Below are positions 1 to 64,000 of a stretch of DNA of 64,000 nt, piece after piece. Position numbers and translations under genes: made by a program. Every line of letters starts with the position of its first letter. Positions within the stretch are counted from its first letter, which is position 1. This stretch comes from Verrucomicrobiota bacterium (lineage in GTDB: Bacteria; Verrucomicrobiota; Kiritimatiellia; CAIQIC01; JAGNIJ01): contig JAKLGK010000002.1 of the NCBI GenBank assembly GCA_022710725.1, positions 248,001-312,000 of the forward strand, in the 5' to 3' direction. The notes under the pieces are model-generated. The model had not been told where the DNA came from, ran no database searches, and saw only the letters and a list, made by a program, of their open reading frames with translations.

Positions 1-41
1 GAGACGTTTTACGAACGTAGAAAAGTCCTCGAACAGGATGG

Positions 42-791
42 ATGAGCGAGCCCGGTAAAACGCATGCGAGGGCGTTCCTTCCCGGCGCGGCGTGGGAGCG
101 CGGGGAAACGGAGCTGCCCGCAGATGAAGGCCACCACCTGGCCCGAGTGCTCCGGGTGCGCGCCGGGGACCGGGTGGAAATTTTCAACGGCCGGGGAGGG
201 GAGGGCGCGGCCGAAGTCCTGGAAGTCGTGAAAGACCGGGTCCGCCTTCGCGTCCTGTCCCGCGCGCAGAAACCCGAACCGCGGCCGGCCGTCACGCTGG
301 CCCTGGCGGTCCTGCGCGAAACCCCCATGAACTGGGCGGTCCAGAAGGCCGTCGAGCTCGGCGCGGCCGCGATCGCGCCGGTCTGGACCGCGAGGGGCGT
401 GGTCCGGCCGTCGGGGAAGGAGAATCGATGCCGCCGATGGGAGGCCATCGTCCTCAACGCCGCGCGGCAGTGCCGCGCGGCCTGGCTGCCGTCCGTCGAG
501 GCCCCCGTTGAACTGCCCGCTTTCCTGGCCCGTCCGCGCGAGGGTTTGTTTATCGTCGCCGCGCTGGAGCCCGGCGCCGTTCCGCTGTGCCGGGCCCTGG
601 CCGCGGCGCCCGCGCCGGAGCGCGTGACGGCGCTCGTGGGGCCGGAGGGAGATTTCACGCCCGACGAGTTGCGCGAGGCGCGAGCGGCCGGCGCCGTGGC
701 CGTCACGCTGGGGGCGCGCACGCTGCGCGCCGAGACGGCGGCCTTGTATCTGTTGAGCGCGCTGCAGCACCAGTGGGGGACGGACGGTTGA
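42..791 (+). CDS. rsmE: 16S rRNA (uracil1498-N3)-methyltransferase RsmE
   Basis: RsmE-family SPOUT methyltransferase of 249 residues, the usual family length; it methylates N3 of U1498 in 16S rRNA using S-adenosylmethionine in the cytoplasm. The N-terminal part has the PUA-like pattern (DEGHHLARVLRVRAGD). The C-terminal trefoil-knot SAM site is clear at about residue 200: ALVGPEGDF, followed by LGARTLRAETA. The start at 42 has an AGGAT upstream. The stop codon overlaps a possible TTG start of the next gene, so the two are probably cotranscribed. First gene of the window; only 41 bases precede it. Confidence 0.95.
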   Translation: MSEPGKTHARAFLPGAAWERGETELPADEGHHLARVLRVRAGDRVEIFNGRGGEGAAEVLEVVKDRVRLRVLSRAQKPEPRPAVTLALAVLRETPMNWAVQKAVELGAAAIAPVWTARGVVRPSGKENRCRRWEAIVLNAARQCRAAWLPSVEAPVELPAFLARPREGLFIVAALEPGAVPLCRALAAAPAPERVTALVGPEGDFTPDELREARAAGAVAVTLGARTLRAETAALYLLSALQHQWGTDG

Positions 792-826
792 ACGGTGGTC
801 CGGCAAGGAGCGGTCGCCGGCCGCCG

Positions 827-1699
827 GTGCATGCATTCGGGGCGCGTTTCCTCCTCCGGGCAGGCTGGATCAGCCTGCTGGTTCCCTTATTGGTCGCGGC
901 GGCCGAGCCGGCGCCCCGGGGCTTCCGTGTATGGAGTTCGGACTGGCCCAAGGAGAAAAAGCTGGAGGCGGCCAACGTGGCCGTCATCGGGGGCATGGCG
1001 GTCTACGGGCTCCTGTTCTGGGGGTACGGCGGGCACACGTTCCAGGTCGTCAACGAGCGATGGTTCCAGCGCGATTCGATCCACGGCGGGGCGGACAAGC
1101 TCGGCCACGCCTTCAGCACCTACGTGGCCGCGATGTCGTATGGGGCCGTGTACGAGAACTGGGGATACGACCGGCGCGAGGCCTCGCTGTACGGGGCCCT
1201 GTCCGGGTTGGCGACCTTCTGCATGATCGAGTTCGGCGATGCGTTCAGCCGGCACGGTTTCTCGTTCCAGGATCTGACGGCGGATGCGGCCGGCGCCCTG
1301 TGGGGCTACCTCCGGCGCGAGTGCCCGGCCTTGAGGAGCCTGGTGGATTACCGCGTGTCCTACTGGCCGTCGTGGGGCACGTGGCGCGGATACACCAGCG
1401 ACTGCATCAGCGACTACTCCGGCTTCAAGTATCTCCTGGCCTTCAAGGGCAGCGGGATCAAGGCCCTCTCGTCCACGTGGCTGCGCTACGCCGAGTTTCA
1501 TCTGGGATACTACACCCGGGGCTACGAAAACCAGGATTGGTGCCACTACGGGGAACCCCATCGCAAGGCCTACGTCGGGATCGCCTGGAATTTGTCCGAT
1601 CTTCTGAAGCAGAGAAACTGGCGCCAGGCGGGAACCTTCCTCGAATACTACCAGCTGCCCTTCACCTACCTGCACCAGGGCTTCGATCTCGACCGCTGA
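827..1699 (+). CDS. DUF2279-like membrane-associated protein
   Basis: About 290 residues beginning with a hydrophobic signal/anchor (ISLLVPLLVAAAEP). The core resembles DUF2279/YfiM-type proteins: ADKLGHAFSTY, then an acidic IEFGDAF, then FSFQDLTADAAGALWG. Function unknown in the family. The frame is open much further upstream inside rsmE, but that part is a shadow. I chose GTG at 827 because it gives a clean signal peptide and has AGGAG 16 nt upstream; TTG at 788, which overlaps the rsmE stop, is the alternative. It converges with a second short protein carrying the same motif order on the opposite strand. Confidence 0.7.
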   Translation: MHAFGARFLLRAGWISLLVPLLVAAAEPAPRGFRVWSSDWPKEKKLEAANVAVIGGMAVYGLLFWGYGGHTFQVVNERWFQRDSIHGGADKLGHAFSTYVAAMSYGAVYENWGYDRREASLYGALSGLATFCMIEFGDAFSRHGFSFQDLTADAAGALWGYLRRECPALRSLVDYRVSYWPSWGTWRGYTSDCISDYSGFKYLLAFKGSGIKALSSTWLRYAEFHLGYYTRGYENQDWCHYGEPHRKAYVGIAWNLSDLLKQRNWRQAGTFLEYYQLPFTYLHQGFDLDR

Positions 1700-1716
1700 C
1701 CGGTTACGCGCCGGCT

Positions 1717-2103
1717 TCAGTCGGCCTGGATCACGATCAGGCTGCCGACGATTCCTCCGGCGAGGTCCGCGATCAAATCCTTCCCGCTGAAGTACTTATG
1801 GAGCGGTTTCTCGTCCACGTACTCCTTGACCGAGCCCAGTCCCACCGCCGTGCCCACGCCGATCATGAAGGCGTTGTTGTCCGATTCGTCGTGGTGGAGC
1901 GCCGCCGCGGCGGCCGCCGCGCCCAGCGCGCCGAACGTCGTGAAATGTCCGACCTTGTCCAGGCCGAGCCAATGGTCCTTGGGATGATTGAACGTGATGC
2001 AACCCGAAAGAGACAGGCCGGCCATGAACACCGCGATGGCGCGCACGGGGGCGGACGGATTCATGGACGATTTCTTGACCAATGCGCCCCAACCGTCAAT
2101 CAT
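1717..2103 (-). CDS. YfiM/DUF2279-like lipoprotein
   Basis: Short protein with a lipoprotein signal: hydrophobic AVFMAGLSLSGC ends in a lipobox cysteine. The mature part carries DKVGHFTTFGALG, VKEYVDEK and FSGKDLIADLAGGIVG, which is the K/D-x-x-H ... K-E ... D ... D-L-x-A-x-x-G pattern of YfiM/DUF2279. Start at 2103 is preferred for the AGGA a few bases upstream; ATG at 2064 is an alternative that begins just before the signal peptide. Function unknown; probably envelope-attached. It lies convergent to the larger DUF2279-like gene and divergent from rsmD. Confidence 0.7.
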   Translation of the reverse strand: MIDGWGALVKKSSMNPSAPVRAIAVFMAGLSLSGCITFNHPKDHWLGLDKVGHFTTFGALGAAAAAAALHHDESDNNAFMIGVGTAVGLGSVKEYVDEKPLHKYFSGKDLIADLAGGIVGSLIVIQAD

Positions 2104-2133
2104 TATTCCTGAACCTGAATCCCGAACCCTCGG

Positions 2134-2721
2134 ATGCGCATCACCGGCGGCATATTGAAAGGCAGAATCCTCAAGGTCCCGTCCGGCCCTCTGCGGCCGA
2201 CGCAGGACAAGGTGCGCGCCGCGCTGTTTTCCATGCTGGGCGAGGCCGTGGTCGGCGCGCGCGTCCTGGACCTCTTTGCCGGCACGGGGGCGCTGGGCCT
2301 GGAAGCGTGGAGCCGCGGCGCGGCCCACGTGTGCTGGGTGGATTCGGACCCGGCGGTGCTGCGGGTCCTGCGCGCCAACGTGGACTCCCTGTGCGCGCCG
2401 GGCGGAGGCCGGGCGGAATGCCGCCGGGACGAGGTGTTCCGTTTTCTCGAAAGGCCGCCGGCCGGAGGCGCGTTCGACCTGGTCCTGGCCGATCCGCCCT
2501 ACGACCGGGAAGGGACGCGGCGCTGGCTGGAAAAGACCTTGCTCGCCTTGCAAACCGGTCCTATTCTCGCCCCCGAAGGTTTGCTGGCCTTTGAGCAGAG
2601 CGCGGGCGAGCCGGTCCCTGCGCCGGCGGGCTGGTCCCTGCTCCGGGACCGGAAATACGGAGAAACCCGGCTGCTGTTGTACCGTCGCCAGGCCGGGGAG
2701 TCCGGGGAGAAGAACACATGA
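2134..2721 (+). CDS. rsmD: 16S rRNA (guanine966-N2)-methyltransferase RsmD
   Basis: Class I SAM methyltransferase that modifies G966 of 16S rRNA; 195 residues, typical length. Family marks are the N-terminal MRITGGILKGR, then RPTQDKVRAALFSML, the SAM-binding LDLFAGTGALGLEAWSRGA, and the catalytic N6/N2-type motif ADPPY near residue 120. Its last four bases (ATGA) overlap the coaD start. The rsmD-coaD pairing is very common in bacteria and supports both calls. Confidence 0.96.
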   Translation: MRITGGILKGRILKVPSGPLRPTQDKVRAALFSMLGEAVVGARVLDLFAGTGALGLEAWSRGAAHVCWVDSDPAVLRVLRANVDSLCAPGGGRAECRRDEVFRFLERPPAGGAFDLVLADPPYDREGTRRWLEKTLLALQTGPILAPEGLLAFEQSAGEPVPAPAGWSLLRDRKYGETRLLLYRRQAGESGEKNT

Positions 2722-3206
2722 ACCGAGCGGCCATCTACGCGGGCACGTTTGACCCGATCACGCTGGGGCACCTGGACGTGATCGAGCGCGCCGCGCGCAT
2801 CTTCAACCGGTTGATCCTCGCCGTCGCGGTCAGCACCCGCAAGGCGACGCTGTTCTCCGTCGAGGAGCGGCGCGCCCTGGTGCGGAATGTCGTCCGGCGG
2901 TTCAAGAACGTCGAGGTGGATATCTTCGACGGCCTGCTGGTCCAGTACGCCCGGAAGAAGGGCGTGCGGGTCCTGGTGCGGGGGTTGCGGGCGTTCTCGG
3001 ACTTCGAGTTCGAGTTCCAGATGGCGCTGACCAACCGCAAGATGGCGCCGGACATCGAGACGCTGTTCCTGATGCCGAAGGAGGATTTCAGCTACGTCAG
3101 TTCCAGCACGGTGCGCGAGGTGGCGCAGTACGGGGGGGACACCAGCAGTTTCGTCGCCCCTTCCGTGGAGCGCGCGCTCCAGGCGAAGCTGAAGCCCAGG
3201 GGCTGA
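2718..3206 (+). CDS. coaD: Phosphopantetheine adenylyltransferase CoaD
   Basis: Fourth step of coenzyme A synthesis: ATP + 4'-phosphopantetheine to dephospho-CoA. 162 residues, the normal length. Shows the nucleotidyltransferase motif GTFDPITLGHLDVI (T/HxGH class), VRGLRAFSDFEFEFQMA and the C-terminal SSSTVREVAQYGGD. It overlaps rsmD by ATGA and lies just before yceD. Coenzyme A and ACP synthesis thus sit beside the fatty-acid genes that follow. Confidence 0.97.
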   Translation: MNRAAIYAGTFDPITLGHLDVIERAARIFNRLILAVAVSTRKATLFSVEERRALVRNVVRRFKNVEVDIFDGLLVQYARKKGVRVLVRGLRAFSDFEFEFQMALTNRKMAPDIETLFLMPKEDFSYVSSSTVREVAQYGGDTSSFVAPSVERALQAKLKPRG

Positions 3207-3212
3207 CCCGTC

Positions 3213-3680
3213 ATGCGCATCGACATCCCCAAGGTCCCCGCCGATGGCGGGTGGTACGAAGAGGACGTGCCGGCCTCCGTGCTGGAGTTGGAGGCCGATC
3301 CGCGGGTCCGGCCCGGGGGCCCGATTTCCTGCCGGTTTTTCGTGCAGCGGGTCTCCGGCGAACTCGTGGTGAAGGGCCGCCTCGGCATGCCGGCCTCGCT
3401 CCAGTGCGGCCGGTGCGGCTGTTTTTTCTCGACAACCGTGTCCGATTTGTCTTTCCTACGCGCGTACGACGCACCGGAAGGCACGGAGACCGTGGATTTG
3501 ACACCGGATATCCGGGAGGATATCCTGCTCAGTCTTCCGGCCTACCCCTTGTGTTCCTCGGAATGCAGGGGCCTTTGCGCGCAGTGCGGCCATAACCTGA
3601 ACGAGGGGCCGTGCCCGTGCAAGCCTCCGGCGGTCGGGCCGGGCAAGTGGAGTGCCCTGGATAAATTGAAGGAACTGTAA
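3213..3680 (+). CDS. yceD: DUF177 (YceD-like) protein
   Basis: DUF177/YceD family, 155 residues, found directly before rpmF and plsX in many bacteria; implicated in 23S rRNA metabolism in some organisms. Visible features are LQCGRCGCFF and a second cysteine cluster near the C-terminus, CSSECRGLCAQCGHNLNEGPCPC, that together could bind zinc. Starts six bases after the coaD stop. The synteny yceD-rpmF-plsX-fabH is the strongest support. Confidence 0.9.
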   Translation: MRIDIPKVPADGGWYEEDVPASVLELEADPRVRPGGPISCRFFVQRVSGELVVKGRLGMPASLQCGRCGCFFSTTVSDLSFLRAYDAPEGTETVDLTPDIREDILLSLPAYPLCSSECRGLCAQCGHNLNEGPCPCKPPAVGPGKWSALDKLKEL

Positions 3681-3708
3681 CAACCGGGCTGATCAGGAGG
3701 GTTGGGGA

Positions 3709-3894
3709 ATGGGCGTACCGAAAAGAAAGACATCGAAGAGCAAGCGGCGCATGCGCCAGCGGTCGCAGAAGAAAGCCATTGTGACCGCCCGCGCTTGTCC
3801 GAAATGCGGGGCGCCGCAGCTGTCCCACCGGGTCTGCCCCGAGTGCGGCACGTACAAAGGCCGGCAGGTCCTGATCATTTCGGCGGACGAATAG
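3709..3894 (+). CDS. rpmF: Ribosomal protein L32
   Basis: 61-residue bL32, component of the 50S subunit. The N-terminus MGVPKRKTSKSKRRMR is the basic family signature. Two CxxC pairs (CPKC and CPEC) show this is the zinc-binding form. An AGGAGGG precedes the start by about 9 nt. The stop lies two bases before the plsX start. Confidence 0.97.
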   Translation: MGVPKRKTSKSKRRMRQRSQKKAIVTARACPKCGAPQLSHRVCPECGTYKGRQVLIISADE

Positions 3895-3896
3895 CC

Positions 3897-4898
3897 ATGC
3901 GCGTGGCCGTGGATGCCATGGGCGGGGATTTCGCGCCCGGGGCGATCGTGGCCGGCGCGCTCGAAGCCGCCCGCACCCTCAAGGGCTTGTCGGCGCTCAT
4001 CCTGGTCGGCGACGAGGCGGCCATCCGCCGCGAGCTCGACGGGAAGGGCCCGGTGCCGCCCGTCATCCAGGTGCGCCACGCCTCCGAGGTCGTCGGCATG
4101 GAGGAAAGCCCGGCCACGGCGATCCGCCGCAAGAAGGATTCCTCGATCAACCGCTCCGTGGACATGGTCAAGCACGGCGAGGCCGACGCCGTCTTCTCGG
4201 CCGGCAACACCGGCGCCGCCGTCGCCTCCACCACCCTGAAGCTGCGCACGCTCGAGGGCGTGGTGCGGCCGGCGATCGCCACCGTGATCCCGACCCCTGT
4301 CAAGCCGTTCGTGATGATCGACTCGGGCGCCAACACGGATTCGAGCCCCGCCATGCTGGCCCAGTTCGCCGTGATGGGGTCGGTCTACTCCCGGGAAATC
4401 ATCGGGCGGAAAGAGCCGAAGGTGGGCCTCTTGAGCATCGGCGGCGAGGACAGCAAGGGCAACGAGTCCACCAAGGAAGCCTTCAAGATCCTCGAGAAGG
4501 CGCCGTTGCACTTCCACGGCAACGTGGAGAGCTCCGATATCTACAACGGGGTCGTGGACGTCGTGGTCTGCGACGGGTTCGTCGGCAACGTCGTCCTCAA
4601 GACCAGCGAGAGCGTGGCGCGGACCATCTCCCGCTGGATCCGCGAGGAGTGCTCGAAGAACCCCGTCCGCATGCTCGGCGCGCTGCTCGCGCGCGGGGCG
4701 TTCGGCTCGATCCGCAAGCGCTCGGACCCCGCCACGTACGGCGGCGCCCCGCTGCTCGGCGTGGGCGGAACCTGCCTGATCGGCCACGGCTCCTCCTCGC
4801 CTCGCGCCGTGTGCAACGGCATCCGCGTCGCGGCCGAGTCCGTGTCGCATCATATCAACCAGATGATCGTGGATGGCATTCGCAACCTGGGGAATTAG
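3897..4898 (+). CDS. plsX: Phosphate acyltransferase PlsX
   Basis: Converts acyl-ACP to acyl-phosphate, the acyl donor for membrane phospholipid synthesis; a soluble, membrane-associated enzyme. 333 residues with the hallmark N-terminus MRVAVDAMGGDFAP, FSAGNTGA and GVGGTCLIGHGSS. The frame is open upstream over rpmF, but the true start is the ATG at 3897, two bases after the rpmF stop. It belongs to the rpmF-plsX-fabH-fabD-fabG-acpP-fabF operon. Confidence 0.97.
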   Translation: MRVAVDAMGGDFAPGAIVAGALEAARTLKGLSALILVGDEAAIRRELDGKGPVPPVIQVRHASEVVGMEESPATAIRRKKDSSINRSVDMVKHGEADAVFSAGNTGAAVASTTLKLRTLEGVVRPAIATVIPTPVKPFVMIDSGANTDSSPAMLAQFAVMGSVYSREIIGRKEPKVGLLSIGGEDSKGNESTKEAFKILEKAPLHFHGNVESSDIYNGVVDVVVCDGFVGNVVLKTSESVARTISRWIREECSKNPVRMLGALLARGAFGSIRKRSDPATYGGAPLLGVGGTCLIGHGSSSPRAVCNGIRVAAESVSHHINQMIVDGIRNLGN

Positions 4899-4900
4899 CA

Positions 4901-5923
4901 TTGAAAGACACCAAGCGCATTCATCCGGCCGTGGTCGGCCGCACGGTCTCCATCGTAGGCATCGGATCCTATGTCCCCGACCGCATCCTGACCAATGCCG
5001 ACCTGGAAAAAATGGTCGACACGACGGACGAGTGGATCACCACGCGCACGGGCATCAAGGAGCGGCATATCGCGGCGCCCGACCAGGCCTCCTCCGACCT
5101 CGGCGCCGAGGCCGCCCGCCGCGCGCTGGCCGACGCCGGGATATCCCCGGAGGACGTGGACATGATCGTGCTCGGGACGATCACCCCGGACATGGGGTTC
5201 CCCAACACCGCCTGCTTCGTCCAGGCCAAGATCGGCGCCAGGAACGCCTTCTGCTTCGACATCGAAGCCGCCTGCTCGGGCTTCCTCTACGCGCTCGAGA
5301 TCGGCCGCCAGTTCGTCAGCACCGGGACGATGGAAACGGTCCTGGTCATAGCGGCCGAGAAGATCACGTCCATCCTCGACTGGAAGGACCGGAACACCTG
5401 CGTGCTGTTCGGCGACGCCGCCGGCGCGGTGGTCCTGCGGGCGCGCGGGGCCGCCCACGGCGTGATGTCGTCCGTCCTCGGGTCGGACGGGACGCTGGCC
5501 GAGTTACTGATGCTCCCCGGCGGCGGAAGCCGCTACCCGGCCACGGAGGAAACCGTGCGCCAGCGTCTCCATTACATGAAGATGGCCGGCCGCGAGGTCT
5601 TCAAGCACGCCGTCACCAATATGAGCCGCGCCGCCACGGACGCGCTCAGGAGCAGCGGCCTGGGCACCGACGACATCCGCTGGATCATCCCGCACCAGGC
5701 CAACCTCCGCATCATCGAGGCCATCGGCGAGCGGTTGGGCGTCGGGAAGGACAAGGTCGTGGTGAACCTGGACCGCTACGGGAACAGCTCGGCCGCCACC
5801 ATCCCGCTGGCCCTCGATGAGTTGTACCGGCAGGGCAAGCTCCAGAAGCACGACAAGATCCTGATGGTCGCCTTCGGCGGCGGCTTCACCTGGGGCGCGT
5901 CCGTCGTCGAGTGGGACAAGTAG
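4901..5923 (+). CDS. fabH: Beta-ketoacyl-ACP synthase III FabH
   Basis: Initiates type II fatty-acid synthesis by condensing an acyl-CoA with malonyl-ACP. 340 residues with a Cys-His-Asn triad: EAACSGFLYALE (Cys), WIIPHQANLRI (His) and LDRYGNSSAATIP (Asn). TTG at 4901, three bases after the plsX stop and preceded by GGGGA, is the best start and gives slightly more than the usual length. The N-terminal 14 residues before the conserved VSIVGIGSYVPD are extra. Confidence 0.96.
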   Translation: MKDTKRIHPAVVGRTVSIVGIGSYVPDRILTNADLEKMVDTTDEWITTRTGIKERHIAAPDQASSDLGAEAARRALADAGISPEDVDMIVLGTITPDMGFPNTACFVQAKIGARNAFCFDIEAACSGFLYALEIGRQFVSTGTMETVLVIAAEKITSILDWKDRNTCVLFGDAAGAVVLRARGAAHGVMSSVLGSDGTLAELLMLPGGGSRYPATEETVRQRLHYMKMAGREVFKHAVTNMSRAATDALRSSGLGTDDIRWIIPHQANLRIIEAIGERLGVGKDKVVVNLDRYGNSSAATIPLALDELYRQGKLQKHDKILMVAFGGGFTWGASVVEWDK

Positions 5924-5980
5924 GGCGTGCGGAATGCCGAAGGACGAAGGCGGAATTTCCTGAACCCTAGGAGCTGTTCC

Positions 5981-6913
5981 ATGAGCCATACAGCCATTCT
6001 CTTCCCCGGCCAGGGCGCCCAAGCGGTCGGCATGGGCAAGGATCTGGCCGAGGCGTTTCCCGCCAGCCGGGCCGTGTTCGATACGGCCAACCGGGTGCTG
6101 GGCTTCGACCTGGCCAGACTCTGCTTCGAGGGGCCGATCGAGGAACTGACGAAGTCCTCGAACACGCAACCCGCGATCTTCACCGTCAGCGCCGCCTGCT
6201 TCGCGGCGCTGCGGGCGCAGCGGCCGGACGTCGCGTTCGCCGCGACGGCGGGCTTGAGCCTGGGCGAGTGGTCGGCGCTCTGGTACGCGGGCTCGATCTC
6301 GCTGGAGGACGCCCTGCGGGTGCTGCAGGCCCGCGGGCGGTTCATGCAGGAGTCCTGCGACGAGCGGCCGGGCGGCATGGTGAGCATCATCGGCGCCGCG
6401 CCCGACAAGGTCCAGGCCCTGTGCGCGGCCACAGGCGTCGAGGTGGCGAACTTCAATTCGGCCGATCAGATCGTGTTGAGCGGCCCGGCGGACCGCATCG
6501 CCGAGGCGGCGAAGCGCGCCGCCGAGTTCGGCGCTCGAAAGGCCGTGAAGCTCAACGTGGCCGGCGCCTTCCACTCGTCCCTGATGGCCTCCGCGGCGAG
6601 GAAACTGGAAGCCCTGCTGGCCGGCGTGACGTTCAAGGCGCCCGCCCGGCCGGTCTTCTCCAACGTCTCGGGCCGGCCGCACGGCTCGCCCGACGAGATC
6701 CGCCAGCTGATGGTGCAGCAGGTCACCTCGTCGGTCCGGTGGATTTCCTGCGTGGAGGGCATGAAGGCGCAGGGGATCCGCGCGCACCTCGAATGCGGCC
6801 CCGGGAAAGTGCTGGCGGGCCTGGTCAAACGAATTGACAAGGATGCCGCCGTCCATAACATTAATGACCGCCCCACGCTGGAGGGGGCCTTGAATTCGGG
6901 CGCTATCGCCTAG
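5981..6913 (+). CDS. fabD: Malonyl-CoA:ACP transacylase FabD
   Basis: Loads malonyl onto ACP for chain elongation. 310 residues from the ATG at 5981, which has AGGAG about 8 nt upstream; the longer frame from 5927 would add a non-conserved extension. Motifs: [13 protein letters not shown] at the N-terminus, the nucleophile elbow [10 protein letters not shown] (Leu instead of the more usual His before Ser, a known variant) and the His region [10 protein letters not shown]. Between fabH and fabG. Confidence 0.96.
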
Positions 6914-6927
6914 GAGCGGATACGCAT

Positions 6928-7671
6928 ATGGGACAATTGGATGGCAAGATCGCGCTGGTGACGGGCGCGGCGCGCGGGATCGGGCAGGCCATCGCCGTCA
7001 AGCTGGCCTCCGAGGGCGCGGACATGGCGCTTTGCGACGTCCAGGCCGACTGGCTCGCGGAGACCGCCGCCAAGGTGGCCGGCCTGGGCCGGAAGGCGGA
7101 GTGCATCGCCGTGGACGTCTCGAAGGCCGAGCAGGTGCAGGCGGCCATCGAGAGGGCGGAGAAGGCGTTCGGCCGCATCGACGTGCTGGTCAACAACGCC
7201 GGCATCACCCGCGACACGTTCCTCGTGCGCATGAGCGAAGAGGACTGGGACCAGGTCCTGGACATCAACCTCAAGGGCGCCTTCCTGTTCATCAAGGCCG
7301 CCGCGCGCGGCATGATGAAGCAGCGCCGCGGGGCCATCGTGAACGTGGCCTCCATTATCGGCTTGATCGGCAACGCCGGTCAGTGCAACTATTCGGCATC
7401 CAAGGCGGGGTTGATCGCTCTGACCAAGTCCGTGGCCCGGGAATTCGCGTCGCGGGGCATCCGGGCCAATGCCGTGGCCCCGGGCTTCATCCAGACGCGG
7501 ATGACGGATCAGCTCGCCGAGGAGATCAAGAATAAGATGTTGGGCGCCATTCCGCTGGGCCGCTTCGGGCAGCCGGAGGACGTGGCCAACGTTGTGACGT
7601 TCCTGGCGAGTGACGCGTCGTCGTACGTTACGGGCCAGGTGCTTACGATCTGTGGTGGCATGGTGATGTGA
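6928..7671 (+). CDS. fabG: 3-oxoacyl-ACP reductase FabG
   Basis: NADPH-dependent short-chain dehydrogenase reducing 3-oxoacyl-ACP. 247 residues. Cofactor site [19 protein letters not shown], the catalytic Ser/Tyr/Lys in VNVASIIGL and NYSASKAGL, and the C-terminal [15 protein letters not shown] are all typical of FabG. It starts 14 bases after fabD and is followed by acpP, confirming its role. Confidence 0.97.
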
Positions 7672-7699
7672 GAGAGAAACAGAAAGAGGAGAAGAACCC

Positions 7700-7942
7700 A
7701 TGGCGTTGGAAGACAAAGTCAAAGAGATCATCGTGGAGCAGCTCGGCGTCAATCCCGAACAGGTCACCCCCGAGGCTTCGTTCATCGAGGACCTGGGCGC
7801 GGATTCGCTCGGCACCGTCGAGTTGGTCATGGCCTTCGAGGAAGAGTTCGGCGCGGAGATCCCGGACGAGGACGCCGAGAAGCTGACCTCGGTCGGCGCG
7901 GTAATCACCTACCTGAAGGAAAAGGGCTTCGGCGCAGCCTGA
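7700..7942 (+). CDS. acpP: Acyl carrier protein
   Basis: 80-residue acidic acyl carrier protein. The 4'-phosphopantetheine attachment serine is in [19 protein letters not shown] near residue 38. Preceded by AAGAGGAGAA about 8 nt before the ATG. Sits between fabG and fabF as in many fatty-acid operons. It is followed by a stable hairpin, so its message may be processed or partly terminated before fabF. Confidence 0.97.
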
Positions 7943-7960
7943 TTCCGTGTCGTAGTTTCA

Positions 7961-8006
7961 GGTCGGGAGCTCTCCGCGCGGGAGTTCCCGGCCTGCCTTT
8001 CATTTT
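7961..8006 (+). terminator. Hairpin after acpP, attenuator-like
   Basis: Twelve base pairs (7961-7972 with 7982-7993, two of them G-U) enclose a 9-nt loop. A T-rich but interrupted tract (tgcctttcatttt) follows. This looks like a leaky rho-independent terminator or a 3' stabilising hairpin that would allow more acpP than fabF message. Inference from structure only. Confidence 0.55.
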
Positions 8007-8079
8007 CCATCGGCATCGGCAGGGCGAAGGCGCGGAATAGGATCGGCGCGGTTGAGATTCGTTTGAACAGGGGGCGGAC

Positions 8080-9321
8080 ATGACAGGCAGGAAAGTAGTG
8101 GTAACGGGACTGGGCGTCGTTTCCCCGCTGGGGTGCGACGTGCAGAAATTCTGGGAGCGCCTTCAGGCCGGCCACTGCGGCATCCGCCGCATCCAGACGT
8201 TTGACGCGTCGGCCTACTCGGCGCAAATCGCCGGCGAGGTCGTCGAGTTCGATCCCGCCCCCTACATCTCCAGGAAAGAACAGCGGCACATGGACCCGTT
8301 CAGCCAGTACGGGGTCGTGGCCGCCAAGCTGGCCGTCGCGGATTCCGGGCTGGTCCTCGACCAGGTCAACCGCGAGCGCGCCGGCGTCGTCGTCGGCAGC
8401 GGCATCGGCGGCCTGCAGGTCTGCTACGAGCAGAGCAGGAACCTCATCGAGCGCGGGCCGGGCCGCTTTTCGCCGTTCATGATCCCCCAGATGATCGTCA
8501 ACATCTTAAGCGGGCAGATCGCCATCGAGTTCGGCTTCCAGGGCCCCAACTTCTGCGTGGTCTCCGCCTGCGCCTCTGCCACGCACTGCCTGGGCGAGTC
8601 GCTGCGGATGATCCAGCATGACGAGGCCGACATCATGATCGCCGGCGGCGCCGAAGGGTCGATCTGCGAGCTCGCGCTGGGCGGATTCGCCGCCATGCGC
8701 GCCTTGAGCACCCGGAACGACGACCCCGCCACGGCCAGCCGCCCGTTCGACAAGGACCGCGACGGCTTCGTCATGGCCGAGGGCGCCGGGATCCTGGTCC
8801 TGGAGGAGCTGGAGCACGCGAAGAAGCGCGGCGCGCGCATCTACTGCGAACTCGCCGGCTACGGCCGCACCTGCGACGCCTACCACATCACCGCCCCCGC
8901 CGAAGGCGGCGCGCACGCGGCGCGCGGGATGAGCCTGGCCATGCAGGACGCCGGGCTGACGCCGGCCGACATCGATTACATCAACGCGCACGGCACCAGC
9001 ACCCCGCTCAACGACAAGGGCGAGACGGCGGCGATCAAGGCGGCCCTCGGCGAGGCGCGGGCGCGCCAGATCATGATCAGCTCCACCAAGTCCATGCACG
9101 GGCACATGCTCGGCGCGGCGGGCGGCGTGGAATCCATCGCCTGCGCGATGACGCTGAAGCACGGCGTGATCCCGCCCACGATCAACTACACGACGCCCGA
9201 CCCGGAATGCGACCTCGACTACGTGCCCAACCAGGCGCGGCAGGCGAAGGTCCGGGCCTGCCTCAACAACTCCCTCGGGTTCGGCGGGCATAACGCGACG
9301 CTCTGCTTCAAGGCCGTGTAA
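8080..9321 (+). CDS. fabF: Beta-ketoacyl-ACP synthase II FabF
   Basis: Elongating condensing enzyme of type II fatty-acid synthesis; 413 residues. N-terminus [15 protein letters not shown]; active-site cysteine in [11 protein letters not shown]; catalytic histidines in [11 protein letters not shown] and [13 protein letters not shown]-terminal [15 protein letters not shown]. Separated from acpP by 137 bases holding a hairpin. Last gene of the fatty-acid operon; the next gene is convergent. Confidence 0.97.
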
Positions 9322-9354
9322 AGGATCAACCCCGTTTCCTCGGCGCGGTGGGGG

Positions 9355-10113
9355 TCACGGGTTTCGAAGTAGTTCCTCGATGGCGGGATACGACGCCGGA
9401 TCGCGGGGATTGGCGGGCAGCAAGGAAATAATGTCGGCCAGCGCCCGTCCGCCCTCCCCTTGGTAACTTTCCACGAAAGCGCGAAAGTCAGCCGGCGCGT
9501 TTTCATCGGCCCGGTCGCTGATGATCTTCCAGTTGAACAGGGGCACGCCGTGATCCGCGCAGACCAGGGCCAGGCCGAAGCTGTTCATGTCCACGGCGTC
9601 GGCCCCGGTGACGGCGCGGATTCTTTCGCGCTCGCCGGAGGAAGACACGAAAATTTCTCCGGACGCCACGGCGATGGCGGAGGTGGATTGAAGAAGCGGG
9701 GAAGGGCTGGTCGCGGGGAAACGGCCCCAATCCGTTTCCCACGTCGAGGACTCCCGTTGCCAGGCGATGACTCGATCCGCGCGATACCATCGCCCGGTTT
9801 CGATGTTTTCCGATAAAGCGCCGGCCGGCCCGAGCGAGAACGCCCAATCGCACCGGAACCGCGAGAGCAGCGCCTGCGCCGATGCCGCCGTCTCCACGCA
9901 ACCCGAGCCCATCTTCAGCGCGTAGATCGTATGCGAGCCCAGCGCCAGGCGTTGGATTCGCCGCGCGCCGACGGCATAGGGTTGCCCGACTTCGCGGGCT
10001 TCTGTTTTCAACGCCGCGAGATCGCCATCGAGGGCGTAAAAAAAGGCAATCGTGTCGCCGCTCGCGACAGATCCGGACGCGATCAGAAGAAAAAAAAGAA
10101 GCCCCAGCCTCAT
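9355..10113 (-). CDS. Secreted nucleoside phosphorylase-like protein
   Basis: 252 residues with an N-terminal signal peptide (LGLLFFLLIASGSVASG) and a body that resembles the nucleoside phosphorylase/MTA-SAH nucleosidase fold: MGSGCVETAASAQALL, FSLGPAGALSENIETG and GADAVDMNSFGLALVC followed by KIISDRADENAP. The last stretch matches the family's DMES...RxISD ribose-binding region, but the usual Glu is Asn here. It is therefore either a divergent exported enzyme or a non-catalytic binding protein. No operon partners; convergent with fabF. Confidence 0.6.
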   Translation of the reverse strand: MRLGLLFFLLIASGSVASGDTIAFFYALDGDLAALKTEAREVGQPYAVGARRIQRLALGSHTIYALKMGSGCVETAASAQALLSRFRCDWAFSLGPAGALSENIETGRWYRADRVIAWQRESSTWETDWGRFPATSPSPLLQSTSAIAVASGEIFVSSSGERERIRAVTGADAVDMNSFGLALVCADHGVPLFNWKIISDRADENAPADFRAFVESYQGEGGRALADIISLLPANPRDPASYPAIEELLRNP

Positions 10114-10209
10114 GGTTTCAGCCTAACTCGATGAACCGTTTAAGGTAAAGGAAAATGCGGAAATACCTTTTAAAATGACTTGCCTGCTTCACTGATAAAA
10201 TCAATAAAT

Positions 10210-10479
10210 ATGTATTCCATGAAGCCTGTATCACGGAGGAGGTTCATACAGGTGACCGGCGCCGCGACAGTGGGGCTGGCCTTGCATTCCATGGTGGTCG
10301 ATCGCGTCTTTCGGCCGCGCGCGGCACGCACCCCTGTTTGGCTCCGACTCGTATCTTCTGCGGGTGTCAGATCGTCCGATGAAGCTTTTTGCAGGCGCGC
10401 CCGTTTCCGCACGGCGGCGGATGCTATGCGGGTCGCGGCACGAAGAGGAATCTCCGTGGAGATTTGCTGTGAAGGATAG
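10210..10479 (+). CDS. Small Tat-signal protein, unknown
   Basis: Short ORF of 89 residues. The N-terminus MKPVSRRRFIQVTGAATVGL is a textbook twin-arginine (SRRRFIQ) signal with a hydrophobic h-region, so the product should be exported folded. The rest (about 55 residues, basic, two adjacent Cys near the end) matches nothing I recognise; ATG at 10219 is an equally good start. A strong terminator lies 60 bases downstream on the same strand, which supports real expression. It could instead be the remnant of a larger Tat substrate that lost its body. Confidence 0.45.
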   Translation: MYSMKPVSRRRFIQVTGAATVGLALHSMVVDRVFRPRAARTPVWLRLVSSAGVRSSDEAFCRRARFRTAADAMRVAARRGISVEICCEG

Positions 10480-10539
10480 TGTTTTCGATTTCGCCCTCGG
10501 GCTGCGCGTAACAACGCTACGTCGCAATTCGAGGGCCTT

Positions 10540-10592
10540 GGCCGGGAACCGAAAAAACCCTGCGAGGATTCCAGGTTCCCGGCCGCCTTTTT
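10540..10592 (+). terminator. Rho-independent terminator
   Basis: Perfect 11-bp inverted repeat (GGCCGGGAACC at 10540-10550, its complement at 10574-10584) with a 23-nt loop, followed by gcc and five T. It would end transcription from the small Tat ORF and insulate the TPR gene that starts at 10676. Confidence 0.75.
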
Positions 10593-10675
10593 ATGGGTAA
10601 TTGGTAACGCGGGCTTCTCGCCTGTGGTCGTTGAAGCGGCGGCTCTGTGAGCCGCCTAGGGAATTAAGGCGGGAC

Positions 10676-12904
10676 ATGAAAACAAGGCGGCGATTCCAGA
10701 AGCGTCCGTATCAACCGCCCCGAGACAAGGCTGTTTTCTCTTCGGTCTTGCGAGAAATCGGTGAAAGTGTTCAAGGGCGAAATTTCGCGGCTGGTCTGTC
10801 TCACGCCAATCAACTCCTCGCGACCCCAGCGTTGAACCGGCATGAACAGGCTCGCGTCCTGGGTATGGTCGGCGACAGCGAATTCCATCGCGGCGCCTTT
10901 GAAGAGGCGGCGGTCATTTACCAACGGGCGGCCACGCTTAGCCTGGACCATGACCGTTTGTGGCTGCGTCCGCTCGTGGGCCAGGTTCAAGCCCTGCTCA
11001 AGGCCGTTCGCGTGGACGAGGCGCAGATGATGGCGCGTCATGCCTGCGACCTGGCCCGGAAGAAGATGGCCGACTTCAATGAGCAAGTGAGTTCGGCCAA
11101 CCAGCTCCTGGCTTCGCAGGGTCGCGTTTCGGTTTCCCTTCTGCCGCCGCGCGAGAGCGTTGTCGCGACAAGGATGGGGTCCATCTTCCTTCGGGAAGGC
11201 GAGCCGGCGCTGGCTAGGGAATTCTTTGAGAAGGCCCTGCTGGTGAATCCGGGCGGCGCCTGCCGTGCGCGACAGGGGCTGGCGCGTATCGCACTGGCCA
11301 TGAACGATCCAGCCCGGGCGTTGACCCTGGCGGAAGAATCCATCCGCGGGGGCCGCTACGCGGCCAAGACACTTGCGGCTTGGCCCCTCCTGATCGCGGC
11401 CCGGCGGAGGCTGGGGGGCTGGCAGATCAGCCAAAACCTGTTGAACGGCCTGGATATGGCCCCCCCCGGCGTGCGCGCGCGCGCCGTCCTGGCCATCACG
11501 CGAGAACTTCGGAACGGCGACATGCGCCAGTGGCGAGAGGTCGCGCAGAAGTGGTCCACCCGTGAGGGAAAGAGGTTCCCGATTGTTGAGGCGGAACTCC
11601 GCAAGATGATCCTGGCGTCAGCCAGGGCTGCGCCCGGTGACGCGGAAGCAAAAAGGAAACTGGCGGAAGAACTTCTCAAGACGCCGGGCTTGAGCCGCAA
11701 TGAATGGCTGGCGGCGGCGAAGGAATGCATCCGCGCCGGTTTGTGGGAAGGACGCCGTCCGAATCTGGACGCTCTTATTCGACATGCTGATGCGCAGTAT
11801 GGTGGCGATTCCGGCCCGCGCACCGCGCACAGCCTGGCGATCTCCTGCATGATGGCCAAACGCCACGATCTGGCCCGGCCGTTGCTGCAACGCAATATAG
11901 CCAATCTTCCGGCCGGGAAGAGCCTGTGGGGCAAATCGGTCTGGGCCTTGGCCCGCATGGAAAGCCTGTTGGGGAATCATATGGTTGCGGCGGGATGGTA
12001 CCGAACGTTCTGCGAAGCCGATTCCATTCCGATCCGTTTTCGCTTGCAGGCCCAGTTGCTCTGGATGAACGCCCTCATGGCCGCAGGCAAGCCCGAGGCC
12101 TTGATCGAGGCTCGTCCGGCCATCGAGCGCCTGTTGGCCGCGGTTCAGGATCCTGAAGTGCTGTTGGATTTTGCCCGTCAGCTGTACTCTGTATCTCCTC
12201 AATTGTACTCGTGGAGCTTTCAGTTGTTTGAGCAGGGTGAACGGCTGGCCCTTGCGAACTTCGCGGCGGCTCAACAGCCGGCGGTGGCCTCGGAGATCCT
12301 TTTCAAGCTGACCCGTCGACAGGTAAACGATTTCAATCGTGCAGGCCGCGCGATTGATTTCTGGGAGAAACTGCCCGCAGAGAAGAAGGAATGGCTTTGG
12401 TCGTCCCAGGCCTGTTTCTGGGAATACCTGGGCTGGCTGGCGGAGGCATACGGTCGGCAGGGCGGGGCCGGCGCGGCGGAGGTATTTGCTCGAACGTGGC
12501 TGGATGATCCGGCCACGCCCCCGGAAGGGGCGGTGTGCGTGGGTATTCCGTATGTCAAATGGCTGGTAGGCCGCTGTCGCGCGGACGAGGCTTTAGCCCT
12601 GTGCGATCGGCTTGTCGAAGAGGCTCCTACCCACCGCTCGTGCGCCTGGGCCTGGTATTGGAAAGCACTGAAGGCCCGCAAGCAGGGTGATGCTGTTGAA
12701 GCGAAGCGCTGCGCTTCCGCGATACGCCGCGCTCAAGGCGTGGACAGGCGTTTGCAGCCGGAATGGAAACTGGAGGCGCGGGCGCTGCTGCTGTTGGCCG
12801 ATCTCGATCCGCGTCGTGTTGATGCGCAGGCTGTTAATTACGCGCCCGCGGACTGGGAAGCGGAATGCTCGCGACTCCGCCTTGATATGGACCGACTGCC
12901 ATGA
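10676..12904 (+). CDS. Tetratricopeptide-repeat protein
   Basis: 742-residue helical repeat protein from ATG 10676 (AAGGCGGG upstream). Several TPR-like units are visible, for example ARVLGMVGDSEFHRGAFEEA, FLREGEPALAREFFEKALLVNP, and LARMESLLGNHMVAAGWYRTF. The N-terminus is strongly basic (MKTRRRFQKRPYQPPRDK) with no signal peptide, suggesting a cytoplasmic scaffold or regulator. It overlaps the next gene by ATGA and heads a four-gene cassette whose other products look secreted. Specific function unknown. Confidence 0.75.
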   Translation: MKTRRRFQKRPYQPPRDKAVFSSVLREIGESVQGRNFAAGLSHANQLLATPALNRHEQARVLGMVGDSEFHRGAFEEAAVIYQRAATLSLDHDRLWLRPLVGQVQALLKAVRVDEAQMMARHACDLARKKMADFNEQVSSANQLLASQGRVSVSLLPPRESVVATRMGSIFLREGEPALAREFFEKALLVNPGGACRARQGLARIALAMNDPARALTLAEESIRGGRYAAKTLAAWPLLIAARRRLGGWQISQNLLNGLDMAPPGVRARAVLAITRELRNGDMRQWREVAQKWSTREGKRFPIVEAELRKMILASARAAPGDAEAKRKLAEELLKTPGLSRNEWLAAAKECIRAGLWEGRRPNLDALIRHADAQYGGDSGPRTAHSLAISCMMAKRHDLARPLLQRNIANLPAGKSLWGKSVWALARMESLLGNHMVAAGWYRTFCEADSIPIRFRLQAQLLWMNALMAAGKPEALIEARPAIERLLAAVQDPEVLLDFARQLYSVSPQLYSWSFQLFEQGERLALANFAAAQQPAVASEILFKLTRRQVNDFNRAGRAIDFWEKLPAEKKEWLWSSQACFWEYLGWLAEAYGRQGGAGAAEVFARTWLDDPATPPEGAVCVGIPYVKWLVGRCRADEALALCDRLVEEAPTHRSCAWAWYWKALKARKQGDAVEAKRCASAIRRAQGVDRRLQPEWKLEARALLLLADLDPRRVDAQAVNYAPADWEAECSRLRLDMDRLP

Positions 12905-14289
12905 AAAAGGCGATCCTCCTCCATTACCTTTTTTTTGCGGTGATGTCCGCCCGGGCCCAGGTGGCGCTCACGGTGGGATGCCCGACGCCGGAATGCCCGT
13001 CCTTGACGGTGACGGTTCCGACGAATGCTTGCCGGCCCTGCACAGGCTCCTATGTTGTCGTGTGCGCCAGTATAACCAATCTAGCCGCGGGATGTTATCA
13101 GAACAGCAACTACAACTACTCGATATCCCAAACCAATTGGAAATGGAAGGTGGATGGTATCGAAGCGGCTCCAAGCAGCGGCATAGGCGAATGCGCCGAG
13201 TTCACCAACAAAACCGCGGGAAGTGGTCAAATCACTTACAGTGTGGATGCCTCGATGGCCGTCGGCCCGATTACCTGTTCCGTGCACGAAACCGCGATAA
13301 AGCCATTTACCTCGCACGATCTTCAACTTTACCTGATGGGTAAAACCAATCTGGGCATCAATATGTACGATCCTGTTTGCAGCCCTACTGGTTCGCTTAC
13401 CGCCAAGGGGCCGCTTGTCCCCGAGATCGCGGAGCTGCCCTACACATGGACCCTTGAGGGGGTGTGTATCTTCGACCCAGTGCCCGATTCCAATTCAACA
13501 AGCGCAGTCATCAAGGAGCAATGCACGCCCAGTCCCAGATATCAGCATGAAGTCGTGCGGGTTAATAAGCACTGCTGGACCCGCGAGCAACGGTTCACGG
13601 TGGTCCAGGTGGATGTTTCTGTAGGCGTGTCCGAAGGCATGGAAGAGACCCAGGGTGTTTTCATCGCCGTGAACGACAACGACAGCGACGGAAGCGGGTA
13701 CCCGGACAACACGGAAGCGCCGCTCCTTTCGGACGATCCGGACCTGATGCCCGTCACCATCACCATCTGTCCTGCGGACCTTCCCACAAACCAGATGGTT
13801 TCCGTGTCAGGGATTGGGCATTGCTATGAAGACCGGCGTAAAATGACCAACGCCCTCTCGTCCTATTCCGTAGCCCGCGTCGGCCAGGGCCTGACGTTGT
13901 ACCTGGAGGGCGCCTCGGCGGGCGAGGTGGAATTCATCGACGCCGTTCATCCGGAAAGCGGCGCCTGCGATAAAGCGAAGTATACCGTCCTGAAAGTGGA
14001 GATCGTTGTTGAGCTTGAAGATCAGGAAGTGAATGGCGTCAGGAGCGGCTTGAAGCAGGATACACTCAAGTTCGACTTCAACGATAATGTGATCCATACT
14101 TCACATCTTACGCTTCAACCCACGACAGCAACGGTCGATGGCGAACAGATCACAACAAAGTTGAGGGTGTTTTATGTGCCGTCATGTAACGAACTCAACT
14201 TGCCGGGTTCCAACACCGTCAAGGTGGACATCGACGACATGGTTGACAACCACATTGATCAGGTGGTCAATACGTTTCAACTCCCATAA
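12901..14289 (+). CDS. Cysteine-rich secreted protein
   Basis: 462 residues with a signal peptide (ILLHYLFFAVMSARAQ). The first 120 mature residues hold about ten cysteines, probably disulfide-bonded. Mid-protein lies an acidic Asp/Asn stretch, VNDNDSDGSGYPDNTEAPL, resembling calcium-binding thrombospondin-type-3 or DxDxDG loops, followed by a beta-rich segment. Looks like a cell-surface or extracellular adhesin-like protein. It overlaps the TPR gene by 4 nt and precedes the HEAT protein by 14 nt. The composition is visibly more AT-rich than the flanking operons. Function unknown. Confidence 0.65.
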   Translation: MKKAILLHYLFFAVMSARAQVALTVGCPTPECPSLTVTVPTNACRPCTGSYVVVCASITNLAAGCYQNSNYNYSISQTNWKWKVDGIEAAPSSGIGECAEFTNKTAGSGQITYSVDASMAVGPITCSVHETAIKPFTSHDLQLYLMGKTNLGINMYDPVCSPTGSLTAKGPLVPEIAELPYTWTLEGVCIFDPVPDSNSTSAVIKEQCTPSPRYQHEVVRVNKHCWTREQRFTVVQVDVSVGVSEGMEETQGVFIAVNDNDSDGSGYPDNTEAPLLSDDPDLMPVTITICPADLPTNQMVSVSGIGHCYEDRRKMTNALSSYSVARVGQGLTLYLEGASAGEVEFIDAVHPESGACDKAKYTVLKVEIVVELEDQEVNGVRSGLKQDTLKFDFNDNVIHTSHLTLQPTTATVDGEQITTKLRVFYVPSCNELNLPGSNTVKVDIDDMVDNHIDQVVNTFQLP

Positions 14290-14303
14290 GGAACTCAATC
14301 GCC

Positions 14304-15770
14304 ATGAGCAACGCACTATTGAACGATGTGATTGATCGTCAATGGAAGGTCGAGCCCCCTGCTATGACATCCGCTCTGCCGTCCAACAAACTCGGCACCC
14401 TTATGGGCAGAGCCACGCTACGTCAGTGCGCGGCACTGCTGCTCTCATGCACGCTGCACTGCTATGCGGGAGAGAACATGAAGACCCCGATGCAGGACGG
14501 CAAATCCGATCCCGCGGTGGCGATCGAGCGTGCACGGCAAGGCGATCCGGATGAATTGCTTCGCATCACCCAGATGGCGGCAACGCATCCGCAGTTGCTT
14601 CCGGAGCGCAAGCCGCTGGCTCAGTATCACCAGTACCTTCAGGATACGAATGTGTTCGTCCAGTACTTTGCTGTTCAAGTGCTCGCCGGGTTGAAGGACA
14701 AATCAAGCGCCGAACCGTTGAGGCAGTTCATTGCGGACACTGAACGCCGACGGAAAGACCTTGATTCCCCCGGCAAGAAGAACCTTGACGCACTAGGTCA
14801 GAAGGAAGCCGTTGCGCTGATTTTAGCCAGTAAGACTGCTTTTACGGCGCTTGGCGAGATTGACCAAGGTTCACCCATGAGCGTGAAGGTCCTGGCATCC
14901 CAGTTGAACCACGACATACCCATGGAGTGGGGTGGTGGCGTTGCGCATGGCGCGCTGGCCAAGATGGGGCACGCTGGTTTGCGCGCATTGCTGGACGAGG
15001 CTGCCCAACCCTTGGACGACAACCAGAAGGCCTTCCTCAAACCCGCGATCGCGAGTATCAATGATCCTGATCTTGCTGTGGATCTGTACGCCTGCTGCAT
15101 GGACCCCAAGTATCATGAAGTGGCCCGCAAGTCCGCGCTGTGGGCTCTTGGGGTGATGGCCAAACAGTCTGCCGACATTGAACAGATGGTGATTAACATT
15201 GCCGAAGACGAAACATCAGATCTTCGGTCAATGGCGATAGTGCGTCTTGGATACATCGGTTCTTCCCGGTCCCGTAACACGCTGCTCGAGTTGGAAAAGA
15301 CGCTGCCCCAGGAAGCGAAAGCCGTGCAAGCCGCACTTCTGGCATGCGACGCCACAAACCGTCTGCCAGGGATGATTGAGACGTTTCTTTCTCCCAAGAC
15401 ACCGCTCGACGAGAAAAGGCGGGTGTGGGGGTTATTGGAAGGGAGAAGCAACGAACTCCTTCCTTATGCAAGGCAGTTGCTAGGAGTCAACGACGACGGC
15501 GGTGTTCCGATCAATGACTTGCGAGTTCGCGTATGGATTAGGCTTTTCGAGTTGACGAAGAAACGCTCATCGGTTGAACTCGATTATTCTGACGACGAAC
15601 GATTCATGGTCGTTGCCGGGCGTATCATCATTTGCCTTACAAGCGAATTGGATCGACGATACGCCGGGACGGGGAAGTATACCTACGCTCAACTCCAACA
15701 AATGGCATTGGAAGAAACGAGGAGAATAGTCACCAAATGGGGCCGAGAAGAGAAGGAGGCGAAGAAATGA
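14304..15770 (+). CDS. HEAT-repeat protein, probably exported
   Basis: 488 residues made of HEAT/PBS-lyase-like alpha-helical repeats, for example VQYFAVQVLAGLKDKSSAEPL, ARKSALWALGVMAK and LRSMAIVRLGYIGS. ATG at 14304 has AAGGA upstream, but ATG at 14403 would start directly at a signal peptide (LRQCAALLLSCTLHCYAGE), so the true start is uncertain. The stop overlaps the next start by ATGA. Likely a protein-interaction scaffold for the cassette; no catalytic motif seen. Confidence 0.65.
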   Translation: MSNALLNDVIDRQWKVEPPAMTSALPSNKLGTLMGRATLRQCAALLLSCTLHCYAGENMKTPMQDGKSDPAVAIERARQGDPDELLRITQMAATHPQLLPERKPLAQYHQYLQDTNVFVQYFAVQVLAGLKDKSSAEPLRQFIADTERRRKDLDSPGKKNLDALGQKEAVALILASKTAFTALGEIDQGSPMSVKVLASQLNHDIPMEWGGGVAHGALAKMGHAGLRALLDEAAQPLDDNQKAFLKPAIASINDPDLAVDLYACCMDPKYHEVARKSALWALGVMAKQSADIEQMVINIAEDETSDLRSMAIVRLGYIGSSRSRNTLLELEKTLPQEAKAVQAALLACDATNRLPGMIETFLSPKTPLDEKRRVWGLLEGRSNELLPYARQLLGVNDDGGVPINDLRVRVWIRLFELTKKRSSVELDYSDDERFMVVAGRIIICLTSELDRRYAGTGKYTYAQLQQMALEETRRIVTKWGREEKEAKK

Positions 15771-17077
15771 AACGCGACTGGACATGCATCATCGTGGTTT
15801 GCCTGTCTTCATGCATGACGGCTCCTCGCGTGGTTGTGGCTTGGGGCACCGCGCTCGGATCAAGCCTGGATACCCATCATCGGATCGCGAAGGATGTCGT
15901 GGACAATGACATCGACGCGACAACGTATCCTGACCTTGTCCGATTCAGGGACAAACTGGAAGACGGATCGAATACCGAGTCGCATGATTTACCGGACGAC
16001 AACACCACCCAGTGGTGGGGCAACGGTGTCGGGCCCGCCCCTGAAACGTGGTTCTATGCGGACGTGAAACCGGATGGCCAAGAGGGCACCCTGTCTCTGT
16101 ACAAGAAGTACAGTTTTGAATATGCATACAAAGAAATGGGTTTCGAGCTCCATTGTGCTCAAGATGAGTTTGTGCCTGCTCACATCCGTCGGTGTTGTCA
16201 TGGCACTCCGGGTGTGTACTTGCTGGACGACATGGAATACTGGGCATACTTGTTCACATTTGGATATGCGTCGAGTTCCAGTCCGTGGACGTACTCCTTC
16301 ACGTATTCCGGCGGCACCTCGGTGTTCGAATACTGGCTCAACGATTCGATGGACGACGATGACAGAGACGATATAGGAAGCGATGCAGATGATGAGGTTG
16401 ATGCCAGTGGCGTGCTGATGGTTGACGGCCCCTCCGCGTGGGGAGTGCCAAACACGGATTGGGGAACCTACGGCCAACCGCCTTACTACTTGGACGAGTA
16501 CGGCATTCCTGTGTTACTTGAAATGCTTCCCGGTCAAAATGAAGGGTGGGACTACTATGGAGATATCGCCGACAATTCGATTATGATCCGCGAACAGTTG
16601 AAGAAGTCCTATGATGGAACTCTCACACGGATTAAGGCGCACTCTGCTGAACTGCCACCGCTGGTGCCGGACGATGACACACATGGCAAACCTTCTATCT
16701 CGGCGAAGATCTTTGGCCCGAATAAGCCCGTTGATGTGTCTCTTGTGGCCATGGAGAACCGCCAGAAGACGGTTTTGGTCTCGATGCTCGCCGGCGCCGC
16801 TCCCATGAAGGACACGACGGGTAAAGTCTGGGATGGCGGCGAAGCCGCCACATACGACTTGGCGGCCGACGGCAATGCGTCTTCGCTTCCATGGAAGGAC
16901 ATGATAACACGTTCATGGAACGGCGATCTTGGAACTGGGCAACTGGCGGACGGGAACCATAGCGTCAAGATGAAGGTCAAAGACCAAGATGGTAATGACT
17001 CAGAGGAACGAACGCGTTCGGTGAAATACGATGAGACGAAGCCAACGGGAACGATAACGGTAAGCGTTCTGCCGTAA
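15767..17077 (+). CDS. Zinc-phospholipase-C-like secreted protein
   Basis: 436 residues. A signal peptide ends VVVA just before Trp26, so the mature protein would begin with Trp, the N-terminal zinc ligand in zinc-dependent phospholipase C. Downstream are THHRIAKD (His37/38), a GSNTESHD region, and HCAQDEFVPAH at 129-139, which reproduces the HxxxDxxxxxH zinc spacing of that family. Later ligands are less clear (LDDMEYW). The last 130 residues look like an Ig-like domain with a DQDGNDS loop. Predicted extracellular hydrolase acting on phospholipid or phosphodiesters; substrate is inference. Last gene of the cassette. Confidence 0.6.
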   Translation: MKRDWTCIIVVCLSSCMTAPRVVVAWGTALGSSLDTHHRIAKDVVDNDIDATTYPDLVRFRDKLEDGSNTESHDLPDDNTTQWWGNGVGPAPETWFYADVKPDGQEGTLSLYKKYSFEYAYKEMGFELHCAQDEFVPAHIRRCCHGTPGVYLLDDMEYWAYLFTFGYASSSSPWTYSFTYSGGTSVFEYWLNDSMDDDDRDDIGSDADDEVDASGVLMVDGPSAWGVPNTDWGTYGQPPYYLDEYGIPVLLEMLPGQNEGWDYYGDIADNSIMIREQLKKSYDGTLTRIKAHSAELPPLVPDDDTHGKPSISAKIFGPNKPVDVSLVAMENRQKTVLVSMLAGAAPMKDTTGKVWDGGEAATYDLAADGNASSLPWKDMITRSWNGDLGTGQLADGNHSVKMKVKDQDGNDSEERTRSVKYDETKPTGTITVSVLP

Positions 17078-17203
17078 GGTGGCGGCGGCTCAACTCATAC
17101 CTTGTAGTGACCTTCATGAATAGAGGCGCCCATATGTTCGTAGTGCATCATCGGGGTCAGCCCTCAAATAGCGAAGAGCGGCTTCCGAAGTGCTGCCCGG
17201 AGT

Positions 17204-19291
17204 TCATTCCGTGATCGGGGCGGCGAGTTCCCAGGTGTAGAGCCGCAAGCGGCGGGGTTTCTGTTTCACTTCCACGGCGCGCGCGCGCGGGCTCTGGACG
17301 ACTTCGCGGTCCTGCCACTCCGACGATTCCCAGTCGAGCCGGGTTGGGGAGGGGACGACCGGAAAGACGTCGAGGCCGCGCTCGGTCGAGACCAGGAACC
17401 GGATGCGATGTCCCTTCGCGGCCAGGCGCGCCAGCACCTGCAGGGCGTCCTGCATCCGGCTGAACCGGCGCGTGTCCAGGTATAATTCCCCGTTGATCAC
17501 GGTGCGGTCGAAAAGGAAGCGCAGCGGGGTGCCCCAGCGGAAATGATCGGCCACGATGATGTCGTCGGGCCGGGTCCGTTCCGCCGCGCCGGCCAGGACC
17601 TCCGTCAGCCCGTCGTGCTCCGTGGCGGACCAGGCCGTCGCGGCCGCCCGGCCGTGCGCCGCCAGCGGGACGGCTAGGATCGCGACGGCCGTGATACGGC
17701 GGAGCGCCGGCGCGCCGCCACGGCCCCACAGGAAGCCGGGCAGGCCGGACGCCAGCAGCGCCACCAGGGGCACTCCATATTCCAGGTTCCGGCGGGCCGC
17801 CCAGGGCAGCAGCCGGGCGATCTCCGGGTTCAGCAGGCTGGCCAGCCAGCCGCCCAGCAGGAACAGGCACCAGGTATGGAGCATCGGGCTGTCCGTCCGC
17901 AGGATGAAGAGGGCCCCCAGGGCGGCCAAGCCGATCCAGCCGGCGCCCATGAACCGCGCGGCGCCCCGGAGCGACCACGAGAGCGAATCCGGCAGCCAGC
18001 CCGGCGCGCAGGCGGCGACCGCCAGCAGCGCGACGACCAGGCCCAGGCCCAGGCCCAACGCCATTTTCTGCAGCCGGAAGACAAGGGCCCGGGCGGAACG
18101 CGGGAACGCGCCGGAATCGAAAAGCAGCATCAGCACGACCAGGACCAGGCTGGACGCGAAGAGGGGCGGGATCGCCTGGTGCAGCCGCTCGATCGTCGCC
18201 AGGTTGGTGAAGAACAGGAACAGCGTGCCGCCGCCCAGCGCGCAGACCTGGATGATGCGGGCCAGCGTGTGCCGAGGGGTGGATTCCTCGAGCTCATTGG
18301 CGGCCAGGAGAAACACGAGGAGCATGCCGAAGGGCAGGAAGGATAGCCGGTTGACCTCCGCCATGAACAGCAGAATGCCGAACAGGACCGCCGCTCCGAG
18401 GGACAGGGAACGCCGCGCTAGTAGCAGCGCCATGCCGGAGAGGAGCGCGAGTTGCAGCATCTCCGAGGTGGGAAAATGCGTGTGGAACAGCCAGGCCGGC
18501 TGGGCGAGCAGGGCCAGGACCGAGAACCAGGCCGGGGCGCCCCGGCGGAACAGGGCGAGCGCCGCCGCGCCGAACGCGAGCGTCGCGAGCAGACCCGCGA
18601 AATCATTGACCCGGGTGGCCGCCCGCAGTCCGCCACAGCGATACAGCACGGCGATCAGCGATGGGGTCCCCGGGAAGAAGAATGGCTCCAGCGACCGCCG
18701 GGCGGGGTCCAGCGGAACCACCGGGTGCGCTTCCAGGTACGTGTGCTGCGGGCGGGTGAATAGGCCGAGTTCATGCACGCGGAGCTGCGCGAAAAAGCGG
18801 TCCGGGTCCGGATGGAACGAGCCGCCCTGGCTCAAGCTCACGCCCTGGCACACGTAAATGCCCGGGTCCCACCCGCCCAGCACCCATTCGCCGCGCCGCG
18901 GTAACCCCATGAGCACGGCGAAGGCGACCAGCAGCGCGGCGGCCCCCGGGAGCAGGGCGCGGAGGGTTCCCGCCAGGCGGAACCGTCCGCTGGCCTCGCC
19001 CGCGAGCAGGCCGGTAAGCGTGGCCGCGGCGAGCGCCATCCATTCGTTCGTCTCGGTATAGCAGCCGAACGCCGCCAGCGTGATGACAACGACCAGCGAG
19101 ACGAGCAGGCCCGTCAATGCGGCCTGCGCGGTCAGGATCAGTCGCCGGGCCAATGGCCCGCTCGGCTCTCCGTCCGGCGGCCAGAGCCAGAGCCACGCCC
19201 AGCCCGGGATCAGGAGGCGCGCGGTCAACGACGCCGCGCAGAAGGCCCATGCATTGGCCTCGACGCTGAATTGCGGGTCCGGGAGGAGCAT
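17204..19291 (-). CDS. Polytopic membrane protein, GT-C-like
   Basis: 695 residues with about a dozen hydrophobic segments and a C-terminal soluble region of roughly 140 residues. After the first helices comes GGWDPGIYVCQG, an Asp in an external loop like the catalytic Asp of GT-C glycosyltransferases (PMT/ArnT type); FFPGTPSLIAVLY and FHTHFPTSEMLQLALL follow in similar positions. Likely a lipid-sugar-dependent glycosyltransferase at the inner membrane. It begins 10 bases after the SDR gene at the downstream end of the polysaccharide cluster. No close family recognised. Confidence 0.6.
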   Translation of the reverse strand: MLLPDPQFSVEANAWAFCAASLTARLLIPGWAWLWLWPPDGEPSGPLARRLILTAQAALTGLLVSLVVVITLAAFGCYTETNEWMALAAATLTGLLAGEASGRFRLAGTLRALLPGAAALLVAFAVLMGLPRRGEWVLGGWDPGIYVCQGVSLSQGGSFHPDPDRFFAQLRVHELGLFTRPQHTYLEAHPVVPLDPARRSLEPFFFPGTPSLIAVLYRCGGLRAATRVNDFAGLLATLAFGAAALALFRRGAPAWFSVLALLAQPAWLFHTHFPTSEMLQLALLSGMALLLARRSLSLGAAVLFGILLFMAEVNRLSFLPFGMLLVFLLAANELEESTPRHTLARIIQVCALGGGTLFLFFTNLATIERLHQAIPPLFASSLVLVVLMLLFDSGAFPRSARALVFRLQKMALGLGLGLVVALLAVAACAPGWLPDSLSWSLRGAARFMGAGWIGLAALGALFILRTDSPMLHTWCLFLLGGWLASLLNPEIARLLPWAARRNLEYGVPLVALLASGLPGFLWGRGGAPALRRITAVAILAVPLAAHGRAAATAWSATEHDGLTEVLAGAAERTRPDDIIVADHFRWGTPLRFLFDRTVINGELYLDTRRFSRMQDALQVLARLAAKGHRIRFLVSTERGLDVFPVVPSPTRLDWESSEWQDREVVQSPRARAVEVKQKPRRLRLYTWELAAPITE

Positions 19292-19301
19292 GGGCAGGGC
19301 C

Positions 19302-20030
19302 TCAACCGGACTTCATCATGGGGCGGATGGAAACGTCCGTCACTTCGGCCGTCCTTGGCAGGGCCAGGGCGTCCAGCGCCATGGCGGCCACCGAATCCGG
19401 CTGGAGCAGCCGGTCCGCGTGGTAGGGCCGGTTCTCCAGGCGGTGGATCTGTTCCTGCATCGGGCCGGCCGTGCGGCCGGGGAAGATGCTCAACACGCGG
19501 ATGCCGTCGGCGTTGACCTCCGCGCGCAGGCTGTCGGCCAGCATTTTAAGGGCCGCCTTGGTCGCCGAGTAGGCGCCCCACTTCGCGCCGGCGGCCAGGC
19601 CCGCCGAGGAGTTGACGAACAACACCTGCCCGCGGCTCTTCCGCAGTTCCGGCAGCAGGGTCTGGGTCAGCGCGTACGGGGCGCGCGTGTTGACGCGGTA
19701 CTGGAAATCGAGTTCGGCGACGGGCAGGGATTCGATGGCGCCCATCCGGAACGCGCCGGCGCTGTGGGCGAGGAGGTCCACCCGCTGGAGCGTCCGGACA
19801 GCTTCCTGGACCATGCGTGACACCTCCGCGTCGACGGTGAGGTCGCACAGCACGGAGCCGACGGAGGGAGACGGGCCGCCCAGGAGGCGCACCGATTCCG
19901 CCAGGCTTTTCTCGTCGCGGTCCACGAGGCAGACCCGGGCGCCCTCGGCCGCCAGGCCCGCGGCCAGGCTGCGCCCCATCCCGCTCCCCGCGCCGGTGAT
20001 CACGGCGCCTTGGTCGGCGAATCGTTTCAT
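19302..20030 (-). CDS. Short-chain dehydrogenase/reductase
   Basis: 242-residue classical SDR: TGAGSGMGRSLA cofactor loop, HSAGAF in place of NAG, catalytic VNSSAG (Ser) and YSATKAALK (Tyr, Lys). Its start lies one base after the DUF4910 stop, so translation is coupled. In this context it could reduce a keto-sugar, but generic SDRs also act on many other substrates; the sequence does not decide. Confidence 0.8.
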   Translation of the reverse strand: MKRFADQGAVITGAGSGMGRSLAAGLAAEGARVCLVDRDEKSLAESVRLLGGPSPSVGSVLCDLTVDAEVSRMVQEAVRTLQRVDLLAHSAGAFRMGAIESLPVAELDFQYRVNTRAPYALTQTLLPELRKSRGQVLFVNSSAGLAAGAKWGAYSATKAALKMLADSLRAEVNADGIRVLSIFPGRTAGPMQEQIHRLENRPYHADRLLQPDSVAAMALDALALPRTAEVTDVSIRPMMKSG

Positions 20031-20031
20031 G

Positions 20032-21348
20032 TCATGCCTCCTCGACCTCGTTCAGGAGGCCGCGCTCCTGCAGTTGGGCCGCCGCGTTGCGGATCGCCGG
20101 GAAGGGCAGGTCCGCCCGCTCGGCGATATCCAGCAGCGAATGCCGGCCGTCCGAGAGATTCAGCACCCACAGCAGCGCCATCTGGGCCGCCGCCTTGTCG
20201 TTCTGCCCGCCGATCCAGGAGTAGAGCCCGCGCCGGCCGAGCTGGGGCTCGCCTTTCGGGTTCAGGTTCAGGAATCGCCGGTTGTTTTCCAGGACGTCGA
20301 GAACGTCCAGCACGAGGCCTGCCGATTCGGCGAGCGATGTCGGCTTCACGAAATCCAGGTTGTCCGCCGACGTGTGGTATTCCGGGAACGTGCCGTACAT
20401 CGAGCGCATCAGGCAGCCGACGGGAAGGTTGAAGCCGGGCGAATTGAACTGCCGCTCGTCGTAGCCGTACGGGCTGAAATCCACCAGCCGGCCGCCGCCG
20501 GGGCGGTGTTTCAGGAGGTGGGCCACGGCCCGATCCACCGGCGCGTCGCCGCGGCGGCTGCGCTTGTACGTGAAGGGCGCGGCATCGCCCACGCAGGCGA
20601 GGACCAGTCCGTGCCGGACGCGCGAGACCGCCGTCTCGTTGAGGGCGAGCCACGCGATCGAACCGATCGTGCCGGGGATGAACAGAAAACGGAGGGTGAG
20701 CCGGCGCTCTGTGTCCTTCAGGTGCCGGGCCAGGAAGGCCGCCACCACCAGGCCGCTCAAGTTGTCGTCGGCGAGCGACGGATGGCAGACGTGCGCGGTG
20801 ACCAGGATTTCCCCGGGGCCGGCGCCCGGCAGGACCAGCTCGCCGTACGTCAGCGAGCCGGCATCGAGCGTGGAATCGATGCAGACCTCGTACGTTCCAT
20901 CGGCCAGCGCGGAACGAACACGGTGGGCCAGGCAGAAGCCCCAGTCCTCGCCGTAGTAGTTCGTCCGGTACGGGATCCAGTCCGGGTGATCGGGCAGGGA
21001 GTGCAGGTGCTGCTGCAGTTCGGCGAGCGGAATCTTTCTGCGGACGGGGATGCTGTAACCCGCGACGTGCAGGTTGGAGGCCCGGAAATCCACGATCTTC
21101 CGGCCCGACGGGTCCTTGATCCAGGCGTCGCGGATGGTCCATTCCTTCGGGGCGGTCCAGTCGAGCAGGGGCGCGCCGGTCGGCACCTCGCGGATCGACA
21201 TCGGCGCCAGGGCGGAGAGGCGCTTCAGCGTCTCGCGGACGCCGTTTCCCGTGATGCTGCGGCAGATCGGGAACAGGTCCGCGGCCAGGGCATGCATTTC
21301 CCGGCCGGCCGCTGCGGGATCCTGGAGAGGGGGAATCGAGGTCGGCAT
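20032..21348 (-). CDS. DUF4910 aminopeptidase-like protein
   Basis: About 438 residues. The N-terminal half contains PICRSITGNGVRETL, the DUF2172/DUF4910 signature, and the M28-like zinc-site motifs TAHVCHPSLADDNLSG and FPEYHTSADNLDFV. The C-terminal ~80 residues look like a winged helix (HSLLDIAERADLPFPAI). Such proteins recur in O-antigen and capsule clusters, where their role is not settled. ATG 21348 has AAGGG nine bases upstream; ATG 21357, overlapping the upstream gene as ATGA, is the alternative. Confidence 0.8.
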   Translation of the reverse strand: MPTSIPPLQDPAAAGREMHALAADLFPICRSITGNGVRETLKRLSALAPMSIREVPTGAPLLDWTAPKEWTIRDAWIKDPSGRKIVDFRASNLHVAGYSIPVRRKIPLAELQQHLHSLPDHPDWIPYRTNYYGEDWGFCLAHRVRSALADGTYEVCIDSTLDAGSLTYGELVLPGAGPGEILVTAHVCHPSLADDNLSGLVVAAFLARHLKDTERRLTLRFLFIPGTIGSIAWLALNETAVSRVRHGLVLACVGDAAPFTYKRSRRGDAPVDRAVAHLLKHRPGGGRLVDFSPYGYDERQFNSPGFNLPVGCLMRSMYGTFPEYHTSADNLDFVKPTSLAESAGLVLDVLDVLENNRRFLNLNPKGEPQLGRRGLYSWIGGQNDKAAAQMALLWVLNLSDGRHSLLDIAERADLPFPAIRNAAAQLQERGLLNEVEEA

Positions 21349-21353
21349 GGTCG

Positions 21354-21884
21354 TCATCCCTTGAAGTCCGGATACGTCCGGTCGCGGTCCGAAATCACCT
21401 GCGGTTCCTCCGGCCACCGGATGGCGAAGGCCGGGTCGTTCCACCGGACGCCGCGCGCGAGATCCGGAAAGTAGTACTCGGCCATCATGTACTCGATTTC
21501 CGAGTCGTCGGCGAGGGTCAGGAACCCGTGGGCGCAGCCCCGCGGGATGAAGAGTTGCAGGCCGTTGTCTGGCGAGAGGATCTCCGTCGCCGCCTTCCGG
21601 AACGTGGGCGAGCCGGGCCGGAGGTCCACGGCGACGTCGAAGACCCGGCCCCGGGTGCAGCGGATGACCTTGTCCTCGCCGCGCGGCTCGGCCTGGAAGT
21701 GCAGGCCGCGCAGCGTGCCCCGCCGGGCGTTGAACGAGGTGCTGCACTGGACGGGCTGGAACTCGATGCCGTGCGCGCGGAGTTCCTTCAGGCAGAGCGT
21801 GCGCGCGAAGAACCCGCGGTCATCCCCCCGGCGCTCCGGCGCGATGCGCTGCACACCGGCCACGGCGGTCGGGGCGAAGATCAT
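21354..21884 (-). CDS. dTDP-4-dehydrorhamnose 3,5-epimerase-like (RfbC family)
   Basis: 176-residue cupin of the RfbC/RmlC family: RGDDRGFFARTL, TLRGLHFQ (catalytic His region), KVIRCTRGRVFDVAVDLR, FIPRGCAHGFLTL. Slightly shorter than most RmlC. The neighbours make CDP-sugars, so the substrate is more likely a CDP-4-keto-6-deoxyhexose than the dTDP compound. Start at 21884 overlaps the methyltransferase stop by 4 nt. Confidence 0.85.
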   Translation of the reverse strand: MIFAPTAVAGVQRIAPERRGDDRGFFARTLCLKELRAHGIEFQPVQCSTSFNARRGTLRGLHFQAEPRGEDKVIRCTRGRVFDVAVDLRPGSPTFRKAATEILSPDNGLQLFIPRGCAHGFLTLADDSEIEYMMAEYYFPDLARGVRWNDPAFAIRWPEEPQVISDRDRTYPDFKG

Positions 21885-23122
21885 GCGAGCACCTGCGTCG
21901 TCGGGATGGGCACGACGAACCGGCCGCCCCACTCGCGGATGTGGGCCATCTGCTGCGTGATCTCGTCCTTCAGGTTCCAGGGGAGGATCAGGACGTAGTC
22001 CGGCCGCGTCTCGCGGATTTTTTCGGGCGGGAAGATCGGGATGTGGCTGCCCGGCAGGAACTGGCCGGCCTTGTGCGGGCTGCGGTCCACCGTGTAGTCG
22101 AGGAAATCAGTCCGCACGCCGCAGTAGTTGAGCAGCGTGTTGCCCTTCGCCGGCGCGCCGTAGCCGACGATGCGCTTGCCCTCGGCCTTGGCCTTCACCA
22201 GGAACGCCAGCAGCGCGCGCTTGGTGGCCTTCACCTGCTCGCCGAACGACCGGTAGTGCTCCAGGGTCTCGAAGCCGGCGGCCTGCTCGCGGCGGCGCAG
22301 GTCGAGGACGCGCGGGCCGACCGGCTTGGAGGCGTCGTCCGCGTGCCGCCCGTAGATCCGCAGCGAGCCGCCGTGCGTCGGCAGTTCCTCGACGTCGAAC
22401 AGCGTCAGGCCGTGCTTCGCGAACACCTTCTCGACCGCCGTGAAGGAGAAGTAGGAGAAGTGCTCGTGGTAGATCGTGTCGAACTGGTTGTGGGCCATCA
22501 GCTGCACCAGGTGCGGGAATTCCATGGTGATGACGCCGCCCTGGTTTAGCAGCGCCTTCATGCCCGCCACGAAATCGTTCAGGCCGGGCACGTGGGCCAG
22601 CACGTTGTTGCCGATGATCAGGTCCGCGCGCGTGCCGTCGCCCGCCAGTTCCCGCGCGAGCTTTTCGCCGAAGAACTTCACCAGGGTCCGGATGCCCTTC
22701 TGCTCCGCGACCTTCGCGACGTTGGCCGCGGGCTCGACGCCCAGCACCGGCACGCCTTTCTCCACGAAGTACTGCAGCAGGTAGCCGTCGTTGCTCGCCA
22801 GCTCGACGACGAGGCTCTTCGGGCCGAGTTTCAGCCGCTCGCTGATCATCTGGACGTAGGCCTTCGCGTGGGCCAGCCAGCTGTCGGAGTAGGAGGCGAA
22901 GTAGGCGTAGTCGCTGAAGATGTCCTCCGCGGACTCGTGCTCGGGCAGCTGCACGAGGAAGCAGTTCTCGCAGACGTACACGTGCAGCGGGAAGAACGGC
23001 TCCATGCGGTTGAGCTGGTCGGCCTTCAGGTACGAGTTGGCCAGCGGCGACATGCCGAGGTCCACGAACGTCTGGGATAGGGGATGGCCGCAGAAGCGGC
23101 AGGCTAGCGCGATGTGCACCAT
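21881..23122 (-). CDS. Sugar C-methyltransferase (TylC3/NovU type)
   Basis: 413 residues in the three-part order of deoxysugar C-methyltransferases: an N-terminal zinc-binding domain (CRFCGHPL and CENCFLVQLPE), a central SAM-binding domain (LVVELASNDGYLLQYF; GNNVLAHVPGLNDFV) and a C-terminal domain (KRIVGYGAPAKGNTLLNYCG). It probably adds a methyl branch at C3 of a 4-keto-6-deoxyhexose. Lies with rfbF, rfbG and an RfbC-like epimerase, which supply that substrate. Confidence 0.88.
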   Translation of the reverse strand: MVHIALACRFCGHPLSQTFVDLGMSPLANSYLKADQLNRMEPFFPLHVYVCENCFLVQLPEHESAEDIFSDYAYFASYSDSWLAHAKAYVQMISERLKLGPKSLVVELASNDGYLLQYFVEKGVPVLGVEPAANVAKVAEQKGIRTLVKFFGEKLARELAGDGTRADLIIGNNVLAHVPGLNDFVAGMKALLNQGGVITMEFPHLVQLMAHNQFDTIYHEHFSYFSFTAVEKVFAKHGLTLFDVEELPTHGGSLRIYGRHADDASKPVGPRVLDLRRREQAAGFETLEHYRSFGEQVKATKRALLAFLVKAKAEGKRIVGYGAPAKGNTLLNYCGVRTDFLDYTVDRSPHKAGQFLPGSHIPIFPPEKIRETRPDYVLILPWNLKDEITQQMAHIREWGGRFVVPIPTTQVLA

Positions 23123-23201
23123 AGGATGTTGCTTTCCATGGGTTTGGATGACGCTACACGAATCCTTTCGTCAGCGGACCGAGAATAGGGCAGGGACGCC
23201 C

Positions 23202-24224
23202 TCAATTCCAGAACAATTGATGGTCGATCTGGCTCGTCGCCAGCAGGTGCCGGATCTGTTTCAGGCGGATGAAGGCGCGGTGCTCGAACAGCTCGCGCGT
23301 GAGATGGATCCGGTCGAAGATGTCCTTCAGCTCCCGCGCCCCGTCGAGGGCGGTCATCGCGCAGGCGAAGCCCGGCAGCGCCTGCCGGATCTTGTCGAAC
23401 GAGACCCGGTAGCTGCGGCTGTCCTTGTCCCCGTTGCCCGTGGCGATCTTGCAGCCCGGGAAGGCCTGCGCGACGATCTCGGCGACCTCGCGGACCCGGT
23501 AGTTCTCCTTCGTGTCGCCCACGTTGAACACCTGGTTGTGCACCGCCTCGCGCGGCGCCTCCAGCGCGCATACGAACGCCCGGCAGATGTCCCGGACGTG
23601 GACCAGCGGGCGCCACGGCGAGCCGTCGCTGCTCATCCGGATCTCGCCGGTGGTGGCGGCCAGGCCGGACAGGTTGTTCAAGACCAGGTCGAACCGGAAG
23701 TGCGGGGCGAGGCCGAACGCCGTTGCGTTGCGCAGGAAGGTGGGGGAAAAGCGGTCGTCCGCGAGCTCGGCGACCTCGCGCTCCACGCGGGCCTTGCACT
23801 CGGCGTAGGCGGTCTGGGGGCTGACCGGCGACTGCTCGTCCTTGAACTCGCCGTTGCCGGTCCCGTACACGCTGCACGAGGACGAATAGATGAACCTCGG
23901 CACGCCGGCCTTCTTACAGAGCTTGGCGAGGCCGACGCTCCCGGCATGGTTAATCTGGTGGGTGAGGGTCGGGTCCAACTGGCCGAGCGGATCGTTGGAC
24001 AGTTCGCCGAGATGCAGGACGGCATCGTAGCCGGTGACGTCCTCCTCCGTGACCCGGCGGATGTCCTTGTGGATGACCGAGGGCGCCGCGCGCCGCTTGT
24101 CATATAGAACAGACCGGGCATAGTATCCGGTGTCCAGGCCCGTGACCCGGTGATGGGCCTCCTGAAGCGCCTCGCCCATGAATGCGCCGATGTACCCGAG
24201 GATACCCGTCAGCAAGACTTTCAT
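23202..24224 (-). CDS. NAD-dependent sugar epimerase/dehydratase
   Basis: 340-residue extended SDR: N-terminal GILGYIGAFMGEAL (GxxGxxG NAD site), SSCSVYG, and catalytic YAECK. The C-terminal sugar-nucleotide-binding part includes NVGDTKENYRVREVAEIV. Closest in type to GalE/WcaG-like 4-epimerases or 4-ketoreductases, so it may make the final reduction of the CDP-keto-sugar. Its promoter region is shared back-to-back with the plus-strand regulator gene at 24310. Confidence 0.82.
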   Translation of the reverse strand: MKVLLTGILGYIGAFMGEALQEAHHRVTGLDTGYYARSVLYDKRRAAPSVIHKDIRRVTEEDVTGYDAVLHLGELSNDPLGQLDPTLTHQINHAGSVGLAKLCKKAGVPRFIYSSSCSVYGTGNGEFKDEQSPVSPQTAYAECKARVEREVAELADDRFSPTFLRNATAFGLAPHFRFDLVLNNLSGLAATTGEIRMSSDGSPWRPLVHVRDICRAFVCALEAPREAVHNQVFNVGDTKENYRVREVAEIVAQAFPGCKIATGNGDKDSRSYRVSFDKIRQALPGFACAMTALDGARELKDIFDRIHLTRELFEHRAFIRLKQIRHLLATSQIDHQLFWN

Positions 24225-24251
24225 TGGACTCCCGCTCCCCGAAAAAACCTG

Positions 24252-24282
24252 TTGACACCCGGATAGTTTCTACGTACAAACT
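24252..24282 (+). promoter_or_regulatory. Sigma70-like promoter with operator palindrome
   Basis: Consensus -35 TTGACA (24252-24257), a 17-nt spacer and -10 TACAAA (24275-24280) drive the gene at 24310. An 18-bp near-perfect palindrome, AGTTTCTACGTACAAACT (24265-24282, one mismatched pair), covers the spacer and -10. It is well placed for repression, perhaps by the encoded ribbon-helix-helix-like protein, and it also lies just upstream of the divergent epimerase gene. Confidence 0.6.
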
Positions 24283-24309
24283 GCGTCTACAAATCAATAT
24301 TCCAATAGC

Positions 24310-24816
24310 ATGGGCGTTTCTGCAACCAATAAAAAAGGGGCGGGGGGGCGGCCTCGTAAATTCAATGAATCCAGCCGTCCTGTGACGGTTACGCTGCCCC
24401 TGCGCACGCTCCAGCAACTGCAATCCATCTCGGCGGACCGGGCCCGGGCCATCGTGAAGGCCGTGGATTCGGCAACGAGGGCGGACGGCTCGGCCGGGCC
24501 GAAGGTGGAGGTCGTGGAGGTGCTTCCGGGCCGCTCGGTGATCCTGGTCGGGCCCAGCCTTTACCTGAAGAAGATTGAGTTTCTGCACATGGCCGAGATC
24601 ACCCCGACCCGCTTCCTGCTGACCCTCCCGTCGGGGACGGGCCTCGAGGCGCTCGAGTTGGCCATCGCGGACCAGTTGGACGATGTTCCCGACGACGAAT
24701 CCTGGGAGAAGGAACTCCTGTCGGAACTGCTCCGCATTTTGAAAAGCCTGCGCCGGAGCCGGGGGTATTTCAAGGCGGAGATGATCTTCGTGAAGACGCC
24801 CGCCGCGCGCCGCTGA
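24310..24816 (+). CDS. Putative DNA-binding regulator
   Basis: 168 residues. The N-terminus has an AT-hook-like GRPRK followed by RPVTVTLPLRTLQQLQSI, which reads like a ribbon-helix-helix strand and helix (TVTLP then LQQLQ). The remaining ~100 residues are unlike anything I recognise and include ESWEKELLSELLRILKSLRR. It is the only plus-strand gene among the core sugar genes, and has its own promoter and a palindrome over the -10, suggesting an autoregulated regulator of the polysaccharide cluster. Function is inferred. Confidence 0.6.
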   Translation: MGVSATNKKGAGGRPRKFNESSRPVTVTLPLRTLQQLQSISADRARAIVKAVDSATRADGSAGPKVEVVEVLPGRSVILVGPSLYLKKIEFLHMAEITPTRFLLTLPSGTGLEALELAIADQLDDVPDDESWEKELLSELLRILKSLRRSRGYFKAEMIFVKTPAARR

Positions 24817-24823
24817 CCGGCGG

Positions 24824-26017
24824 CTACTTCGGGGCCTGCAGGACGGCCCGGGCATCCTCGGCCAGCCGCCTCGCGATCAGACCGTTGGCCTCTTCGCTCA
24901 AGTGGAAGTAATCGATGTAGCACGCCTCCGGCCGGTCATCGAGCAGGGCCGAGATGTCGTGGAACGCCGTGTCCGCGGCCAGCCCCGGGTGCTCCCGCAC
25001 GCGGCGGTAGACGTCGAGGTAAAACTCCTTCAGGAACAGCAGCCGGTTCTCGCTGGCCTGCTCCTCCGGCGGCTTGGAGGCCTTGGAGTAGATCGCCGGC
25101 TGCCAGTAGAACAGGATGGGAAACCCGCTGGCCCGCGCGAGGATCTCGGCCAGTTTCACGTTGGCCGCATAGGTGCGAACCACGTCTTCCGCGAGCCCGT
25201 CCGGAAGGGCGAACGGTTTTCGCTCGGCATGCAGGAGCCTCCGGGCCAGAGTCGCGGCGAAGCGGGGCAGGCCCTGCTGGCTGGAGCCCCAGAAGAGCGC
25301 GGCCAGCGCCTTGCGTTTCCGGCCGAGGACGTTGAACTCGCGGACCCGGTTGAACTCGTGCTCGGGCAGGCCGGCCTGCCGGCTCTGCACGGCCGAAAAG
25401 ATGTCGTTCACCCCGTCGTAGAAGATGGCCAGGTCGGGGAGGTTCCCCTGCTGGATCTGGCGCAGGAGCAGGATCAGCTCCTGGGTCGAGACGTAGCCGA
25501 TCTCCCCGAAATTGGTGACCTCGACGTCCAGCCCGTATTCCTCCGACAGGATCCGGGCGAGCCAGGAGGGGACCGTGTACTCGTCGCGGACGCCGGTGCC
25601 CCAGGTGGTCGAGCCGCCGAACACGAAGACGCGGAAGGTGCGGCGCAAGGGGTCGTGGGGCGTCGCGCGTGTCCAGGTGCGCCGCAGCCCGTCCCCGCCG
25701 ATCCGCAGGTCCCGGCCTTCTCTCGGCTCGCAGCGCCAATGCACGAACGGTGCCCAGCCCTCGCGCACGGCCAGTTCCTCCCGCACGTAGGCGTCCACCC
25801 AGTCCGCGCCCCGGTAGGCCTCGAAGCGCCGGCTGGGATGGTTGTGGAAATCGTCCCAGTGATAGAGGGTGTTGATGCCCGCCTCGAAGACGAACAGGAG
25901 GAGAATCGTGGCGCCGATGTACAGCCAGCCCGCGCGAATCCCGCGGCCCAGGGCGCGGAGAAGGCCCCGGCGCGCCTTCTTTTCGGGTTCGACGCGGGGC
26001 TCGGCGGGGGTGTCCAT
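24824..26017 (-). CDS. Membrane-anchored SGNH hydrolase
   Basis: 397 residues: a cytoplasmic basic tail, one membrane helix (IRAGWLYIGATILLLFVFEAG), then an SGNH/GDSL domain in the periplasm. Block I is VFGGSTTWGTGV (Gly-Gly-Ser replacing Gly-Asp-Ser), block III YDGVNDIF, and the catalytic Asp-His pair is DYFHLSEEANG. Likely an acetyl-esterase or acetyltransferase acting on the exported polysaccharide. It precedes rfbG's neighbour on the minus strand by a short gap. Confidence 0.78.
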   Translation of the reverse strand: MDTPAEPRVEPEKKARRGLLRALGRGIRAGWLYIGATILLLFVFEAGINTLYHWDDFHNHPSRRFEAYRGADWVDAYVREELAVREGWAPFVHWRCEPREGRDLRIGGDGLRRTWTRATPHDPLRRTFRVFVFGGSTTWGTGVRDEYTVPSWLARILSEEYGLDVEVTNFGEIGYVSTQELILLLRQIQQGNLPDLAIFYDGVNDIFSAVQSRQAGLPEHEFNRVREFNVLGRKRKALAALFWGSSQQGLPRFAATLARRLLHAERKPFALPDGLAEDVVRTYAANVKLAEILARASGFPILFYWQPAIYSKASKPPEEQASENRLLFLKEFYLDVYRRVREHPGLAADTAFHDISALLDDRPEACYIDYFHLSEEANGLIARRLAEDARAVLQAPK

Positions 26018-26036
26018 GGCCGGAGGGCCGCCCGGT

Positions 26037-27113
26037 TCAGGCCAATTCCTCGAACCGGCGGATCTGCTGCTCGGTGATCTGCCGGATATCGCCGCCCGCC
26101 GCGAGGACGCGGTACCACTCCACGATCCACCGGACCGTCTCGGCCAGGCTCAAGCGCGGCGCCCAGTTCAGCAGGTTGAAGGCCTTGGACGAGTCCAGCT
26201 TCAGGAACCGGTCTTCGTGCGGATAGACTTCGGTGTCCGGCTTCCAGGACTGCTCTCCGCCCCATGCGTTGATCACCTGCTCCACGAGCCAAGCCACGGG
26301 CTGGTTGCTCTCCTCGCGTGGCCCGAAGTTCCAGGCCTCGGCGCAGGAGGCCGGGTTCTCCCACAGCTGCTCCGCGATCAGCTGGTAGCCGCCGAGCGGC
26401 TCCAGCACGTGCTGCCACGGGCGGATCGCGCCGACCATGCGTAGGGCGACGTTCTGCCCGGCGAGCAGCGATTTCATGACGTCGGGCACCAGGCGGCCCG
26501 GGGTCCAGTCGCCGCCGCCGATCACGTTGCCCGCGCGGACTGTGGCGACGCCGGCCGGGTACTTGCCGTCCGACTCCGGGCCGAAGAAGGAGGTCCGGTA
26601 GGCCGCCGCCACCAGTTCGGCGCAGCCCTTGCTGCTGGCGTAGGGGTCGCGGCCGCCCATCGGCTCGAACTCGCGGTAGGGCCAGTGCCAGTTCTTGTTC
26701 TCGTAGCACTTGTCGCTGGTCACGACCACCACGGCGCGCACACCGGGCGTCTGGCGCACGGCCTCGAGCAGGTGGACCGTGCCCATGACGTTGGTCCGGT
26801 AGGTTTCCACCGGCTGCTGGTAGGAGAACTGCACCAGCGGCTGCGCGGCCATGTGGAAGACGATCTCCGGCCGGACCCGCTGCAGGGTTTCCAGGATGGG
26901 GCCCGGCGTCGCGATGTCGGCGACCACGGACTCCATGCCGTCGCCGACGCGGGCCAGCTCGAACAGGCTGGGCTGGGTCGGCGGGGGCAGGGCGAACCCG
27001 GTGAGCTGCGCGCCCTTCTTCTGGAGCCACAGGGACAGCCAGCTGCCCTTGAACCCCGTGTGCCCGGTGACCAGGACCTTCTTGCCGCTCCAGAAATTCG
27101 GATTCATTGCCAC
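26037..27113 (-). CDS. rfbG: CDP-glucose 4,6-dehydratase
   Basis: Converts CDP-glucose to CDP-4-keto-6-deoxyglucose. 358 residues with [18 protein letters not shown], the diagnostic RfbG start, [14 protein letters not shown], the catalytic [11 protein letters not shown] and [12 protein letters not shown]. It overlaps the rfbF end by 10 nt. Together the pair commits glucose-1-phosphate to CDP-deoxysugars. Confidence 0.95.
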
Positions 27114-27880
27114 ACCTTCCAGGGCGGCTTACCGGAGGCCCACAGGTCCTCGAGGAGCATCTTGTCCCGCAGCGTGTCCATGTTCTGCCAGAATCCCCCG
27201 TGCCGGTAGGCCGAGAGCTGGCCGTCGTGCGCCATCTTCTGCAGCGGTTCCTGCTCCCACGTGGTCGAGTCGCCGGCGATATAGTCGAAGACCCCGGGCT
27301 CCAGCACGAAGAACCCGCCGTTGATCCACGCGCCGTCCCCCTGCGACTTTTCCCTGAAATGCGGGATCTTCGTCTGCTTCTCCGAGAGGTTGAACGCGCC
27401 GAACCGGCCGGGCGGCTGGACGGCGGTCAGGGTGGCCAGCGTCTTCTGTTCCTTGTGAAAACCGATCAACGCGCGAATGTCGAGGTCGGTCAGGCCGTCG
27501 CCGTAGGTCATGCAGAACGTCTCGTCCCCGACGTACGGCCGGACGCGTTTCAGCCGGCCGCCGGTCAGCGTCTTGTCGCCGGTGTCGATCAGCGTCACCT
27601 TCCACGGCTCGACGGAATGCTGGTGGACTTCCATCTTGTTGTTCCGGAGGTCCAGCGTGACGTCCGACTGGTGCAGGAAGTAGTTGGCGAAGTACTCCTT
27701 GATGACGTAAGCCTTGTAGCCGCAGCAGATAATGAAGTCATTGATCCCGTGGGCGGAGTAGATCTTCATGATGTGCCAGAGCATCGGCTTCTCGCCGATC
27801 TCCACCATGGGCTTCGGGCGCAGCGCGGTCTCCTCCGTCAGCCGCGTGCCGAACCCGCCGGCCAGTATGACAGTCTTCAT
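27104..27880 (-). CDS. rfbF: Glucose-1-phosphate cytidylyltransferase
   Basis: Makes CDP-glucose from CTP and glucose-1-phosphate. 258 residues from the ATG at 27880 (GGGGACG upstream). Signature [18 protein letters not shown], then [37 protein letters not shown] and [10 protein letters not shown]; these match RfbF closely. Overlaps rfbG by 10 nt. Confidence 0.95.
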
Positions 27881-27973
27881 GAATCGTCCCCGATCGTGAC
27901 GGCCCTGCAAACAATGGGCTTTGTTCCTACCCCGTGGCGCGGCGATTGGCAAGCCTAATTGCCGGCCGCGCCG

Positions 27974-28621
27974 TCACGAAGCCCACGCGCCGTCCGGCCC
28001 GGTCGCGCGCCAGGCGCGCCGGTCGGCGTCGTATCGCTTGATGATGCGCGCCGGGGCGCCGACGGCCACGCTGAAATCCGGCAGGTCGCCCGTGACCACG
28101 GAGTTGGCGCCGACCACGCAGTGCCGCCCGATGCGCACGTGGCCGGCCACGCTGGAATTCGCGCCGATCCACGAGCCCGCGCCGATGTGGACCTCCCCGC
28201 ACACGGTGATCGGCTGGGCCTTCACGCTCCGGTCGGGATCGAGGTACGTGTGCTGGTTGTCCGCGATGAAGCAGCGGTCGGCGATCATGACGTCCTCCCC
28301 GATCTCCACCCGCTGGACGCAGGAAATCTGCGTGAAGTGGCCGATGTAGCAGCCCCGCCGGAGCGCCAGCTCGGGGGTGAACGTCTGCGCGGGCTCCGTC
28401 CATGGATAGCTTTCCAGGGCCCGCAGGATCACGTGGTGGCCGATGACGACCCCGTCCTCCACCTGGATGCGCCGGGCCCCGTACAGCCGGACCTGTTCCC
28501 CCAGCGCGATCCCGCGGCCCGCGCGGGCAAGCCGCCCGAGAAGGTAGTGGCGGATGCACACGGCCCGCAGCTTGCCCCAGGCCGTGAATCCCGCGCCCAA
28601 CCAGCCGAGAAACCTGTTCAT
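27974..28621 (-). CDS. Hexapeptide-repeat acyltransferase
   Basis: 215 residues with a left-handed beta-helix: repeated I/V-G-x-x units such as VVIGHHVIL, CYIGHFTQI, VEIGEDVMIADRCFIADN, SWIGANSSVAGHVRIGRHCVVGANSVV, ending VAVGAPARIIKRYD. Typical of WcaB/WbbJ-type O-acetyltransferases that modify nucleotide sugars or lipid-linked oligosaccharides in the cytoplasm. It follows the flippase gene with a 37-nt gap. Confidence 0.85.
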   Translation of the reverse strand: MNRFLGWLGAGFTAWGKLRAVCIRHYLLGRLARAGRGIALGEQVRLYGARRIQVEDGVVIGHHVILRALESYPWTEPAQTFTPELALRRGCYIGHFTQISCVQRVEIGEDVMIADRCFIADNQHTYLDPDRSVKAQPITVCGEVHIGAGSWIGANSSVAGHVRIGRHCVVGANSVVTGDLPDFSVAVGAPARIIKRYDADRRAWRATGPDGAWAS

Positions 28622-28658
28622 ATCCCATCCCTTCCGTTCTGCCGCGCGGCAGCCCGTC

Positions 28659-30197
28659 TCAATTCTTTCCGCCGCCTTTTTTGGCGAACGTGCCGAGCAC
28701 CAGGTGCAGGTCCGATTTCTGCATCAGGCCCAGCAGGACCATCGCCAGCGCCATCCACACCAGCGCCGCCGCCAGCACCGCGAGGCTGCCCCAGCCCGCC
28801 AGGTAGTTCGCGCTCCACCGGCAGCCGAGGAGGCTGATCAGCAGCAGGAGGAGCAGCCGCACGGGTTTCAGGTCGTCCCAGATCAGCCAGCGCCAGACCC
28901 GCAGCCGCCCGCCCAGGTACAGGACCAGGAGCGCATAACTGGTGACCGCCGCCAGGGCCGCGCCCCGTTCGTCCAGCCGCGGCACCAGGATCAGGTTCAG
29001 CTCGATGTTGATGATCGCCGCGGCCAGGGAGGCCGCGCCGACCCGGGCGTTTTCGTTGAAGCCGAGCAGCACGCGGCCGACGATGACGAACAGGAAGGAA
29101 AACAGGGGCAGCGGGGCCAGCCAGACCAGGATGGGCGCCGCGTCGAGGAACTTGGCGCTGCTCAACACGCGGATGATGGGGTCCCCGAGGTACACCAGCG
29201 CGGCGCCGAAGGGGAGCCCGATGAGCAGCGCGTACCGCAGCATGTTGGTCAGGTGATGCCTGAGTTCGGGATGGTTGGCCAGCTCGTGGATCGAGCAGCC
29301 CTCGACCCGGTTCCGCAGCTTAAAGAACTCGATCAGGAGGATGTCCAGCACGGCCAGCCCGACCATCAGGCCGACCATGGCGATATTCGTGCACAGGGCG
29401 TAGTTCGCCACGGCTTCCGTGTCCATGAAGTAGACCAGGACGTAGCGGTCCTGCACCATGAACAACCGCTCGCCGAGGATCAGGGGCACGAGGGGCACGC
29501 CGAAGCGAAGGACCTCCGCCAGTTCGGCCCGCGACGCGCGGGCGGGCCAGACCCGGTCGAAACGGATCCAGCGCTGCATGAGCGCCGCGGTCAACGCGAG
29601 CCAGATGACCCATATCCACAGGATGTGCCCCACCTGGAGGCGGCCCCACCAGAAAAACGGGATGAGGGGAATGAACCAGGTGTCGCCCTGGAGCAGCTGC
29701 GCGATGCGCGACAGGGCGTACTTGGACAGGCCCAGGAAGTAGTGGAAGTACTGGTTGAGATGCACCGTCAGCACCAGCAGCAGCCCGCAGGCCAGGATGT
29801 CGGACCCGGAGAGGCGGATCTTGCCCATCGGCAGCCACGCGAGCCAGCCCATGCCCGCCAGCGCCAGCGCCACGGACAGCCCGCCGAAATACAGCAGGAT
29901 CGTCTTGAACATCCCGTTCTGGTAGTCGTCCGGCCGCCCCGGGATTTTGCGGAGGAGGAATTCCAAGCTTCCCAGGGAGGACACCATCATGACGAACGTG
30001 ACGGTGTTGTTGATCAGCGTCAGCGTCCCGTACTGCTCCTTGCTCAACAGCTCCGCGAGGATCTTCAGCCGGATCGGGCTCAAGATGAACCGCAAGGCCA
30101 CGAAGCCGAACGAGGCGAAGAAGATGTTCACCAGGTGCGCCCAGCGCGACGGAATCCGGCCCGCCTCGACTTCGGATTCTGCCAGGAACTGGTTCAC
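28659..30197 (-). CDS. Wzx-type polysaccharide flippase
   Basis: 512 residues with about 12 to 14 membrane helices and the MATE-like pattern of lipopolysaccharide/exopolysaccharide translocases (FGFVALRFILSPIRLKILAELLSKEQYG at the start, then ALCTNIAMVGLMVG and a final double helix). It should flip lipid-linked repeat units across the inner membrane. Belongs to the polysaccharide_synt family; Wzx is a role assignment from context. Confidence 0.85.
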   Translation of the reverse strand: MNQFLAESEVEAGRIPSRWAHLVNIFFASFGFVALRFILSPIRLKILAELLSKEQYGTLTLINNTVTFVMMVSSLGSLEFLLRKIPGRPDDYQNGMFKTILLYFGGLSVALALAGMGWLAWLPMGKIRLSGSDILACGLLLVLTVHLNQYFHYFLGLSKYALSRIAQLLQGDTWFIPLIPFFWWGRLQVGHILWIWVIWLALTAALMQRWIRFDRVWPARASRAELAEVLRFGVPLVPLILGERLFMVQDRYVLVYFMDTEAVANYALCTNIAMVGLMVGLAVLDILLIEFFKLRNRVEGCSIHELANHPELRHHLTNMLRYALLIGLPFGAALVYLGDPIIRVLSSAKFLDAAPILVWLAPLPLFSFLFVIVGRVLLGFNENARVGAASLAAAIINIELNLILVPRLDERGAALAAVTSYALLVLYLGGRLRVWRWLIWDDLKPVRLLLLLLISLLGCRWSANYLAGWGSLAVLAAALVWMALAMVLLGLMQKSDLHLVLGTFAKKGGGKN

Positions 30198-30262
30198 GGT
30201 CGATTATGACTACCGGATACCCGCCGTTCAGGCCAGAGCAAAAGCGGCGGGCTCAAACGGGG

Positions 30263-31015
30263 CTAGAACACCCAGCCCGCGCTGAACAGCTCGGCCTCCT
30301 CGTGGACCAGCGCCGCGCTGACGGCGAGCCAGAGGGACTCGAACCGGTACCGCGCGCCGATCCGCAGGCTCGTCTTGTCGGTCTGCTCGATGTCCAGCGT
30401 CTCCTCGGCGAACACCGATCCGTCCTCGAGCAGGGTTGTGTAGTGGTAGTTGCCGTCCTCGTACGCCAGCGTTTCGGGGCCCGCGTACAGGGTGAATCCC
30501 CCGCGGGTGTAACTGGCGACCAGGCCGAGGATCAGCTCCGTGAACTCGAGCGATCGCTCGTTGGTGTGGCTCCCGATGTGCTCATCCCACAGGCGCTCGT
30601 CCGAGAAGTCCTCCGTCGCGTAGGACAACTGCCCGTAGGCCGAGAGGTCGAACCCGTTCTTCTCCCACAGGAGGCCGCGCAGGCCCGCGCCGAAGGTCCC
30701 GCCTTCGCCGGAGATGTCCGGGTGATCGCTGTTGCGGGCCTCGTCGATCAGGGCCGCCACGAGGAACACGTCCAGCCTCGGGCCCAGCGCCAGCGCCCCG
30801 TGCAGGCTGAAAAGATCCCAGCTGAAATCGGGAGTGGTCAGGTTCTTGTACACGGTGTCGATCGTGTAGTTCGCCGTGAAATTCTCGAACCCCGCGCCGA
30901 CCTGCCATCCATCCGCCGTCCGGCTCGAAACCTCGGCCAGCATCTGCCCGTGCGACAGGGCGGCCCGGAGAAGCAGCGCGCCGGCCGCGAGGCCGATACG
31001 GGATGGGCGTTTCAT
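30263..31015 (-). CDS. Putative outer-membrane beta-barrel protein
   Basis: 250 residues with signal peptide (IGLAAGALLLRAALSHGQ) and alternating amphipathic strands through the whole length (for example WQVGAGFENFTANYTID, SLRIGARYRFESLWLAVSAAL), ending in the aromatic SAGWVF expected of an outer-membrane barrel. No named family recognised. Could be part of polysaccharide secretion or only a neighbour. Transcribed away from the lipoprotein gene at 31234. Confidence 0.6.
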   Translation of the reverse strand: MKRPSRIGLAAGALLLRAALSHGQMLAEVSSRTADGWQVGAGFENFTANYTIDTVYKNLTTPDFSWDLFSLHGALALGPRLDVFLVAALIDEARNSDHPDISGEGGTFGAGLRGLLWEKNGFDLSAYGQLSYATEDFSDERLWDEHIGSHTNERSLEFTELILGLVASYTRGGFTLYAGPETLAYEDGNYHYTTLLEDGSVFAEETLDIEQTDKTSLRIGARYRFESLWLAVSAALVHEEAELFSAGWVF

Positions 31016-31118
31016 GAGTTAGGCTCCGTTTAATCCGACCCTTGGCTGGCCATAGGCGCGGGAATATCCGGGAAATGGGAGGGGGGTGTCAACAGCGGAG
31101 CGACCGGCCGGTTATCGC

Positions 31119-31154
31119 TTGATCCCGGCCGGGGTTCCGTATATACGGTACCCC
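31119..31154 (+). promoter_or_regulatory. Promoter overlapped by 24-bp palindrome
   Basis: TTGATC (31119-31124), a 17-nt spacer and TATACG (31142-31147) form a plausible sigma70 promoter for the lipoprotein gene at 31234. Bases 31131-31154 form a 24-bp palindrome with a single mismatched pair, centred on CCGTATATACGG and covering the -10. It sits between two divergent genes, so it may be an operator for both. Confidence 0.5.
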
Positions 31155-31233
31155 CCGTGGTGAATCGGCATCCGACGGACTGCAGGGAAGCGTCGCGGAC
31201 GCCGGGCCGATCCGCCGTAGAGGAGCCCGATCC

Positions 31234-31791
31234 ATGTTAAAGCGCTTTCTTCTGATTTTCCTGCTGCTGGCGGGCGTCGGCCTGCTGGCCGGTGTCACGG
31301 GTTGCGAGGACAGCAACGACGGCGGCGATGATGTGGTCGATGTCGAGCCGACCGATAACTCGGATGATTCGGCGGATGACGACGCCGACCAGGCCGACGA
31401 CGACAGCGACCAGTCGAATGACGATGCGGCGGACCAGCAGGACGATGTCACGCCGACTCCGGAGCCCGAGCCCGAGCCCGAACCCGTATCCGTCAACCTG
31501 ACCGGCGACTGGCAGCGGCCCGGCCTGGGCTCCATCTACCGCCTGAACCAGAGAGGCGTATCGCTCCAAGGCGCCTACTTTGAGTTGGAAGACCCGTATG
31601 TCAGCGGCGACATCGCCGGCACCGTCGTCGGCTCGATCATCGAGATGGATGTCGCCGTCCATTACACGGACGGCATCCGGACCGATTTCGTCGCCCACAA
31701 GTCCGGCTCGATCATCAGTTCGGACCATATCCGGCTCGTGGTGACGTCCAGCCCGGTGGCCCAGGGGCAGGTCCAGAACTGGTATCGTTGA
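31234..31791 (+). CDS. Lipoprotein with acidic linker
   Basis: 185 residues. Signal LLIFLLLAGVGLLAGVTGC ends in a lipobox cysteine. About 50 residues of almost pure Asp/Ser/Ala/Gln follow, then a Pro-Glu repeat (PTPEPEPEPEPEP), then a ~100-residue beta-rich globular domain beginning VSVNLTGDWQRPG. The acidic and PE segments look like an extended, hydrated spacer holding the domain away from the membrane. Function unknown; the globular part resembles small lipocalin-like or 'NLTGTWxx' domains. Confidence 0.7.
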   Translation: MLKRFLLIFLLLAGVGLLAGVTGCEDSNDGGDDVVDVEPTDNSDDSADDDADQADDDSDQSNDDAADQQDDVTPTPEPEPEPEPVSVNLTGDWQRPGLGSIYRLNQRGVSLQGAYFELEDPYVSGDIAGTVVGSIIEMDVAVHYTDGIRTDFVAHKSGSIISSDHIRLVVTSSPVAQGQVQNWYR

Positions 31792-31798
31792 CGCCGGA

Positions 31799-32803
31799 TC
31801 AGAGGAAATTCGGCAGGACGGCGGCCAGCTGCTGCGCGATGGATTCGTGACCGGCCGCGTTGGGGTGGCCGTCCGCCAACCGGTCCTGCCTGGCGATTTC
31901 CACGGGCACGATCGGGACGTCGGCGTGATGCACGATGTCCGGGAGCGGTGAGTTCTCGGGCAGCAGAAGCCGGGCCACCACGATCTGGATGCCCCGGTCC
32001 CGCAACTCCCTCCGCATCCGGGTGAGGCGGAGCTGTGCCTCGGCCCAGGCTTTCTGGTCTCTATCCTGCCACGTGAGCTCGTGAGCGAGCTGCGGGTTCT
32101 TCTTCTCCAGCGTGGCCGTCCAGGCCGACTGGTACTTCATGTTGATGAACTGGTAGAGGTGGCTGTGGGTCTGCAGCCATCGCTTGCCCGGGATCGGCAG
32201 GGTGGTCTTCTTCCGCGGCACCACCAGGTACCCGCGCTCCGCGTGGAACGAGGGCGCCAGGTCGTTGCCGACCAGCCCCACGACCACCAGGTGCGGCTTC
32301 AGGGGGATGACCTTGTCCGCGATTTCCTGGCAGTACTGTATCAGGTTGTATCCGGACACCCCGGCGTTGATGACTTCGACCTCTCTGAACCCCGCCGGGG
32401 GCGGCAGCTCCGTCTGCAGCCGGGCCGGCCACGCCTGTTCGTACTTCACTCCCATGCCGAAGGTGAACGAGTCGCCGACGCACACGACCCGGAACACCCC
32501 GGGCCGCGGCTCCGTCGAGCATTCCGGGCCGCGGAACCCCATCGAGTTGACGGCGACCTCGCTTCCGTAGGACGTGCCGTCGTAGCCCGGCTTGAGCTCG
32601 TAGGCCAGGTCGGGATCCGTCGATTCCACGTACATTCCCCGTTCGTACAGGATGATATCCCCGAGGTGGGCCAGCCGGCACACCCATTCGCCCAGCGCCA
32701 GGGCGACGACCAGCGAGACGCCCATCATCAGCAGGATGCCCAGCCACCGGAAGCGCTTCCGCGGCTTCGGGGGGGTTACGGAAGTACCGGTACTTTTTTC
32801 CAT
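31799..32803 (-). CDS. Membrane-anchored SGNH/GDSL hydrolase
   Basis: 334 residues: short basic tail, one membrane helix (LGILLMMGVSLVVALALGEWV), then a periplasmic SGNH domain with VCVGDSFTFGMGVKYEQAW (block I), GLVGNDLAP (block III) and DGHPNAAGHESIA (catalytic Asp/His). The frame is open far upstream but ATG 32803 has GGAGAG six bases before it. It overlaps the AlgJ-like gene upstream by 28 nt. Likely removes or transfers acetyl groups on the exported polymer. Confidence 0.8.
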   Translation of the reverse strand: MEKSTGTSVTPPKPRKRFRWLGILLMMGVSLVVALALGEWVCRLAHLGDIILYERGMYVESTDPDLAYELKPGYDGTSYGSEVAVNSMGFRGPECSTEPRPGVFRVVCVGDSFTFGMGVKYEQAWPARLQTELPPPAGFREVEVINAGVSGYNLIQYCQEIADKVIPLKPHLVVVGLVGNDLAPSFHAERGYLVVPRKKTTLPIPGKRWLQTHSHLYQFINMKYQSAWTATLEKKNPQLAHELTWQDRDQKAWAEAQLRLTRMRRELRDRGIQIVVARLLLPENSPLPDIVHHADVPIVPVEIARQDRLADGHPNAAGHESIAQQLAAVLPNFL

Positions 32804-33807
32804 CCCGTGCTCTCCGTGAATTCGCGCGCGCTCAAACACCAGATGACCAGCTTCTTTCCGGACAGGTACGCCGGGTCGGCCTTGATCCGGCGGTAGAAGT
32901 TGATGCGCGACGGCGTGGCGCCCGAACCGCGCACGCCCAGCACGTCCACGGCCGTCCCGAGCTCCAGCGCCAGCTGGTCGGCCAGGCCGGCGCCCGCCGC
33001 CTGCATGTCGGCGCCCGCGTGGAAGATCAGGTTGTGGCTGTCGCCGAGGAACACGAGCGGGCTCGCGCGGTCGTCCGCGGGCGGCGCCCCGGCCGCGTCG
33101 CGGACGAAGCGGAGCGGGAGCTTCTCCCTGGGCAGGTCCGGGCGGTTCAGCGACGACCAGAGGTCGCCCGTGATCTCCACGTCCCGGGTCTCCGGGGCCC
33201 AGTCGCGCCGGGGCAGGTCCGTCGCCCAGGGCCGCGAGAAAATCTCCCCGGCGAGCTTCCGCGCCGCGACGATGCACGCCTGGCCGGACCAGTGCGTGTC
33301 CTGCTTGCAGTACAGCGCCGGGCCGGCGGCCTTGGCGGCGAGGAAGTCGTCCGTCAGGTCCAGCACGCACACGCCGGCCTGGCGGAGCTGCTCGTAGAAC
33401 TCGCGGTGGAACTCGTCCGCGCGCCCCGCGGGCGGGGCGTCGCTCACGCCTTCGGGATAGATGACAGCCTTGGGCGGCACCGGGACGAAGATCAGCTCGA
33501 CGCCGGCCTTCGCGAGCTGCTGCTGGAAATCCACGATCGCGGGCAGGGGATCGGCCGACGCCGGGTCGGTGGCGCGGCTGACGGCCGCCGCGTCCTCGCC
33601 CCAGAACCGGCCCGCGCCGAGGTGCCGCAGCTCCGCCGGCAGGAACAGCCAGCCGCCCAGCCCTTCCACCGCCGTCGCGCCGGCGGCTTCCGCCGCCGCG
33701 GCCTTCTCCGCGCACAACGCGCGAAACGACGCCGAATCCTGCGCCCAGGCCGCGACGGCCCACAGTGCCGCCGAAACGGCGGCGGATGCCAGTTGTGCAG
33801 TGCGCAT
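32776..33807 (-). CDS. AlgJ/AlgX-like acetyltransferase
   Basis: 343 residues with signal peptide (VSAALWAVAAWAQ). SGNH-like AlgJ/AlgX signature: GLGGWLFLPAELRHL, the DTHWS motif and VFLGDSHNLI, plus a C-terminal RGSGATPSRINFYR. AlgJ-type proteins work with an MBOAT partner to O-acetylate polymers in the periplasm. Start overlaps the stop of the upstream AlgJ-like gene by one base (TAATG). Confidence 0.82.
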   Translation of the reverse strand: MRTAQLASAAVSAALWAVAAWAQDSASFRALCAEKAAAAEAAGATAVEGLGGWLFLPAELRHLGAGRFWGEDAAAVSRATDPASADPLPAIVDFQQQLAKAGVELIFVPVPPKAVIYPEGVSDAPPAGRADEFHREFYEQLRQAGVCVLDLTDDFLAAKAAGPALYCKQDTHWSGQACIVAARKLAGEIFSRPWATDLPRRDWAPETRDVEITGDLWSSLNRPDLPREKLPLRFVRDAAGAPPADDRASPLVFLGDSHNLIFHAGADMQAAGAGLADQLALELGTAVDVLGVRGSGATPSRINFYRRIKADPAYLSGKKLVIWCLSAREFTESTGWKKVPVLP

Positions 33808-35522
33808 TACTCCGTAACCTCTCCCCAGCAGGGATCTTCCAGCATCAGCCGATCGTCGTCAAGTTCGGTGCGGTTGATGGCCTCGTATTGGACGGCGACG
33901 TCCGCCCAGTTCTTCACCTGCAGCCGGATCGACTGCCCGGCCCGGAGGCGCGCGGCCGGTTCCCAGACGTTGTCGCGCATGCTCCATGCGTAGACCAGCG
34001 CCTCGCCGCCCGGCACCGGCCCGGAGGGCCGGGCGATGTCCACGAGATGGATCGCGACGATGTGGTCCTTGTAGGGGACGCTCCCGGGCTTCGGCACGGG
34101 CGCGATGGCCGCCACGGTGCCGGAGAGCGTCTCCACCGTTCCCGGCGCCGGCACGAGGAAGGTCGCGGGCGGCGGTTGGCCGAGGGACAGCTCCACGGGC
34201 TTCCAGTCCCCGACGGCCAGCTCGCGCGCGGCGAATTCCCAGACCACGACGCGCTTGCCCGCGAGGCGGTCGCGCCCGCGCGCCAGTTCCTGCGCCAGCA
34301 TCTGGCGCGTCGCGTGGGCGCCGGCGTCGTTGCGCACGATGCGGTCGACCGGCCGCTGCAGGCAGAAGCTCAATTGCTCCACGAACCCCGCGTTCCCGCC
34401 CCAGCCCATGGAGTCAAGCGAGTAGATGTTGCAGAAGCTGTCGCCGAGGAACAGCACGTCCGAGGCGGCGTCCGCCTGCCAGAGGAGTCCTCCGGCCGTC
34501 AGCACGGGATGGATCGTCGCCGCCTCGGGCGGGAAGAGATCGCTGCCGGCGGGCAGCTTCAGCATCAGCGCGATGTCGCCGTGATTGGTGATGGCCTGCG
34601 CGTCCCGGCGGTACCCCGCCGGCGCCGCGTCGGGAAGCCCGGCGATGTCCCGGAGATACGCCGCCAGCGCCTCCGCCGTGCGCTCCATGGATTCCGGTCG
34701 CCAGTGGGTGTCCGTCGCGAGGAACTGGGGCTCGCCGGTTTCCCGGCGCGCGCGCGCCAGCTCGTCCGCGGCGTCGAACACGTGCGCGCCGCTCATGCGC
34801 AGCCGCGTGATGAAGTCCGCGTAGGACGGGTTCTGCAGGGCTTCCTCGCGGCCCTCGTAGGCGCGCGAGAACCGCTCCGGGTGGACCATGGGCTTGACCG
34901 GCGCCGGCATGACGACGAGCTTGATCCCGCGCTTCGCCAGCTGGTCCCGGAACCGGGCGATGGACGCCACCGGGTCGGGGTGGGGGGCGGCTTCCCACTC
35001 GGAACCGCCCGCGGCGCGTTTCCGGAGCTGTTTCGGGTCCAGGAACCCCGGGCCCGCCAGGTAATCGATCTCCGGCCGGTAGAACAGCCAGCCGTCGCGC
35101 CCGACGTACGTCTTTTCATTCCCGACCCCGAGCCAGCGCGTCAGGGCGTACTGCGCGCGGGGCAGCACGGCCTGGCCCAGGCGCGACGACTGTTCCAACT
35201 CGTCCTCGTAGGCGTGGATGTCGCGCAGGAGCAGGGCGTTCAGGGCGGCGACGCGCCGGAAGAACGGGCCCGGCCGTTCCGGCCATTGCCGGAAGGCCCG
35301 GACGGCGCACTTGAACGTGTCGTAGCACTGCGGCAGCGCGTCGGCCCGCCGGCCCGCGCGGTGCTCGCCGATCTCCCGGGCGTGCTGCCACGCGGGCACG
35401 GCGCCGATGGTCGCGAGGAAGGCGAAGAACAGGAGCCGGACCAGGCCGCGGGAAATATCCGTGTGGCCGATCTCGATCTTCGCGATGTCTTCGCGGCTCA
35501 ATGTCTGTTTCGGCGCGCTCAT
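33807..35522 (-). CDS. AlgJ/AlgX-like acetyltransferase, large
   Basis: 571 residues with one N-terminal membrane helix (RGLVRLLFFAFLATIGAVPAW). Shows YVGRDGWLFYRPEIDYL, the catalytic ATDTHWRPESM and DVLFLGDSFCN of the AlgJ/AlgX group, then a C-terminal beta-rich domain of about 170 residues that may bind polymer. It begins one base after the MBOAT stop. Two different AlgJ-type enzymes with one MBOAT suggest two acetylation positions or a transferase/esterase division. Confidence 0.85.
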   Translation of the reverse strand: MSAPKQTLSREDIAKIEIGHTDISRGLVRLLFFAFLATIGAVPAWQHAREIGEHRAGRRADALPQCYDTFKCAVRAFRQWPERPGPFFRRVAALNALLLRDIHAYEDELEQSSRLGQAVLPRAQYALTRWLGVGNEKTYVGRDGWLFYRPEIDYLAGPGFLDPKQLRKRAAGGSEWEAAPHPDPVASIARFRDQLAKRGIKLVVMPAPVKPMVHPERFSRAYEGREEALQNPSYADFITRLRMSGAHVFDAADELARARRETGEPQFLATDTHWRPESMERTAEALAAYLRDIAGLPDAAPAGYRRDAQAITNHGDIALMLKLPAGSDLFPPEAATIHPVLTAGGLLWQADAASDVLFLGDSFCNIYSLDSMGWGGNAGFVEQLSFCLQRPVDRIVRNDAGAHATRQMLAQELARGRDRLAGKRVVVWEFAARELAVGDWKPVELSLGQPPPATFLVPAPGTVETLSGTVAAIAPVPKPGSVPYKDHIVAIHLVDIARPSGPVPGGEALVYAWSMRDNVWEPAARLRAGQSIRLQVKNWADVAVQYEAINRTELDDDRLMLEDPCWGEVTE

Positions 35523-35523
35523 G

Positions 35524-36984
35524 TCAGAATATAAAGTAAATGAACGGGTTGTATGCCTGCGTGGACAGCACGACGATGGAGAGCCACAGCAGGACGATGA
35601 CGGCCAGGGCCTTCCGTCCCGTGATCTTCCTCGACCAGTCCCAGGCCTGCGGGGCGAACCACACGATGACGGCGCACAGGGCGAAGGTCAGCAGGTAGTA
35701 CGGTTTGTAGAGGATGCCCTGGAGGAGGCCGGCCCCGTCCTGCGCGGTCCCGAGGCCGAGCATGCTCTTGAGGTAGGCGACGGCCGCGGGGAGGTCCTTG
35801 GCCCGGAAGAACACCCAGGTGAAGAGCACGAGAACGTACGTCAGGCCCACGCGCAGCGGGCGGGGCAGGAAGTGATAGACGGGCCGCTTGTTCCAGAAGC
35901 GCTCGAACGCCAGCAGGATCCCGTGCATCGCGCCCCAGGCCACGAAGTTCCAGGCCGCGCCGTGCCAGAGCCCGCCGAGGAACATCACGAGGAAGAGGTT
36001 CACGTACGTGCGGACCGGCCCGTGCTTGTTTCCGCCCAGCGGGATGTAGAGGTAGTCGCGCAGCCACGTGGAGAGCGAGAGGTGCCAGCGCCGCCAGAAT
36101 TCCGTGATGGACTGCGAGTGGTACGGCGAGTCGAAGTTCTTGGCGAACACGAACCCGAACATCAGCCCGAGCCCGATGGCCATGTCCGAGTAGCCGCTGA
36201 AGTCGAAGTAGATCTGGAACGAGTAGGACAGCACGCCGAACCAGGAGTCCGCGCAGCCCGCCGAGCCGGCATTGAAGACCGTGTCGGCCACCTTGCCGCA
36301 GGGATTGGCCAGCAGGACCTTCTTCGCGAGGCCGAGGGTGAAAAACGCGATGCCGCGCGCGAACTTCTCCAGCGTGTGCGTCCGCTGCATCATCTGGTCC
36401 GCCACCTCGGAGAAGCGGATGATCGGGCCCGCGACGAGCTGGGGGAACATGGCGACGTAGCAGGCGAAGTCCGTGAAATTGCGGATCGCCCGCGCGTCGC
36501 CGCGGTACACGTCGATGGAATAGCTCATCGACTGGAACGTGTAGAAGCTGATGCCGAGGGGCAGGGTGATCTTGAACGCGAGGTCCAGGCGGAGGTTCGG
36601 GAACCCGAGCCAGCCCGCGAGGGCGTCGTAGCTCTCCGTCGCGAAGTTGAAGTACTTGAAGAAGCCGAGCAGGGCGAGGTTCTGGACGATGGAGATCACC
36701 ACGGCGGCCTTCTGGCCCCGGGATCGCGGGCTGTTCCGCTCCAGCAGCGGGACGGGTTGGGACCAGGCCTCCCGGCGGAACTGGCGGGCGAGCTGCAGGC
36801 CGCACACGTAATCGATCAGCGTCGAGTACAGCATGAGCAGGACGAAATAGGGATTGGCCCAGCCGTAGAAGACGTAGCTGGCGATGGTCAGGAGCAGGTG
36901 CTTCCCGCGGCGCGGCATGAGGTAGTAGAGGGCCAGCGCCGCCGGCAGAAAGTAGAAGATGAAGAGATGTGAACTGAAGACCAT
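35524..36984 (-). CDS. MBOAT-family O-acyltransferase (AlgI-like)
   Basis: 486 residues, about ten membrane helices. Contains the MBOAT catalytic histidine in FLGGLWHGAAWNFVAWG and the AlgI-type SITEFWRRWHLSLSTWLRDY region. It would pass acetyl groups across the inner membrane to the AlgJ-like partners. Adjacent in the same operon, with a one-base gap on each side. Confidence 0.93.
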   Translation of the reverse strand: MVFSSHLFIFYFLPAALALYYLMPRRGKHLLLTIASYVFYGWANPYFVLLMLYSTLIDYVCGLQLARQFRREAWSQPVPLLERNSPRSRGQKAAVVISIVQNLALLGFFKYFNFATESYDALAGWLGFPNLRLDLAFKITLPLGISFYTFQSMSYSIDVYRGDARAIRNFTDFACYVAMFPQLVAGPIIRFSEVADQMMQRTHTLEKFARGIAFFTLGLAKKVLLANPCGKVADTVFNAGSAGCADSWFGVLSYSFQIYFDFSGYSDMAIGLGLMFGFVFAKNFDSPYHSQSITEFWRRWHLSLSTWLRDYLYIPLGGNKHGPVRTYVNLFLVMFLGGLWHGAAWNFVAWGAMHGILLAFERFWNKRPVYHFLPRPLRVGLTYVLVLFTWVFFRAKDLPAAVAYLKSMLGLGTAQDGAGLLQGILYKPYYLLTFALCAVIVWFAPQAWDWSRKITGRKALAVIVLLWLSIVVLSTQAYNPFIYFIF

Positions 36985-38364
36985 CTAGTTGCCGGTTGAG
37001 TAAAAGAGGGGCAGGTCGAACTCTTCCGTTTCCATGAAGAGTCGTTCGCCCTCCAGTTCGGGGTGCGCGTCGAACAGCTCCAGTTCCAGGGGATACGTGC
37101 CGCCCTGTTCCTTGTCGAGGTCGAGGACCTGCTTGTCCCGGATCGCCCAGTGGGCCACGAGGATGCGCGGGGCGGAGCATTCGCCCTCCAGGACCTTGAC
37201 GACCTCGTAGGTGTAGACCACCAGCGCCTGCGTGTAGGGGGAGATCGAGGCCACGGAGGGCGTCGGGATGCTCGCGGCCAGGCGCGCCTCGACCTTCACG
37301 CGCGTCCCGGGCTTCGTGGCCGCCTCTGGCGCCTGCGCCGGCTGGCCGGCGGGCAGGGTCACGGCGGCGCCGCGGCCGCCCTCGATCCACAGGTCCGGGA
37401 AGAAATCGGCCTGGTCGGCGCCCGTGAGTTTCAGCCAGTCCTCCACGGCCGTGAAATCGGGGCTGAACCGGCCGAGGTACACGTCCACGGCGCCGCCGCC
37501 CGCGGCGATCAGGTTCTTGCCTTGCGGCCCGACCTTGTAGGGGCCGGTCATGGCGAAGTAGCGGGCGTGGTTGCTCCAGCGGGGGTGGTAGACCTCGTAG
37601 CCGGCGACGCCGGGCGCGCCGTTGATGGTCACCTTCCAGTGGCGGCCGTCCGGCGCGAACAGGTGCAGGTTGCGGTGCGGCCCGTCGAAGATCCACGAGA
37701 GGTAGCTGTTGTCCGGGGCCATCGAGGTCCAGCAGCCCTTGCCCAGGACGGTTTCATCACCGCCCGGCAGCCTCACGTAGCCGGCGCGGGGGTGGGGGAA
37801 CTGTCCGCTCGCGCGCGTGCCGTCCGCCGACAACTGGAAGTTGTCCCACGTCACGTCCTGCCGGTCCAGGACCACCTCGGAGACCGCGGGGTTGTCGAGC
37901 TGGAACCGGATCACGGGCCCGCTGTGAAATTCCTCGATCTCCCGAACCATCATGTACACCCACTCGACGCCGGTCGCGGGGTCCAGCCATACGTCCGCGG
38001 CCGTGCCGTTGGTCAGCGTCCGGAGGCCGCTGCCGTCCCAGCGGACGACGGAAATGAGGCGGTCGCGCAGGTTGTTGAAGACGATGCGGTCGCCCTTCGG
38101 CGTGATCATCGGGCGATGGTAGTTCGTCACCGCGCCGAGGATGACGCGTTCGCCCAGCCCGTCGCCGCTGTCGTAGCCCCAAACCTGGAGTTGCCGTCCC
38201 CGCGCGAAGACATCCTCCCCCGCGCCTTCCGCCTGCCGGCACCAGACCGCCCGGGTGCGCGCCCCCGTGAACGCCCGGACGCGCGCGTCGAGATCGTCCG
38301 CCTGCGCCGCGCCGGCCAGCCATGCGGCCGCAAGGAAAAGGCCTGCTACCGTGTGATGTTTCAT
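36985..38364 (-). CDS. Secreted TolB-like beta-propeller protein
   Basis: 459 residues from ATG 38364 with signal peptide (TVAGLFLAAAWLAGAAQA). The central part has repeated blade-like units: MITPKGDRIVFNNLRDRLI, FQLSADGTRASGQFPHPR, HPRWSNHARYFAMTGPYK, which resemble WD40/PD40 (TolB) propellers. The C-terminal ~100 residues are distinct. First gene of the minus-strand O-acetylation operon; no enzyme motif seen. Confidence 0.65.
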   Translation of the reverse strand: MKHHTVAGLFLAAAWLAGAAQADDLDARVRAFTGARTRAVWCRQAEGAGEDVFARGRQLQVWGYDSGDGLGERVILGAVTNYHRPMITPKGDRIVFNNLRDRLISVVRWDGSGLRTLTNGTAADVWLDPATGVEWVYMMVREIEEFHSGPVIRFQLDNPAVSEVVLDRQDVTWDNFQLSADGTRASGQFPHPRAGYVRLPGGDETVLGKGCWTSMAPDNSYLSWIFDGPHRNLHLFAPDGRHWKVTINGAPGVAGYEVYHPRWSNHARYFAMTGPYKVGPQGKNLIAAGGGAVDVYLGRFSPDFTAVEDWLKLTGADQADFFPDLWIEGGRGAAVTLPAGQPAQAPEAATKPGTRVKVEARLAASIPTPSVASISPYTQALVVYTYEVVKVLEGECSAPRILVAHWAIRDKQVLDLDKEQGGTYPLELELFDAHPELEGERLFMETEEFDLPLFYSTGN

Positions 38365-38428
38365 GGGAGAGCCGTAGAAAAACATATCCGCCGCCGTTTC
38401 TCAAGTCCCGATCAGGGTTGTGTCCCGA

Positions 38429-39430
38429 TCAGGGGTGGGCATCGAAGGCGGGCCGCAGGGCGTTTTCGAAGCTCCGGGCCAGCGTCTCGAAGCCGGCGTC
38501 ATTTGGATGCAGCCCGTCGGCCAGCAGTTTTCTTGACCCGGCCAGCAACTCGGGGCCTTCCACCAGGTGAACCGCCGGCCGTTCGGCGGCGGCCACGCGT
38601 ATCGCCTGGCGATAGTCCTCGATCAGGCCCGTGTTCCACTTGCGTCCGCGGGCCTCCGGCGGGGTGGCGGCCACGATGGGCAGTCCGGGGCATCGCCGGA
38701 TCAGTTCCTCCAGGAAGGCTTGATAGCGCTCGGCAAACACGGCCAGGTCCGTTCCGAGCAGGACATCGTTCTCCCCGATCAGGACCAGCACGGCATCCGG
38801 CTTCAGCGAGGCGATGGCCGCGGCGTCTTCGGGCGTGGTGATCCGGCCGCAGAAACCCATGTTCATCACGTTCCAACCGGTGGCCCGCGCCAGTTGCGCC
38901 GGGTAGGAACGCGAGGGGCGGGTGGCATAAAAGCCCTGCGTGATCGAATCTCCGTAGGCGACCACGCGCCGGCCCTCGACCGGCGGTTGCCGGCGCACGC
39001 GGGCCCCCTCGTTCACGGCCAGGCCGCGGAACTCCACCCGGTCGGCCAGCGGAAGGTAAATCTCATGTTTCCGGACCCGCGGCGGGCCGTCCAGCGCCAG
39101 CTCCACGTCCTGCGCGCCGCCCCCGCCGGACGCCCGCGTAAAGGAAAGCCGGGGCTCCCCGTCCACGATCCATTCCCCCTCGCTCAAGAAATACCGGTGG
39201 TCCGCCATGTCGGCCTGGTCGGCATAGGACACCGTGAGAACGAGACGGGTGGCGTCCGTCACGAATTCCAGGCGCATCCCGGCGCTGTCGGCCGCGTAGG
39301 GAGAGCCGGCGACCTGGCGGCGCGCGGCGGCGGGCTCGGCCGGGAAATCCACGGCCGCTGTCTCGGCGCGACCCGCCGTTGCGGCCAGGAAGCCGGCCAG
39401 CAGGAACCAAGCTGCATGTCGGGGCCCCAT
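38429..39430 (-). CDS. Two-domain SGNH esterase, secreted
   Basis: 333 residues with signal peptide (FLLAGFLAATAGRAE). The first ~150 residues form a jelly-roll-like beta domain; the second is SGNH with VVAYGDSITQGFY, VLIGENDVLLG and DGLHPNDAG. This order is seen in acetyl-esterases of the SsfX3/CE2-like type. The true start is ATG 39430; the longer frame has no support. Likely deacetylates extracellular polysaccharide. Confidence 0.78.
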   Translation of the reverse strand: MGPRHAAWFLLAGFLAATAGRAETAAVDFPAEPAAARRQVAGSPYAADSAGMRLEFVTDATRLVLTVSYADQADMADHRYFLSEGEWIVDGEPRLSFTRASGGGGAQDVELALDGPPRVRKHEIYLPLADRVEFRGLAVNEGARVRRQPPVEGRRVVAYGDSITQGFYATRPSRSYPAQLARATGWNVMNMGFCGRITTPEDAAAIASLKPDAVLVLIGENDVLLGTDLAVFAERYQAFLEELIRRCPGLPIVAATPPEARGRKWNTGLIEDYRQAIRVAAAERPAVHLVEGPELLAGSRKLLADGLHPNDAGFETLARSFENALRPAFDAHP

Positions 39431-39570
39431 CGCGCAGGAGATTCTAGCATCGCGCCCCCGGATTGTCGAAGCCGCATCGCCTGCCCTTTTCCGCCCGGGC
39501 CGAGGTCCGCGTTGACAGCCGGGGTTCCGCGTGACATGATAAAAAAACTCTGAATCCGGAGGGCACATTC

Positions 39571-40071
39571 ATGGCCTCATTGATCGGCATGTCGGCGGAG
39601 GTAAAAGGGAAGAGTTTCCCGATCGACCGGGATGAAATCACGATCGGTCGCGCCAAGGACAACGTCGTGGCGATCGAAAGCCCGACGGTCTCCGGGCATC
39701 ACTGCGCCATCGTCCGGGACGGCGCCCGCTACCTGCTCAAGGACCTGGAGTCCACGAACGGCACGCGCCTGAATTCCAAGGACGTCTCGGAAGCCAAGCT
39801 GCGCCCGAAGGACATCGTCCAGATCGGCTCGGTCGAGTTCCTGTTCGACGCCGAGCAGACGGAGGCCGTGGATACCCACAGCTATGCCGAGGCGCAGATC
39901 GAGGTCGCCCCCGGCCCGACCGCCGCTCCGGAGTCGTTCAACTCCATCTCGCCGTTCGGCGCCCGCCGCACCGAGAGCTCCGGGGTCGGCCTGCTGGTGA
40001 TCACGCTGGTGGGGCTCCTGGCCCTGGTCATCGTGGGCCTGTTCGTCGTCAAGCTCATCTTCTCCGATTGA
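39571..40071 (+). CDS. FHA-domain protein with C-terminal membrane anchor
   Basis: 166 residues. The first ~95 form a forkhead-associated phosphothreonine-binding domain: ITIGRAKDN, PTVSGHHCAIVRDG, LKDLESTNGTRLNS (GR, SxxH and TNG all present). A linker follows, then one membrane helix at the end (GVGLLVITLVGLLALVIVGL), so it is tail-anchored facing the cytoplasm. It probably recognises a phosphorylated partner; no kinase is in the window. GGAGGG precedes the start. Six bases before the GspJ-like gene. Confidence 0.85.
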   Translation: MASLIGMSAEVKGKSFPIDRDEITIGRAKDNVVAIESPTVSGHHCAIVRDGARYLLKDLESTNGTRLNSKDVSEAKLRPKDIVQIGSVEFLFDAEQTEAVDTHSYAEAQIEVAPGPTAAPESFNSISPFGARRTESSGVGLLVITLVGLLALVIVGLFVVKLIFSD

Positions 40072-40077
40072 TCCCCG

Positions 40078-40737
40078 ATGCGCCTGCCGCGACGGAGAAG
40101 GCCGGCCGGTTTCACGCTGTTGGAACTCCTGGTCGCGATGCTGATCGCGGGCCTGATCGTGGGCGTGGTCTACACCCTGTATCATACCGTCACGCTGGCC
40201 GTGTCCGGCCGCCGCGTCCGCGACGACCAGGTCGCGCGCGTCGGGTGCGCCTTCCAGTCCGTGTGCGCGGACCTGTCCTCCCTGTTCCCGGGCCCGAGCG
40301 ACGATGGCCTGATCCGGCTGGGATTCGCCGAGGCCGGGCAGACCAACTTTTCCGACCTCGTCTTCTGCGCGGTCCGGGCGCCCGGGTCCGAGCCGGACAT
40401 GAGGTGGGCCCAGGCCGTCCAGGTGCGTTACCGCGTCGATACGCCATCCGCCGGGGGCGGCGAACTGCTTTGCGAAACGCGGGCGCTGGCCGGCCCCGGC
40501 GCGGAAGCGGTGGAGACCAACCGGTTGCTGGCGGGCGTGGCGGGTTTCCGCGTGAGCCTGTTCGACGGGGAGACCTGGAAGGCCGAGTGGGGCGGGACGG
40601 CGGAGCGGATCGCCCCGCGGGCCGCGCGGATCGAATTGGAAACGGACGGAGGAAAAGAACTCGTCCGCACCGAGGTCTCGATCGCCGCGGGCCTCGTCGT
40701 CAGCGGCCGGCTGGAGCGGGCCGCGGCCGGCCCGTGA
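40078..40737 (+). CDS. Type II secretion/type IV pilin-like minor pseudopilin
   Basis: 219 residues with a type IV prepilin signal: basic leader, then GFTLLELLVAMLIAGLIVGVV, with Gly/Phe cleavage and Glu5. The body resembles GspJ-type minor pseudopilins in length and pattern (long N-terminal helix then beta sheet). The usual prepilin peptidase or secretion ATPase is not in this window. Immediately downstream of the FHA gene. Confidence 0.78.
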   Translation: MRLPRRRRPAGFTLLELLVAMLIAGLIVGVVYTLYHTVTLAVSGRRVRDDQVARVGCAFQSVCADLSSLFPGPSDDGLIRLGFAEAGQTNFSDLVFCAVRAPGSEPDMRWAQAVQVRYRVDTPSAGGGELLCETRALAGPGAEAVETNRLLAGVAGFRVSLFDGETWKAEWGGTAERIAPRAARIELETDGGKELVRTEVSIAAGLVVSGRLERAAAGP

Positions 40738-40757
40738 GTCGGAACGCCGGCCCCGCT

Positions 40758-41033
40758 TCAGGATCCGCCCGCTTCGCGGACCATGTCGAAAAACTCCTCG
40801 GCGGACACGGTCTCGATCCGCTTCCCGCGGCGGCGAAGCTTTTCGTTGATCTTCATGCAGGCGCCGCGCAGCGACTCGTGCGTCTCCTCGGATCCCATCA
40901 GGACGGTGAAATTCGGGCCCCGCGTAATCCGCACATGCTCGTCCCGGTGGTCGAGTCCCACGCCGAGCATGTGCGCTTTCGCTTGTTTACCGGCCATGGC
41001 CTGTGCATCCTCGATCGTCGCCATGCAGAACAT
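40758..41033 (-). CDS. Small conserved hypothetical protein
   Basis: About 91 residues, hydrophilic and mixed alpha/beta: HMLGVGLDHRDEHVRITRGPNF, LMGSEETHESLRGACMKINEKL. No signal or membrane segment. The start may be 41033 or 41024; neither has a strong ribosome-binding site. Its 5' end overlaps the N-terminus of the divergent, broken TIGR02757 gene. Function unknown. Confidence 0.55.
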   Translation of the reverse strand: MFCMATIEDAQAMAGKQAKAHMLGVGLDHRDEHVRITRGPNFTVLMGSEETHESLRGACMKINEKLRRRGKRIETVSAEEFFDMVREAGGS

Positions 41034-41380
41034 ACTCGGCGGGCGCGCGCGGGGCAAGGGCCGTGTCCCCGGCCTCCTGGAGGACGCGTACCGCCGCTAT
41101 CATCGCCCGGAATGCATACGCCCCGACCCGCTGGAGGTGGCGCTCCGCTACGCCGATCCGCGCGACCAGGAGATCGCGGGGCTCGTGGCCGCGCTGCTGG
41201 CGTATGGCGGCGTGAAGGCCATCATGCGGAGCGCCACCGCCGTGCTGGCGAGCCTCGGCCCGTCGCCGTCGCGGACGTTGCGGCAGGCGGACCCACGCCG
41301 CTGGAGGTCACGGCGGCGTTTCGCCGGCTGTGCCCGGAGGACCCCGTGCGCTGGGATTTCGCGCTGACCCGGGCGGCGAT
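41023..41380 (+). pseudogene. TIGR02757 (DUF2400) gene, internally deleted and frameshifted
   Basis: The first ~80 codons read as the N-terminus of TIGR02757 proteins: LLEDAYRRYHRPECIRPDPLE, DPRDQEIAGLVAALLAYGGV. At about 41290 the frame shifts and the next in-frame piece, AAFRRLCPEDPVRWDFALTR, is the C-terminus of the same family, so the middle ~150 residues are missing. A short ~30-residue non-homologous tail follows. The two recognisable ends with a gap and a frame change show a deletion, and the product cannot be functional. Confidence 0.7.
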
Positions 41381-41535
41381 ATCCGAGCGCGGCGGTCGAT
41401 ATCCCGCCCGACAAACGGATTGCGCCAGAGAAGGCTTGACGGTCCCTTGCCGTTAACCTATCAAATACTGTCCAGAGGTATACCACGCGCGCCGTGCGGT
41501 CGTAGTAGATGGTGTAACGAGCCGGTGAGGCCTTT

Positions 41536-44385
41536 ATGACGAAACTATGCGCCCGTCGTTCCCGTGCCGTTTGGGTTCCCTCCTCGCTCCTCCTGCTGAC
41601 CCTGCTGGTCCCCGGCGTGACGGCGCAGGAACTGAACGTGGACCAGGAGTTCGAGTTCGCGCGCGCGCTGATCCCGCTGGGCTTCGCGGACTACTCCGAC
41701 AAGGTCGTGCAGAACGTGCTCCGCCTGCACCCGGACATGAAAGACCGCGCGACGGTCATCCAGGCGGAGATCCTCGTGTCCAAGCGGAAGTTTGCCGAGG
41801 CCGAGGAAATGGTGAAGGCCATGGACCCCGCCAGCCCGAAGGCGCAGGCCATCAGCCTGGCGATCGGCAAGGGCTACTACCTCATCGGGGAGCAGGACAA
41901 GGCTCGCGGGATCTTCGAGGCCTTCTTCAAGCAGTACGAGGGGCGCCTGCCCACCGACGCCGACTTGCTGACGTTCTACCGCGAGGCCGCGTTCCAGTTC
42001 GGGCAGATGCTGGAGATGGCCGGCGACCTGGCGGGCGCGGTGGCCGCCTACGACAAGTACCTGCAGACCAAGCCCGATCCCAACGTCGTGCGCGCGCTGA
42101 TGGCCAAACAGGCCGAGGCCCACGTCAAACTGGCGGAGAGCCTGACGGGGGCCGAGCAGGAGACCCACCTGGTCGCGGCGGAGAAGCTAAGCACGGAACT
42201 GCAGTGGAAGGGCCTGGACATCTGGTTCGGCCAGTCGCTGATCACGGTCGCCCACGCGCACCTCATCCGCGGCAAGCCGGCCGACGCGCAGAAGTTCCTG
42301 ACGCAGAACATGGACATCCTCAAGGAGATCGACACGTACATCCGCGACAACGACATGTCCATGTCCATGAGCCCGATGGCGGGCGCGCGGTTCCTGCTGG
42401 GCGAGCTCTACCAGAAGGACGCCGAGGCCCTGGCGGGCGGGGGCAAGAAGGACGAGGCGGTCCAGGCCTACGGCAAGGCCATCACCGAGTTCATCAACGT
42501 CTTCGCCCAGTACAGCGACAGCGACTGGGGGCCGAAGGCGGGCCTGCGGGCGCAGGAGATCAAGAAGATCCTCGTGGAGCAGTACGGCAAGCAGGTCAAG
42601 TGGAACATGGACGAGAAGGCCGTCGCGCAGGTCAGCGAGGCCTCGTTCCGGCTGGCCGATAACCTCTACCTTCAGAAGAAATATCCCGACGCGATCGGCG
42701 AGTACACGAAGATCCTGAAGCAGTATCCCGAGGGCGAGCCCAGCCAGAAGGCGCTGGCGAACCTGCTGGACTGCTACATCCAGGGCAACGACGCGCTGAT
42801 GATCAAGGCGACGGCCGAGTACATCGGCGAGCGGTTCGGCGGGAAGGACATCCCGGCCATGGCGCTCCTCGCGGCGGGCAAGACGTACTTCGACCGCAAG
42901 GACGAGGCGATGTACACGTACGTGTACGAGACGTACCTGAAGCACTTCCCGAAGCACAACCGCGCGGCGGCGATCCTCTTCACCCTGGCCGGCCTGCGCA
43001 AGGGCGCGGGCGACGAGGCGGGCGCGGCGAAGTACTACGAGCGGATCGTCGAGAACTACCCGAAGGACCAGTACTACCCGAAGGCCTTGAGCGCCATGGC
43101 CTGGGGCTACTTCCTGGCCACGAACTACGAGGGCGCGGTCAAGGGCTTCCAGCTCTTCCTCCCCGCGGCCCAACCCAACCCCGACAAGGTCCAGGCCCAG
43201 TTCGCGCTGGCCGAATGCTTCCGCATGCTCGGCCGCTGGACCGAGGCGCTCCCGGAATACGAGAAGCTCATCGGCTGGCTCGTGCCCAAGGACAATCCCT
43301 ACGCCACGTCCGCGGCCGACGCGAAGAAGAACGCCGACATCCTCGAGAAGGCCGTGTTCCAGCGCGCGTTCGCCTACTCGCGCATGGGCGGCTCGCCCGA
43401 CGAGGTCAAGGCGAACCGGGAGAAAGGCATCCGCGCCTACGACCAGTTCACCGCCTCGTTCCCGAATTCCACGCTGGCCTCCAAGGCGCTCGACGCGAAG
43501 GGCCGCATGCAGCTCGAGATCGGCCAGTTCGACGCGGCGACGAAGACGTTCGACGACCTGGCCGCCAAGTTCCCGACGACGGACGAGGGCAAGAACGCCC
43601 TCTTCTCCCTGATCCGCAGCGCCGTCGAGGTCAAGCAGTTCGAGCAGGCGCTGGCGGCCTTCGAGAAGATGTACGGCCAGCGCGACAAGTTCTCGCCGGA
43701 CGAGTTCGCCCGCGTCGGCCAGCTGATGCTCGACGGCGGGCAGTACGCGCAGGCGGTCGAGGCCTTCCAGTACGTCACGGTCAAGGTCCCCGAGGCGGCC
43801 CTCGACCCGAAGGAGGAGCGGGCGCTGCTGGAGCGCGCGCTGTTCGGCCTCGGCCGCGCCGCCTTCGAGCAGGGACAGTTTGAGGCCGCCTCGAAGGCCA
43901 TGGACGACCTGATGACGCGCTATCCCAAGTCGGGGACGTTCTACGAGGCCAAGTTCATCCAGGCCCGCGCCAACAAGGAGCTCGGCAAACTGCCCGAGGC
44001 CATCGCCGCGCTGGGCGACATCATGAAGTACGCGGACGACACGGTGCTCCGCAACCGGACCACCTACGAGCTGGCACTGATGCAGAAGCAGAAGGGCGAC
44101 AAGGCGGACGCGCTGGCCTCCTACCTCCGCGTCGCCCTGCTGGCCGACCCGAAGAACCCCGCGCTGACCGAGTTGGTCGAGAAGAGCCTGATGGAGAGCA
44201 TCGATCTCGGGATGGAGATGCAGCGCTACCAGGACGTGCTGGACAGCTGCGAGCAGTACATGCAGGCGTTCCCGCAGGGCTCGCGGATCGAGGACGCGCG
44301 CCGTTTGCGCAACGAGGCGCGGATGAAGGCCGCCGCCGCGGCGGCCCGGCCGGCGTCGACCAATGCCCCGGCCGGCGGGAAGTGA
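41536..44385 (+). CDS. Large secreted TPR protein of Tol/Ton-like operon
   Basis: 949 residues with a signal peptide (VPSSLLLLTLLVPGVTAQ), then TPR units throughout, such as AISLAIGKGYYLIGEQDKARG, LADNLYLQKKYPDAIGEYTKIL and FALAECFRMLGRWTEALPEYEKL. The pattern resembles YbgF/CpoB-like periplasmic TPR proteins but is far longer. It heads an operon with a second TPR protein, ExbB, two ExbD and a TonB-like fusion, so it is likely the periplasmic scaffold of that energised complex. Confidence 0.82.
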   Translation: MTKLCARRSRAVWVPSSLLLLTLLVPGVTAQELNVDQEFEFARALIPLGFADYSDKVVQNVLRLHPDMKDRATVIQAEILVSKRKFAEAEEMVKAMDPASPKAQAISLAIGKGYYLIGEQDKARGIFEAFFKQYEGRLPTDADLLTFYREAAFQFGQMLEMAGDLAGAVAAYDKYLQTKPDPNVVRALMAKQAEAHVKLAESLTGAEQETHLVAAEKLSTELQWKGLDIWFGQSLITVAHAHLIRGKPADAQKFLTQNMDILKEIDTYIRDNDMSMSMSPMAGARFLLGELYQKDAEALAGGGKKDEAVQAYGKAITEFINVFAQYSDSDWGPKAGLRAQEIKKILVEQYGKQVKWNMDEKAVAQVSEASFRLADNLYLQKKYPDAIGEYTKILKQYPEGEPSQKALANLLDCYIQGNDALMIKATAEYIGERFGGKDIPAMALLAAGKTYFDRKDEAMYTYVYETYLKHFPKHNRAAAILFTLAGLRKGAGDEAGAAKYYERIVENYPKDQYYPKALSAMAWGYFLATNYEGAVKGFQLFLPAAQPNPDKVQAQFALAECFRMLGRWTEALPEYEKLIGWLVPKDNPYATSAADAKKNADILEKAVFQRAFAYSRMGGSPDEVKANREKGIRAYDQFTASFPNSTLASKALDAKGRMQLEIGQFDAATKTFDDLAAKFPTTDEGKNALFSLIRSAVEVKQFEQALAAFEKMYGQRDKFSPDEFARVGQLMLDGGQYAQAVEAFQYVTVKVPEAALDPKEERALLERALFGLGRAAFEQGQFEAASKAMDDLMTRYPKSGTFYEAKFIQARANKELGKLPEAIAALGDIMKYADDTVLRNRTTYELALMQKQKGDKADALASYLRVALLADPKNPALTELVEKSLMESIDLGMEMQRYQDVLDSCEQYMQAFPQGSRIEDARRLRNEARMKAAAAAARPASTNAPAGGK

Positions 44386-44413
44386 TTTCATAACGATGGA
44401 AAGGAAGAAGCCC

Positions 44414-45208
44414 ATGAACACCTATCGATCGAAGAGCGCGGCGTGGAAGCTGGCCGGGCTGCTGCTGACGGTCGCGGTCGCGGCCCAGGCGGCCTACGTG
44501 ATCCTGTCGGACAATCGGCGGATGGAGGGCACGGAAATCCGCATGACGGCGGATGGCTCGGTCGTGCTCACGACCGACAGGGGCCCTGTCACGCTCTCCA
44601 AGGGGCAGTTCAAGCTGGCCATGGCCGACAAGGTGCCGGCGGAATGGGAGAAGGTCGGGCAGGCGGTCCAGGCCAAGAAGTACGACGACGCGATCACCCA
44701 GCTGAACGAGCTGGCGCGCAAGTACCGCGGCCTGGGCCTCGACGTGCAGGCGATCCAGATGCTGTCCAAGGTGCAGATGATGAAGGGCGACCCCGGGGCG
44801 GCGGTCACGGCGATCGAGACGCTGTTCCGCATGAACCCGGCGGCGAAGGGATCGCCCGAACTGGCCTGGTCGTTCCGGGAGGCCCTCCTGGGCGCCAAGC
44901 AGTACGACCGCCTCAACACGGAGCTCAACGAGGTCGTCGCGAGCGGCTCGCGCCCGGACGCGGCCCGCGCCCAGATCATGCGCGGCGACATCAAGATGGC
45001 CCAGGGGCAGGGCGAGGGCGCGGTGATGGACTACCTGCGCACCGTGGTCTTCTTCGGCTCGGAGCAGGCCGTCCAGCCCGAGGCGCTGTTCAAGGCCGCG
45101 GACACGCTGGAGAAGCTGCGCGACCCGCGCGCCAAGGAGATGTTCAAGAAGCTGGTGCAGGAATACCCGAGTTCGCCGGAGGCGCAGCAGGCGCGGTCCC
45201 GGATTTGA
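44414..45208 (+). CDS. Secreted TPR-containing protein
   Basis: 264 residues from ATG 44414 (AAGGAAG upstream), with a signal peptide (LAGLLLTVAVAAQA). A short beta-rich N-terminal domain (ILSDNRRMEGTEIRMTADG) is followed by TPR repeats: QAKKYDDAITQLNELARKY, IQMLSKVQMMKGDPGAAVTAI. Lies 28 nt after the large TPR gene and just before exbB. The N-terminal part is reminiscent of SPOR/FecR-free 'rim' domains in planctomycete proteins, but no firm family is assigned. Confidence 0.75.
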   Translation: MNTYRSKSAAWKLAGLLLTVAVAAQAAYVILSDNRRMEGTEIRMTADGSVVLTTDRGPVTLSKGQFKLAMADKVPAEWEKVGQAVQAKKYDDAITQLNELARKYRGLGLDVQAIQMLSKVQMMKGDPGAAVTAIETLFRMNPAAKGSPELAWSFREALLGAKQYDRLNTELNEVVASGSRPDAARAQIMRGDIKMAQGQGEGAVMDYLRTVVFFGSEQAVQPEALFKAADTLEKLRDPRAKEMFKKLVQEYPSSPEAQQARSRI

Positions 45209-45257
45209 GACGAGGATGCAGGCAATCGAACGGTCACGAGGAAAGAAGGAGAGGAAC

Positions 45258-46097
45258 ATGTCGAGCAAATACCTGGTGTGGGCGATGCTGGCAGTCAGTC
45301 TGGTGGCGTGGGGCGTGACGGTATGGGCGCAGGAGCCGGCAGCGGCCCCGGCGGCTGAACCGGCGGCGGCGCCGGCCGGAGCGGGCGCGGACAATGCGCT
45401 GGCGTTGAGCGAGGAGGCCAAGGCGGCCGAGGAGGCCGAAGCCAACAAGCTGGATACCGGTTTCTGGGCGATGATCATCTCCAGCGGCGGGCTGGGCATC
45501 ACGCTGTGGCTGTCCTTGCTGGCGACCTCCATCGCCGCGGCGGGCCTGACGATCGACTCGTTCATCAACATCCGCGAGAAGAAGATCGTGCCCCAGGCGC
45601 TGGTCACCAGCGTCCGCGAGTCCATGGAGCAGGGCGATGTGATGAAGGCCTTGAAGATCTGCGAGGACGCGCCGGGCTCGCTGGCCAATATTCTCTCCGC
45701 CGGCTTCGGCAACGTGAAGGAAGGCTTCGACGTCATCCAGGACGTCGTCGGCGTGGCCGCCGACCTCGAAGGCGAGAAACTGCTCCAACGCGTGGCCTAT
45801 CTCAACGTCTGCGCCAACCTGGCGCCGATGCTCGGGCTGCTGGGCACGGTGCAGGGCATGATCTATGCGTTCGCCTCGCTGGCCACGATGACCGCGGGCG
45901 CGGCGCAGCAGGCGGCCCTGGCCCTGAACATCTCCCAGGCCCTGTGGACCACGGCGGCGGGCCTGGTCATTGCCATCCCGGCCATCAGCTTCTATACCTT
46001 CTTCCGCAACCGCGCGACGAAGATCATGCTGGGGATGGAAGGCCTGACGATGGACCTCATCAAGTCGCTGCGCAACGTCGAGGTCGTGGAGGAATAG
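45258..46097 (+). CDS. exbB: ExbB/TolQ/MotA-family proton channel
   Basis: 279 residues from ATG 45258 (AAGGAGAGG upstream). A cleavable signal or first helix and an Ala/Pro/Glu-rich stretch precede the conserved core: WAMIISSGGLGITLWLSLLATSIAAAG and the family motif LNVCANLAPMLGLLGTVQGMIYAF, then LWTTAAGLVIAIPAISFYTFF. The channel converts proton motive force to movement of TonB- or TolA-like partners with the ExbD subunits that follow. Confidence 0.93.
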   Translation: MSSKYLVWAMLAVSLVAWGVTVWAQEPAAAPAAEPAAAPAGAGADNALALSEEAKAAEEAEANKLDTGFWAMIISSGGLGITLWLSLLATSIAAAGLTIDSFINIREKKIVPQALVTSVRESMEQGDVMKALKICEDAPGSLANILSAGFGNVKEGFDVIQDVVGVAADLEGEKLLQRVAYLNVCANLAPMLGLLGTVQGMIYAFASLATMTAGAAQQAALALNISQALWTTAAGLVIAIPAISFYTFFRNRATKIMLGMEGLTMDLIKSLRNVEVVEE

Positions 46098-46114
46098 CCG
46101 CGGGGGCGCCGCGG
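46098..46114 (+). other. Intercistronic hairpin after exbB
   Basis: CCGCGG-gggcg-CCGCGG directly follows the exbB stop and has a 6-bp stem with a 5-nt loop and no T tract. It may stabilise the exbB message or lower exbD1 translation; the effect is not testable from sequence. Confidence 0.35.
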
Positions 46115-46145
46115 GAGGCGGCCTCGCAACCGGAGGGAAACCGGC

Positions 46146-46571
46146 ATGAGAAAACGATCGGAAGAGCCGGGGATCAACATGACGCCGATGATCGACGTCG
46201 TGTTCCAGCTCATCATCTTCTTCGTCACCACCGTGGACCTGGAGTCCAAGGCCATCGACGAGAACCTCAAGATGGCCATGGCCCCCCATGGCGTGGCGGT
46301 TGAGAAGAAGGACCCGCGCACCGTCTTCGTGGACGTGGACTCCAGCGGGGCGATCTCTATCGCCCGGGTGCGCATGTCCGCGCCGATGCTGCGGCTGGTC
46401 CTGCGCAAGTCCGTGGCCGAGTACGGCCAGACCGTCCCCGTGGTCATCCAGGCGGACGGCCGCACGAAGCACGAGCACGTCAAGGCCGTGATGGACTCCT
46501 GCGCGGCCGCCGGCTTGTGGAAGGTCAAGTTCGCCGCGAAGAAGGAAGAAGCGCAGAAACCCAAGTCGTAG
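46146..46571 (+). CDS. ExbD/TolR-family protein 1
   Basis: 141 residues: short cytoplasmic tail, single membrane helix beginning INMTPMIDVVFQLIIFFV with the proton-pathway Asp in PMIDVVF, then a periplasmic domain with a DPRTVFVDVDSSGAISI beta pattern. Pairs with ExbB and the second ExbD. GGAGGGAAACCGGC precedes the start. Confidence 0.92.
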   Translation: MRKRSEEPGINMTPMIDVVFQLIIFFVTTVDLESKAIDENLKMAMAPHGVAVEKKDPRTVFVDVDSSGAISIARVRMSAPMLRLVLRKSVAEYGQTVPVVIQADGRTKHEHVKAVMDSCAAAGLWKVKFAAKKEEAQKPKS

Positions 46572-46587
46572 GGGAAGGGAGCAAGCC

Positions 46588-46998
46588 ATGGCCCGAAAAC
46601 GCCGAAAATCCGAGATGCCGGCGGCCGACCTGCCAATGACGCCGATGATCGATGTCGTCTTCCAGCTCCTGATCTACTTCCTCGTGACCATCAAGCCCGT
46701 GGACGTGATCGCCCACCTGGACGTCTTCCGGCCGTCGCCGGAGGCCAGCCAGGAGAAGCCGGATACGCCGCCGAAGATGATCAAGATCGTGATCTTCCCG
46801 GACGGGTTCGTGATCAACGACAAGCCGGTGGACCTGCCGGACCTCGACCGCCTGCTGTCGAGGCTGGCGGCCATCGATACCAAGCAGACCATTCTCATCA
46901 TGGTCAGCGCGGCCTCGCCGCACGAGAAGCTGATCCAGGTGCTGGACCTGTGCTCCAAGTCGAAACTGGTGAACCTGTCGGTGGTCAGCACGAACTAG
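46588..46998 (+). CDS. ExbD/TolR-family protein 2
   Basis: 136 residues with the same layout as its neighbour: basic tail, LPMTPMIDVVFQLLIYFLV with conserved Asp, then a periplasmic domain (IVIFPDGFVINDKPVDL, LIMVSAASPHEKLIQVL). Two distinct ExbD paralogues in tandem are common in PVC and Myxococcota Ton/Tol-like systems. Followed 21 nt later by the TonB-like fusion. Confidence 0.92.
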   Translation: MARKRRKSEMPAADLPMTPMIDVVFQLLIYFLVTIKPVDVIAHLDVFRPSPEASQEKPDTPPKMIKIVIFPDGFVINDKPVDLPDLDRLLSRLAAIDTKQTILIMVSAASPHEKLIQVLDLCSKSKLVNLSVVSTN

Positions 46999-47019
46999 GT
47001 CGCCCCGGAGAGGATATTT

Positions 47020-48501
47020 ATGAAGAAGCTGGACGCTAAAGCGATCGCCCGCTGGATCAAGGCCCACATCTGGGGGCCCACGGGATCCGTCATCATTCAC
47101 ATCCTCATCGTCCTGGCGCTGCTCAAGCTGGTGACCGGCACGTCGAGCAACAAGGCGCCGGAGATCGAGGTGATGATGATGGAGCCGGACGCCGTGGACC
47201 TGGAGGAGTTCGAGCAGGAGCTGGAGAAGCTGGAGGAGCTTCCGGAGATGGTGGACGCCGTCACGCCGCCCGAGGTCTCGCTGACGGAGCAGCCGCCCGA
47301 CGTGCAGGCCAGCGACTTCGCGGCGCCGCAGCCCAACGTGGACTTCGCCGCGCTCGACGTGCAGCAGGACTTCCAGAGCCCGCTGGTCATGCAGGGCCTG
47401 TTCGCCGGGCGGTCGTCCGGCGGCCGGGCCTCCAGCCTCCGCGAGTACGGCGGGCAGTGGGGCCAGTACACCGAGGCCGCGGTGCTGCGCGCGCTGGAAT
47501 GGCTGAAGAACCGGCAGAATCCCGACGGCAGCTGGAAGGGCCGGCTGGATCCGGACACGGTGGGCTACACCGGCCTGGCCATCCTGACCTTCCTGGCGCA
47601 CGGCGAGACGACGGCCTCGGAGAAGTACGGCGCCACGGTGGAGAAGGGGATCCGCTACCTCATGGGCCGCCAGGAGGAGAACGGCGCGTTCTTCAAGAAG
47701 TTCGACGGCAGCGGCCCGGTGTACGCGCAGGCGATCGCGACCTACGCGTTGAGCGAGGCCTACGGCCTGACCCGCATCCCTGCGCTCAAGCCCGTGATGG
47801 ACAAAGCCGTCAAGGTGCTGCTGGACGGCCAGCAGGCGAAAGGCGGATGGGACTACAGCTACGCCAAGGGCGCCCGCCGCGACACCTCCGTCACCGGCTG
47901 GCATGTCCAGGCCCTGAAGGCCGCCTACATCGCGGGGGCCGAGACGCCGGGCATCCACGAGGCGATGGAAAAAGCCCTCATGGACCTGCGCTCCGTCCAG
48001 GACCCGGAAACGGGGACCTTCGGCTACACCAGCCAGACCGATCGCAAGTCGCCCAAGTCGCTCGGCATGACGGGCGTCGCCGTGCTGTGCATGCAGTTGA
48101 TGGGCTACAGCAGCGATTCGGCGGCGCGCAAGGGCAGCGACGTCCTGTCCTCCGCGACCTGCGACTGGAACGATCCCATGAACTCGCCGTTCTACGCCTG
48201 GTACTACATCACCCAGAGCCGGTTCCACCGCGGCGGCGCGGGCTGGAGCGAGTGGAACAACAAGGTCGCCCCGACCCTCGTGCGCAACCAGGACCCCAAG
48301 GGCTTCTGGCCGGACAGCAAGGCGGACAACGTCGTCGGCGAGCGCGGCGGCGCGGAAAGCGATCCGCAGACGATCTACCGGACGACCCTCGCGGCGCTGA
48401 CGCTGCAGGTCTATTACCGCCTGCTGCCGACCTACAAGGCCGTGGCCATCGAGCCCTCGACCCCGGCCACGAAGGAAGACATCGCCGTCGAGATCCTGTA
48501 A
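47020..48501 (+). CDS. TonB-like anchor fused to prenyltransferase/squalene-oxidase-repeat barrel
   Basis: 493 residues. Residues 1-40 form a cytoplasmic tail and one helix (GSVIIHILIVLALLKLV) like TonB/TolA. Residues 45-115 are an acidic, Pro-containing linker (MEPDAVDLEEFEQELEKLEE). From about 147 comes an alpha/alpha barrel with prenyltransferase/squalene-cyclase repeats: WLKNRQNPDGSWKGRLD, GIRYLMGRQEENGAFFK, DGQQAKGGWDYSYAKGARRD, LRSVQDPETGTFGY. The C-terminal ~25 residues lack a TonB box-binding domain. It appears to replace TonB as the energised partner of ExbB/ExbD. No catalytic Asp-rich motif (DxDD) is visible, so a binding rather than cyclase role is likely. Confidence 0.8.
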   Translation: MKKLDAKAIARWIKAHIWGPTGSVIIHILIVLALLKLVTGTSSNKAPEIEVMMMEPDAVDLEEFEQELEKLEELPEMVDAVTPPEVSLTEQPPDVQASDFAAPQPNVDFAALDVQQDFQSPLVMQGLFAGRSSGGRASSLREYGGQWGQYTEAAVLRALEWLKNRQNPDGSWKGRLDPDTVGYTGLAILTFLAHGETTASEKYGATVEKGIRYLMGRQEENGAFFKKFDGSGPVYAQAIATYALSEAYGLTRIPALKPVMDKAVKVLLDGQQAKGGWDYSYAKGARRDTSVTGWHVQALKAAYIAGAETPGIHEAMEKALMDLRSVQDPETGTFGYTSQTDRKSPKSLGMTGVAVLCMQLMGYSSDSAARKGSDVLSSATCDWNDPMNSPFYAWYYITQSRFHRGGAGWSEWNNKVAPTLVRNQDPKGFWPDSKADNVVGERGGAESDPQTIYRTTLAALTLQVYYRLLPTYKAVAIEPSTPATKEDIAVEIL

Positions 48502-48610
48502 CGTCCGGCGCTTCACCGCCGAGGGCGCAGAGCACATCGTTTCTTTGCGCCCTTCGCGCCTTCCGCCGCCGCAGTTTGCGCGGGCCGCGTTCCGTGATAG
48601 AGTTCCGCTC

Positions 48611-50380
48611 ATGCCCGGCCCTGCCCATATCCGGCTCTTGAGCGACGAGGTGATCAACAAGATCGCGGCCGGCGAGGTCGTGGACCGTCCCGCCTCGGTC
48701 CTCAAGGAACTCCTGGAAAACGCCCTCGACGCCGGGGCGACCCGCGTGACGGTCGAGATCGTCGCGGGCGGCCGGAAGATGATCGCCGTCTCTGACGACG
48801 GCGGCGGGATGGACCGGGACGACGCCCTGTTGAGCATCGAGCGCCACGCCACCAGCAAGATCCGGGACGTGGACGACATCGAGGACGTCGCCACGCTGGG
48901 TTTCCGCGGCGAGGCGCTGGCCGCCATCGCCGCCGTATCCCAGTTCACCCTGACCACGCGCACGGCCGCCGCCGAGGGCGGGACGGAGATCACGGTCGCC
49001 GGCGGGAAGATCCGGGACGTGCGCGACGAGGGCTGCCCGGCGGGGACCCGCGTCCAGGTGCGCAACCTGTTTTTCAACGTGCCCGCGCGGCGCAAGTTCC
49101 TGCGGTCCGAACAGACCGAGCTGTCCCACGTCCGCCAGGTCTTTCTCCTCTATGCCCTCTCGCACCCGGCCGTCGGGCTTGCCCTGCGCGTAGACGAGCG
49201 CGAGGTGTGGCGCCTGGCCGCCGGGGCGACCCTGAACGACCGGCTGCTGGAATTGTTCGGCCCCGGCACGATCAGCCAGTTGCGGCCCGTGGATTTCCGG
49301 GCCGGGGAGCTGTGGCTGCACGGGTATGCGGGCATCCCCTCGTTGAGCCGGGGGGACCGTTCGGACCAGTATTTCTTCATCAACGGCCGCCCGGCGGGCG
49401 CGCCGCTCCTGCACTTCGCGCTGTCCGAGGCCTATCACACGCTGCTGCCGCGCGGCCGATACCCCGTGCTGTACCTTTTCCTGGAGCTGCCGCCGGGACA
49501 GGTGGACGTGAACGTGCACCCGGCCAAGAAGGAAGTCCGTTTCCGAAACACGGGCGCGGTGCGCGACGCGGTCATCGAGGGCCTGCGCCGGGCCCTCGGC
49601 ACGACGCCCGCCGCGCCGGAGGCGGCGCCGATCCACCCGCTCGCGTCCGTGGCGCCGCCGGCGGAGGCCTGGCTGCCCGCGATCCGCCGGGATCAGCCGC
49701 CGGCCTTCGCGTATCCGCGCCTGCCGATGGCGCCCGCGGAAGGCGAGGCGCCGGCGCCCGGCCCGTCGGGATCGCCGGCGGCGGCCCCGGCGGCCGGGCC
49801 CTGGGCATGGTGCCGCGTGCTGGGCCAGGTGGGCGGCCTGTACGTGGTCATGGAGACGCCCGACGGCGTGGTGCTGATGGACCCGCACGCGGCCCACGAA
49901 CGGGTGCTGTTCGAGCGCTTCATGAAGGAGGTGACGGCCCATCGCGTGAACAGCCAGGGCCTGCTGGCGCCGGAGACCGTCGCCCTGCTGCCGCAGGATG
50001 CCCGCCGGGTGCGCGAGCAGCTCGACCTGCTCCGCGACATGGGCTTTGGCCTGTCCGAGTTCGGCGCCGACACCTTCCTGGTGGACGCCCTGCCGGTGTG
50101 CCTCGGGAACGTTTCCGCGGCCGCGTTGCTCGCCGAGGTGGCCGACACCCTGGAGCGCGCGGGCGCGCGCGGCGGCACGGAGCGCTGGGCGGAGGAGGCC
50201 GTGGCCCAGGCCTCGTGCAAGGCCGCGGTCAAGGCGCGGGACCAGCTGGCCCCCGAGGAAATCGAGGAGTTGGTTCGCGCGCTGGCCGCCACGGGCATGC
50301 CCTATACCTGCCCGCACGGCCGGCCGACGGTGATCTTCATGAGCTTCGGCGAACTGCACCGCAAGTTCGGGCGGGCCTGA
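48611..50380 (+). CDS. mutL: DNA mismatch repair protein MutL
   Basis: 589 residues. N-terminal GHKL ATPase: IAAGEVVDRPASVLKELLENALDAG, DDGGGM and TLGFRGEALAAIA. After a Pro/Ala-rich linker, the C-terminal dimerisation/endonuclease domain has DPHAAHERVLFE, fitting DQHAxxExxxxE apart from Q to P, then ASCKAAVKARD and CPHGRPTVI. This is the endonuclease form found in bacteria that lack MutH. True start ATG 48611. Not in an operon with mutS here. Confidence 0.95.
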   Translation: MPGPAHIRLLSDEVINKIAAGEVVDRPASVLKELLENALDAGATRVTVEIVAGGRKMIAVSDDGGGMDRDDALLSIERHATSKIRDVDDIEDVATLGFRGEALAAIAAVSQFTLTTRTAAAEGGTEITVAGGKIRDVRDEGCPAGTRVQVRNLFFNVPARRKFLRSEQTELSHVRQVFLLYALSHPAVGLALRVDEREVWRLAAGATLNDRLLELFGPGTISQLRPVDFRAGELWLHGYAGIPSLSRGDRSDQYFFINGRPAGAPLLHFALSEAYHTLLPRGRYPVLYLFLELPPGQVDVNVHPAKKEVRFRNTGAVRDAVIEGLRRALGTTPAAPEAAPIHPLASVAPPAEAWLPAIRRDQPPAFAYPRLPMAPAEGEAPAPGPSGSPAAAPAAGPWAWCRVLGQVGGLYVVMETPDGVVLMDPHAAHERVLFERFMKEVTAHRVNSQGLLAPETVALLPQDARRVREQLDLLRDMGFGLSEFGADTFLVDALPVCLGNVSAAALLAEVADTLERAGARGGTERWAEEAVAQASCKAAVKARDQLAPEEIEELVRALAATGMPYTCPHGRPTVIFMSFGELHRKFGRA

Positions 50381-50938
50381 TCAGGCCAGGGCCGACGCGA
50401 CCGGGAGTTGCATCACGTCCTCCCGGAAACTTTCGTACGCCAGCCGGTAGCGCTCCCGTTCCTCGGGGAGAAACTGGTCCTGGTTGGCCTGCTGCAGCTG
50501 GCGGTAGGCCGTGTGGGCCAGCTGCAGCACGTTCCACAGCCCCTGCAGGATGTCCTCGGCCCGACGTTGGTAGTGCATGGCCGGCAGGACGCACTGCTCC
50601 GGGGTGGCGGAGAGGAACTGGCAGAGGAAGCTCTCCTCGCCCTCGAGGTGCAACTGGTGCTGCATCATCGCGTGGGCGGACTGGACGCTGTCGTGGATCA
50701 GGCGCAGGAACCGGAGCATGTCGTGCTCGCGCGGCAGGGCGCGCGATGCCTGGATGGCGAAGAAGGCGTGCTGCTCCGAGGTCTTCAGCAGGGACAGGAC
50801 GGTCTCGATGTGCTGGATGCGCTGCGCCGTCGGCAGGCGCTGGAAGGGGGTGTAGAGCAGTTCGGCCGCGCGCTCGAAGAACACGTCCCGCCGGGCCAGG
50901 TGCACCGGCCGGTTGATGTCGAAATGGTTCTTCTTCAC
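50381..50938 (-). CDS. Helical protein of unknown function
   Basis: 185 residues from GTG 50938 (GAGGCGGG nearby). Mostly alpha-helical and rich in Gln/Leu/His: TAQRIQHIETVLSLLK, SVQSAHAMMQHQLHLEGEES, LQLAHTAYRQLQQANQDQF. No signal or membrane segment. It converges with mutL at the very last base. I recognise no family; its length and helix pattern could suit a small four-helix dimeric protein. Confidence 0.6.
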   Translation of the reverse strand: MKKNHFDINRPVHLARRDVFFERAAELLYTPFQRLPTAQRIQHIETVLSLLKTSEQHAFFAIQASRALPREHDMLRFLRLIHDSVQSAHAMMQHQLHLEGEESFLCQFLSATPEQCVLPAMHYQRRAEDILQGLWNVLQLAHTAYRQLQQANQDQFLPEERERYRLAYESFREDVMQLPVASALA

Positions 50939-51178
50939 GTCGCCCGCCTCGCTCTTCCGCCGCAGAACCAGCCTATCACGCGTCCCGGCCCGTGGCAAGG
51001 CGTCCGCCGGGCGGTCCGGCCGCCGCCTTTTCACCTTGACCCCGTGCCGCCTGCCCGAGCATGCTGGAAAACCGTCAAGGGCGATCTGGCCGCTCGGGAG
51101 GAGCCGTCGCAGGGAGACCGGGCCCGCGCCGGGCCGTCCGGATATGCGGAATGAGGATAACCGAAAAGGAGGCTGGAC

Positions 51179-52411
51179 ATGCGGCGTGTGCAAGTCAGGC
51201 GATGGACGGTACTGGCGCTCGGGCTGGCGGGGCTGGCGCAGACGGGTTTTGGCGCCGGGTTCGCCCTGTATGAGGGCAGCGCCCGCGGAAACGCCCTCGG
51301 CGGGGCGATGGCGGGCAGCGCGGATGACGCCTCGGCGCTCTACTGCAACCCGGCGGGCATCACACAGTTGGAAGGCGTGCAGGTCATGGGCGGCATGACG
51401 CTCATCGCGCCCTCGACAAAGGTCACCACCATGACCCCGGCGGGCAGCGTGACGACGGAAACGGAGGAGAACCTCTGGATCCCGCCCCACCTGTACGCCA
51501 CCTGGGAGGCGAGCGATCGCGTCTGGCTCGGGTTCGGCATGTACTCCCGCTTCGGGCTCGGAACGGAATTCGACGAGAACTGGCCCGGCCGCTACAACAG
51601 CTACAAGGCCGTCATCCAGTCCCTCACCTTCAATCCCAATCTGGCGCTCAAGCTCAACGAGCAGGTTTCCGTGGCCGCCGGCGTGTCGGCCATGTGGATC
51701 GACCTCGACCTGCGCCGCAAGCTCCCGAACCCCCTCGTGGCCGGCGGGCCGGACCTGGACTTCAAGCTCTGCGGCGATTCGATCGGCTACGGCTTCAACG
51801 TCGCCGGCCGCTGGGAGCCGCTCGAGTGGCTTTCCTTCGGCGCGGCCTACCAGGGCCAGGTGGACCAGGACATCGACGGCGACGCCACGGTCAGCGGCCG
51901 CAGCGGCGACGCCTCGGGCGACGTCAGCCTGCCGGACATGGTCTTCCTGGGCACCGCCGTGAAGCCCATGAAGAAAGTGACCGTGTCCCTCGACGCCGTG
52001 CGCACGGGATGGAGTTCCTACGACCAGTTCGCCCTGGACCTCGATCCCACGCTGCTGGGGCCGGACAAGGCCTACCAGGTCTCGCAGAAGGACTGGAACG
52101 ATGTCTGGCGTTATGAGCTCGGCGTCGAGTACGCGCTGAACGAGGCTTGGACCCTGCGCGCCGGCTACGCGTTCGACGAGGAGCCCGGCCCGGACAGCAC
52201 GGCGGATTACCTGGTCCCCGCGAACGACCGCAACCTGTACTGCCTCGGCGCGGGCTACCAGTGGAAGGCGTGGACGTTCGATGTCTCGTACACCTACCTC
52301 GAGATCGAGGACCGCACCATCGCCGCCCGGCCGGAACACGGCGTTCTCCCCTCGGAATTCGAGTGCGGCAAGTCGCACCTGTTCGGCCTGACCGTCGGCC
52401 GCAAGATCTGA
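51179..52411 (+). CDS. OmpP1/FadL-family outer-membrane transporter
   Basis: 410 residues with signal peptide (VLALGLAGLAQTGFGAG) and the FadL N-terminal hatch AGFALYEGSARGNALGGAMAG followed by ADDASALYCNPAGI. The rest is a beta barrel: WLGFGMYSRFGLGTEF, FNPNLALKLNEQVSVAAGVS, ending SHLFGLTVGRKI. Transports long-chain fatty acids or other hydrophobic substrates. AAGGAGG lies eight bases before ATG 51179. It has its own terminator. The 240 bases upstream hold a weak TTGACC/CATGCT pair (18-nt spacing) that I do not call as a promoter. Confidence 0.93.
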   Translation: MRRVQVRRWTVLALGLAGLAQTGFGAGFALYEGSARGNALGGAMAGSADDASALYCNPAGITQLEGVQVMGGMTLIAPSTKVTTMTPAGSVTTETEENLWIPPHLYATWEASDRVWLGFGMYSRFGLGTEFDENWPGRYNSYKAVIQSLTFNPNLALKLNEQVSVAAGVSAMWIDLDLRRKLPNPLVAGGPDLDFKLCGDSIGYGFNVAGRWEPLEWLSFGAAYQGQVDQDIDGDATVSGRSGDASGDVSLPDMVFLGTAVKPMKKVTVSLDAVRTGWSSYDQFALDLDPTLLGPDKAYQVSQKDWNDVWRYELGVEYALNEAWTLRAGYAFDEEPGPDSTADYLVPANDRNLYCLGAGYQWKAWTFDVSYTYLEIEDRTIAARPEHGVLPSEFECGKSHLFGLTVGRKI

Positions 52412-52432
52412 TCCGCGCCCGATCGCGGACAA

Positions 52433-52460
52433 GCCCGGGGCCCGAGCCCCGGGCTTTTTT
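52433..52460 (+). terminator. Rho-independent terminator after fadL-like gene
   Basis: Nine-bp perfect stem GCCCGGGGC / GCCCCGGGC (52433-52441, 52446-52454) with a CCGA loop, followed by six T. A classical strong terminator. Confidence 0.92.
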
Positions 52461-52527
52461 CTTCCCCGGTGGTTTTTCCCGCCGGTTTCGGGTAGCATGA
52501 CATCATGCCGAACGGAGAGTGGACCCG

Positions 52528-53625
52528 ATGACCGCCGTGCGATGCCCTGTCAACGAGGCGGCGTTCATTTCGCGCGACGAGCCGGCGCTGATTCTCGACG
52601 ACCGGAAGATCACCTATTCCGAGTTCGAGTTCTACGTGGCGGGCGCCGCGGCCCGCCTGCGGAAGGCCGGGTGCCGGGCGGGGGACCGCGTCGCCCTGGG
52701 CGTGCGGGAGCCCTGGCAGGCGGCCGTTCTGCTCATGGCCCTCTTGCGCGTGAAGGCGGTAGCCTGCCTGCTGGCCGGCGAGGAGGACGGGGCCGGGAAG
52801 GCCGCCCGGGCGGAGTGCGGGATCCGGATCGGCGGGCCGGCGCCCGGCCTGGACGCGGAGTCCCTGCTGCCGGTCTGCATCGAGGGCCAGGACTCGGCCG
52901 AAGCCTCCAGCCTGGCCTTGGAGCAGTCGGCGACCGTCCTGTTCCTGGCGGATCGAGACGGGGGGCTCCGGGCGGTCCTGCACACCTACGGCAATCACTA
53001 CTACGGGGCGCGCGGCGCCAACCATGCCGTCCGCCTGTCGTCGCACGGCCGCTGGCTTTCCGCGCCGCCGCTGTACACGGGCGCGGGCCTAAGCGCCTTC
53101 TTCCGCTGCCTCTTGAGCGGGGCCGCGCTGGTCCTGCCCGAGCCCGGTTGTCCGTTGCGCGAGAGCCTGGCCCGGCACGAGGTCACGCACGCCAGCGTGA
53201 CGCCCGGCGACCTGGAGGATATCGCGGAAAGGCGGGCTTCGGCGGATTTCCCGAAGCTCCGGGCCGTGCTCGTCGAAAGCGACGAAGTCCAGCCGGCCCT
53301 GCTGCGGAAGGCGCGGGCCGCCGGCTGGCCCGTGTTCCCGGGATACGGGATCCCCGAGATGGCTTCCGGGATCAGCACCGTGATGCCGGACAGCCCGCCC
53401 CCTCGCCGGGACGGCGCCGGGCTCCCGATGAAATACCGCGAAGTGCGCGTCAGCGAGGCCGGCGAGATCCTGGTTCGCGGCCCGGCGCTGTTCGCCGGTT
53501 ACGTCGAGCCCGGAGTCCTTCGGCGCCCGGTGGACGGCGACGGCTGGTTTAGCACGGGAGCTCGCGGACGGATGGAATCCGACGGTTATCTCACGGTGGC
53601 GGCGCCGGACGCGAAGGCGGGATGA
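52528..53625 (+). CDS. Degenerate AMP-binding (acyl-CoA synthetase-like) protein
   Basis: 365 residues from ATG 52528 (GGAGAG eight bases upstream). The frame recalls MenE/acyl-CoA synthetases: ITYSEFEFYVAGAAARL, APPLYTGAGLSAFFRCLLSGA, PVFPGYGIPEM, AGEILVRGPALFAGYV. However, the P-loop TSGTTGxPK is replaced by LFLADRDGGLRAV, the STGD motif reads STGARG, and the protein ends right after GYLTVAA, so the ~100-residue C-terminal domain with the catalytic Lys is missing. It is probably not an active synthetase. Four bases before the alpha/beta hydrolase. Confidence 0.7.
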   Translation: MTAVRCPVNEAAFISRDEPALILDDRKITYSEFEFYVAGAAARLRKAGCRAGDRVALGVREPWQAAVLLMALLRVKAVACLLAGEEDGAGKAARAECGIRIGGPAPGLDAESLLPVCIEGQDSAEASSLALEQSATVLFLADRDGGLRAVLHTYGNHYYGARGANHAVRLSSHGRWLSAPPLYTGAGLSAFFRCLLSGAALVLPEPGCPLRESLARHEVTHASVTPGDLEDIAERRASADFPKLRAVLVESDEVQPALLRKARAAGWPVFPGYGIPEMASGISTVMPDSPPPRRDGAGLPMKYREVRVSEAGEILVRGPALFAGYVEPGVLRRPVDGDGWFSTGARGRMESDGYLTVAAPDAKAG

Positions 53626-53629
53626 AACG

Positions 53630-54559
53630 ATGGCCGGTCCATCCCCCGAACGCCGCCGCCGCGCGCTGCACTACGCGCTTGTCGTTCCGCTTCGCGTCGC
53701 GTTGCTGGTCCTGGCCGGGCTGGTGATCATGTTCGCCGCGTTCCAGCGAAGGTACATCTACTATCCCATGCGCGGGGATCCGGCCGCGTTCGCGGCCGCG
53801 GCGGGCCGGGCGGGCCTCGCGGCCTGGTCGGATGCCCGTGGCCGGACCATCGGCTGGCGGACGCGGCGGTCCCTGCTGGCGCCGCCCCAATGCCGGGCCG
53901 TGGTCTTTCACGGCAACGCCGGATTCGCGCTGCACCGCCTGTATTTCGTGGACGGGCTCTCGGCTGCGGGCGAGGGCCTGGACTGGGAGGTCCTGCTCTT
54001 CGAGTATCCCGGCTACGGGGCGCGCGAAGGAACCCCCTCGGAGTCCGCCATCCAGGCCGCGGCGGAGGAGGCCGTTCAATCGCTCCTCGCCGAGAACGAC
54101 AAGCCGCTGTTCCTCGTCGGCGAGTCGCTGGGCTGCGGCGTGGCCGCGCACCTCGCCGCGCGGTTCCCGGCCCGGATCGCCGGCCTGTTCCTGGTCACGC
54201 CCTTTACCCGTCTCGCGGACATCGCGGCGCACCATTACCCGTTCCTCCCCGTCCGCTGGCTGCTGCGCGAAAAGTACGATGCCGCGTCCGACCTGGCCCG
54301 CTTCGCGGGGCCGGTGGCCGTGCTCCTGGCGGGGCGCGACGAGGTGATCCCGCCCCGCCTCGGGCGCGCGCTGTTCGACGGGTACGCCGGGCCGAAGCGC
54401 CTGTGGGTCCAGGAGGAGGCGGGCCACAACTCGCTGGACTACGAGCCGGGGGCCGGATGGTGGCGGGAGGTGGCGAACTTCCTGGTGGAATCCGTCGCCC
54501 CCCCGGCTCTGCCGGACGCCGCGGCGGGCACCACAAATTCATTCACGGGTGTGAAGTGA
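53630..54559 (+). CDS. Membrane-anchored alpha/beta hydrolase
   Basis: 309 residues: basic tail, one membrane helix (PLRVALLVLAGLVIMFAAF), then an alpha/beta hydrolase fold. Oxyanion segment VVFHGNAGFALHRL, nucleophile elbow GESLGCG, acid in LLAGRDEVIPP and histidine in EAGHNSLD. It resembles the abhydrolase group of YqiA/BEM46 type. Cotranscribed with the degenerate AMP-binding gene; substrate unknown. Confidence 0.82.
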   Translation: MAGPSPERRRRALHYALVVPLRVALLVLAGLVIMFAAFQRRYIYYPMRGDPAAFAAAAGRAGLAAWSDARGRTIGWRTRRSLLAPPQCRAVVFHGNAGFALHRLYFVDGLSAAGEGLDWEVLLFEYPGYGAREGTPSESAIQAAAEEAVQSLLAENDKPLFLVGESLGCGVAAHLAARFPARIAGLFLVTPFTRLADIAAHHYPFLPVRWLLREKYDAASDLARFAGPVAVLLAGRDEVIPPRLGRALFDGYAGPKRLWVQEEAGHNSLDYEPGAGWWREVANFLVESVAPPALPDAAAGTTNSFTGVK

Positions 54560-54578
54560 GCTGTTACAGTGATTCGGC

Positions 54579-55301
54579 ATGGAGCTGAACGGGAAGACAG
54601 CGCTGGTGACCGGCGGGGCCGTGCGGATCGGCGCCGCGATCGTCCGCGCCCTGGCCCGGGCAGGAGCGGATGTCGTCATCCACGGCCACCGGTCCGTCGA
54701 GCCGGCCCGGGCGCTGCGGCGGGAGGTGGAGGCGCTCGGGCGGAGGGCCTTCTGCGTCCGCGGCGACCTGCGGCGCGAGGCGGAGGTCCGGCGCGTGGTC
54801 CGCGAATCGAGGGAAAAGGGCGGACGACTCGATATCCTCGTCAACAATGCCGCCGTGTTTCACAAGGACACGCTGCGGTCCCTCACGGCGCGGAAACTGC
54901 GCGAGGAGTTCGACGTCAACCTCTTCGCGCCGCTGCTCCTGATGCGCGCCTTCGCGGAGGAAAGCGGCAGGGGGAGCATCGTGAACCTCCTCGACCGGCG
55001 GATTACGAGCCTCGATCGCGAGTGCCTGCCGTATGTCCTGGCCAAGAAGGCCCTGGCCGAGGCCACGCGGATCGCCGCGCTCGACCTCGCGCCGAAAATC
55101 CGCGTCAACGCCGTGGCGCCCGGCGCGATCCTCCCGCCGCCGGGGGAGGGGATGGCCTACTTGAAGGATAAGGCCGGGCCGATTCCGCTCCGCCGCCGGT
55201 GCGCGCCCGAGGACGTGGCCGAGGCCGTTCTTTTGTTGCTGAAAAATGATTCTCTGACCGGCCAGATTATCTTTGTGGACGGCGGGCAGCACTTGCTTTG
55301 A
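54579..55301 (+). CDS. FolM/PTR1-like short-chain reductase
   Basis: 240 residues. N-terminal TGGAVRIGAAI (GxxxRIG, usual in pteridine reductases), NNAAVFHKD, a substrate-side stretch LDRRITSLDRECLP and catalytic YVLAKKAL (Tyr/Lys), then RVNAVAPGAILPP and DGGQHLL. Directly followed by folB, so a dihydrobiopterin/dihydromonapterin reductase role is likely. FolM is inferred from context and motif, not proven. Confidence 0.75.
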   Translation: MELNGKTALVTGGAVRIGAAIVRALARAGADVVIHGHRSVEPARALRREVEALGRRAFCVRGDLRREAEVRRVVRESREKGGRLDILVNNAAVFHKDTLRSLTARKLREEFDVNLFAPLLLMRAFAEESGRGSIVNLLDRRITSLDRECLPYVLAKKALAEATRIAALDLAPKIRVNAVAPGAILPPPGEGMAYLKDKAGPIPLRRRCAPEDVAEAVLLLLKNDSLTGQIIFVDGGQHLL

Positions 55302-55332
55302 CTGCGGAGCCGCTGAATCCTACAGTATCCTC

Positions 55333-55689
55333 ATGGACCGCATCTACATACGCGACCTCGCCCTCCGGTGTATGATCGGGGTATTCCCCGAGGAGCGGCG
55401 CGAGAAGCAGGACGTGGTGATCAACGTCGTCCTGGAGTGCGATCACCGGCCCGCCGCCCGCAGCGACCGGTTGGAGGACGCGGTGGACTACAAGGCGCTC
55501 AAGAAGAAGATCGTGGCGCTGGTCGAAAGCAGCCAGTTCTACCTGGTCGAGACGTTGGCCGAGCGCATCGCCGCCGCCTGCCTCGCGAACCCGAAGGTGG
55601 AGCAGGCGACGGTGACGGTGGACAAGCCGGGGGCCCTGCGGTTCGCGCGGAGCGTGGGCGTGGAGATCACCCGGGGGCGGGCCGGATGA
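55333..55689 (+). CDS. folB: Dihydroneopterin aldolase FolB
   Basis: 118 residues. MDRIYIRDLALRCMIGVFPEERREKQ is the FolB opening, followed by DAVDYKALKKKIVALVESSQFYLVETLAERIA with the catalytic Glu/Lys region and VTVDKPGALRFARSVGVEI. Makes 6-hydroxymethyl-dihydropterin in folate synthesis. True start ATG 55333. The stop overlaps the next gene by ATGA. Confidence 0.93.
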   Translation: MDRIYIRDLALRCMIGVFPEERREKQDVVINVVLECDHRPAARSDRLEDAVDYKALKKKIVALVESSQFYLVETLAERIAAACLANPKVEQATVTVDKPGALRFARSVGVEITRGRAG

Positions 55690-55952
55690 ACCGGGCGCGG
55701 CTGGAGAAAGCGGCGGGTTGGACGGCGCTGGCCGCGGCGTTGGTCCTCGTCGGCATCGGGTGGTTCCGCTCGCACAAGGTCTACGCGGCCGATTCCGAGG
55801 AGTATGGCATCCTGGTGTTCGAACGCATCACCGACCGGCAACTGGTCGAGGACGCGACGTTCAGCGGCGTGCTCCGGCGGGAGGGGCGGCTGTTTTCCAC
55901 CTATGACCGCTCCCAGGTCCGGGGCAAGCAGGCGTGCCCTACCTGAAAGTAG
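55686..55952 (+). CDS. Small membrane-anchored protein ending CPT-Sec-Lys (putative selenoprotein)
   Basis: 88 residues if the UGA at 55944-55946 is read as selenocysteine (Sec87), then Lys and UAG. Layout: one N-terminal helix (WTALAAALVLVGIGWF), then a periplasmic FERITDRQLVEDATFSGVLRR part, ending GKQACPT-U-K, a CxxU redox motif at the C-terminus. A 6-bp hairpin with AUGGC loop begins 13 nt after the UGA, like the SECIS hairpins of the two genes downstream; it lies past the UAG, before the next start. Without recoding the protein would end at CPT. The start overlaps folB by ATGA. Sec is less sure here than in the other two. Confidence 0.55.
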
Positions 55953-55959
55953 GCCACCC

Positions 55960-55976
55960 GCGGCCATGGCGGCCGC
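55960..55976 (+). promoter_or_regulatory. Putative bacterial SECIS hairpin 1
   Basis: GCGGCC-AUGGC-GGCCGC: 6-bp perfect stem, 5-nt loop, beginning 13 nt after UGA 55944-55946. Its loop matches those of hairpins 2 and 3. It is strongly palindromic GC sequence, so chance is possible; the matching distance and loop argue against that. Confidence 0.5.
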
Positions 55977-55991
55977 TTCCAGTTCTTCATC

Positions 55992-56774
55992 GTGAACGCG
56001 CGACAAATAACTCAAACTCTTTCGCTGCTGCTGTTGAACAGTTCCTGGGGCCCGGAGCTGAAGTGGTTCTGCGCCCCCGTGCTCAACTGCCACTCCTGCT
56101 CGCTGGCCTGGTTCGCCTGCCCGATCGGGGTGTTCGTGCACTACGCCGGATACCGCGTCTTCCCGTTTCTGGCCGCGGGCGCCGTGCTGCTCCTCGGCGT
56201 CCTGCTGGGCCGGCTGCTGTGCGGCTGGATATGCCCTTTCGGCTTTCTCCAGGATATCCTGCACAAGATCCCCAGCCCCAAGTTCGGGCTGCCGCGCTGG
56301 ACCCGCGGGATCAAGTACGCCGTCCTGCTGGGCATGGTGATCGCGGCGCCCTTCTTCCTGGGCGAACAGACGCTGTACTCGTTCTGCCGGGTCTGCCCGG
56401 CGTCGGCGGTTCAGGTGACGGCGCCGAACGCGGTGCGGGCGGGGTTCGCCGGCTTGGAGACCCTCACGCTGGTCAAGCTGGGCGTTCTCGTGGCCGTGCT
56501 CGCGCTGGCCGTCTTCTGCTGCCGGTCGTTCTGCCGGGTGTTCTGCCCGCTGGGCGCGCTGCTGGCGCCGTTGAACTTTCTTTCCTTCTGGACGGTCAAA
56601 GTCCCGACGGCGGACTGCAAGCAGTGCGGAAAATGCGACGCGCTCTGCCCCGTGGAGGGGAAGCCGTCGCTCCGCGCCGCCGAGGGCGTGGATCCCGGGC
56701 GCGCGGGGGAATGCATCGCCTGCCACGAGTGCCGGTCCGCCTGTCCGCGCGACGGCGGAAAGGGAGATTCATGA
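55992..56774 (+). CDS. NapH/YccM-like membrane 4Fe-4S ferredoxin
   Basis: 260 residues. Four to five membrane helices with cysteine motifs: PVLNCHSCSLAWFACPIG, LLCGWICPFG, FCRVCPASA, CCRSFCRVFCPLG, then two ferredoxin-type clusters near the end, CKQCGKCDALCP and CIACHECRSACP. Family members pass electrons between the quinone pool or cytoplasm and periplasmic partners. Start is GTG 55992; no strong SD, so it probably depends on translation of the preceding small gene. Its stop overlaps the next gene by ATGA. It is the natural electron source for the selenoproteins around it. Confidence 0.88.
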   Translation: MNARQITQTLSLLLLNSSWGPELKWFCAPVLNCHSCSLAWFACPIGVFVHYAGYRVFPFLAAGAVLLLGVLLGRLLCGWICPFGFLQDILHKIPSPKFGLPRWTRGIKYAVLLGMVIAAPFFLGEQTLYSFCRVCPASAVQVTAPNAVRAGFAGLETLTLVKLGVLVAVLALAVFCCRSFCRVFCPLGALLAPLNFLSFWTVKVPTADCKQCGKCDALCPVEGKPSLRAAEGVDPGRAGECIACHECRSACPRDGGKGDS

Positions 56775-58705
56775 AACGCCCGGCGCCGATCCTGATCGGG
56801 CTCGCCATGCTGTCGGCCGCGCCGGCGCCAGCCGAGGACGTGGCCATGGCCTGGCAGGAAAGCGGATTCCAGCACAGCCTCTATGTTGATCTCGAGAATC
56901 AGGAAGTGGCCTTCAAGAAGGAGCCCGCCTATGCCGGGGAGCAGGTCTTGCGCGCCGCCCTGCCGTTCGGCGCCGCGCGGGCCGAACAGCTTCCCTTTGC
57001 CCTGGACTGGACCGGGAAAAAACTGCGTCTGGATGCCAATTACAACCTGGATCTGACCGATGATCCGGTTCTCGACGCCGATGCGTCCATCTCGGACCGG
57101 CTGATCTTCAAGGGCGTGGAGTTGGAGGCGGCCGGGCCTCCTGCGCGGCGCTACCGGGCCGACCTGGAATTCCCGCCGGGCGGCTCCTTCATGCTGGCCA
57201 ATCTCCGCTCGGGATGGGTCGGCACGTGGTTGCGCGGCACCTCGACGTGGCGCGTGGTCTTCGTCGACGATCTCGACGGCGCGTGGGACGAGGACGACCT
57301 GTTCGCCATGGCGGCCGACTCGGCGGAATTCCAGAAAGATCCCCGCGCCTTCGCCCTCGAACCCGTGCAGGGCCTGTTCATCGACGGAGTGCACAGCGAG
57401 ATCCGGCTGGCTCCCGCCGCAGACGGGACGTGGTTGTTCTCGATGCGGGAGACCGCCGTGCCGATGGGACGGCTGCGCGTGGCCGGCGACATGGTGGAGC
57501 GCCTTGTTCTGCAGGGAGGCGCGAAGGGGCGGAAGGCCATCCTGAACAAGCCGGGCCCCGATCCCGTGACGGTTCCGGCCGGGACCTATCCCGTTCAGGA
57601 CATCACGCTGGCAACCAGCATCGGGCGTCTGACCTCGAGCCGGCCGGCGGACCTGGTGGTCAGGGCGGGCGAAGAAACCGAACTCAAGGTCGGGGCTCCG
57701 TTGCGGAGCCGCGGCACGGCGCACCGCGACCGTGGCGAGATCGAGGTTCAGTACGAGCTCCAAGGCGTCGGCGGGGAGGCCTACCGGCTGCCGGCCGACC
57801 GGCGCACCGACGAAAACCGGCCGCGCGTCGAGATTTTTAAAGGCGGTCGAAGGGTGGCCCGCGGCGCGTTCGAGTTTGGGTGAGGAGGCTCCTGCGCGTA
57901 CTCATGGCGAGTACCTCTCAACGTCTTCGGCGACCTGCGGATCGTGACGGCGTGCGATATCGGTGACGCCGGCCCGGCGGAAGGCGCGCCCGTCTCCTTC
58001 CACTGGTCGCTCTGGTGGAGCCTCGGCTCGCGGCTCGGCTGGTTCATCCTCCTGCCCTTGATGCTGCTGAAGGAGAACCGCCGCCGCGCGGCGTGGTGGA
58101 TCGCCGTGCCCGTGGCCCTCGAGACCGCGCTGCTGTCGTACGCGGGCCGGTGGCTGGCCATGCTGGACATGATGATGCCCCTGCCGGGCATCGTTATGGC
58201 GCTGGCGGCATGCTGGCTCCTGGGCGATCGTCTGCCCCGCCGCTCCGCGTGGCGCCGGGCCGGGGCGGCGCTGGCGATATGGGGGACGGCTTGCGGCCTG
58301 GCCTGGGCGGCGGCGGCCGAGAGCTTTTCGGGTTTTCTTGTTCTGCTGGAACTGCTGCCCGCGCTGCTCGCCGGCCTGGTCTTCGCCGGCGCGTGCGCCC
58401 TGTCCCTGCGCCGCGGGCCCGGGATCAGGCCGTTCGCGGTCCGAATGCTTCCGTGGCTGGCGGCCCTGATGGCGGCGATGGCGCTCCTGCTGGCGCTCGT
58501 ATTCATGGGGGCCTCGTGGGAGGCCGGGATGTCGGAGTATCTGCTGCCCATCGCCGGCGCCGCCGTCTTGTGGGGAGCGGCCGCGGGATTTGTGATCTGG
58601 CTGCTGCTGTTGCCTTTTTTGCTGCTTGGCGCGCGCAGTTCATTGTATGCTGCACGACTAAAAGCAATGCTGTCCCCGGAAGAAAAACCCGGAGAGGCCC
58701 CATGA
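56771..58705 (+). CDS. Putative selenoprotein: periplasmic domain, UGSC motif, polytopic membrane domain
   Basis: 644 residues if UGA 57881-57883 encodes Sec371; ordinary prediction would stop there and call a separate ORF from GTG 57944 in the same frame. Signal peptide (PILIGLAMLSAAPAPAE), a ~350-residue beta-rich periplasmic domain (LRLDANYNLDLTDDPVLD; an Asp/Asn 'DANxNxDLTDDPV' element shared with the next gene), then AFEFG-U-GGSCAYSW with Cys375 four residues after Sec. After a short Ig-like stretch come about six membrane helices (FILLPLMLLKENRRR; LLSYAGRWLAMLDMMMPLPG). A SECIS-like hairpin starts 14 nt after the UGA. AGGGAG precedes the ATG, which overlaps the ferredoxin stop. Confidence 0.75.
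57898..57914 (+). promoter_or_regulatory. Putative bacterial SECIS hairpin 2
   Basis: GUACUC-AUGGC-GAGUAC, perfect 6-bp stem and 5-nt loop, starting exactly 14 nt after UGA 57881-57883 and inside the coding frame. Size and distance suit bacterial SECIS elements, which lie immediately downstream of the UGA they recode. Loop and spacing are repeated in hairpin 3 although the stem sequences differ. Confidence 0.75.
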
Positions 58706-60138
58706 TGAACCATCGGCAGATCGGGCGGCTGCTCGCGGTTTGCGCCGCGGGATGGGCCGGCCTGGCGCGGGCGGAAGGCCCGATCGAGGTGCCGCTCGCG
58801 TACCAGGCCGTGGGCGAGAATTCCCGCGAGTTCTATCCCCGAGGCATGATATCCCCCGAGCTGGCCGCCGCCGCGCCGGAAGGGGAGTGGAAGCTGCCGG
58901 AGTGGACGAGCAAGCATCCGGTCTTCACGCGGATCAAGCTGGGCGACCGGGAGCACCTGCTGGTCCTCGATGTCTCTTCCCCCCGGAGCAAGATGTTCGA
59001 TCGCCTCTACTTCGACGCCAACGCGAACCGGGATCTCACGGACGATCCGGTGATCTCCGGCAAAGTGGAAGCCGGCTACGGGAACCAGGATGTCGAGTTT
59101 CCACCGATGGCCGTGACCGTCGAAACCGGGGGCCGTTCCCTCCCGTACCGGATGAGGCCGTCCATCTACGCCTACAAGCGGGGGTCGGGCGAGACCAGCA
59201 AGGCCTTCCCCAGGATGACGATTCGCTTCATGCTGCAGACCCTCTGTTACTACAGGGGCGAGTTCGAGGCCGGCGGGGCGCGATACCGGCTGCATCTGGC
59301 CGATGTCAACGCCAACGGCGTATTCGGCGAGGCGGCGACCGAGCCGGATTCCGGGGGCGGGCGGATCTTCATGGCGGGCGACGCGTTCTACCTGTCCACC
59401 AACAAGCCCGGCTACTACGAAGCGATGACCTGCGGGACTCACTGGCACCTGGGCGGCCAGCTTTTCGCCGTGTCGCTGGCCCCGGGCCTCGAGAAGCTGA
59501 CCCTGACCCCCGCCGAGGGGCCGCTGTTCCCCCTGTCGTTCAGCACCGAGCCGGACCGGATCATGCTCTTTAATGCCGGCGCCAAGCAGTCCGTGGCGTG
59601 TTTCCGGCCGGGCCGCGAAATCCGGCTCCCGGCGGGAAGTTACCGGTTTGCCGACTACCGCTTGCTGCGGAAGGAGACCAACGGCGCGCTCTGGCAGTTG
59701 CTGGCCTCCGCCACGACCGGCGCGCCGCCCGTCGAGGTCGGCGCCGACCGCCAAGCCGAGTTGGTCCTCGGCGAGCCTTTCCGACCCGTGGTCGAGATCC
59801 CCGAATGGTCGCGCGCGGTCAAGTCGGGCAACCAGCCGGTGCGCATGAGCTTCGCGATTCGCGGCGCCGCGAACGAGATCGTGAACGACGTGTCGCTGCT
59901 GTCCGGCCAGTCGGCCCTGACGATGGGTAAGCGGGGCGCGCGGCCGAAGGAGCCTGCCTATACCATTGCCACGCCGGAAGGCGAGCTCGTCCAGCGCGGC
60001 TCCTTCGAGTATGGGTGAGGCTTCAGCTGCTCGGCCACATGGAGTGGCCCTAAAAGAGGACAGCGGTACTACCTCTTCTGCAAGTACCAGGTCGGGCCGT
60101 TCAAGACCCAGCTGGAGACGCAGGAGTTGACGCCGTAG
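58702..60138 (+). CDS. Putative selenoprotein: secreted, C-terminal UGFSC motif
   Basis: 478 residues if UGA 60016-60018 is Sec439; the frame then continues open for 39 codons to UAG 60136. Signal peptide (LLAVCAAGWAGLARAE), a large beta-rich domain with FDANANRDLTDDPV (shared with the upstream gene), LYDVNANGVFGE-like calcium-type loop, and FRPGREIRLPAGSYRF. The end GSFEYG-U-GFSCSATWSGP then RYYLFCKYQVGPFKTQ reads as a conserved Ig-like domain, not random sequence. Paralogue of the upstream gene, lacking its membrane domain. Start overlaps that gene's stop by ATGA; ATG 58705 is the next candidate. Confidence 0.75.
60033..60049 (+). promoter_or_regulatory. Putative bacterial SECIS hairpin 3
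   Basis: GGCCAC-AUGGA-GUGGCC, perfect 6-bp stem with 5-nt loop, starting exactly 14 nt after UGA 60016-60018. Same geometry and near-identical loop as hairpin 2 but an unrelated stem, the signature of a conserved RNA structure rather than copied DNA. Confidence 0.75.
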
Positions 60139-60143
60139 GGGAG

Positions 60144-60163
60144 GGCGCGGTTCCACCCGCGCC
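60144..60163 (+). terminator. Hairpin after selenoprotein operon
   Basis: GGCGCGG-ttccac-CCGCGCC lies six bases after the extended stop codon. The stem is strong but no T tract follows on either side, so it is a possible factor-dependent or bidirectional terminator between this operon and the convergent DMT gene. If the selenoprotein ended at the UGA 60016, this hairpin would be 126 nt downstream instead. Confidence 0.4.
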
Positions 60164-60168
60164 GTTGA

Positions 60169-61044
60169 TCAGCGCTGGGCCCTCGGCCCCGGCATCATGG
60201 TCAACGCCAGGCCGGCGAGCACGAAGGCGGCGCCGATGACCAGTTGCGGCGTGAGCCTTTCGCCCAGCCACAGCCACGCGATCAGCGAGGCCAGCACCGG
60301 CTTCAGGAAGAAATAGAACGAGCCGCGGGCCGCGCCCAGCCGTTGCAGGCCGCTGAAGTAGGCGACGTAGGCGATGGCCGTGGCGCACAGCGTCAGGTAC
60401 AGGAACCCCGGCCACGATAGGTGGGCCAGCGCCGGCCCCGGCGGGCCTTCCCTCCACCAGGCCAGGGGAACCAGCAGTGCGCTGCCCGCGAGCCCGGCCA
60501 GGCTCAAGATCGGCAGCGGGCCGAACCGCGGCATTTCCCTCTTGGCGAGGACGGAGTAGAGCGCGAAGAGGATCAGCGAGGCCGTCATCAGGACAATACC
60601 CGCGCGCGTGTCGAGCCCCGCCGCCGGCCGGGACAGGAACAGCGCGACGCCCGCCAACCCGCAGAGCATGCCCGCGATCTTGCGCCGTCCCGGCCGCTCC
60701 CCGAGTAGCCACGGGGAGAACAGCACCACGAACGCCGGGTTCGCGCTGAACAGGATCGCCGCGGAATTCGCGCGCATCCGCGGGATCGCCAGGTGGTAGA
60801 GCCCGATGGACAGCGTCACGCCGATCAGCGCCAGGACGAGGAAGCGGCCGGCGTCGCGCCAGGTCAGGTCCGCCTCCCTGCGGCGCAGCGCGAAGACCGC
60901 GGGCCCCATCAGGAGCAGCCCGGTCAGGGAAAAGCGCGCCACGGCGAGCCAGAGCGGCGGGATGCCGCGGCCGACCCACTTGCTCGCGACTTCCACCGAG
61001 CTGAAGAGCCCGATGCCCAGGAGCAGCCAGAGGTGGCCCGCCAT
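60169..61044 (-). CDS. EamA/DMT-superfamily transporter
   Basis: 291 residues with ten hydrophobic helices in two EamA halves: LWLLLGIGLFSSVEVASKW and RFSLTGLLLMG in the first, PVLASLIAWLWLGERLTPQ and AAFVLAGLALTM in the second. Exports amino acids or metabolites in most relatives; substrate not determinable. Follows the Ldh gene by 4 nt, so the two are cotranscribed. Confidence 0.88.
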   Translation of the reverse strand: MAGHLWLLLGIGLFSSVEVASKWVGRGIPPLWLAVARFSLTGLLLMGPAVFALRRREADLTWRDAGRFLVLALIGVTLSIGLYHLAIPRMRANSAAILFSANPAFVVLFSPWLLGERPGRRKIAGMLCGLAGVALFLSRPAAGLDTRAGIVLMTASLILFALYSVLAKREMPRFGPLPILSLAGLAGSALLVPLAWWREGPPGPALAHLSWPGFLYLTLCATAIAYVAYFSGLQRLGAARGSFYFFLKPVLASLIAWLWLGERLTPQLVIGAAFVLAGLALTMMPGPRAQR

Positions 61045-61048
61045 GGTC

Positions 61049-62176
61049 CTATCCCCGGCCCTTTTCCCACGGGAAGCGGTACTGTGCGAGCTTCAGTTCG
61101 TCCCGCATGGCCGTCACCTGCTTCTGCAGTTCGCCGTTCAGCGGCACGCCCTTGTCCTTGCGCTCCAGCCAGGCCAGGTGCTCCTTCTCGCCGCACGTGT
61201 AGATCCGCTCGGCGCCCGGCGCCTTTTTCGACGCGCGCAGTTGCCGCAGGATGTCGCCCGTGGTCTTCCGGAAGGCCTCGAGCGGCGTGAAGAACGAGAT
61301 GTCTATCGCGATGAAGAAGTGTCCGATCCGGTAGGGGATTTTGCGGCCCTGCTCGTCGAGGCCCAGCAGCTGCTTCATGAAGGCGCCCTGCTGGAGCGCG
61401 GCGGACAGGACCTCGACCACCGTCGCGAAGCCATAGCCCTTGTAGCCCGCCGTCTCCTCGCCGATCCCGCCCAGCGGCGCCAGCGCGGCGTGGCTGCGGA
61501 CCAGCGCCTCCAGGATCTCCTCGGAATCCGTCAGGGTGCCGCCCTGCTTGTTGACGACCAGGCCGGGCGGGCACGCCTTGCCCTCGCGCGCGTACTGCTC
61601 GATCTTGCCGCGCTGGATGATAGAGGTCGCGTAATCGTTGACAAAAGGGAAAGGCTCGTCCGTCGGGAACCCGAAGACCAGCGGGTTGGTGCCCAGCATG
61701 TTCTCCACCCCGAACGTCGGCGCGATGGACGGCCGCGCGTTGGTGCCGGTGATCCCGATCATCCCGGCCTCGCAGGCCATCATGGAGTAGTAGGCCGCGA
61801 TGCCGAAATGCGTGGACTTGCGCGCGACGACCATGCCCAGCCCGTGCTGCCGCGCCTTCGCGATGGCCATCTCCATGCACCGCTTCGCGACGACCATGCC
61901 CATGCCGAGATGCCCGTCCACGACCGCCGTGGCGCCCCGGTCCGAAACCACTTCGAATTGCGTGACGGGCTGCTGGATGCGGTCCTTGACGATCCGGTCG
62001 TAGTAGATGGACTTCAGCCGCCCGACGCCGTGGGAATCGATGCCGCGCCTGTCCGCGGCCAGGATCACGTCCGCGCAGACCCGGGCGTCCGCCTCCGGCA
62101 CGCCCACGCCGCGGAAGACGTCCACGGCGAACCGTTCCATCGTCTCGAAAGGAACCCAGCACACCTTATGGATCAT
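61049..62176 (-). CDS. Ldh-family (malate/lactate) oxidoreductase
   Basis: 375 residues of the Ldh_2 NAD(P)-dependent family. Motifs: VCADVILAADRRGIDSHGVGRL near residue 50 (catalytic His), STHFGIAAYYSMMA, GTNARPSIAPTFG and LGTNPLVFGFPTD. Family members oxidise malate, lactate, ureidoglycolate or related 2-hydroxyacids; the exact substrate is open. A product exported by the adjacent DMT transporter would be logical. Confidence 0.9.
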   Translation of the reverse strand: MIHKVCWVPFETMERFAVDVFRGVGVPEADARVCADVILAADRRGIDSHGVGRLKSIYYDRIVKDRIQQPVTQFEVVSDRGATAVVDGHLGMGMVVAKRCMEMAIAKARQHGLGMVVARKSTHFGIAAYYSMMACEAGMIGITGTNARPSIAPTFGVENMLGTNPLVFGFPTDEPFPFVNDYATSIIQRGKIEQYAREGKACPPGLVVNKQGGTLTDSEEILEALVRSHAALAPLGGIGEETAGYKGYGFATVVEVLSAALQQGAFMKQLLGLDEQGRKIPYRIGHFFIAIDISFFTPLEAFRKTTGDILRQLRASKKAPGAERIYTCGEKEHLAWLERKDKGVPLNGELQKQVTAMRDELKLAQYRFPWEKGRG

Positions 62177-62294
62177 GAACTTGAACCTCCTAGGTATGTC
62201 AGAAGACTGTTTGTACTGTGTCGGCTATATGCGATATACTCTTCTTAAACAAGCGAGAACGTGACATGGGCGGTACATAGCAGGAGGGACAAGT

Positions 62295-62678
62295 ATGGCT
62301 TCAACAAAAAACCGGATATCATGCATTACGGTGCGTGGATTCAAGTCTGTCTGCACTGAGCAGCATTTGGACATTCGGCCATTAACCATTCTTGCAGGAG
62401 CTAATAGTTCGGGGAAGTCAAGCTTCATGCAACCACTTCTTCTACTGAAGCAAACATTAGAAGCACCGGGTGATCCAGGCGCATTGCTCTTGGATGGACC
62501 AAATGTCCGCTTCACAATGGCAGAACAACTTCTTAGTCGAATTGCCGGGAAAGAATGTCAACATGATTTCGCTATAAAAATCACTCTCAAGGACGGCCAG
62601 TCGTTGGAGGCTGTTTTCCGTAGAGAGGCTGGCCGGGGCTTTGAGGTGACGTGCCCCCATTGGCGGTACCGCATTCTA
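62295..62678 (+). pseudogene. AAA ATPase (DUF3696-like), 5' fragment
   Basis: N-terminal ~120 residues of an OLD/RecF-like AAA ATPase: CITVRGFKSVCTEQHLDIRPL, Walker A GANSSGKSSFMQPLLLLKQTLE, then LLLDGPNVRFTMAEQLL. This matches ATPases with a DUF3696 C-terminus. AGGAGGG precedes the ATG. The frame runs into the IS3-family element at about 62679 and ends in its border; the Walker B part reappears beyond the element. Base composition is lower in GC than the chromosome around it, pointing to an acquired gene, possibly a defence-type ATPase (inference). Confidence 0.75.
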
Positions 62679-63542
62679 TGTTAGTTTGCCCCCTTGTTCA
62701 ATGCCAACCGGAAGGCGGAGGGGCGTAGCCCCGGAGCCTTCCGGTTGGACCGCCGCCGGGGCTGGCGGACGGTATTTCAGACTACTGTGTGGTCGAATCG
62801 CGTTGTACTCCTTTCTCCAGCGTTCTATCAGCACCTTGGCCTCCTGCAGCGTGTCGAAGATCTCCGCATTCAGGAACTCCATCCGAAGCCTGCCGTTGAA
62901 GCTTTCGATGTAGCCGTTTTCCCATGGACTCCCTGGTTCGATATACAGCGTGCCGACCCCCAGCCGTTTCAGCCAGCCCCTCACGGCCTCTGCCGTGAAC
63001 TCACTCCCATTATCGCTGCGCAAATGCCCCGGAACTCCCCGGCGCACGAACAGATCCGTCAACTGCACCAACACGTCCTCGGCCTTCAGCTGGCGCTCCA
63101 CGTTAATCGCCAGACACTCCCGCGTGTACTCATCCAACACCGTCAGCATCCGCAACGGCCTCCCCTCGCTCGTTCGCGCCTGTACGAAGTCATAGCTCCA
63201 CACGTGGTTCCGGTTCTCTGGCCGCAACCGGACACAGGACCCGTCGTTCAGCCACAGCCTCCGTCTCGGCCTCTGCCTGCGCGGGACTTTGAGCCCTTCC
63301 TGCCTCCAAAGCCGCTCCACCCGCTTGTGGTTCACCCGCCATCCCTCGTTCCGCAGCATCCCCGTCACGAGGCGGTACCCATACCGCCCGTACTGCTGGG
63401 CCAACTCGATCATTCGCCGCACCAACGGAGCCTCATCATCGGGTATCACCCACACCCGCCGCTGGGTCGTTCGCGGTTGCCCCAGCACCCGACATGCCCG
63501 CCGTTCCGACAGCGTCGGGAACGCCTCTTGCACATGGATCAT
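62676..63542 (-). CDS. IS3-family transposase OrfB
   Basis: 288 residues from ATG 63542, with the IS3 catalytic core: [16 protein letters not shown] (first Asp), [15 protein letters not shown] (second Asp) and [16 protein letters not shown] (Glu). An N-terminal HTH_21-like part ([18 protein letters not shown]) precedes it. The frame continues upstream of the ATG ([10 protein letters not shown]), so a -1 frameshift from orfA near CCAAACTTG probably makes the OrfAB transposase. The stop lies just at or beyond the element's tip. Confidence 0.93.
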
Positions 63543-63912
63543 TGCCCGGCGCCGCTTCGCCGGGCTTACAAGTTTGGGCGGGCGGCCTCCCGCAGGATCG
63601 CCTTGTCCAACTCCGCGTCAGCCAACAGCCTCTTCAGCCGGCTGTTCTCCTGTTCGAGTTCCTTGAACCGTTTGGCCTGGTCCACCCGCAGCCCGCCATA
63701 CTCTTTCCGCCACCGGTAGTATGTAACTTCCGTGATCCCCAGTTGCCGGCATACGTCCGGGACGCTCTTGCCGCGGCCTAGTTCTACGTCTGCTTCCCGC
63801 AACTTCAGGATGATCTCCTCCGCCTTGTATCGCTTCGCTCCCATGTCCTGGGCTCCTTGCTTTGCCTGCCGGATATACTATCCGGCTGGTATCGCTTCAG
63901 GGGGCCAGGTCA
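62679..63912 (-). mobile_element. IS3-family insertion sequence
   Basis: About 1.23 kb, TG...CA ends with imperfect terminal inverted repeats around GCCCCCT (TTGCCCCCTTGTTCAATGCCA at 62686-62706 against the complement of 63887-63907). Carries orfA and orfB in two minus-strand frames, as in IS3-type elements. Ends are placed to within a few bases. No matching target duplication is visible at the borders, consistent with a deletion of flanking host DNA. Confidence 0.8.
63566..63844 (-). CDS. IS3-family OrfA (HTH protein)
   Basis: 92 residues: helix-turn-helix [26 protein letters not shown] followed by a leucine-zipper-like [28 protein letters not shown]. It binds the element ends and supplies the N-terminus of the frameshifted OrfAB. 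Confidence 0.93.
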
Positions 63913-64000
63913 CCCGGGCAGCTTGTCTACCTTGAACAACCTGAAATTCACCTCCATCCGCTTGCCCAACGCAGGTTAGCTACCGTCTTGCGTGCTGCTG
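63913..64000 (+). pseudogene. AAA ATPase, 3' fragment (continues beyond window)
   Basis: In frame from about 63916 the sequence reads GQLVYLEQPEIHLHPLAQRRL, the Walker B and signature histidine segment of the same ATPase family as the fragment at 62295. Between the two fragments the family normally has 100 to 250 residues, absent here, so the insertion came with a deletion. The frame is open to the window end. Confidence 0.7.

What the first reader, a model, noticed from the sequence alone, without database searches (positions are those of the whole stretch)
57881..60138. Two tandem paralogous selenoproteins with in-frame UGA in F-E-[FY]-G-U-G-x-S-C
At 57881 and 60016, two neighbouring paralogues each show UGA in the same place of the same motif: FEFG-UGA-GGSCAYSW and FEYG-UGA-GFSCSATW. 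Past each UGA the same frame stays open and coding: 274 codons in the first, 39 in the second, which continues RYYLFCKYQVGPFKTQ like an Ig-type beta domain. A conserved UGA with conserved flanks in two proteins is hard to explain as stop codons. Sec with Cys four residues later (UxxxC) suggests a redox site. I know of no described selenoprotein family with this motif.
Basis: partly seen in the sequence, partly recalled or inferred. Interest (0 to 1): 0.95.

Follow-up and report, generated by a model that had tools for sequence, protein, structure and literature searches.

The report
Ig-fold selenoproteins in a three-UGA operon
A bacterial gene cluster holds three in-frame UGA codons that are predicted to be read as selenocysteine rather than stop, in two related, likely exported proteins and one tiny, likely membrane-anchored protein; relatives with UGA at the same spot occur in several bacterial phyla, and a 2026 list of 119 known selenoprotein families does not contain them.

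Summary
The finding holds and is larger than described. Both UGAs (57881, 60016) lie in FE[FY]G-UGA-G. The frame stays open for 273 and 39 codons. At the aligned position, 72 of 75 distinct sites from fetched loci are TGA. A covarying hairpin sits about 14 nt after the UGA: stems of 6 bp or more in 52 of 72 sites, against a mean of 2.6 when codons are shuffled synonymously. The genome has selA, selB, selC and selD. tRNA-Sec is present in 7 of 7 carriers and 0 of 17 non-carriers examined in the own phylum.

CPT-UGA recurs in 15 loci. In other genomes these genes sit beside selA/selB/selC.

AlphaFold places Sec in a loop of an Ig/FnIII-like domain that the read-through tail completes. No Pfam, NCBIfam or listed selenoprotein family matches. 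UxxxC is not universal. Likely function: an envelope selenol redox relay fed by the NapH-like protein (inferred, about 40%).

The parts
55686..55952 (+). Small ORF 'CPTU': 88 aa incl. predicted Sec87; N-terminal hydrophobic segment; ends QACPT-U-K; starts within the FolB stop (ATGA)
   Evidence: homologues; CPT-TGA in 15 loci
55944..55946 (+). Third predicted Sec codon (TGA), CxxU, followed by one codon and TAG
55960..55976 (+). SECIS-like hairpin GCGGCC(AUGGC)GGCCGC, 13 nt after the TGA
55992..56774 (+). NapH-like membrane Fe-S protein (two Fer4_5 stretches, Fer4 dicluster), 260 aa; below the NapH cut-off
56771..58705 (+). Selenoprotein 1 (P0001): 644 aa, N-terminal signal-like helix, beta-rich part, FEFG-U371-GGSCAYSW, then several predicted helices (weak model)
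57881..57883 (+). In-frame TGA, predicted Sec371 of ORF 1
57898..57914 (+). SECIS-like hairpin GUACUC(AUGGC)GAGUAC, 14 nt after the TGA
58702..60138 (+). Selenoprotein 2 (P0002): 478 aa, signal-like helix, beta-rich, C-terminal Ig/FnIII-like domain with FEYG-U439-GFSCSATW
60016..60018 (+). In-frame TGA, predicted Sec439 of ORF 2
60033..60049 (+). SECIS-like hairpin GGCCAC(AUGGA)GUGGCC, 14 nt after the TGA

Best explanation
The UGA codons at 57881, 60016 and 55944 are predicted to be translated as selenocysteine, directed by a hairpin that begins 13-14 nt after each UGA, so that this four-gene cluster would make three selenoproteins around a NapH-like iron-sulfur membrane protein. Steps shown: the UGA position, the frame after it and the hairpin are conserved across phyla, UGA is an ordinary stop for neighbouring genes, and the genome has selA, selB, selC and selD. 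Steps inferred: Sec insertion itself (about 0.97 for the two large proteins, 0.9 for the small one); export and membrane anchoring; and the function. Most likely function (about 0.4): an envelope selenol/thiol relay, in which the NapH-like protein would pass electrons from quinol or cytoplasmic ferredoxin to the C-terminal Cys-Pro-Thr-Sec of the small protein, which would then reduce the Sec (often Sec/Cys) loop on the Ig-like domains of the two larger proteins; the final oxidant is unknown (peroxide, disulfide or a metal/metalloid species).
For: (1) Codon: 19 of 19 genome-contig loci that reach the site have TGA. Over all fetched loci, 72 of 75 distinct sites are TGA, with 1 TGC, 1 AGA and 1 GGC; they come from 50 genomes. 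(2) Tail: after UGA comes GF[ST]C in 19 of 19 of those loci and a later PF in 18 of 19 (GPF in 14). Window against the same-genus genome G371: tails 49% (269 codons) and 72% (39 codons) identical, like the 48% and 60% upstream. (3) Hairpin: stems of 6 bp or more in 52 of 72 TGA sites; synonymous shuffles give a mean of 2.6 and a maximum of 7; the three non-TGA sites have stems of 3, 3 and 2. On 56 of the 72 sites, aligned without gaps, 95.5% of cells pair (shuffled 72.3%), covariation is 0.581 (shuffled 0.162), and slid registers fall to 25-59%; all 6 pairs show changes on both sides, which 16 of 500 shuffles also reach. (4) Machinery: selB 328 bits, tRNA-Sec 72 bits, ARAGORN anticodon tca, selA 535 bits, selD 375 bits. 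(5) Co-occurrence: tRNA-Sec in 7/7 carriers against 0/17 non-carriers (own phylum); in the Planctomycetota sample 30/35 against 10/20 (p 0.006), or 20/25 against 10/20 (p 0.036) if only carriers whose UGA was seen at the Sec column count. The one Cys (TGC) homologue lies in a genome with no tRNA-Sec hit and has no hairpin. (6) Linkage: a NapH-like gene lies in the fetched flanks in 15 of the 50 genomes. Of 22 contexts that I chose to map, 17 have NapH-like, 15 CPTU, 11 selA/selB/selC; six of the 22 (L129-L134) were fetched because tRNA-Sec was near, and without them sel genes are in 5 of 16. In L098 and L129 the order is selC-selA-selB-napH with CPTU divergent; in L021, selB-CPTU-NapH. (7) Fold: the P0002 model has pLDDT 93.5 and pTM 0.89, with the tail forming three strands of the C-terminal sandwich.
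Against: No direct protein evidence. All three window hairpins have G at loop position 3 (AUGG[CA]), not in the first two positions as the published bacterial SECIS model asks; the 57881 hairpin scores -7.1 kcal/mol against a cut-off of -7.5; 47 of 72 sites meet all four published criteria strictly. Whole-stretch folding energy is hardly better than shuffles. Five of 35 Planctomycetota carriers gave no tRNA-Sec hit, and selB was over the cut-off in 13 of 19 genomes; many are MAGs. Half of the Planctomycetota non-carriers have tRNA-Sec, so the family is not the only use of Sec there. Only one Cys homologue was seen. Of 14 CPTU sites, L031 and L124 have weak stems (5 and 4), and L130 and L131 have NapH-like without CPTU found. 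Functional part: no biochemical precedent was found, no conserved substrate gene, and Cys at +4 is absent in several subfamilies.
Confidence: 0.88

Rival explanations
1. The UGAs are ordinary stop codons; the proteins end at FE[FY]G and the downstream frames are chance or regulatory.
For: All 124 listed predicted homologues end there; UGA is the stop of FolB, of the NapH-like gene and of ORF 1 itself.
Against: TGA in 72 of 75 sites, conserved in-frame tails with a mild third-position excess of changes, hairpin absent at the three non-TGA sites, tRNA-Sec co-occurrence.
Confidence: 0.02
2. UGA is read through by another route (genome-wide reassignment to Trp or Gly, or a suppressor tRNA), not as Sec.
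For: Some bacteria reassign UGA (recalled).
Against: UGA ends neighbouring genes in the same cluster; the genome has full sel machinery; a local hairpin covaries at bacterial SECIS spacing; the clean substitution seen is Cys.
Confidence: 0.01
3. Selenoproteins, but structural or metal-handling rather than a redox relay: the Sec/Cys loop would bind a metal or metalloid (Cu, Hg, As), or serve selenium handling itself, with the NapH-like protein reducing the metal.
For: Ig-like, non-thioredoxin fold; the review ties several transporter-linked selenoproteins to metals (PMC13188914); subfamilies lacking the partner Cys; genes beside selA/selB/selC.
Against: No metal-resistance gene stood out in the few neighbours that I scanned (10 proteins); the CPTU protein has a CxxU motif.
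Confidence: 0.3
4. The two large proteins are selenoproteins, but CPT-UGA in the small ORF is a true stop.
For: Only 1-2 codons follow; CPT-COOH could be a conserved C-terminus.
Against: All 15 loci have TGA, and the 14 tabulated have a second stop within 1-2 codons. Of 11 sites flagged NapH-linked 10 have a stem of 6 or more (one G-U allowed); shuffles mean 0.48, max 5.
Confidence: 0.1

Closest known systems
DUF1573-domain selenoprotein (PF07610, UGC motif)
   Same: A listed bacterial selenoprotein whose domain is, from recall, Ig-like rather than thioredoxin-like
   Different: No Pfam match to it for either protein; motif UGC against YGUG[GF]xC
UGSC-containing protein (NF041046)
   Same: Similar-looking U-G-S-C letters
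   Different: No NCBIfam match; here U-G-x-S-C on another domain, one residue longer
Tso three-selenoprotein operon and SAO system (named in PMC13188914)
   Same: Operons with several selenoproteins
   Different: No NCBIfam model, Tso and SAO ones included, matches the three proteins; partner here is NapH-like
NapH/MauN family (TIGR02163)
   Same: Membrane Fe-S protein with Fer4_5 repeats; 53 bits in the window, 80 in L099
   Different: Far below the cut-off of 213 bits; lies beside CPTU and, elsewhere, sel genes
KCU-star and UXX-star selenoproteins (named as listed in PMC13188914)
   Same: By their names, Sec within a few residues of the C-terminus
   Different: CPTU matched no NCBIfam model even at E 10; it has a membrane-like segment and CxxU

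Membership tests
Bacterial selenoprotein | In-frame UGA with conserved coding sequence on both sides | tested here: met
Bacterial selenoprotein | Hairpin 16-37 nt from UGA to apical loop, conserved by covariation | tested here: met
   spacing 72 of 72 (best stem within the scanned range); covariation
Bacterial selenoprotein | G in the first two loop positions and MFE <= -7.5 (published bSECIS model) | tested here: inconclusive
   47 of 72 meet all four criteria strictly; the three window hairpins have G third, one at -7.1
Bacterial selenoprotein | selA, selB, selC, selD in the genome | tested here: met
Bacterial selenoprotein | Cys homologue aligned to the Sec | tested here: met
   one only: L097 TGC in a genome with no tRNA-Sec hit
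Bacterial selenoprotein | Selenium detected in the protein | not testable with these tools
   needs 75Se or mass spectrometry
Catalogued selenoprotein families (119 in PMC13188914 Table 1) | Match to a family model or to the Sec motif | tested here: not met
   Pfam and NCBIfam scans without a credible match; Table 1 read. Families without a model in those libraries were compared by listed motif only
Thioredoxin-fold selenoprotein | Thioredoxin fold around Sec | tested here: not met
   P0002 model is almost all beta, with Sec in a loop of a beta sandwich
Ig/FnIII-like beta sandwich | Sandwich topology of residues 357-478 | tested here: inconclusive
NapH (TIGR02163) | Score over the curated cut-off | tested here: not met
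   53.3 against 213.05 bits

The most novel reading that the evidence does not exclude
A widespread, nearly Sec-obligate envelope redox system: a NapH-like membrane protein drives a mini-selenoprotein (CPTU) and Ig-fold selenoproteins, travels with the selC-selA-selB genes, and is a main reason why many planctomycetes and their relatives keep selenocysteine. Searches that rely on Cys/Sec pairs would have missed it because almost no Cys homologues exist.
Probability: 0.35. Interest if true: 0.92.

Novelty: new variant of a known kind. Interest (0 to 1): 0.85.

Why it matters
More than a hundred database proteins seen here are cut off at a UGA that is predicted to encode Sec, and those with a name are called 'hypothetical'. 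A selenoprotein superfamily on an Ig-like rather than thioredoxin fold, with almost no Cys counterparts, would widen the known uses of selenium. A 2016 survey (PMC5029168, passage seen) notes a few Sec-using bacteria without known selenoproteins; it blames incomplete genomes first but leaves room for unknown families such as this one. The linkage of CPTU, NapH-like and sel genes gives a concrete, testable pathway.

Tried and rejected
Folding energy of the whole stretch as a test of the hairpin: not informative (z 0.53 and -0.16; mean z -0.59, 8 of 72 with p <= 0.05), because GC-rich shuffles fold well; replaced by a stem test at the expected position. Rfam scan of the window: no match at gathering score. 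Foldseek: one match at E <= 0.001, with low TM-score, taken as generic beta sandwich. AlphaFold of P0001 is weak (pLDDT 67.7, 9 rows), so its membrane topology is not relied on. UxxxC as a universal site: rejected, several subfamilies lack the Cys. Solved structures by sequence: no match. Literature: in ten searches no listed title or abstract start names this family; two of them listed only part of what matched (25 of 121, 10 of 378), and only open-licence PMC papers are held. Seen: PMC13188914 sections 5-9; passages only of PMC12013277, PMC4807772 and PMC5029168; the others as search listings. Supplements (such as the planctomycete selenoprotein table of PMC4807772) could not be opened, and the groundwater MAG study by Deng et al. 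that the review names was not among the listings, so an earlier sighting in a table cannot be excluded.
Full report
WHAT IS THERE. The window lies in a 3.89-Mb genome (G000, contig C7:248001-312000). The closest named relatives of these proteins are from Kiritimatiellae MAGs. On the + strand, FolB is followed by four tightly packed genes: a small ORF (55686-55952), a NapH-like Fe-S protein (55992-56774), ORF 1 (56771-58705) and ORF 2 (58702-60138). FolB, the NapH-like gene and ORF 1 end with TGA, so UGA is a normal stop in this genome.

THE TWO REPORTED UGAs. ORF 1 has TGA at 57881 (FEFG-UGA-GGSCAYSW) and ORF 2 at 60016 (FEYG-UGA-GFSCSATW); 273 and 39 sense codons follow. The two proteins are homologous. 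Neither has a credible match in Pfam or NCBIfam.

CONSERVATION. The protein database gave 4 hits for ORF 1 and 208 for ORF 2 (120 listed); all 124 listed, the window's own two included, end in [FL]x[YFW][GAS], i.e. at the codon before UGA. A scan of genome contigs gave 30 loci; of the 19 that reach the site, 19 have TGA followed by GF[ST]C and an open tail with a later PF in 18 (GPF in 14). By their titles these lie in Aminicenantes, Hydrogenedentota, Sumerlaeota, Omnitrophota and several Planctomycetota. Whole-genome samples: 11 of 387 genomes of the own phylum and 109 of 392 of the phylum of G397 match the profile, many of them only in the N-terminal part. Over all fetched loci, 75 distinct sites align to the Sec column: 72 TGA, 1 TGC, 1 AGA, 1 GGC; the TGA sites come from 50 genomes. 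The AGA site is a degenerate tandem copy; the TGC site (L097) is a Cys homologue in a genome with no tRNA-Sec hit.

HAIRPIN. In most sites a stem with loop [AG]UGGC or similar starts about 14 nt after UGA. With codons shuffled synonymously, stems of 6 or more are expected in 2.6 of 72 sites (max 7); 52 are seen, and the three non-TGA sites have stems of 3, 3 and 2. On 56 of the 72 sites, which align without gaps, 95.5% of cells pair, covariation is 0.581 against 0.162 shuffled, all six pairs have two-sided changes (reached by 16 of 500 shuffles), and slid registers drop to 25-59%. RNAalifold finds five of these six pairs unprompted. The Trp codon UGG forms the loop in many members, so the protein motif and the RNA signal overlap. 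Against the published bacterial model, 47 of 72 meet all four criteria strictly; the window's three have G third in the loop, and the 57881 hairpin is at -7.1 kcal/mol.

MACHINERY. selD, selB and selA lie together at C7:165816-170296 and tRNA-Sec on C9. Carriers and tRNA-Sec: own phylum 7/7 against 0/17 (Fisher p 2.9e-6); Planctomycetota sample 30/35 against 10/20 (p 0.006), or 20/25 against 10/20 (p 0.036) for carriers seen at the Sec column. These p values ignore kinship. selB over the cut-off: 13 of 19 loci genomes.

A THIRD PREDICTED SELENOPROTEIN. The small ORF before the NapH-like gene ends QACPT-TGA-AAG-TAG. Database relatives: 32 of 34 end in CPT, 1 in CPS, 1 is frame-shifted. In 14 loci (15 with L129) the codon after CPT is TGA; in the 14 tabulated it is followed by 1-2 codons and a stop. 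The best stem starts at nt 13-19 after the TGA and has 6 or more pairs (one G-U allowed) in 12 of 14; in the window it is GCGGCC(AUGGC)GGCCGC. Of the 11 sites flagged NapH-linked, 10 have 6 or more, against 0.48 in shuffles (max 5). A C-terminal Cys-Pro-Thr-Sec would be a CxxU redox motif on a likely membrane-anchored stub.

CONTEXT. A NapH-like gene lies in the fetched flanks, which are short for many, in 15 of the 50 genomes. Of 22 contexts chosen for a map, 17 have the NapH-like gene, 15 CPTU and 11 selA, selB or selC; six were fetched because tRNA-Sec was near, leaving 5 of 16 for sel genes. In L098 and L129 the order is selC-selA-selB-napH with CPTU on the other strand (L098: selA 512 bits, selB 303 bits). 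In L021, a SelD-like protein (fused to a CMD domain), SelB, CPTU and NapH run in one direction, with two ORF 1-like and one ORF 2-like gene facing them. In the window's genome the system and the selDBA cluster are about 135 kb apart.

STRUCTURE. ORF 2 (Cys for Sec): pLDDT 93.5, pTM 0.89. Residues 443-447, 456-461 and 473-476, all beyond the UGA, are strands of the C-terminal sandwich; Sec439 is in the loop before them. A protein cut at the UGA would lack these strands. Seventeen of the 79 alignment rows carry the tail. The nearest solved folds are FnIII/Ig/MG domains at middling Z (best 7.0), which shows an arrangement, not kinship. ORF 1 is weakly modelled: beta-rich, then several long helices.

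HOW IT MAY WORK. Inferred: electrons reach the envelope through the NapH-like protein, reduce CPTU's Cys/Sec pair, and this reduces the Sec loop of the Ig-like domains, which act on an unknown oxidant. Shown: gene order, motifs, Sec signals. Not shown: export, partners, substrate. Some subfamilies lack the Cys at +4, so a mixed Sec-Cys bond inside the loop cannot be general.

KNOWN OR NEW. The 2026 review lists 119 families and describes Cys/Sec pairs as a main basis of present searches, beside SECIS-based and deep-learning ones; this family has almost no Cys members, which may explain why it was missed. No model in NCBIfam release 20 matches, and ten literature searches listed no report, within the limits told under Tried and rejected. 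It is a set of new selenoprotein families, in an operon type not described in the texts seen.

Noticed in passing
window 62295-63844: An AAA/SMC-like ATPase ORF (62295-62684) seems interrupted by an IS3-like element (ORFs 62676-63542 and 63566-63844 on the minus strand); labels recalled from the sequences, no family search run.
   Followed up: no
L021:5964-7295: A 2-hydroxyglutaryl-CoA dehydratase D-component gene (PF06050) follows the selenoprotein operon in a Hydrogenedentota MAG; L019:8931-9716 has an acyl-CoA dehydratase activase. The link, if any, is unexplained.
   Followed up: partly
L021:10435-11748: A SelD-like protein (AIRS domains) fused to a CMD domain, next to SelB.
   Followed up: no
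L071:2512: A family member whose part after the Sec codon (206 codons) matches ankyrin-repeat models (residues about 590-720).
   Followed up: no
L100, L101, L102, L103, L105: A subfamily with YG-UGA-GGGG or GSAA and no downstream Cys keeps UGA and a hairpin (GGGCUUC-GGU-GAAGCCC and variants).
   Followed up: partly
L095:3672: A tandem copy with AGA in place of TGA that has also lost the Cys and the hairpin: a decaying duplicate that serves as a natural control.
   Followed up: yes
G616 (L092), G467 (L094), G535 (L082), G676 (L072): UGA sites in genomes with no tRNA-Sec hit: incomplete assemblies or true stops; not resolved.
   Followed up: no
L031:2944, 3332, 5243; L032:3764, 5536, 7252: Runs of three UGA sites of this family on one locus, suggesting repeated local duplication.
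   Followed up: no
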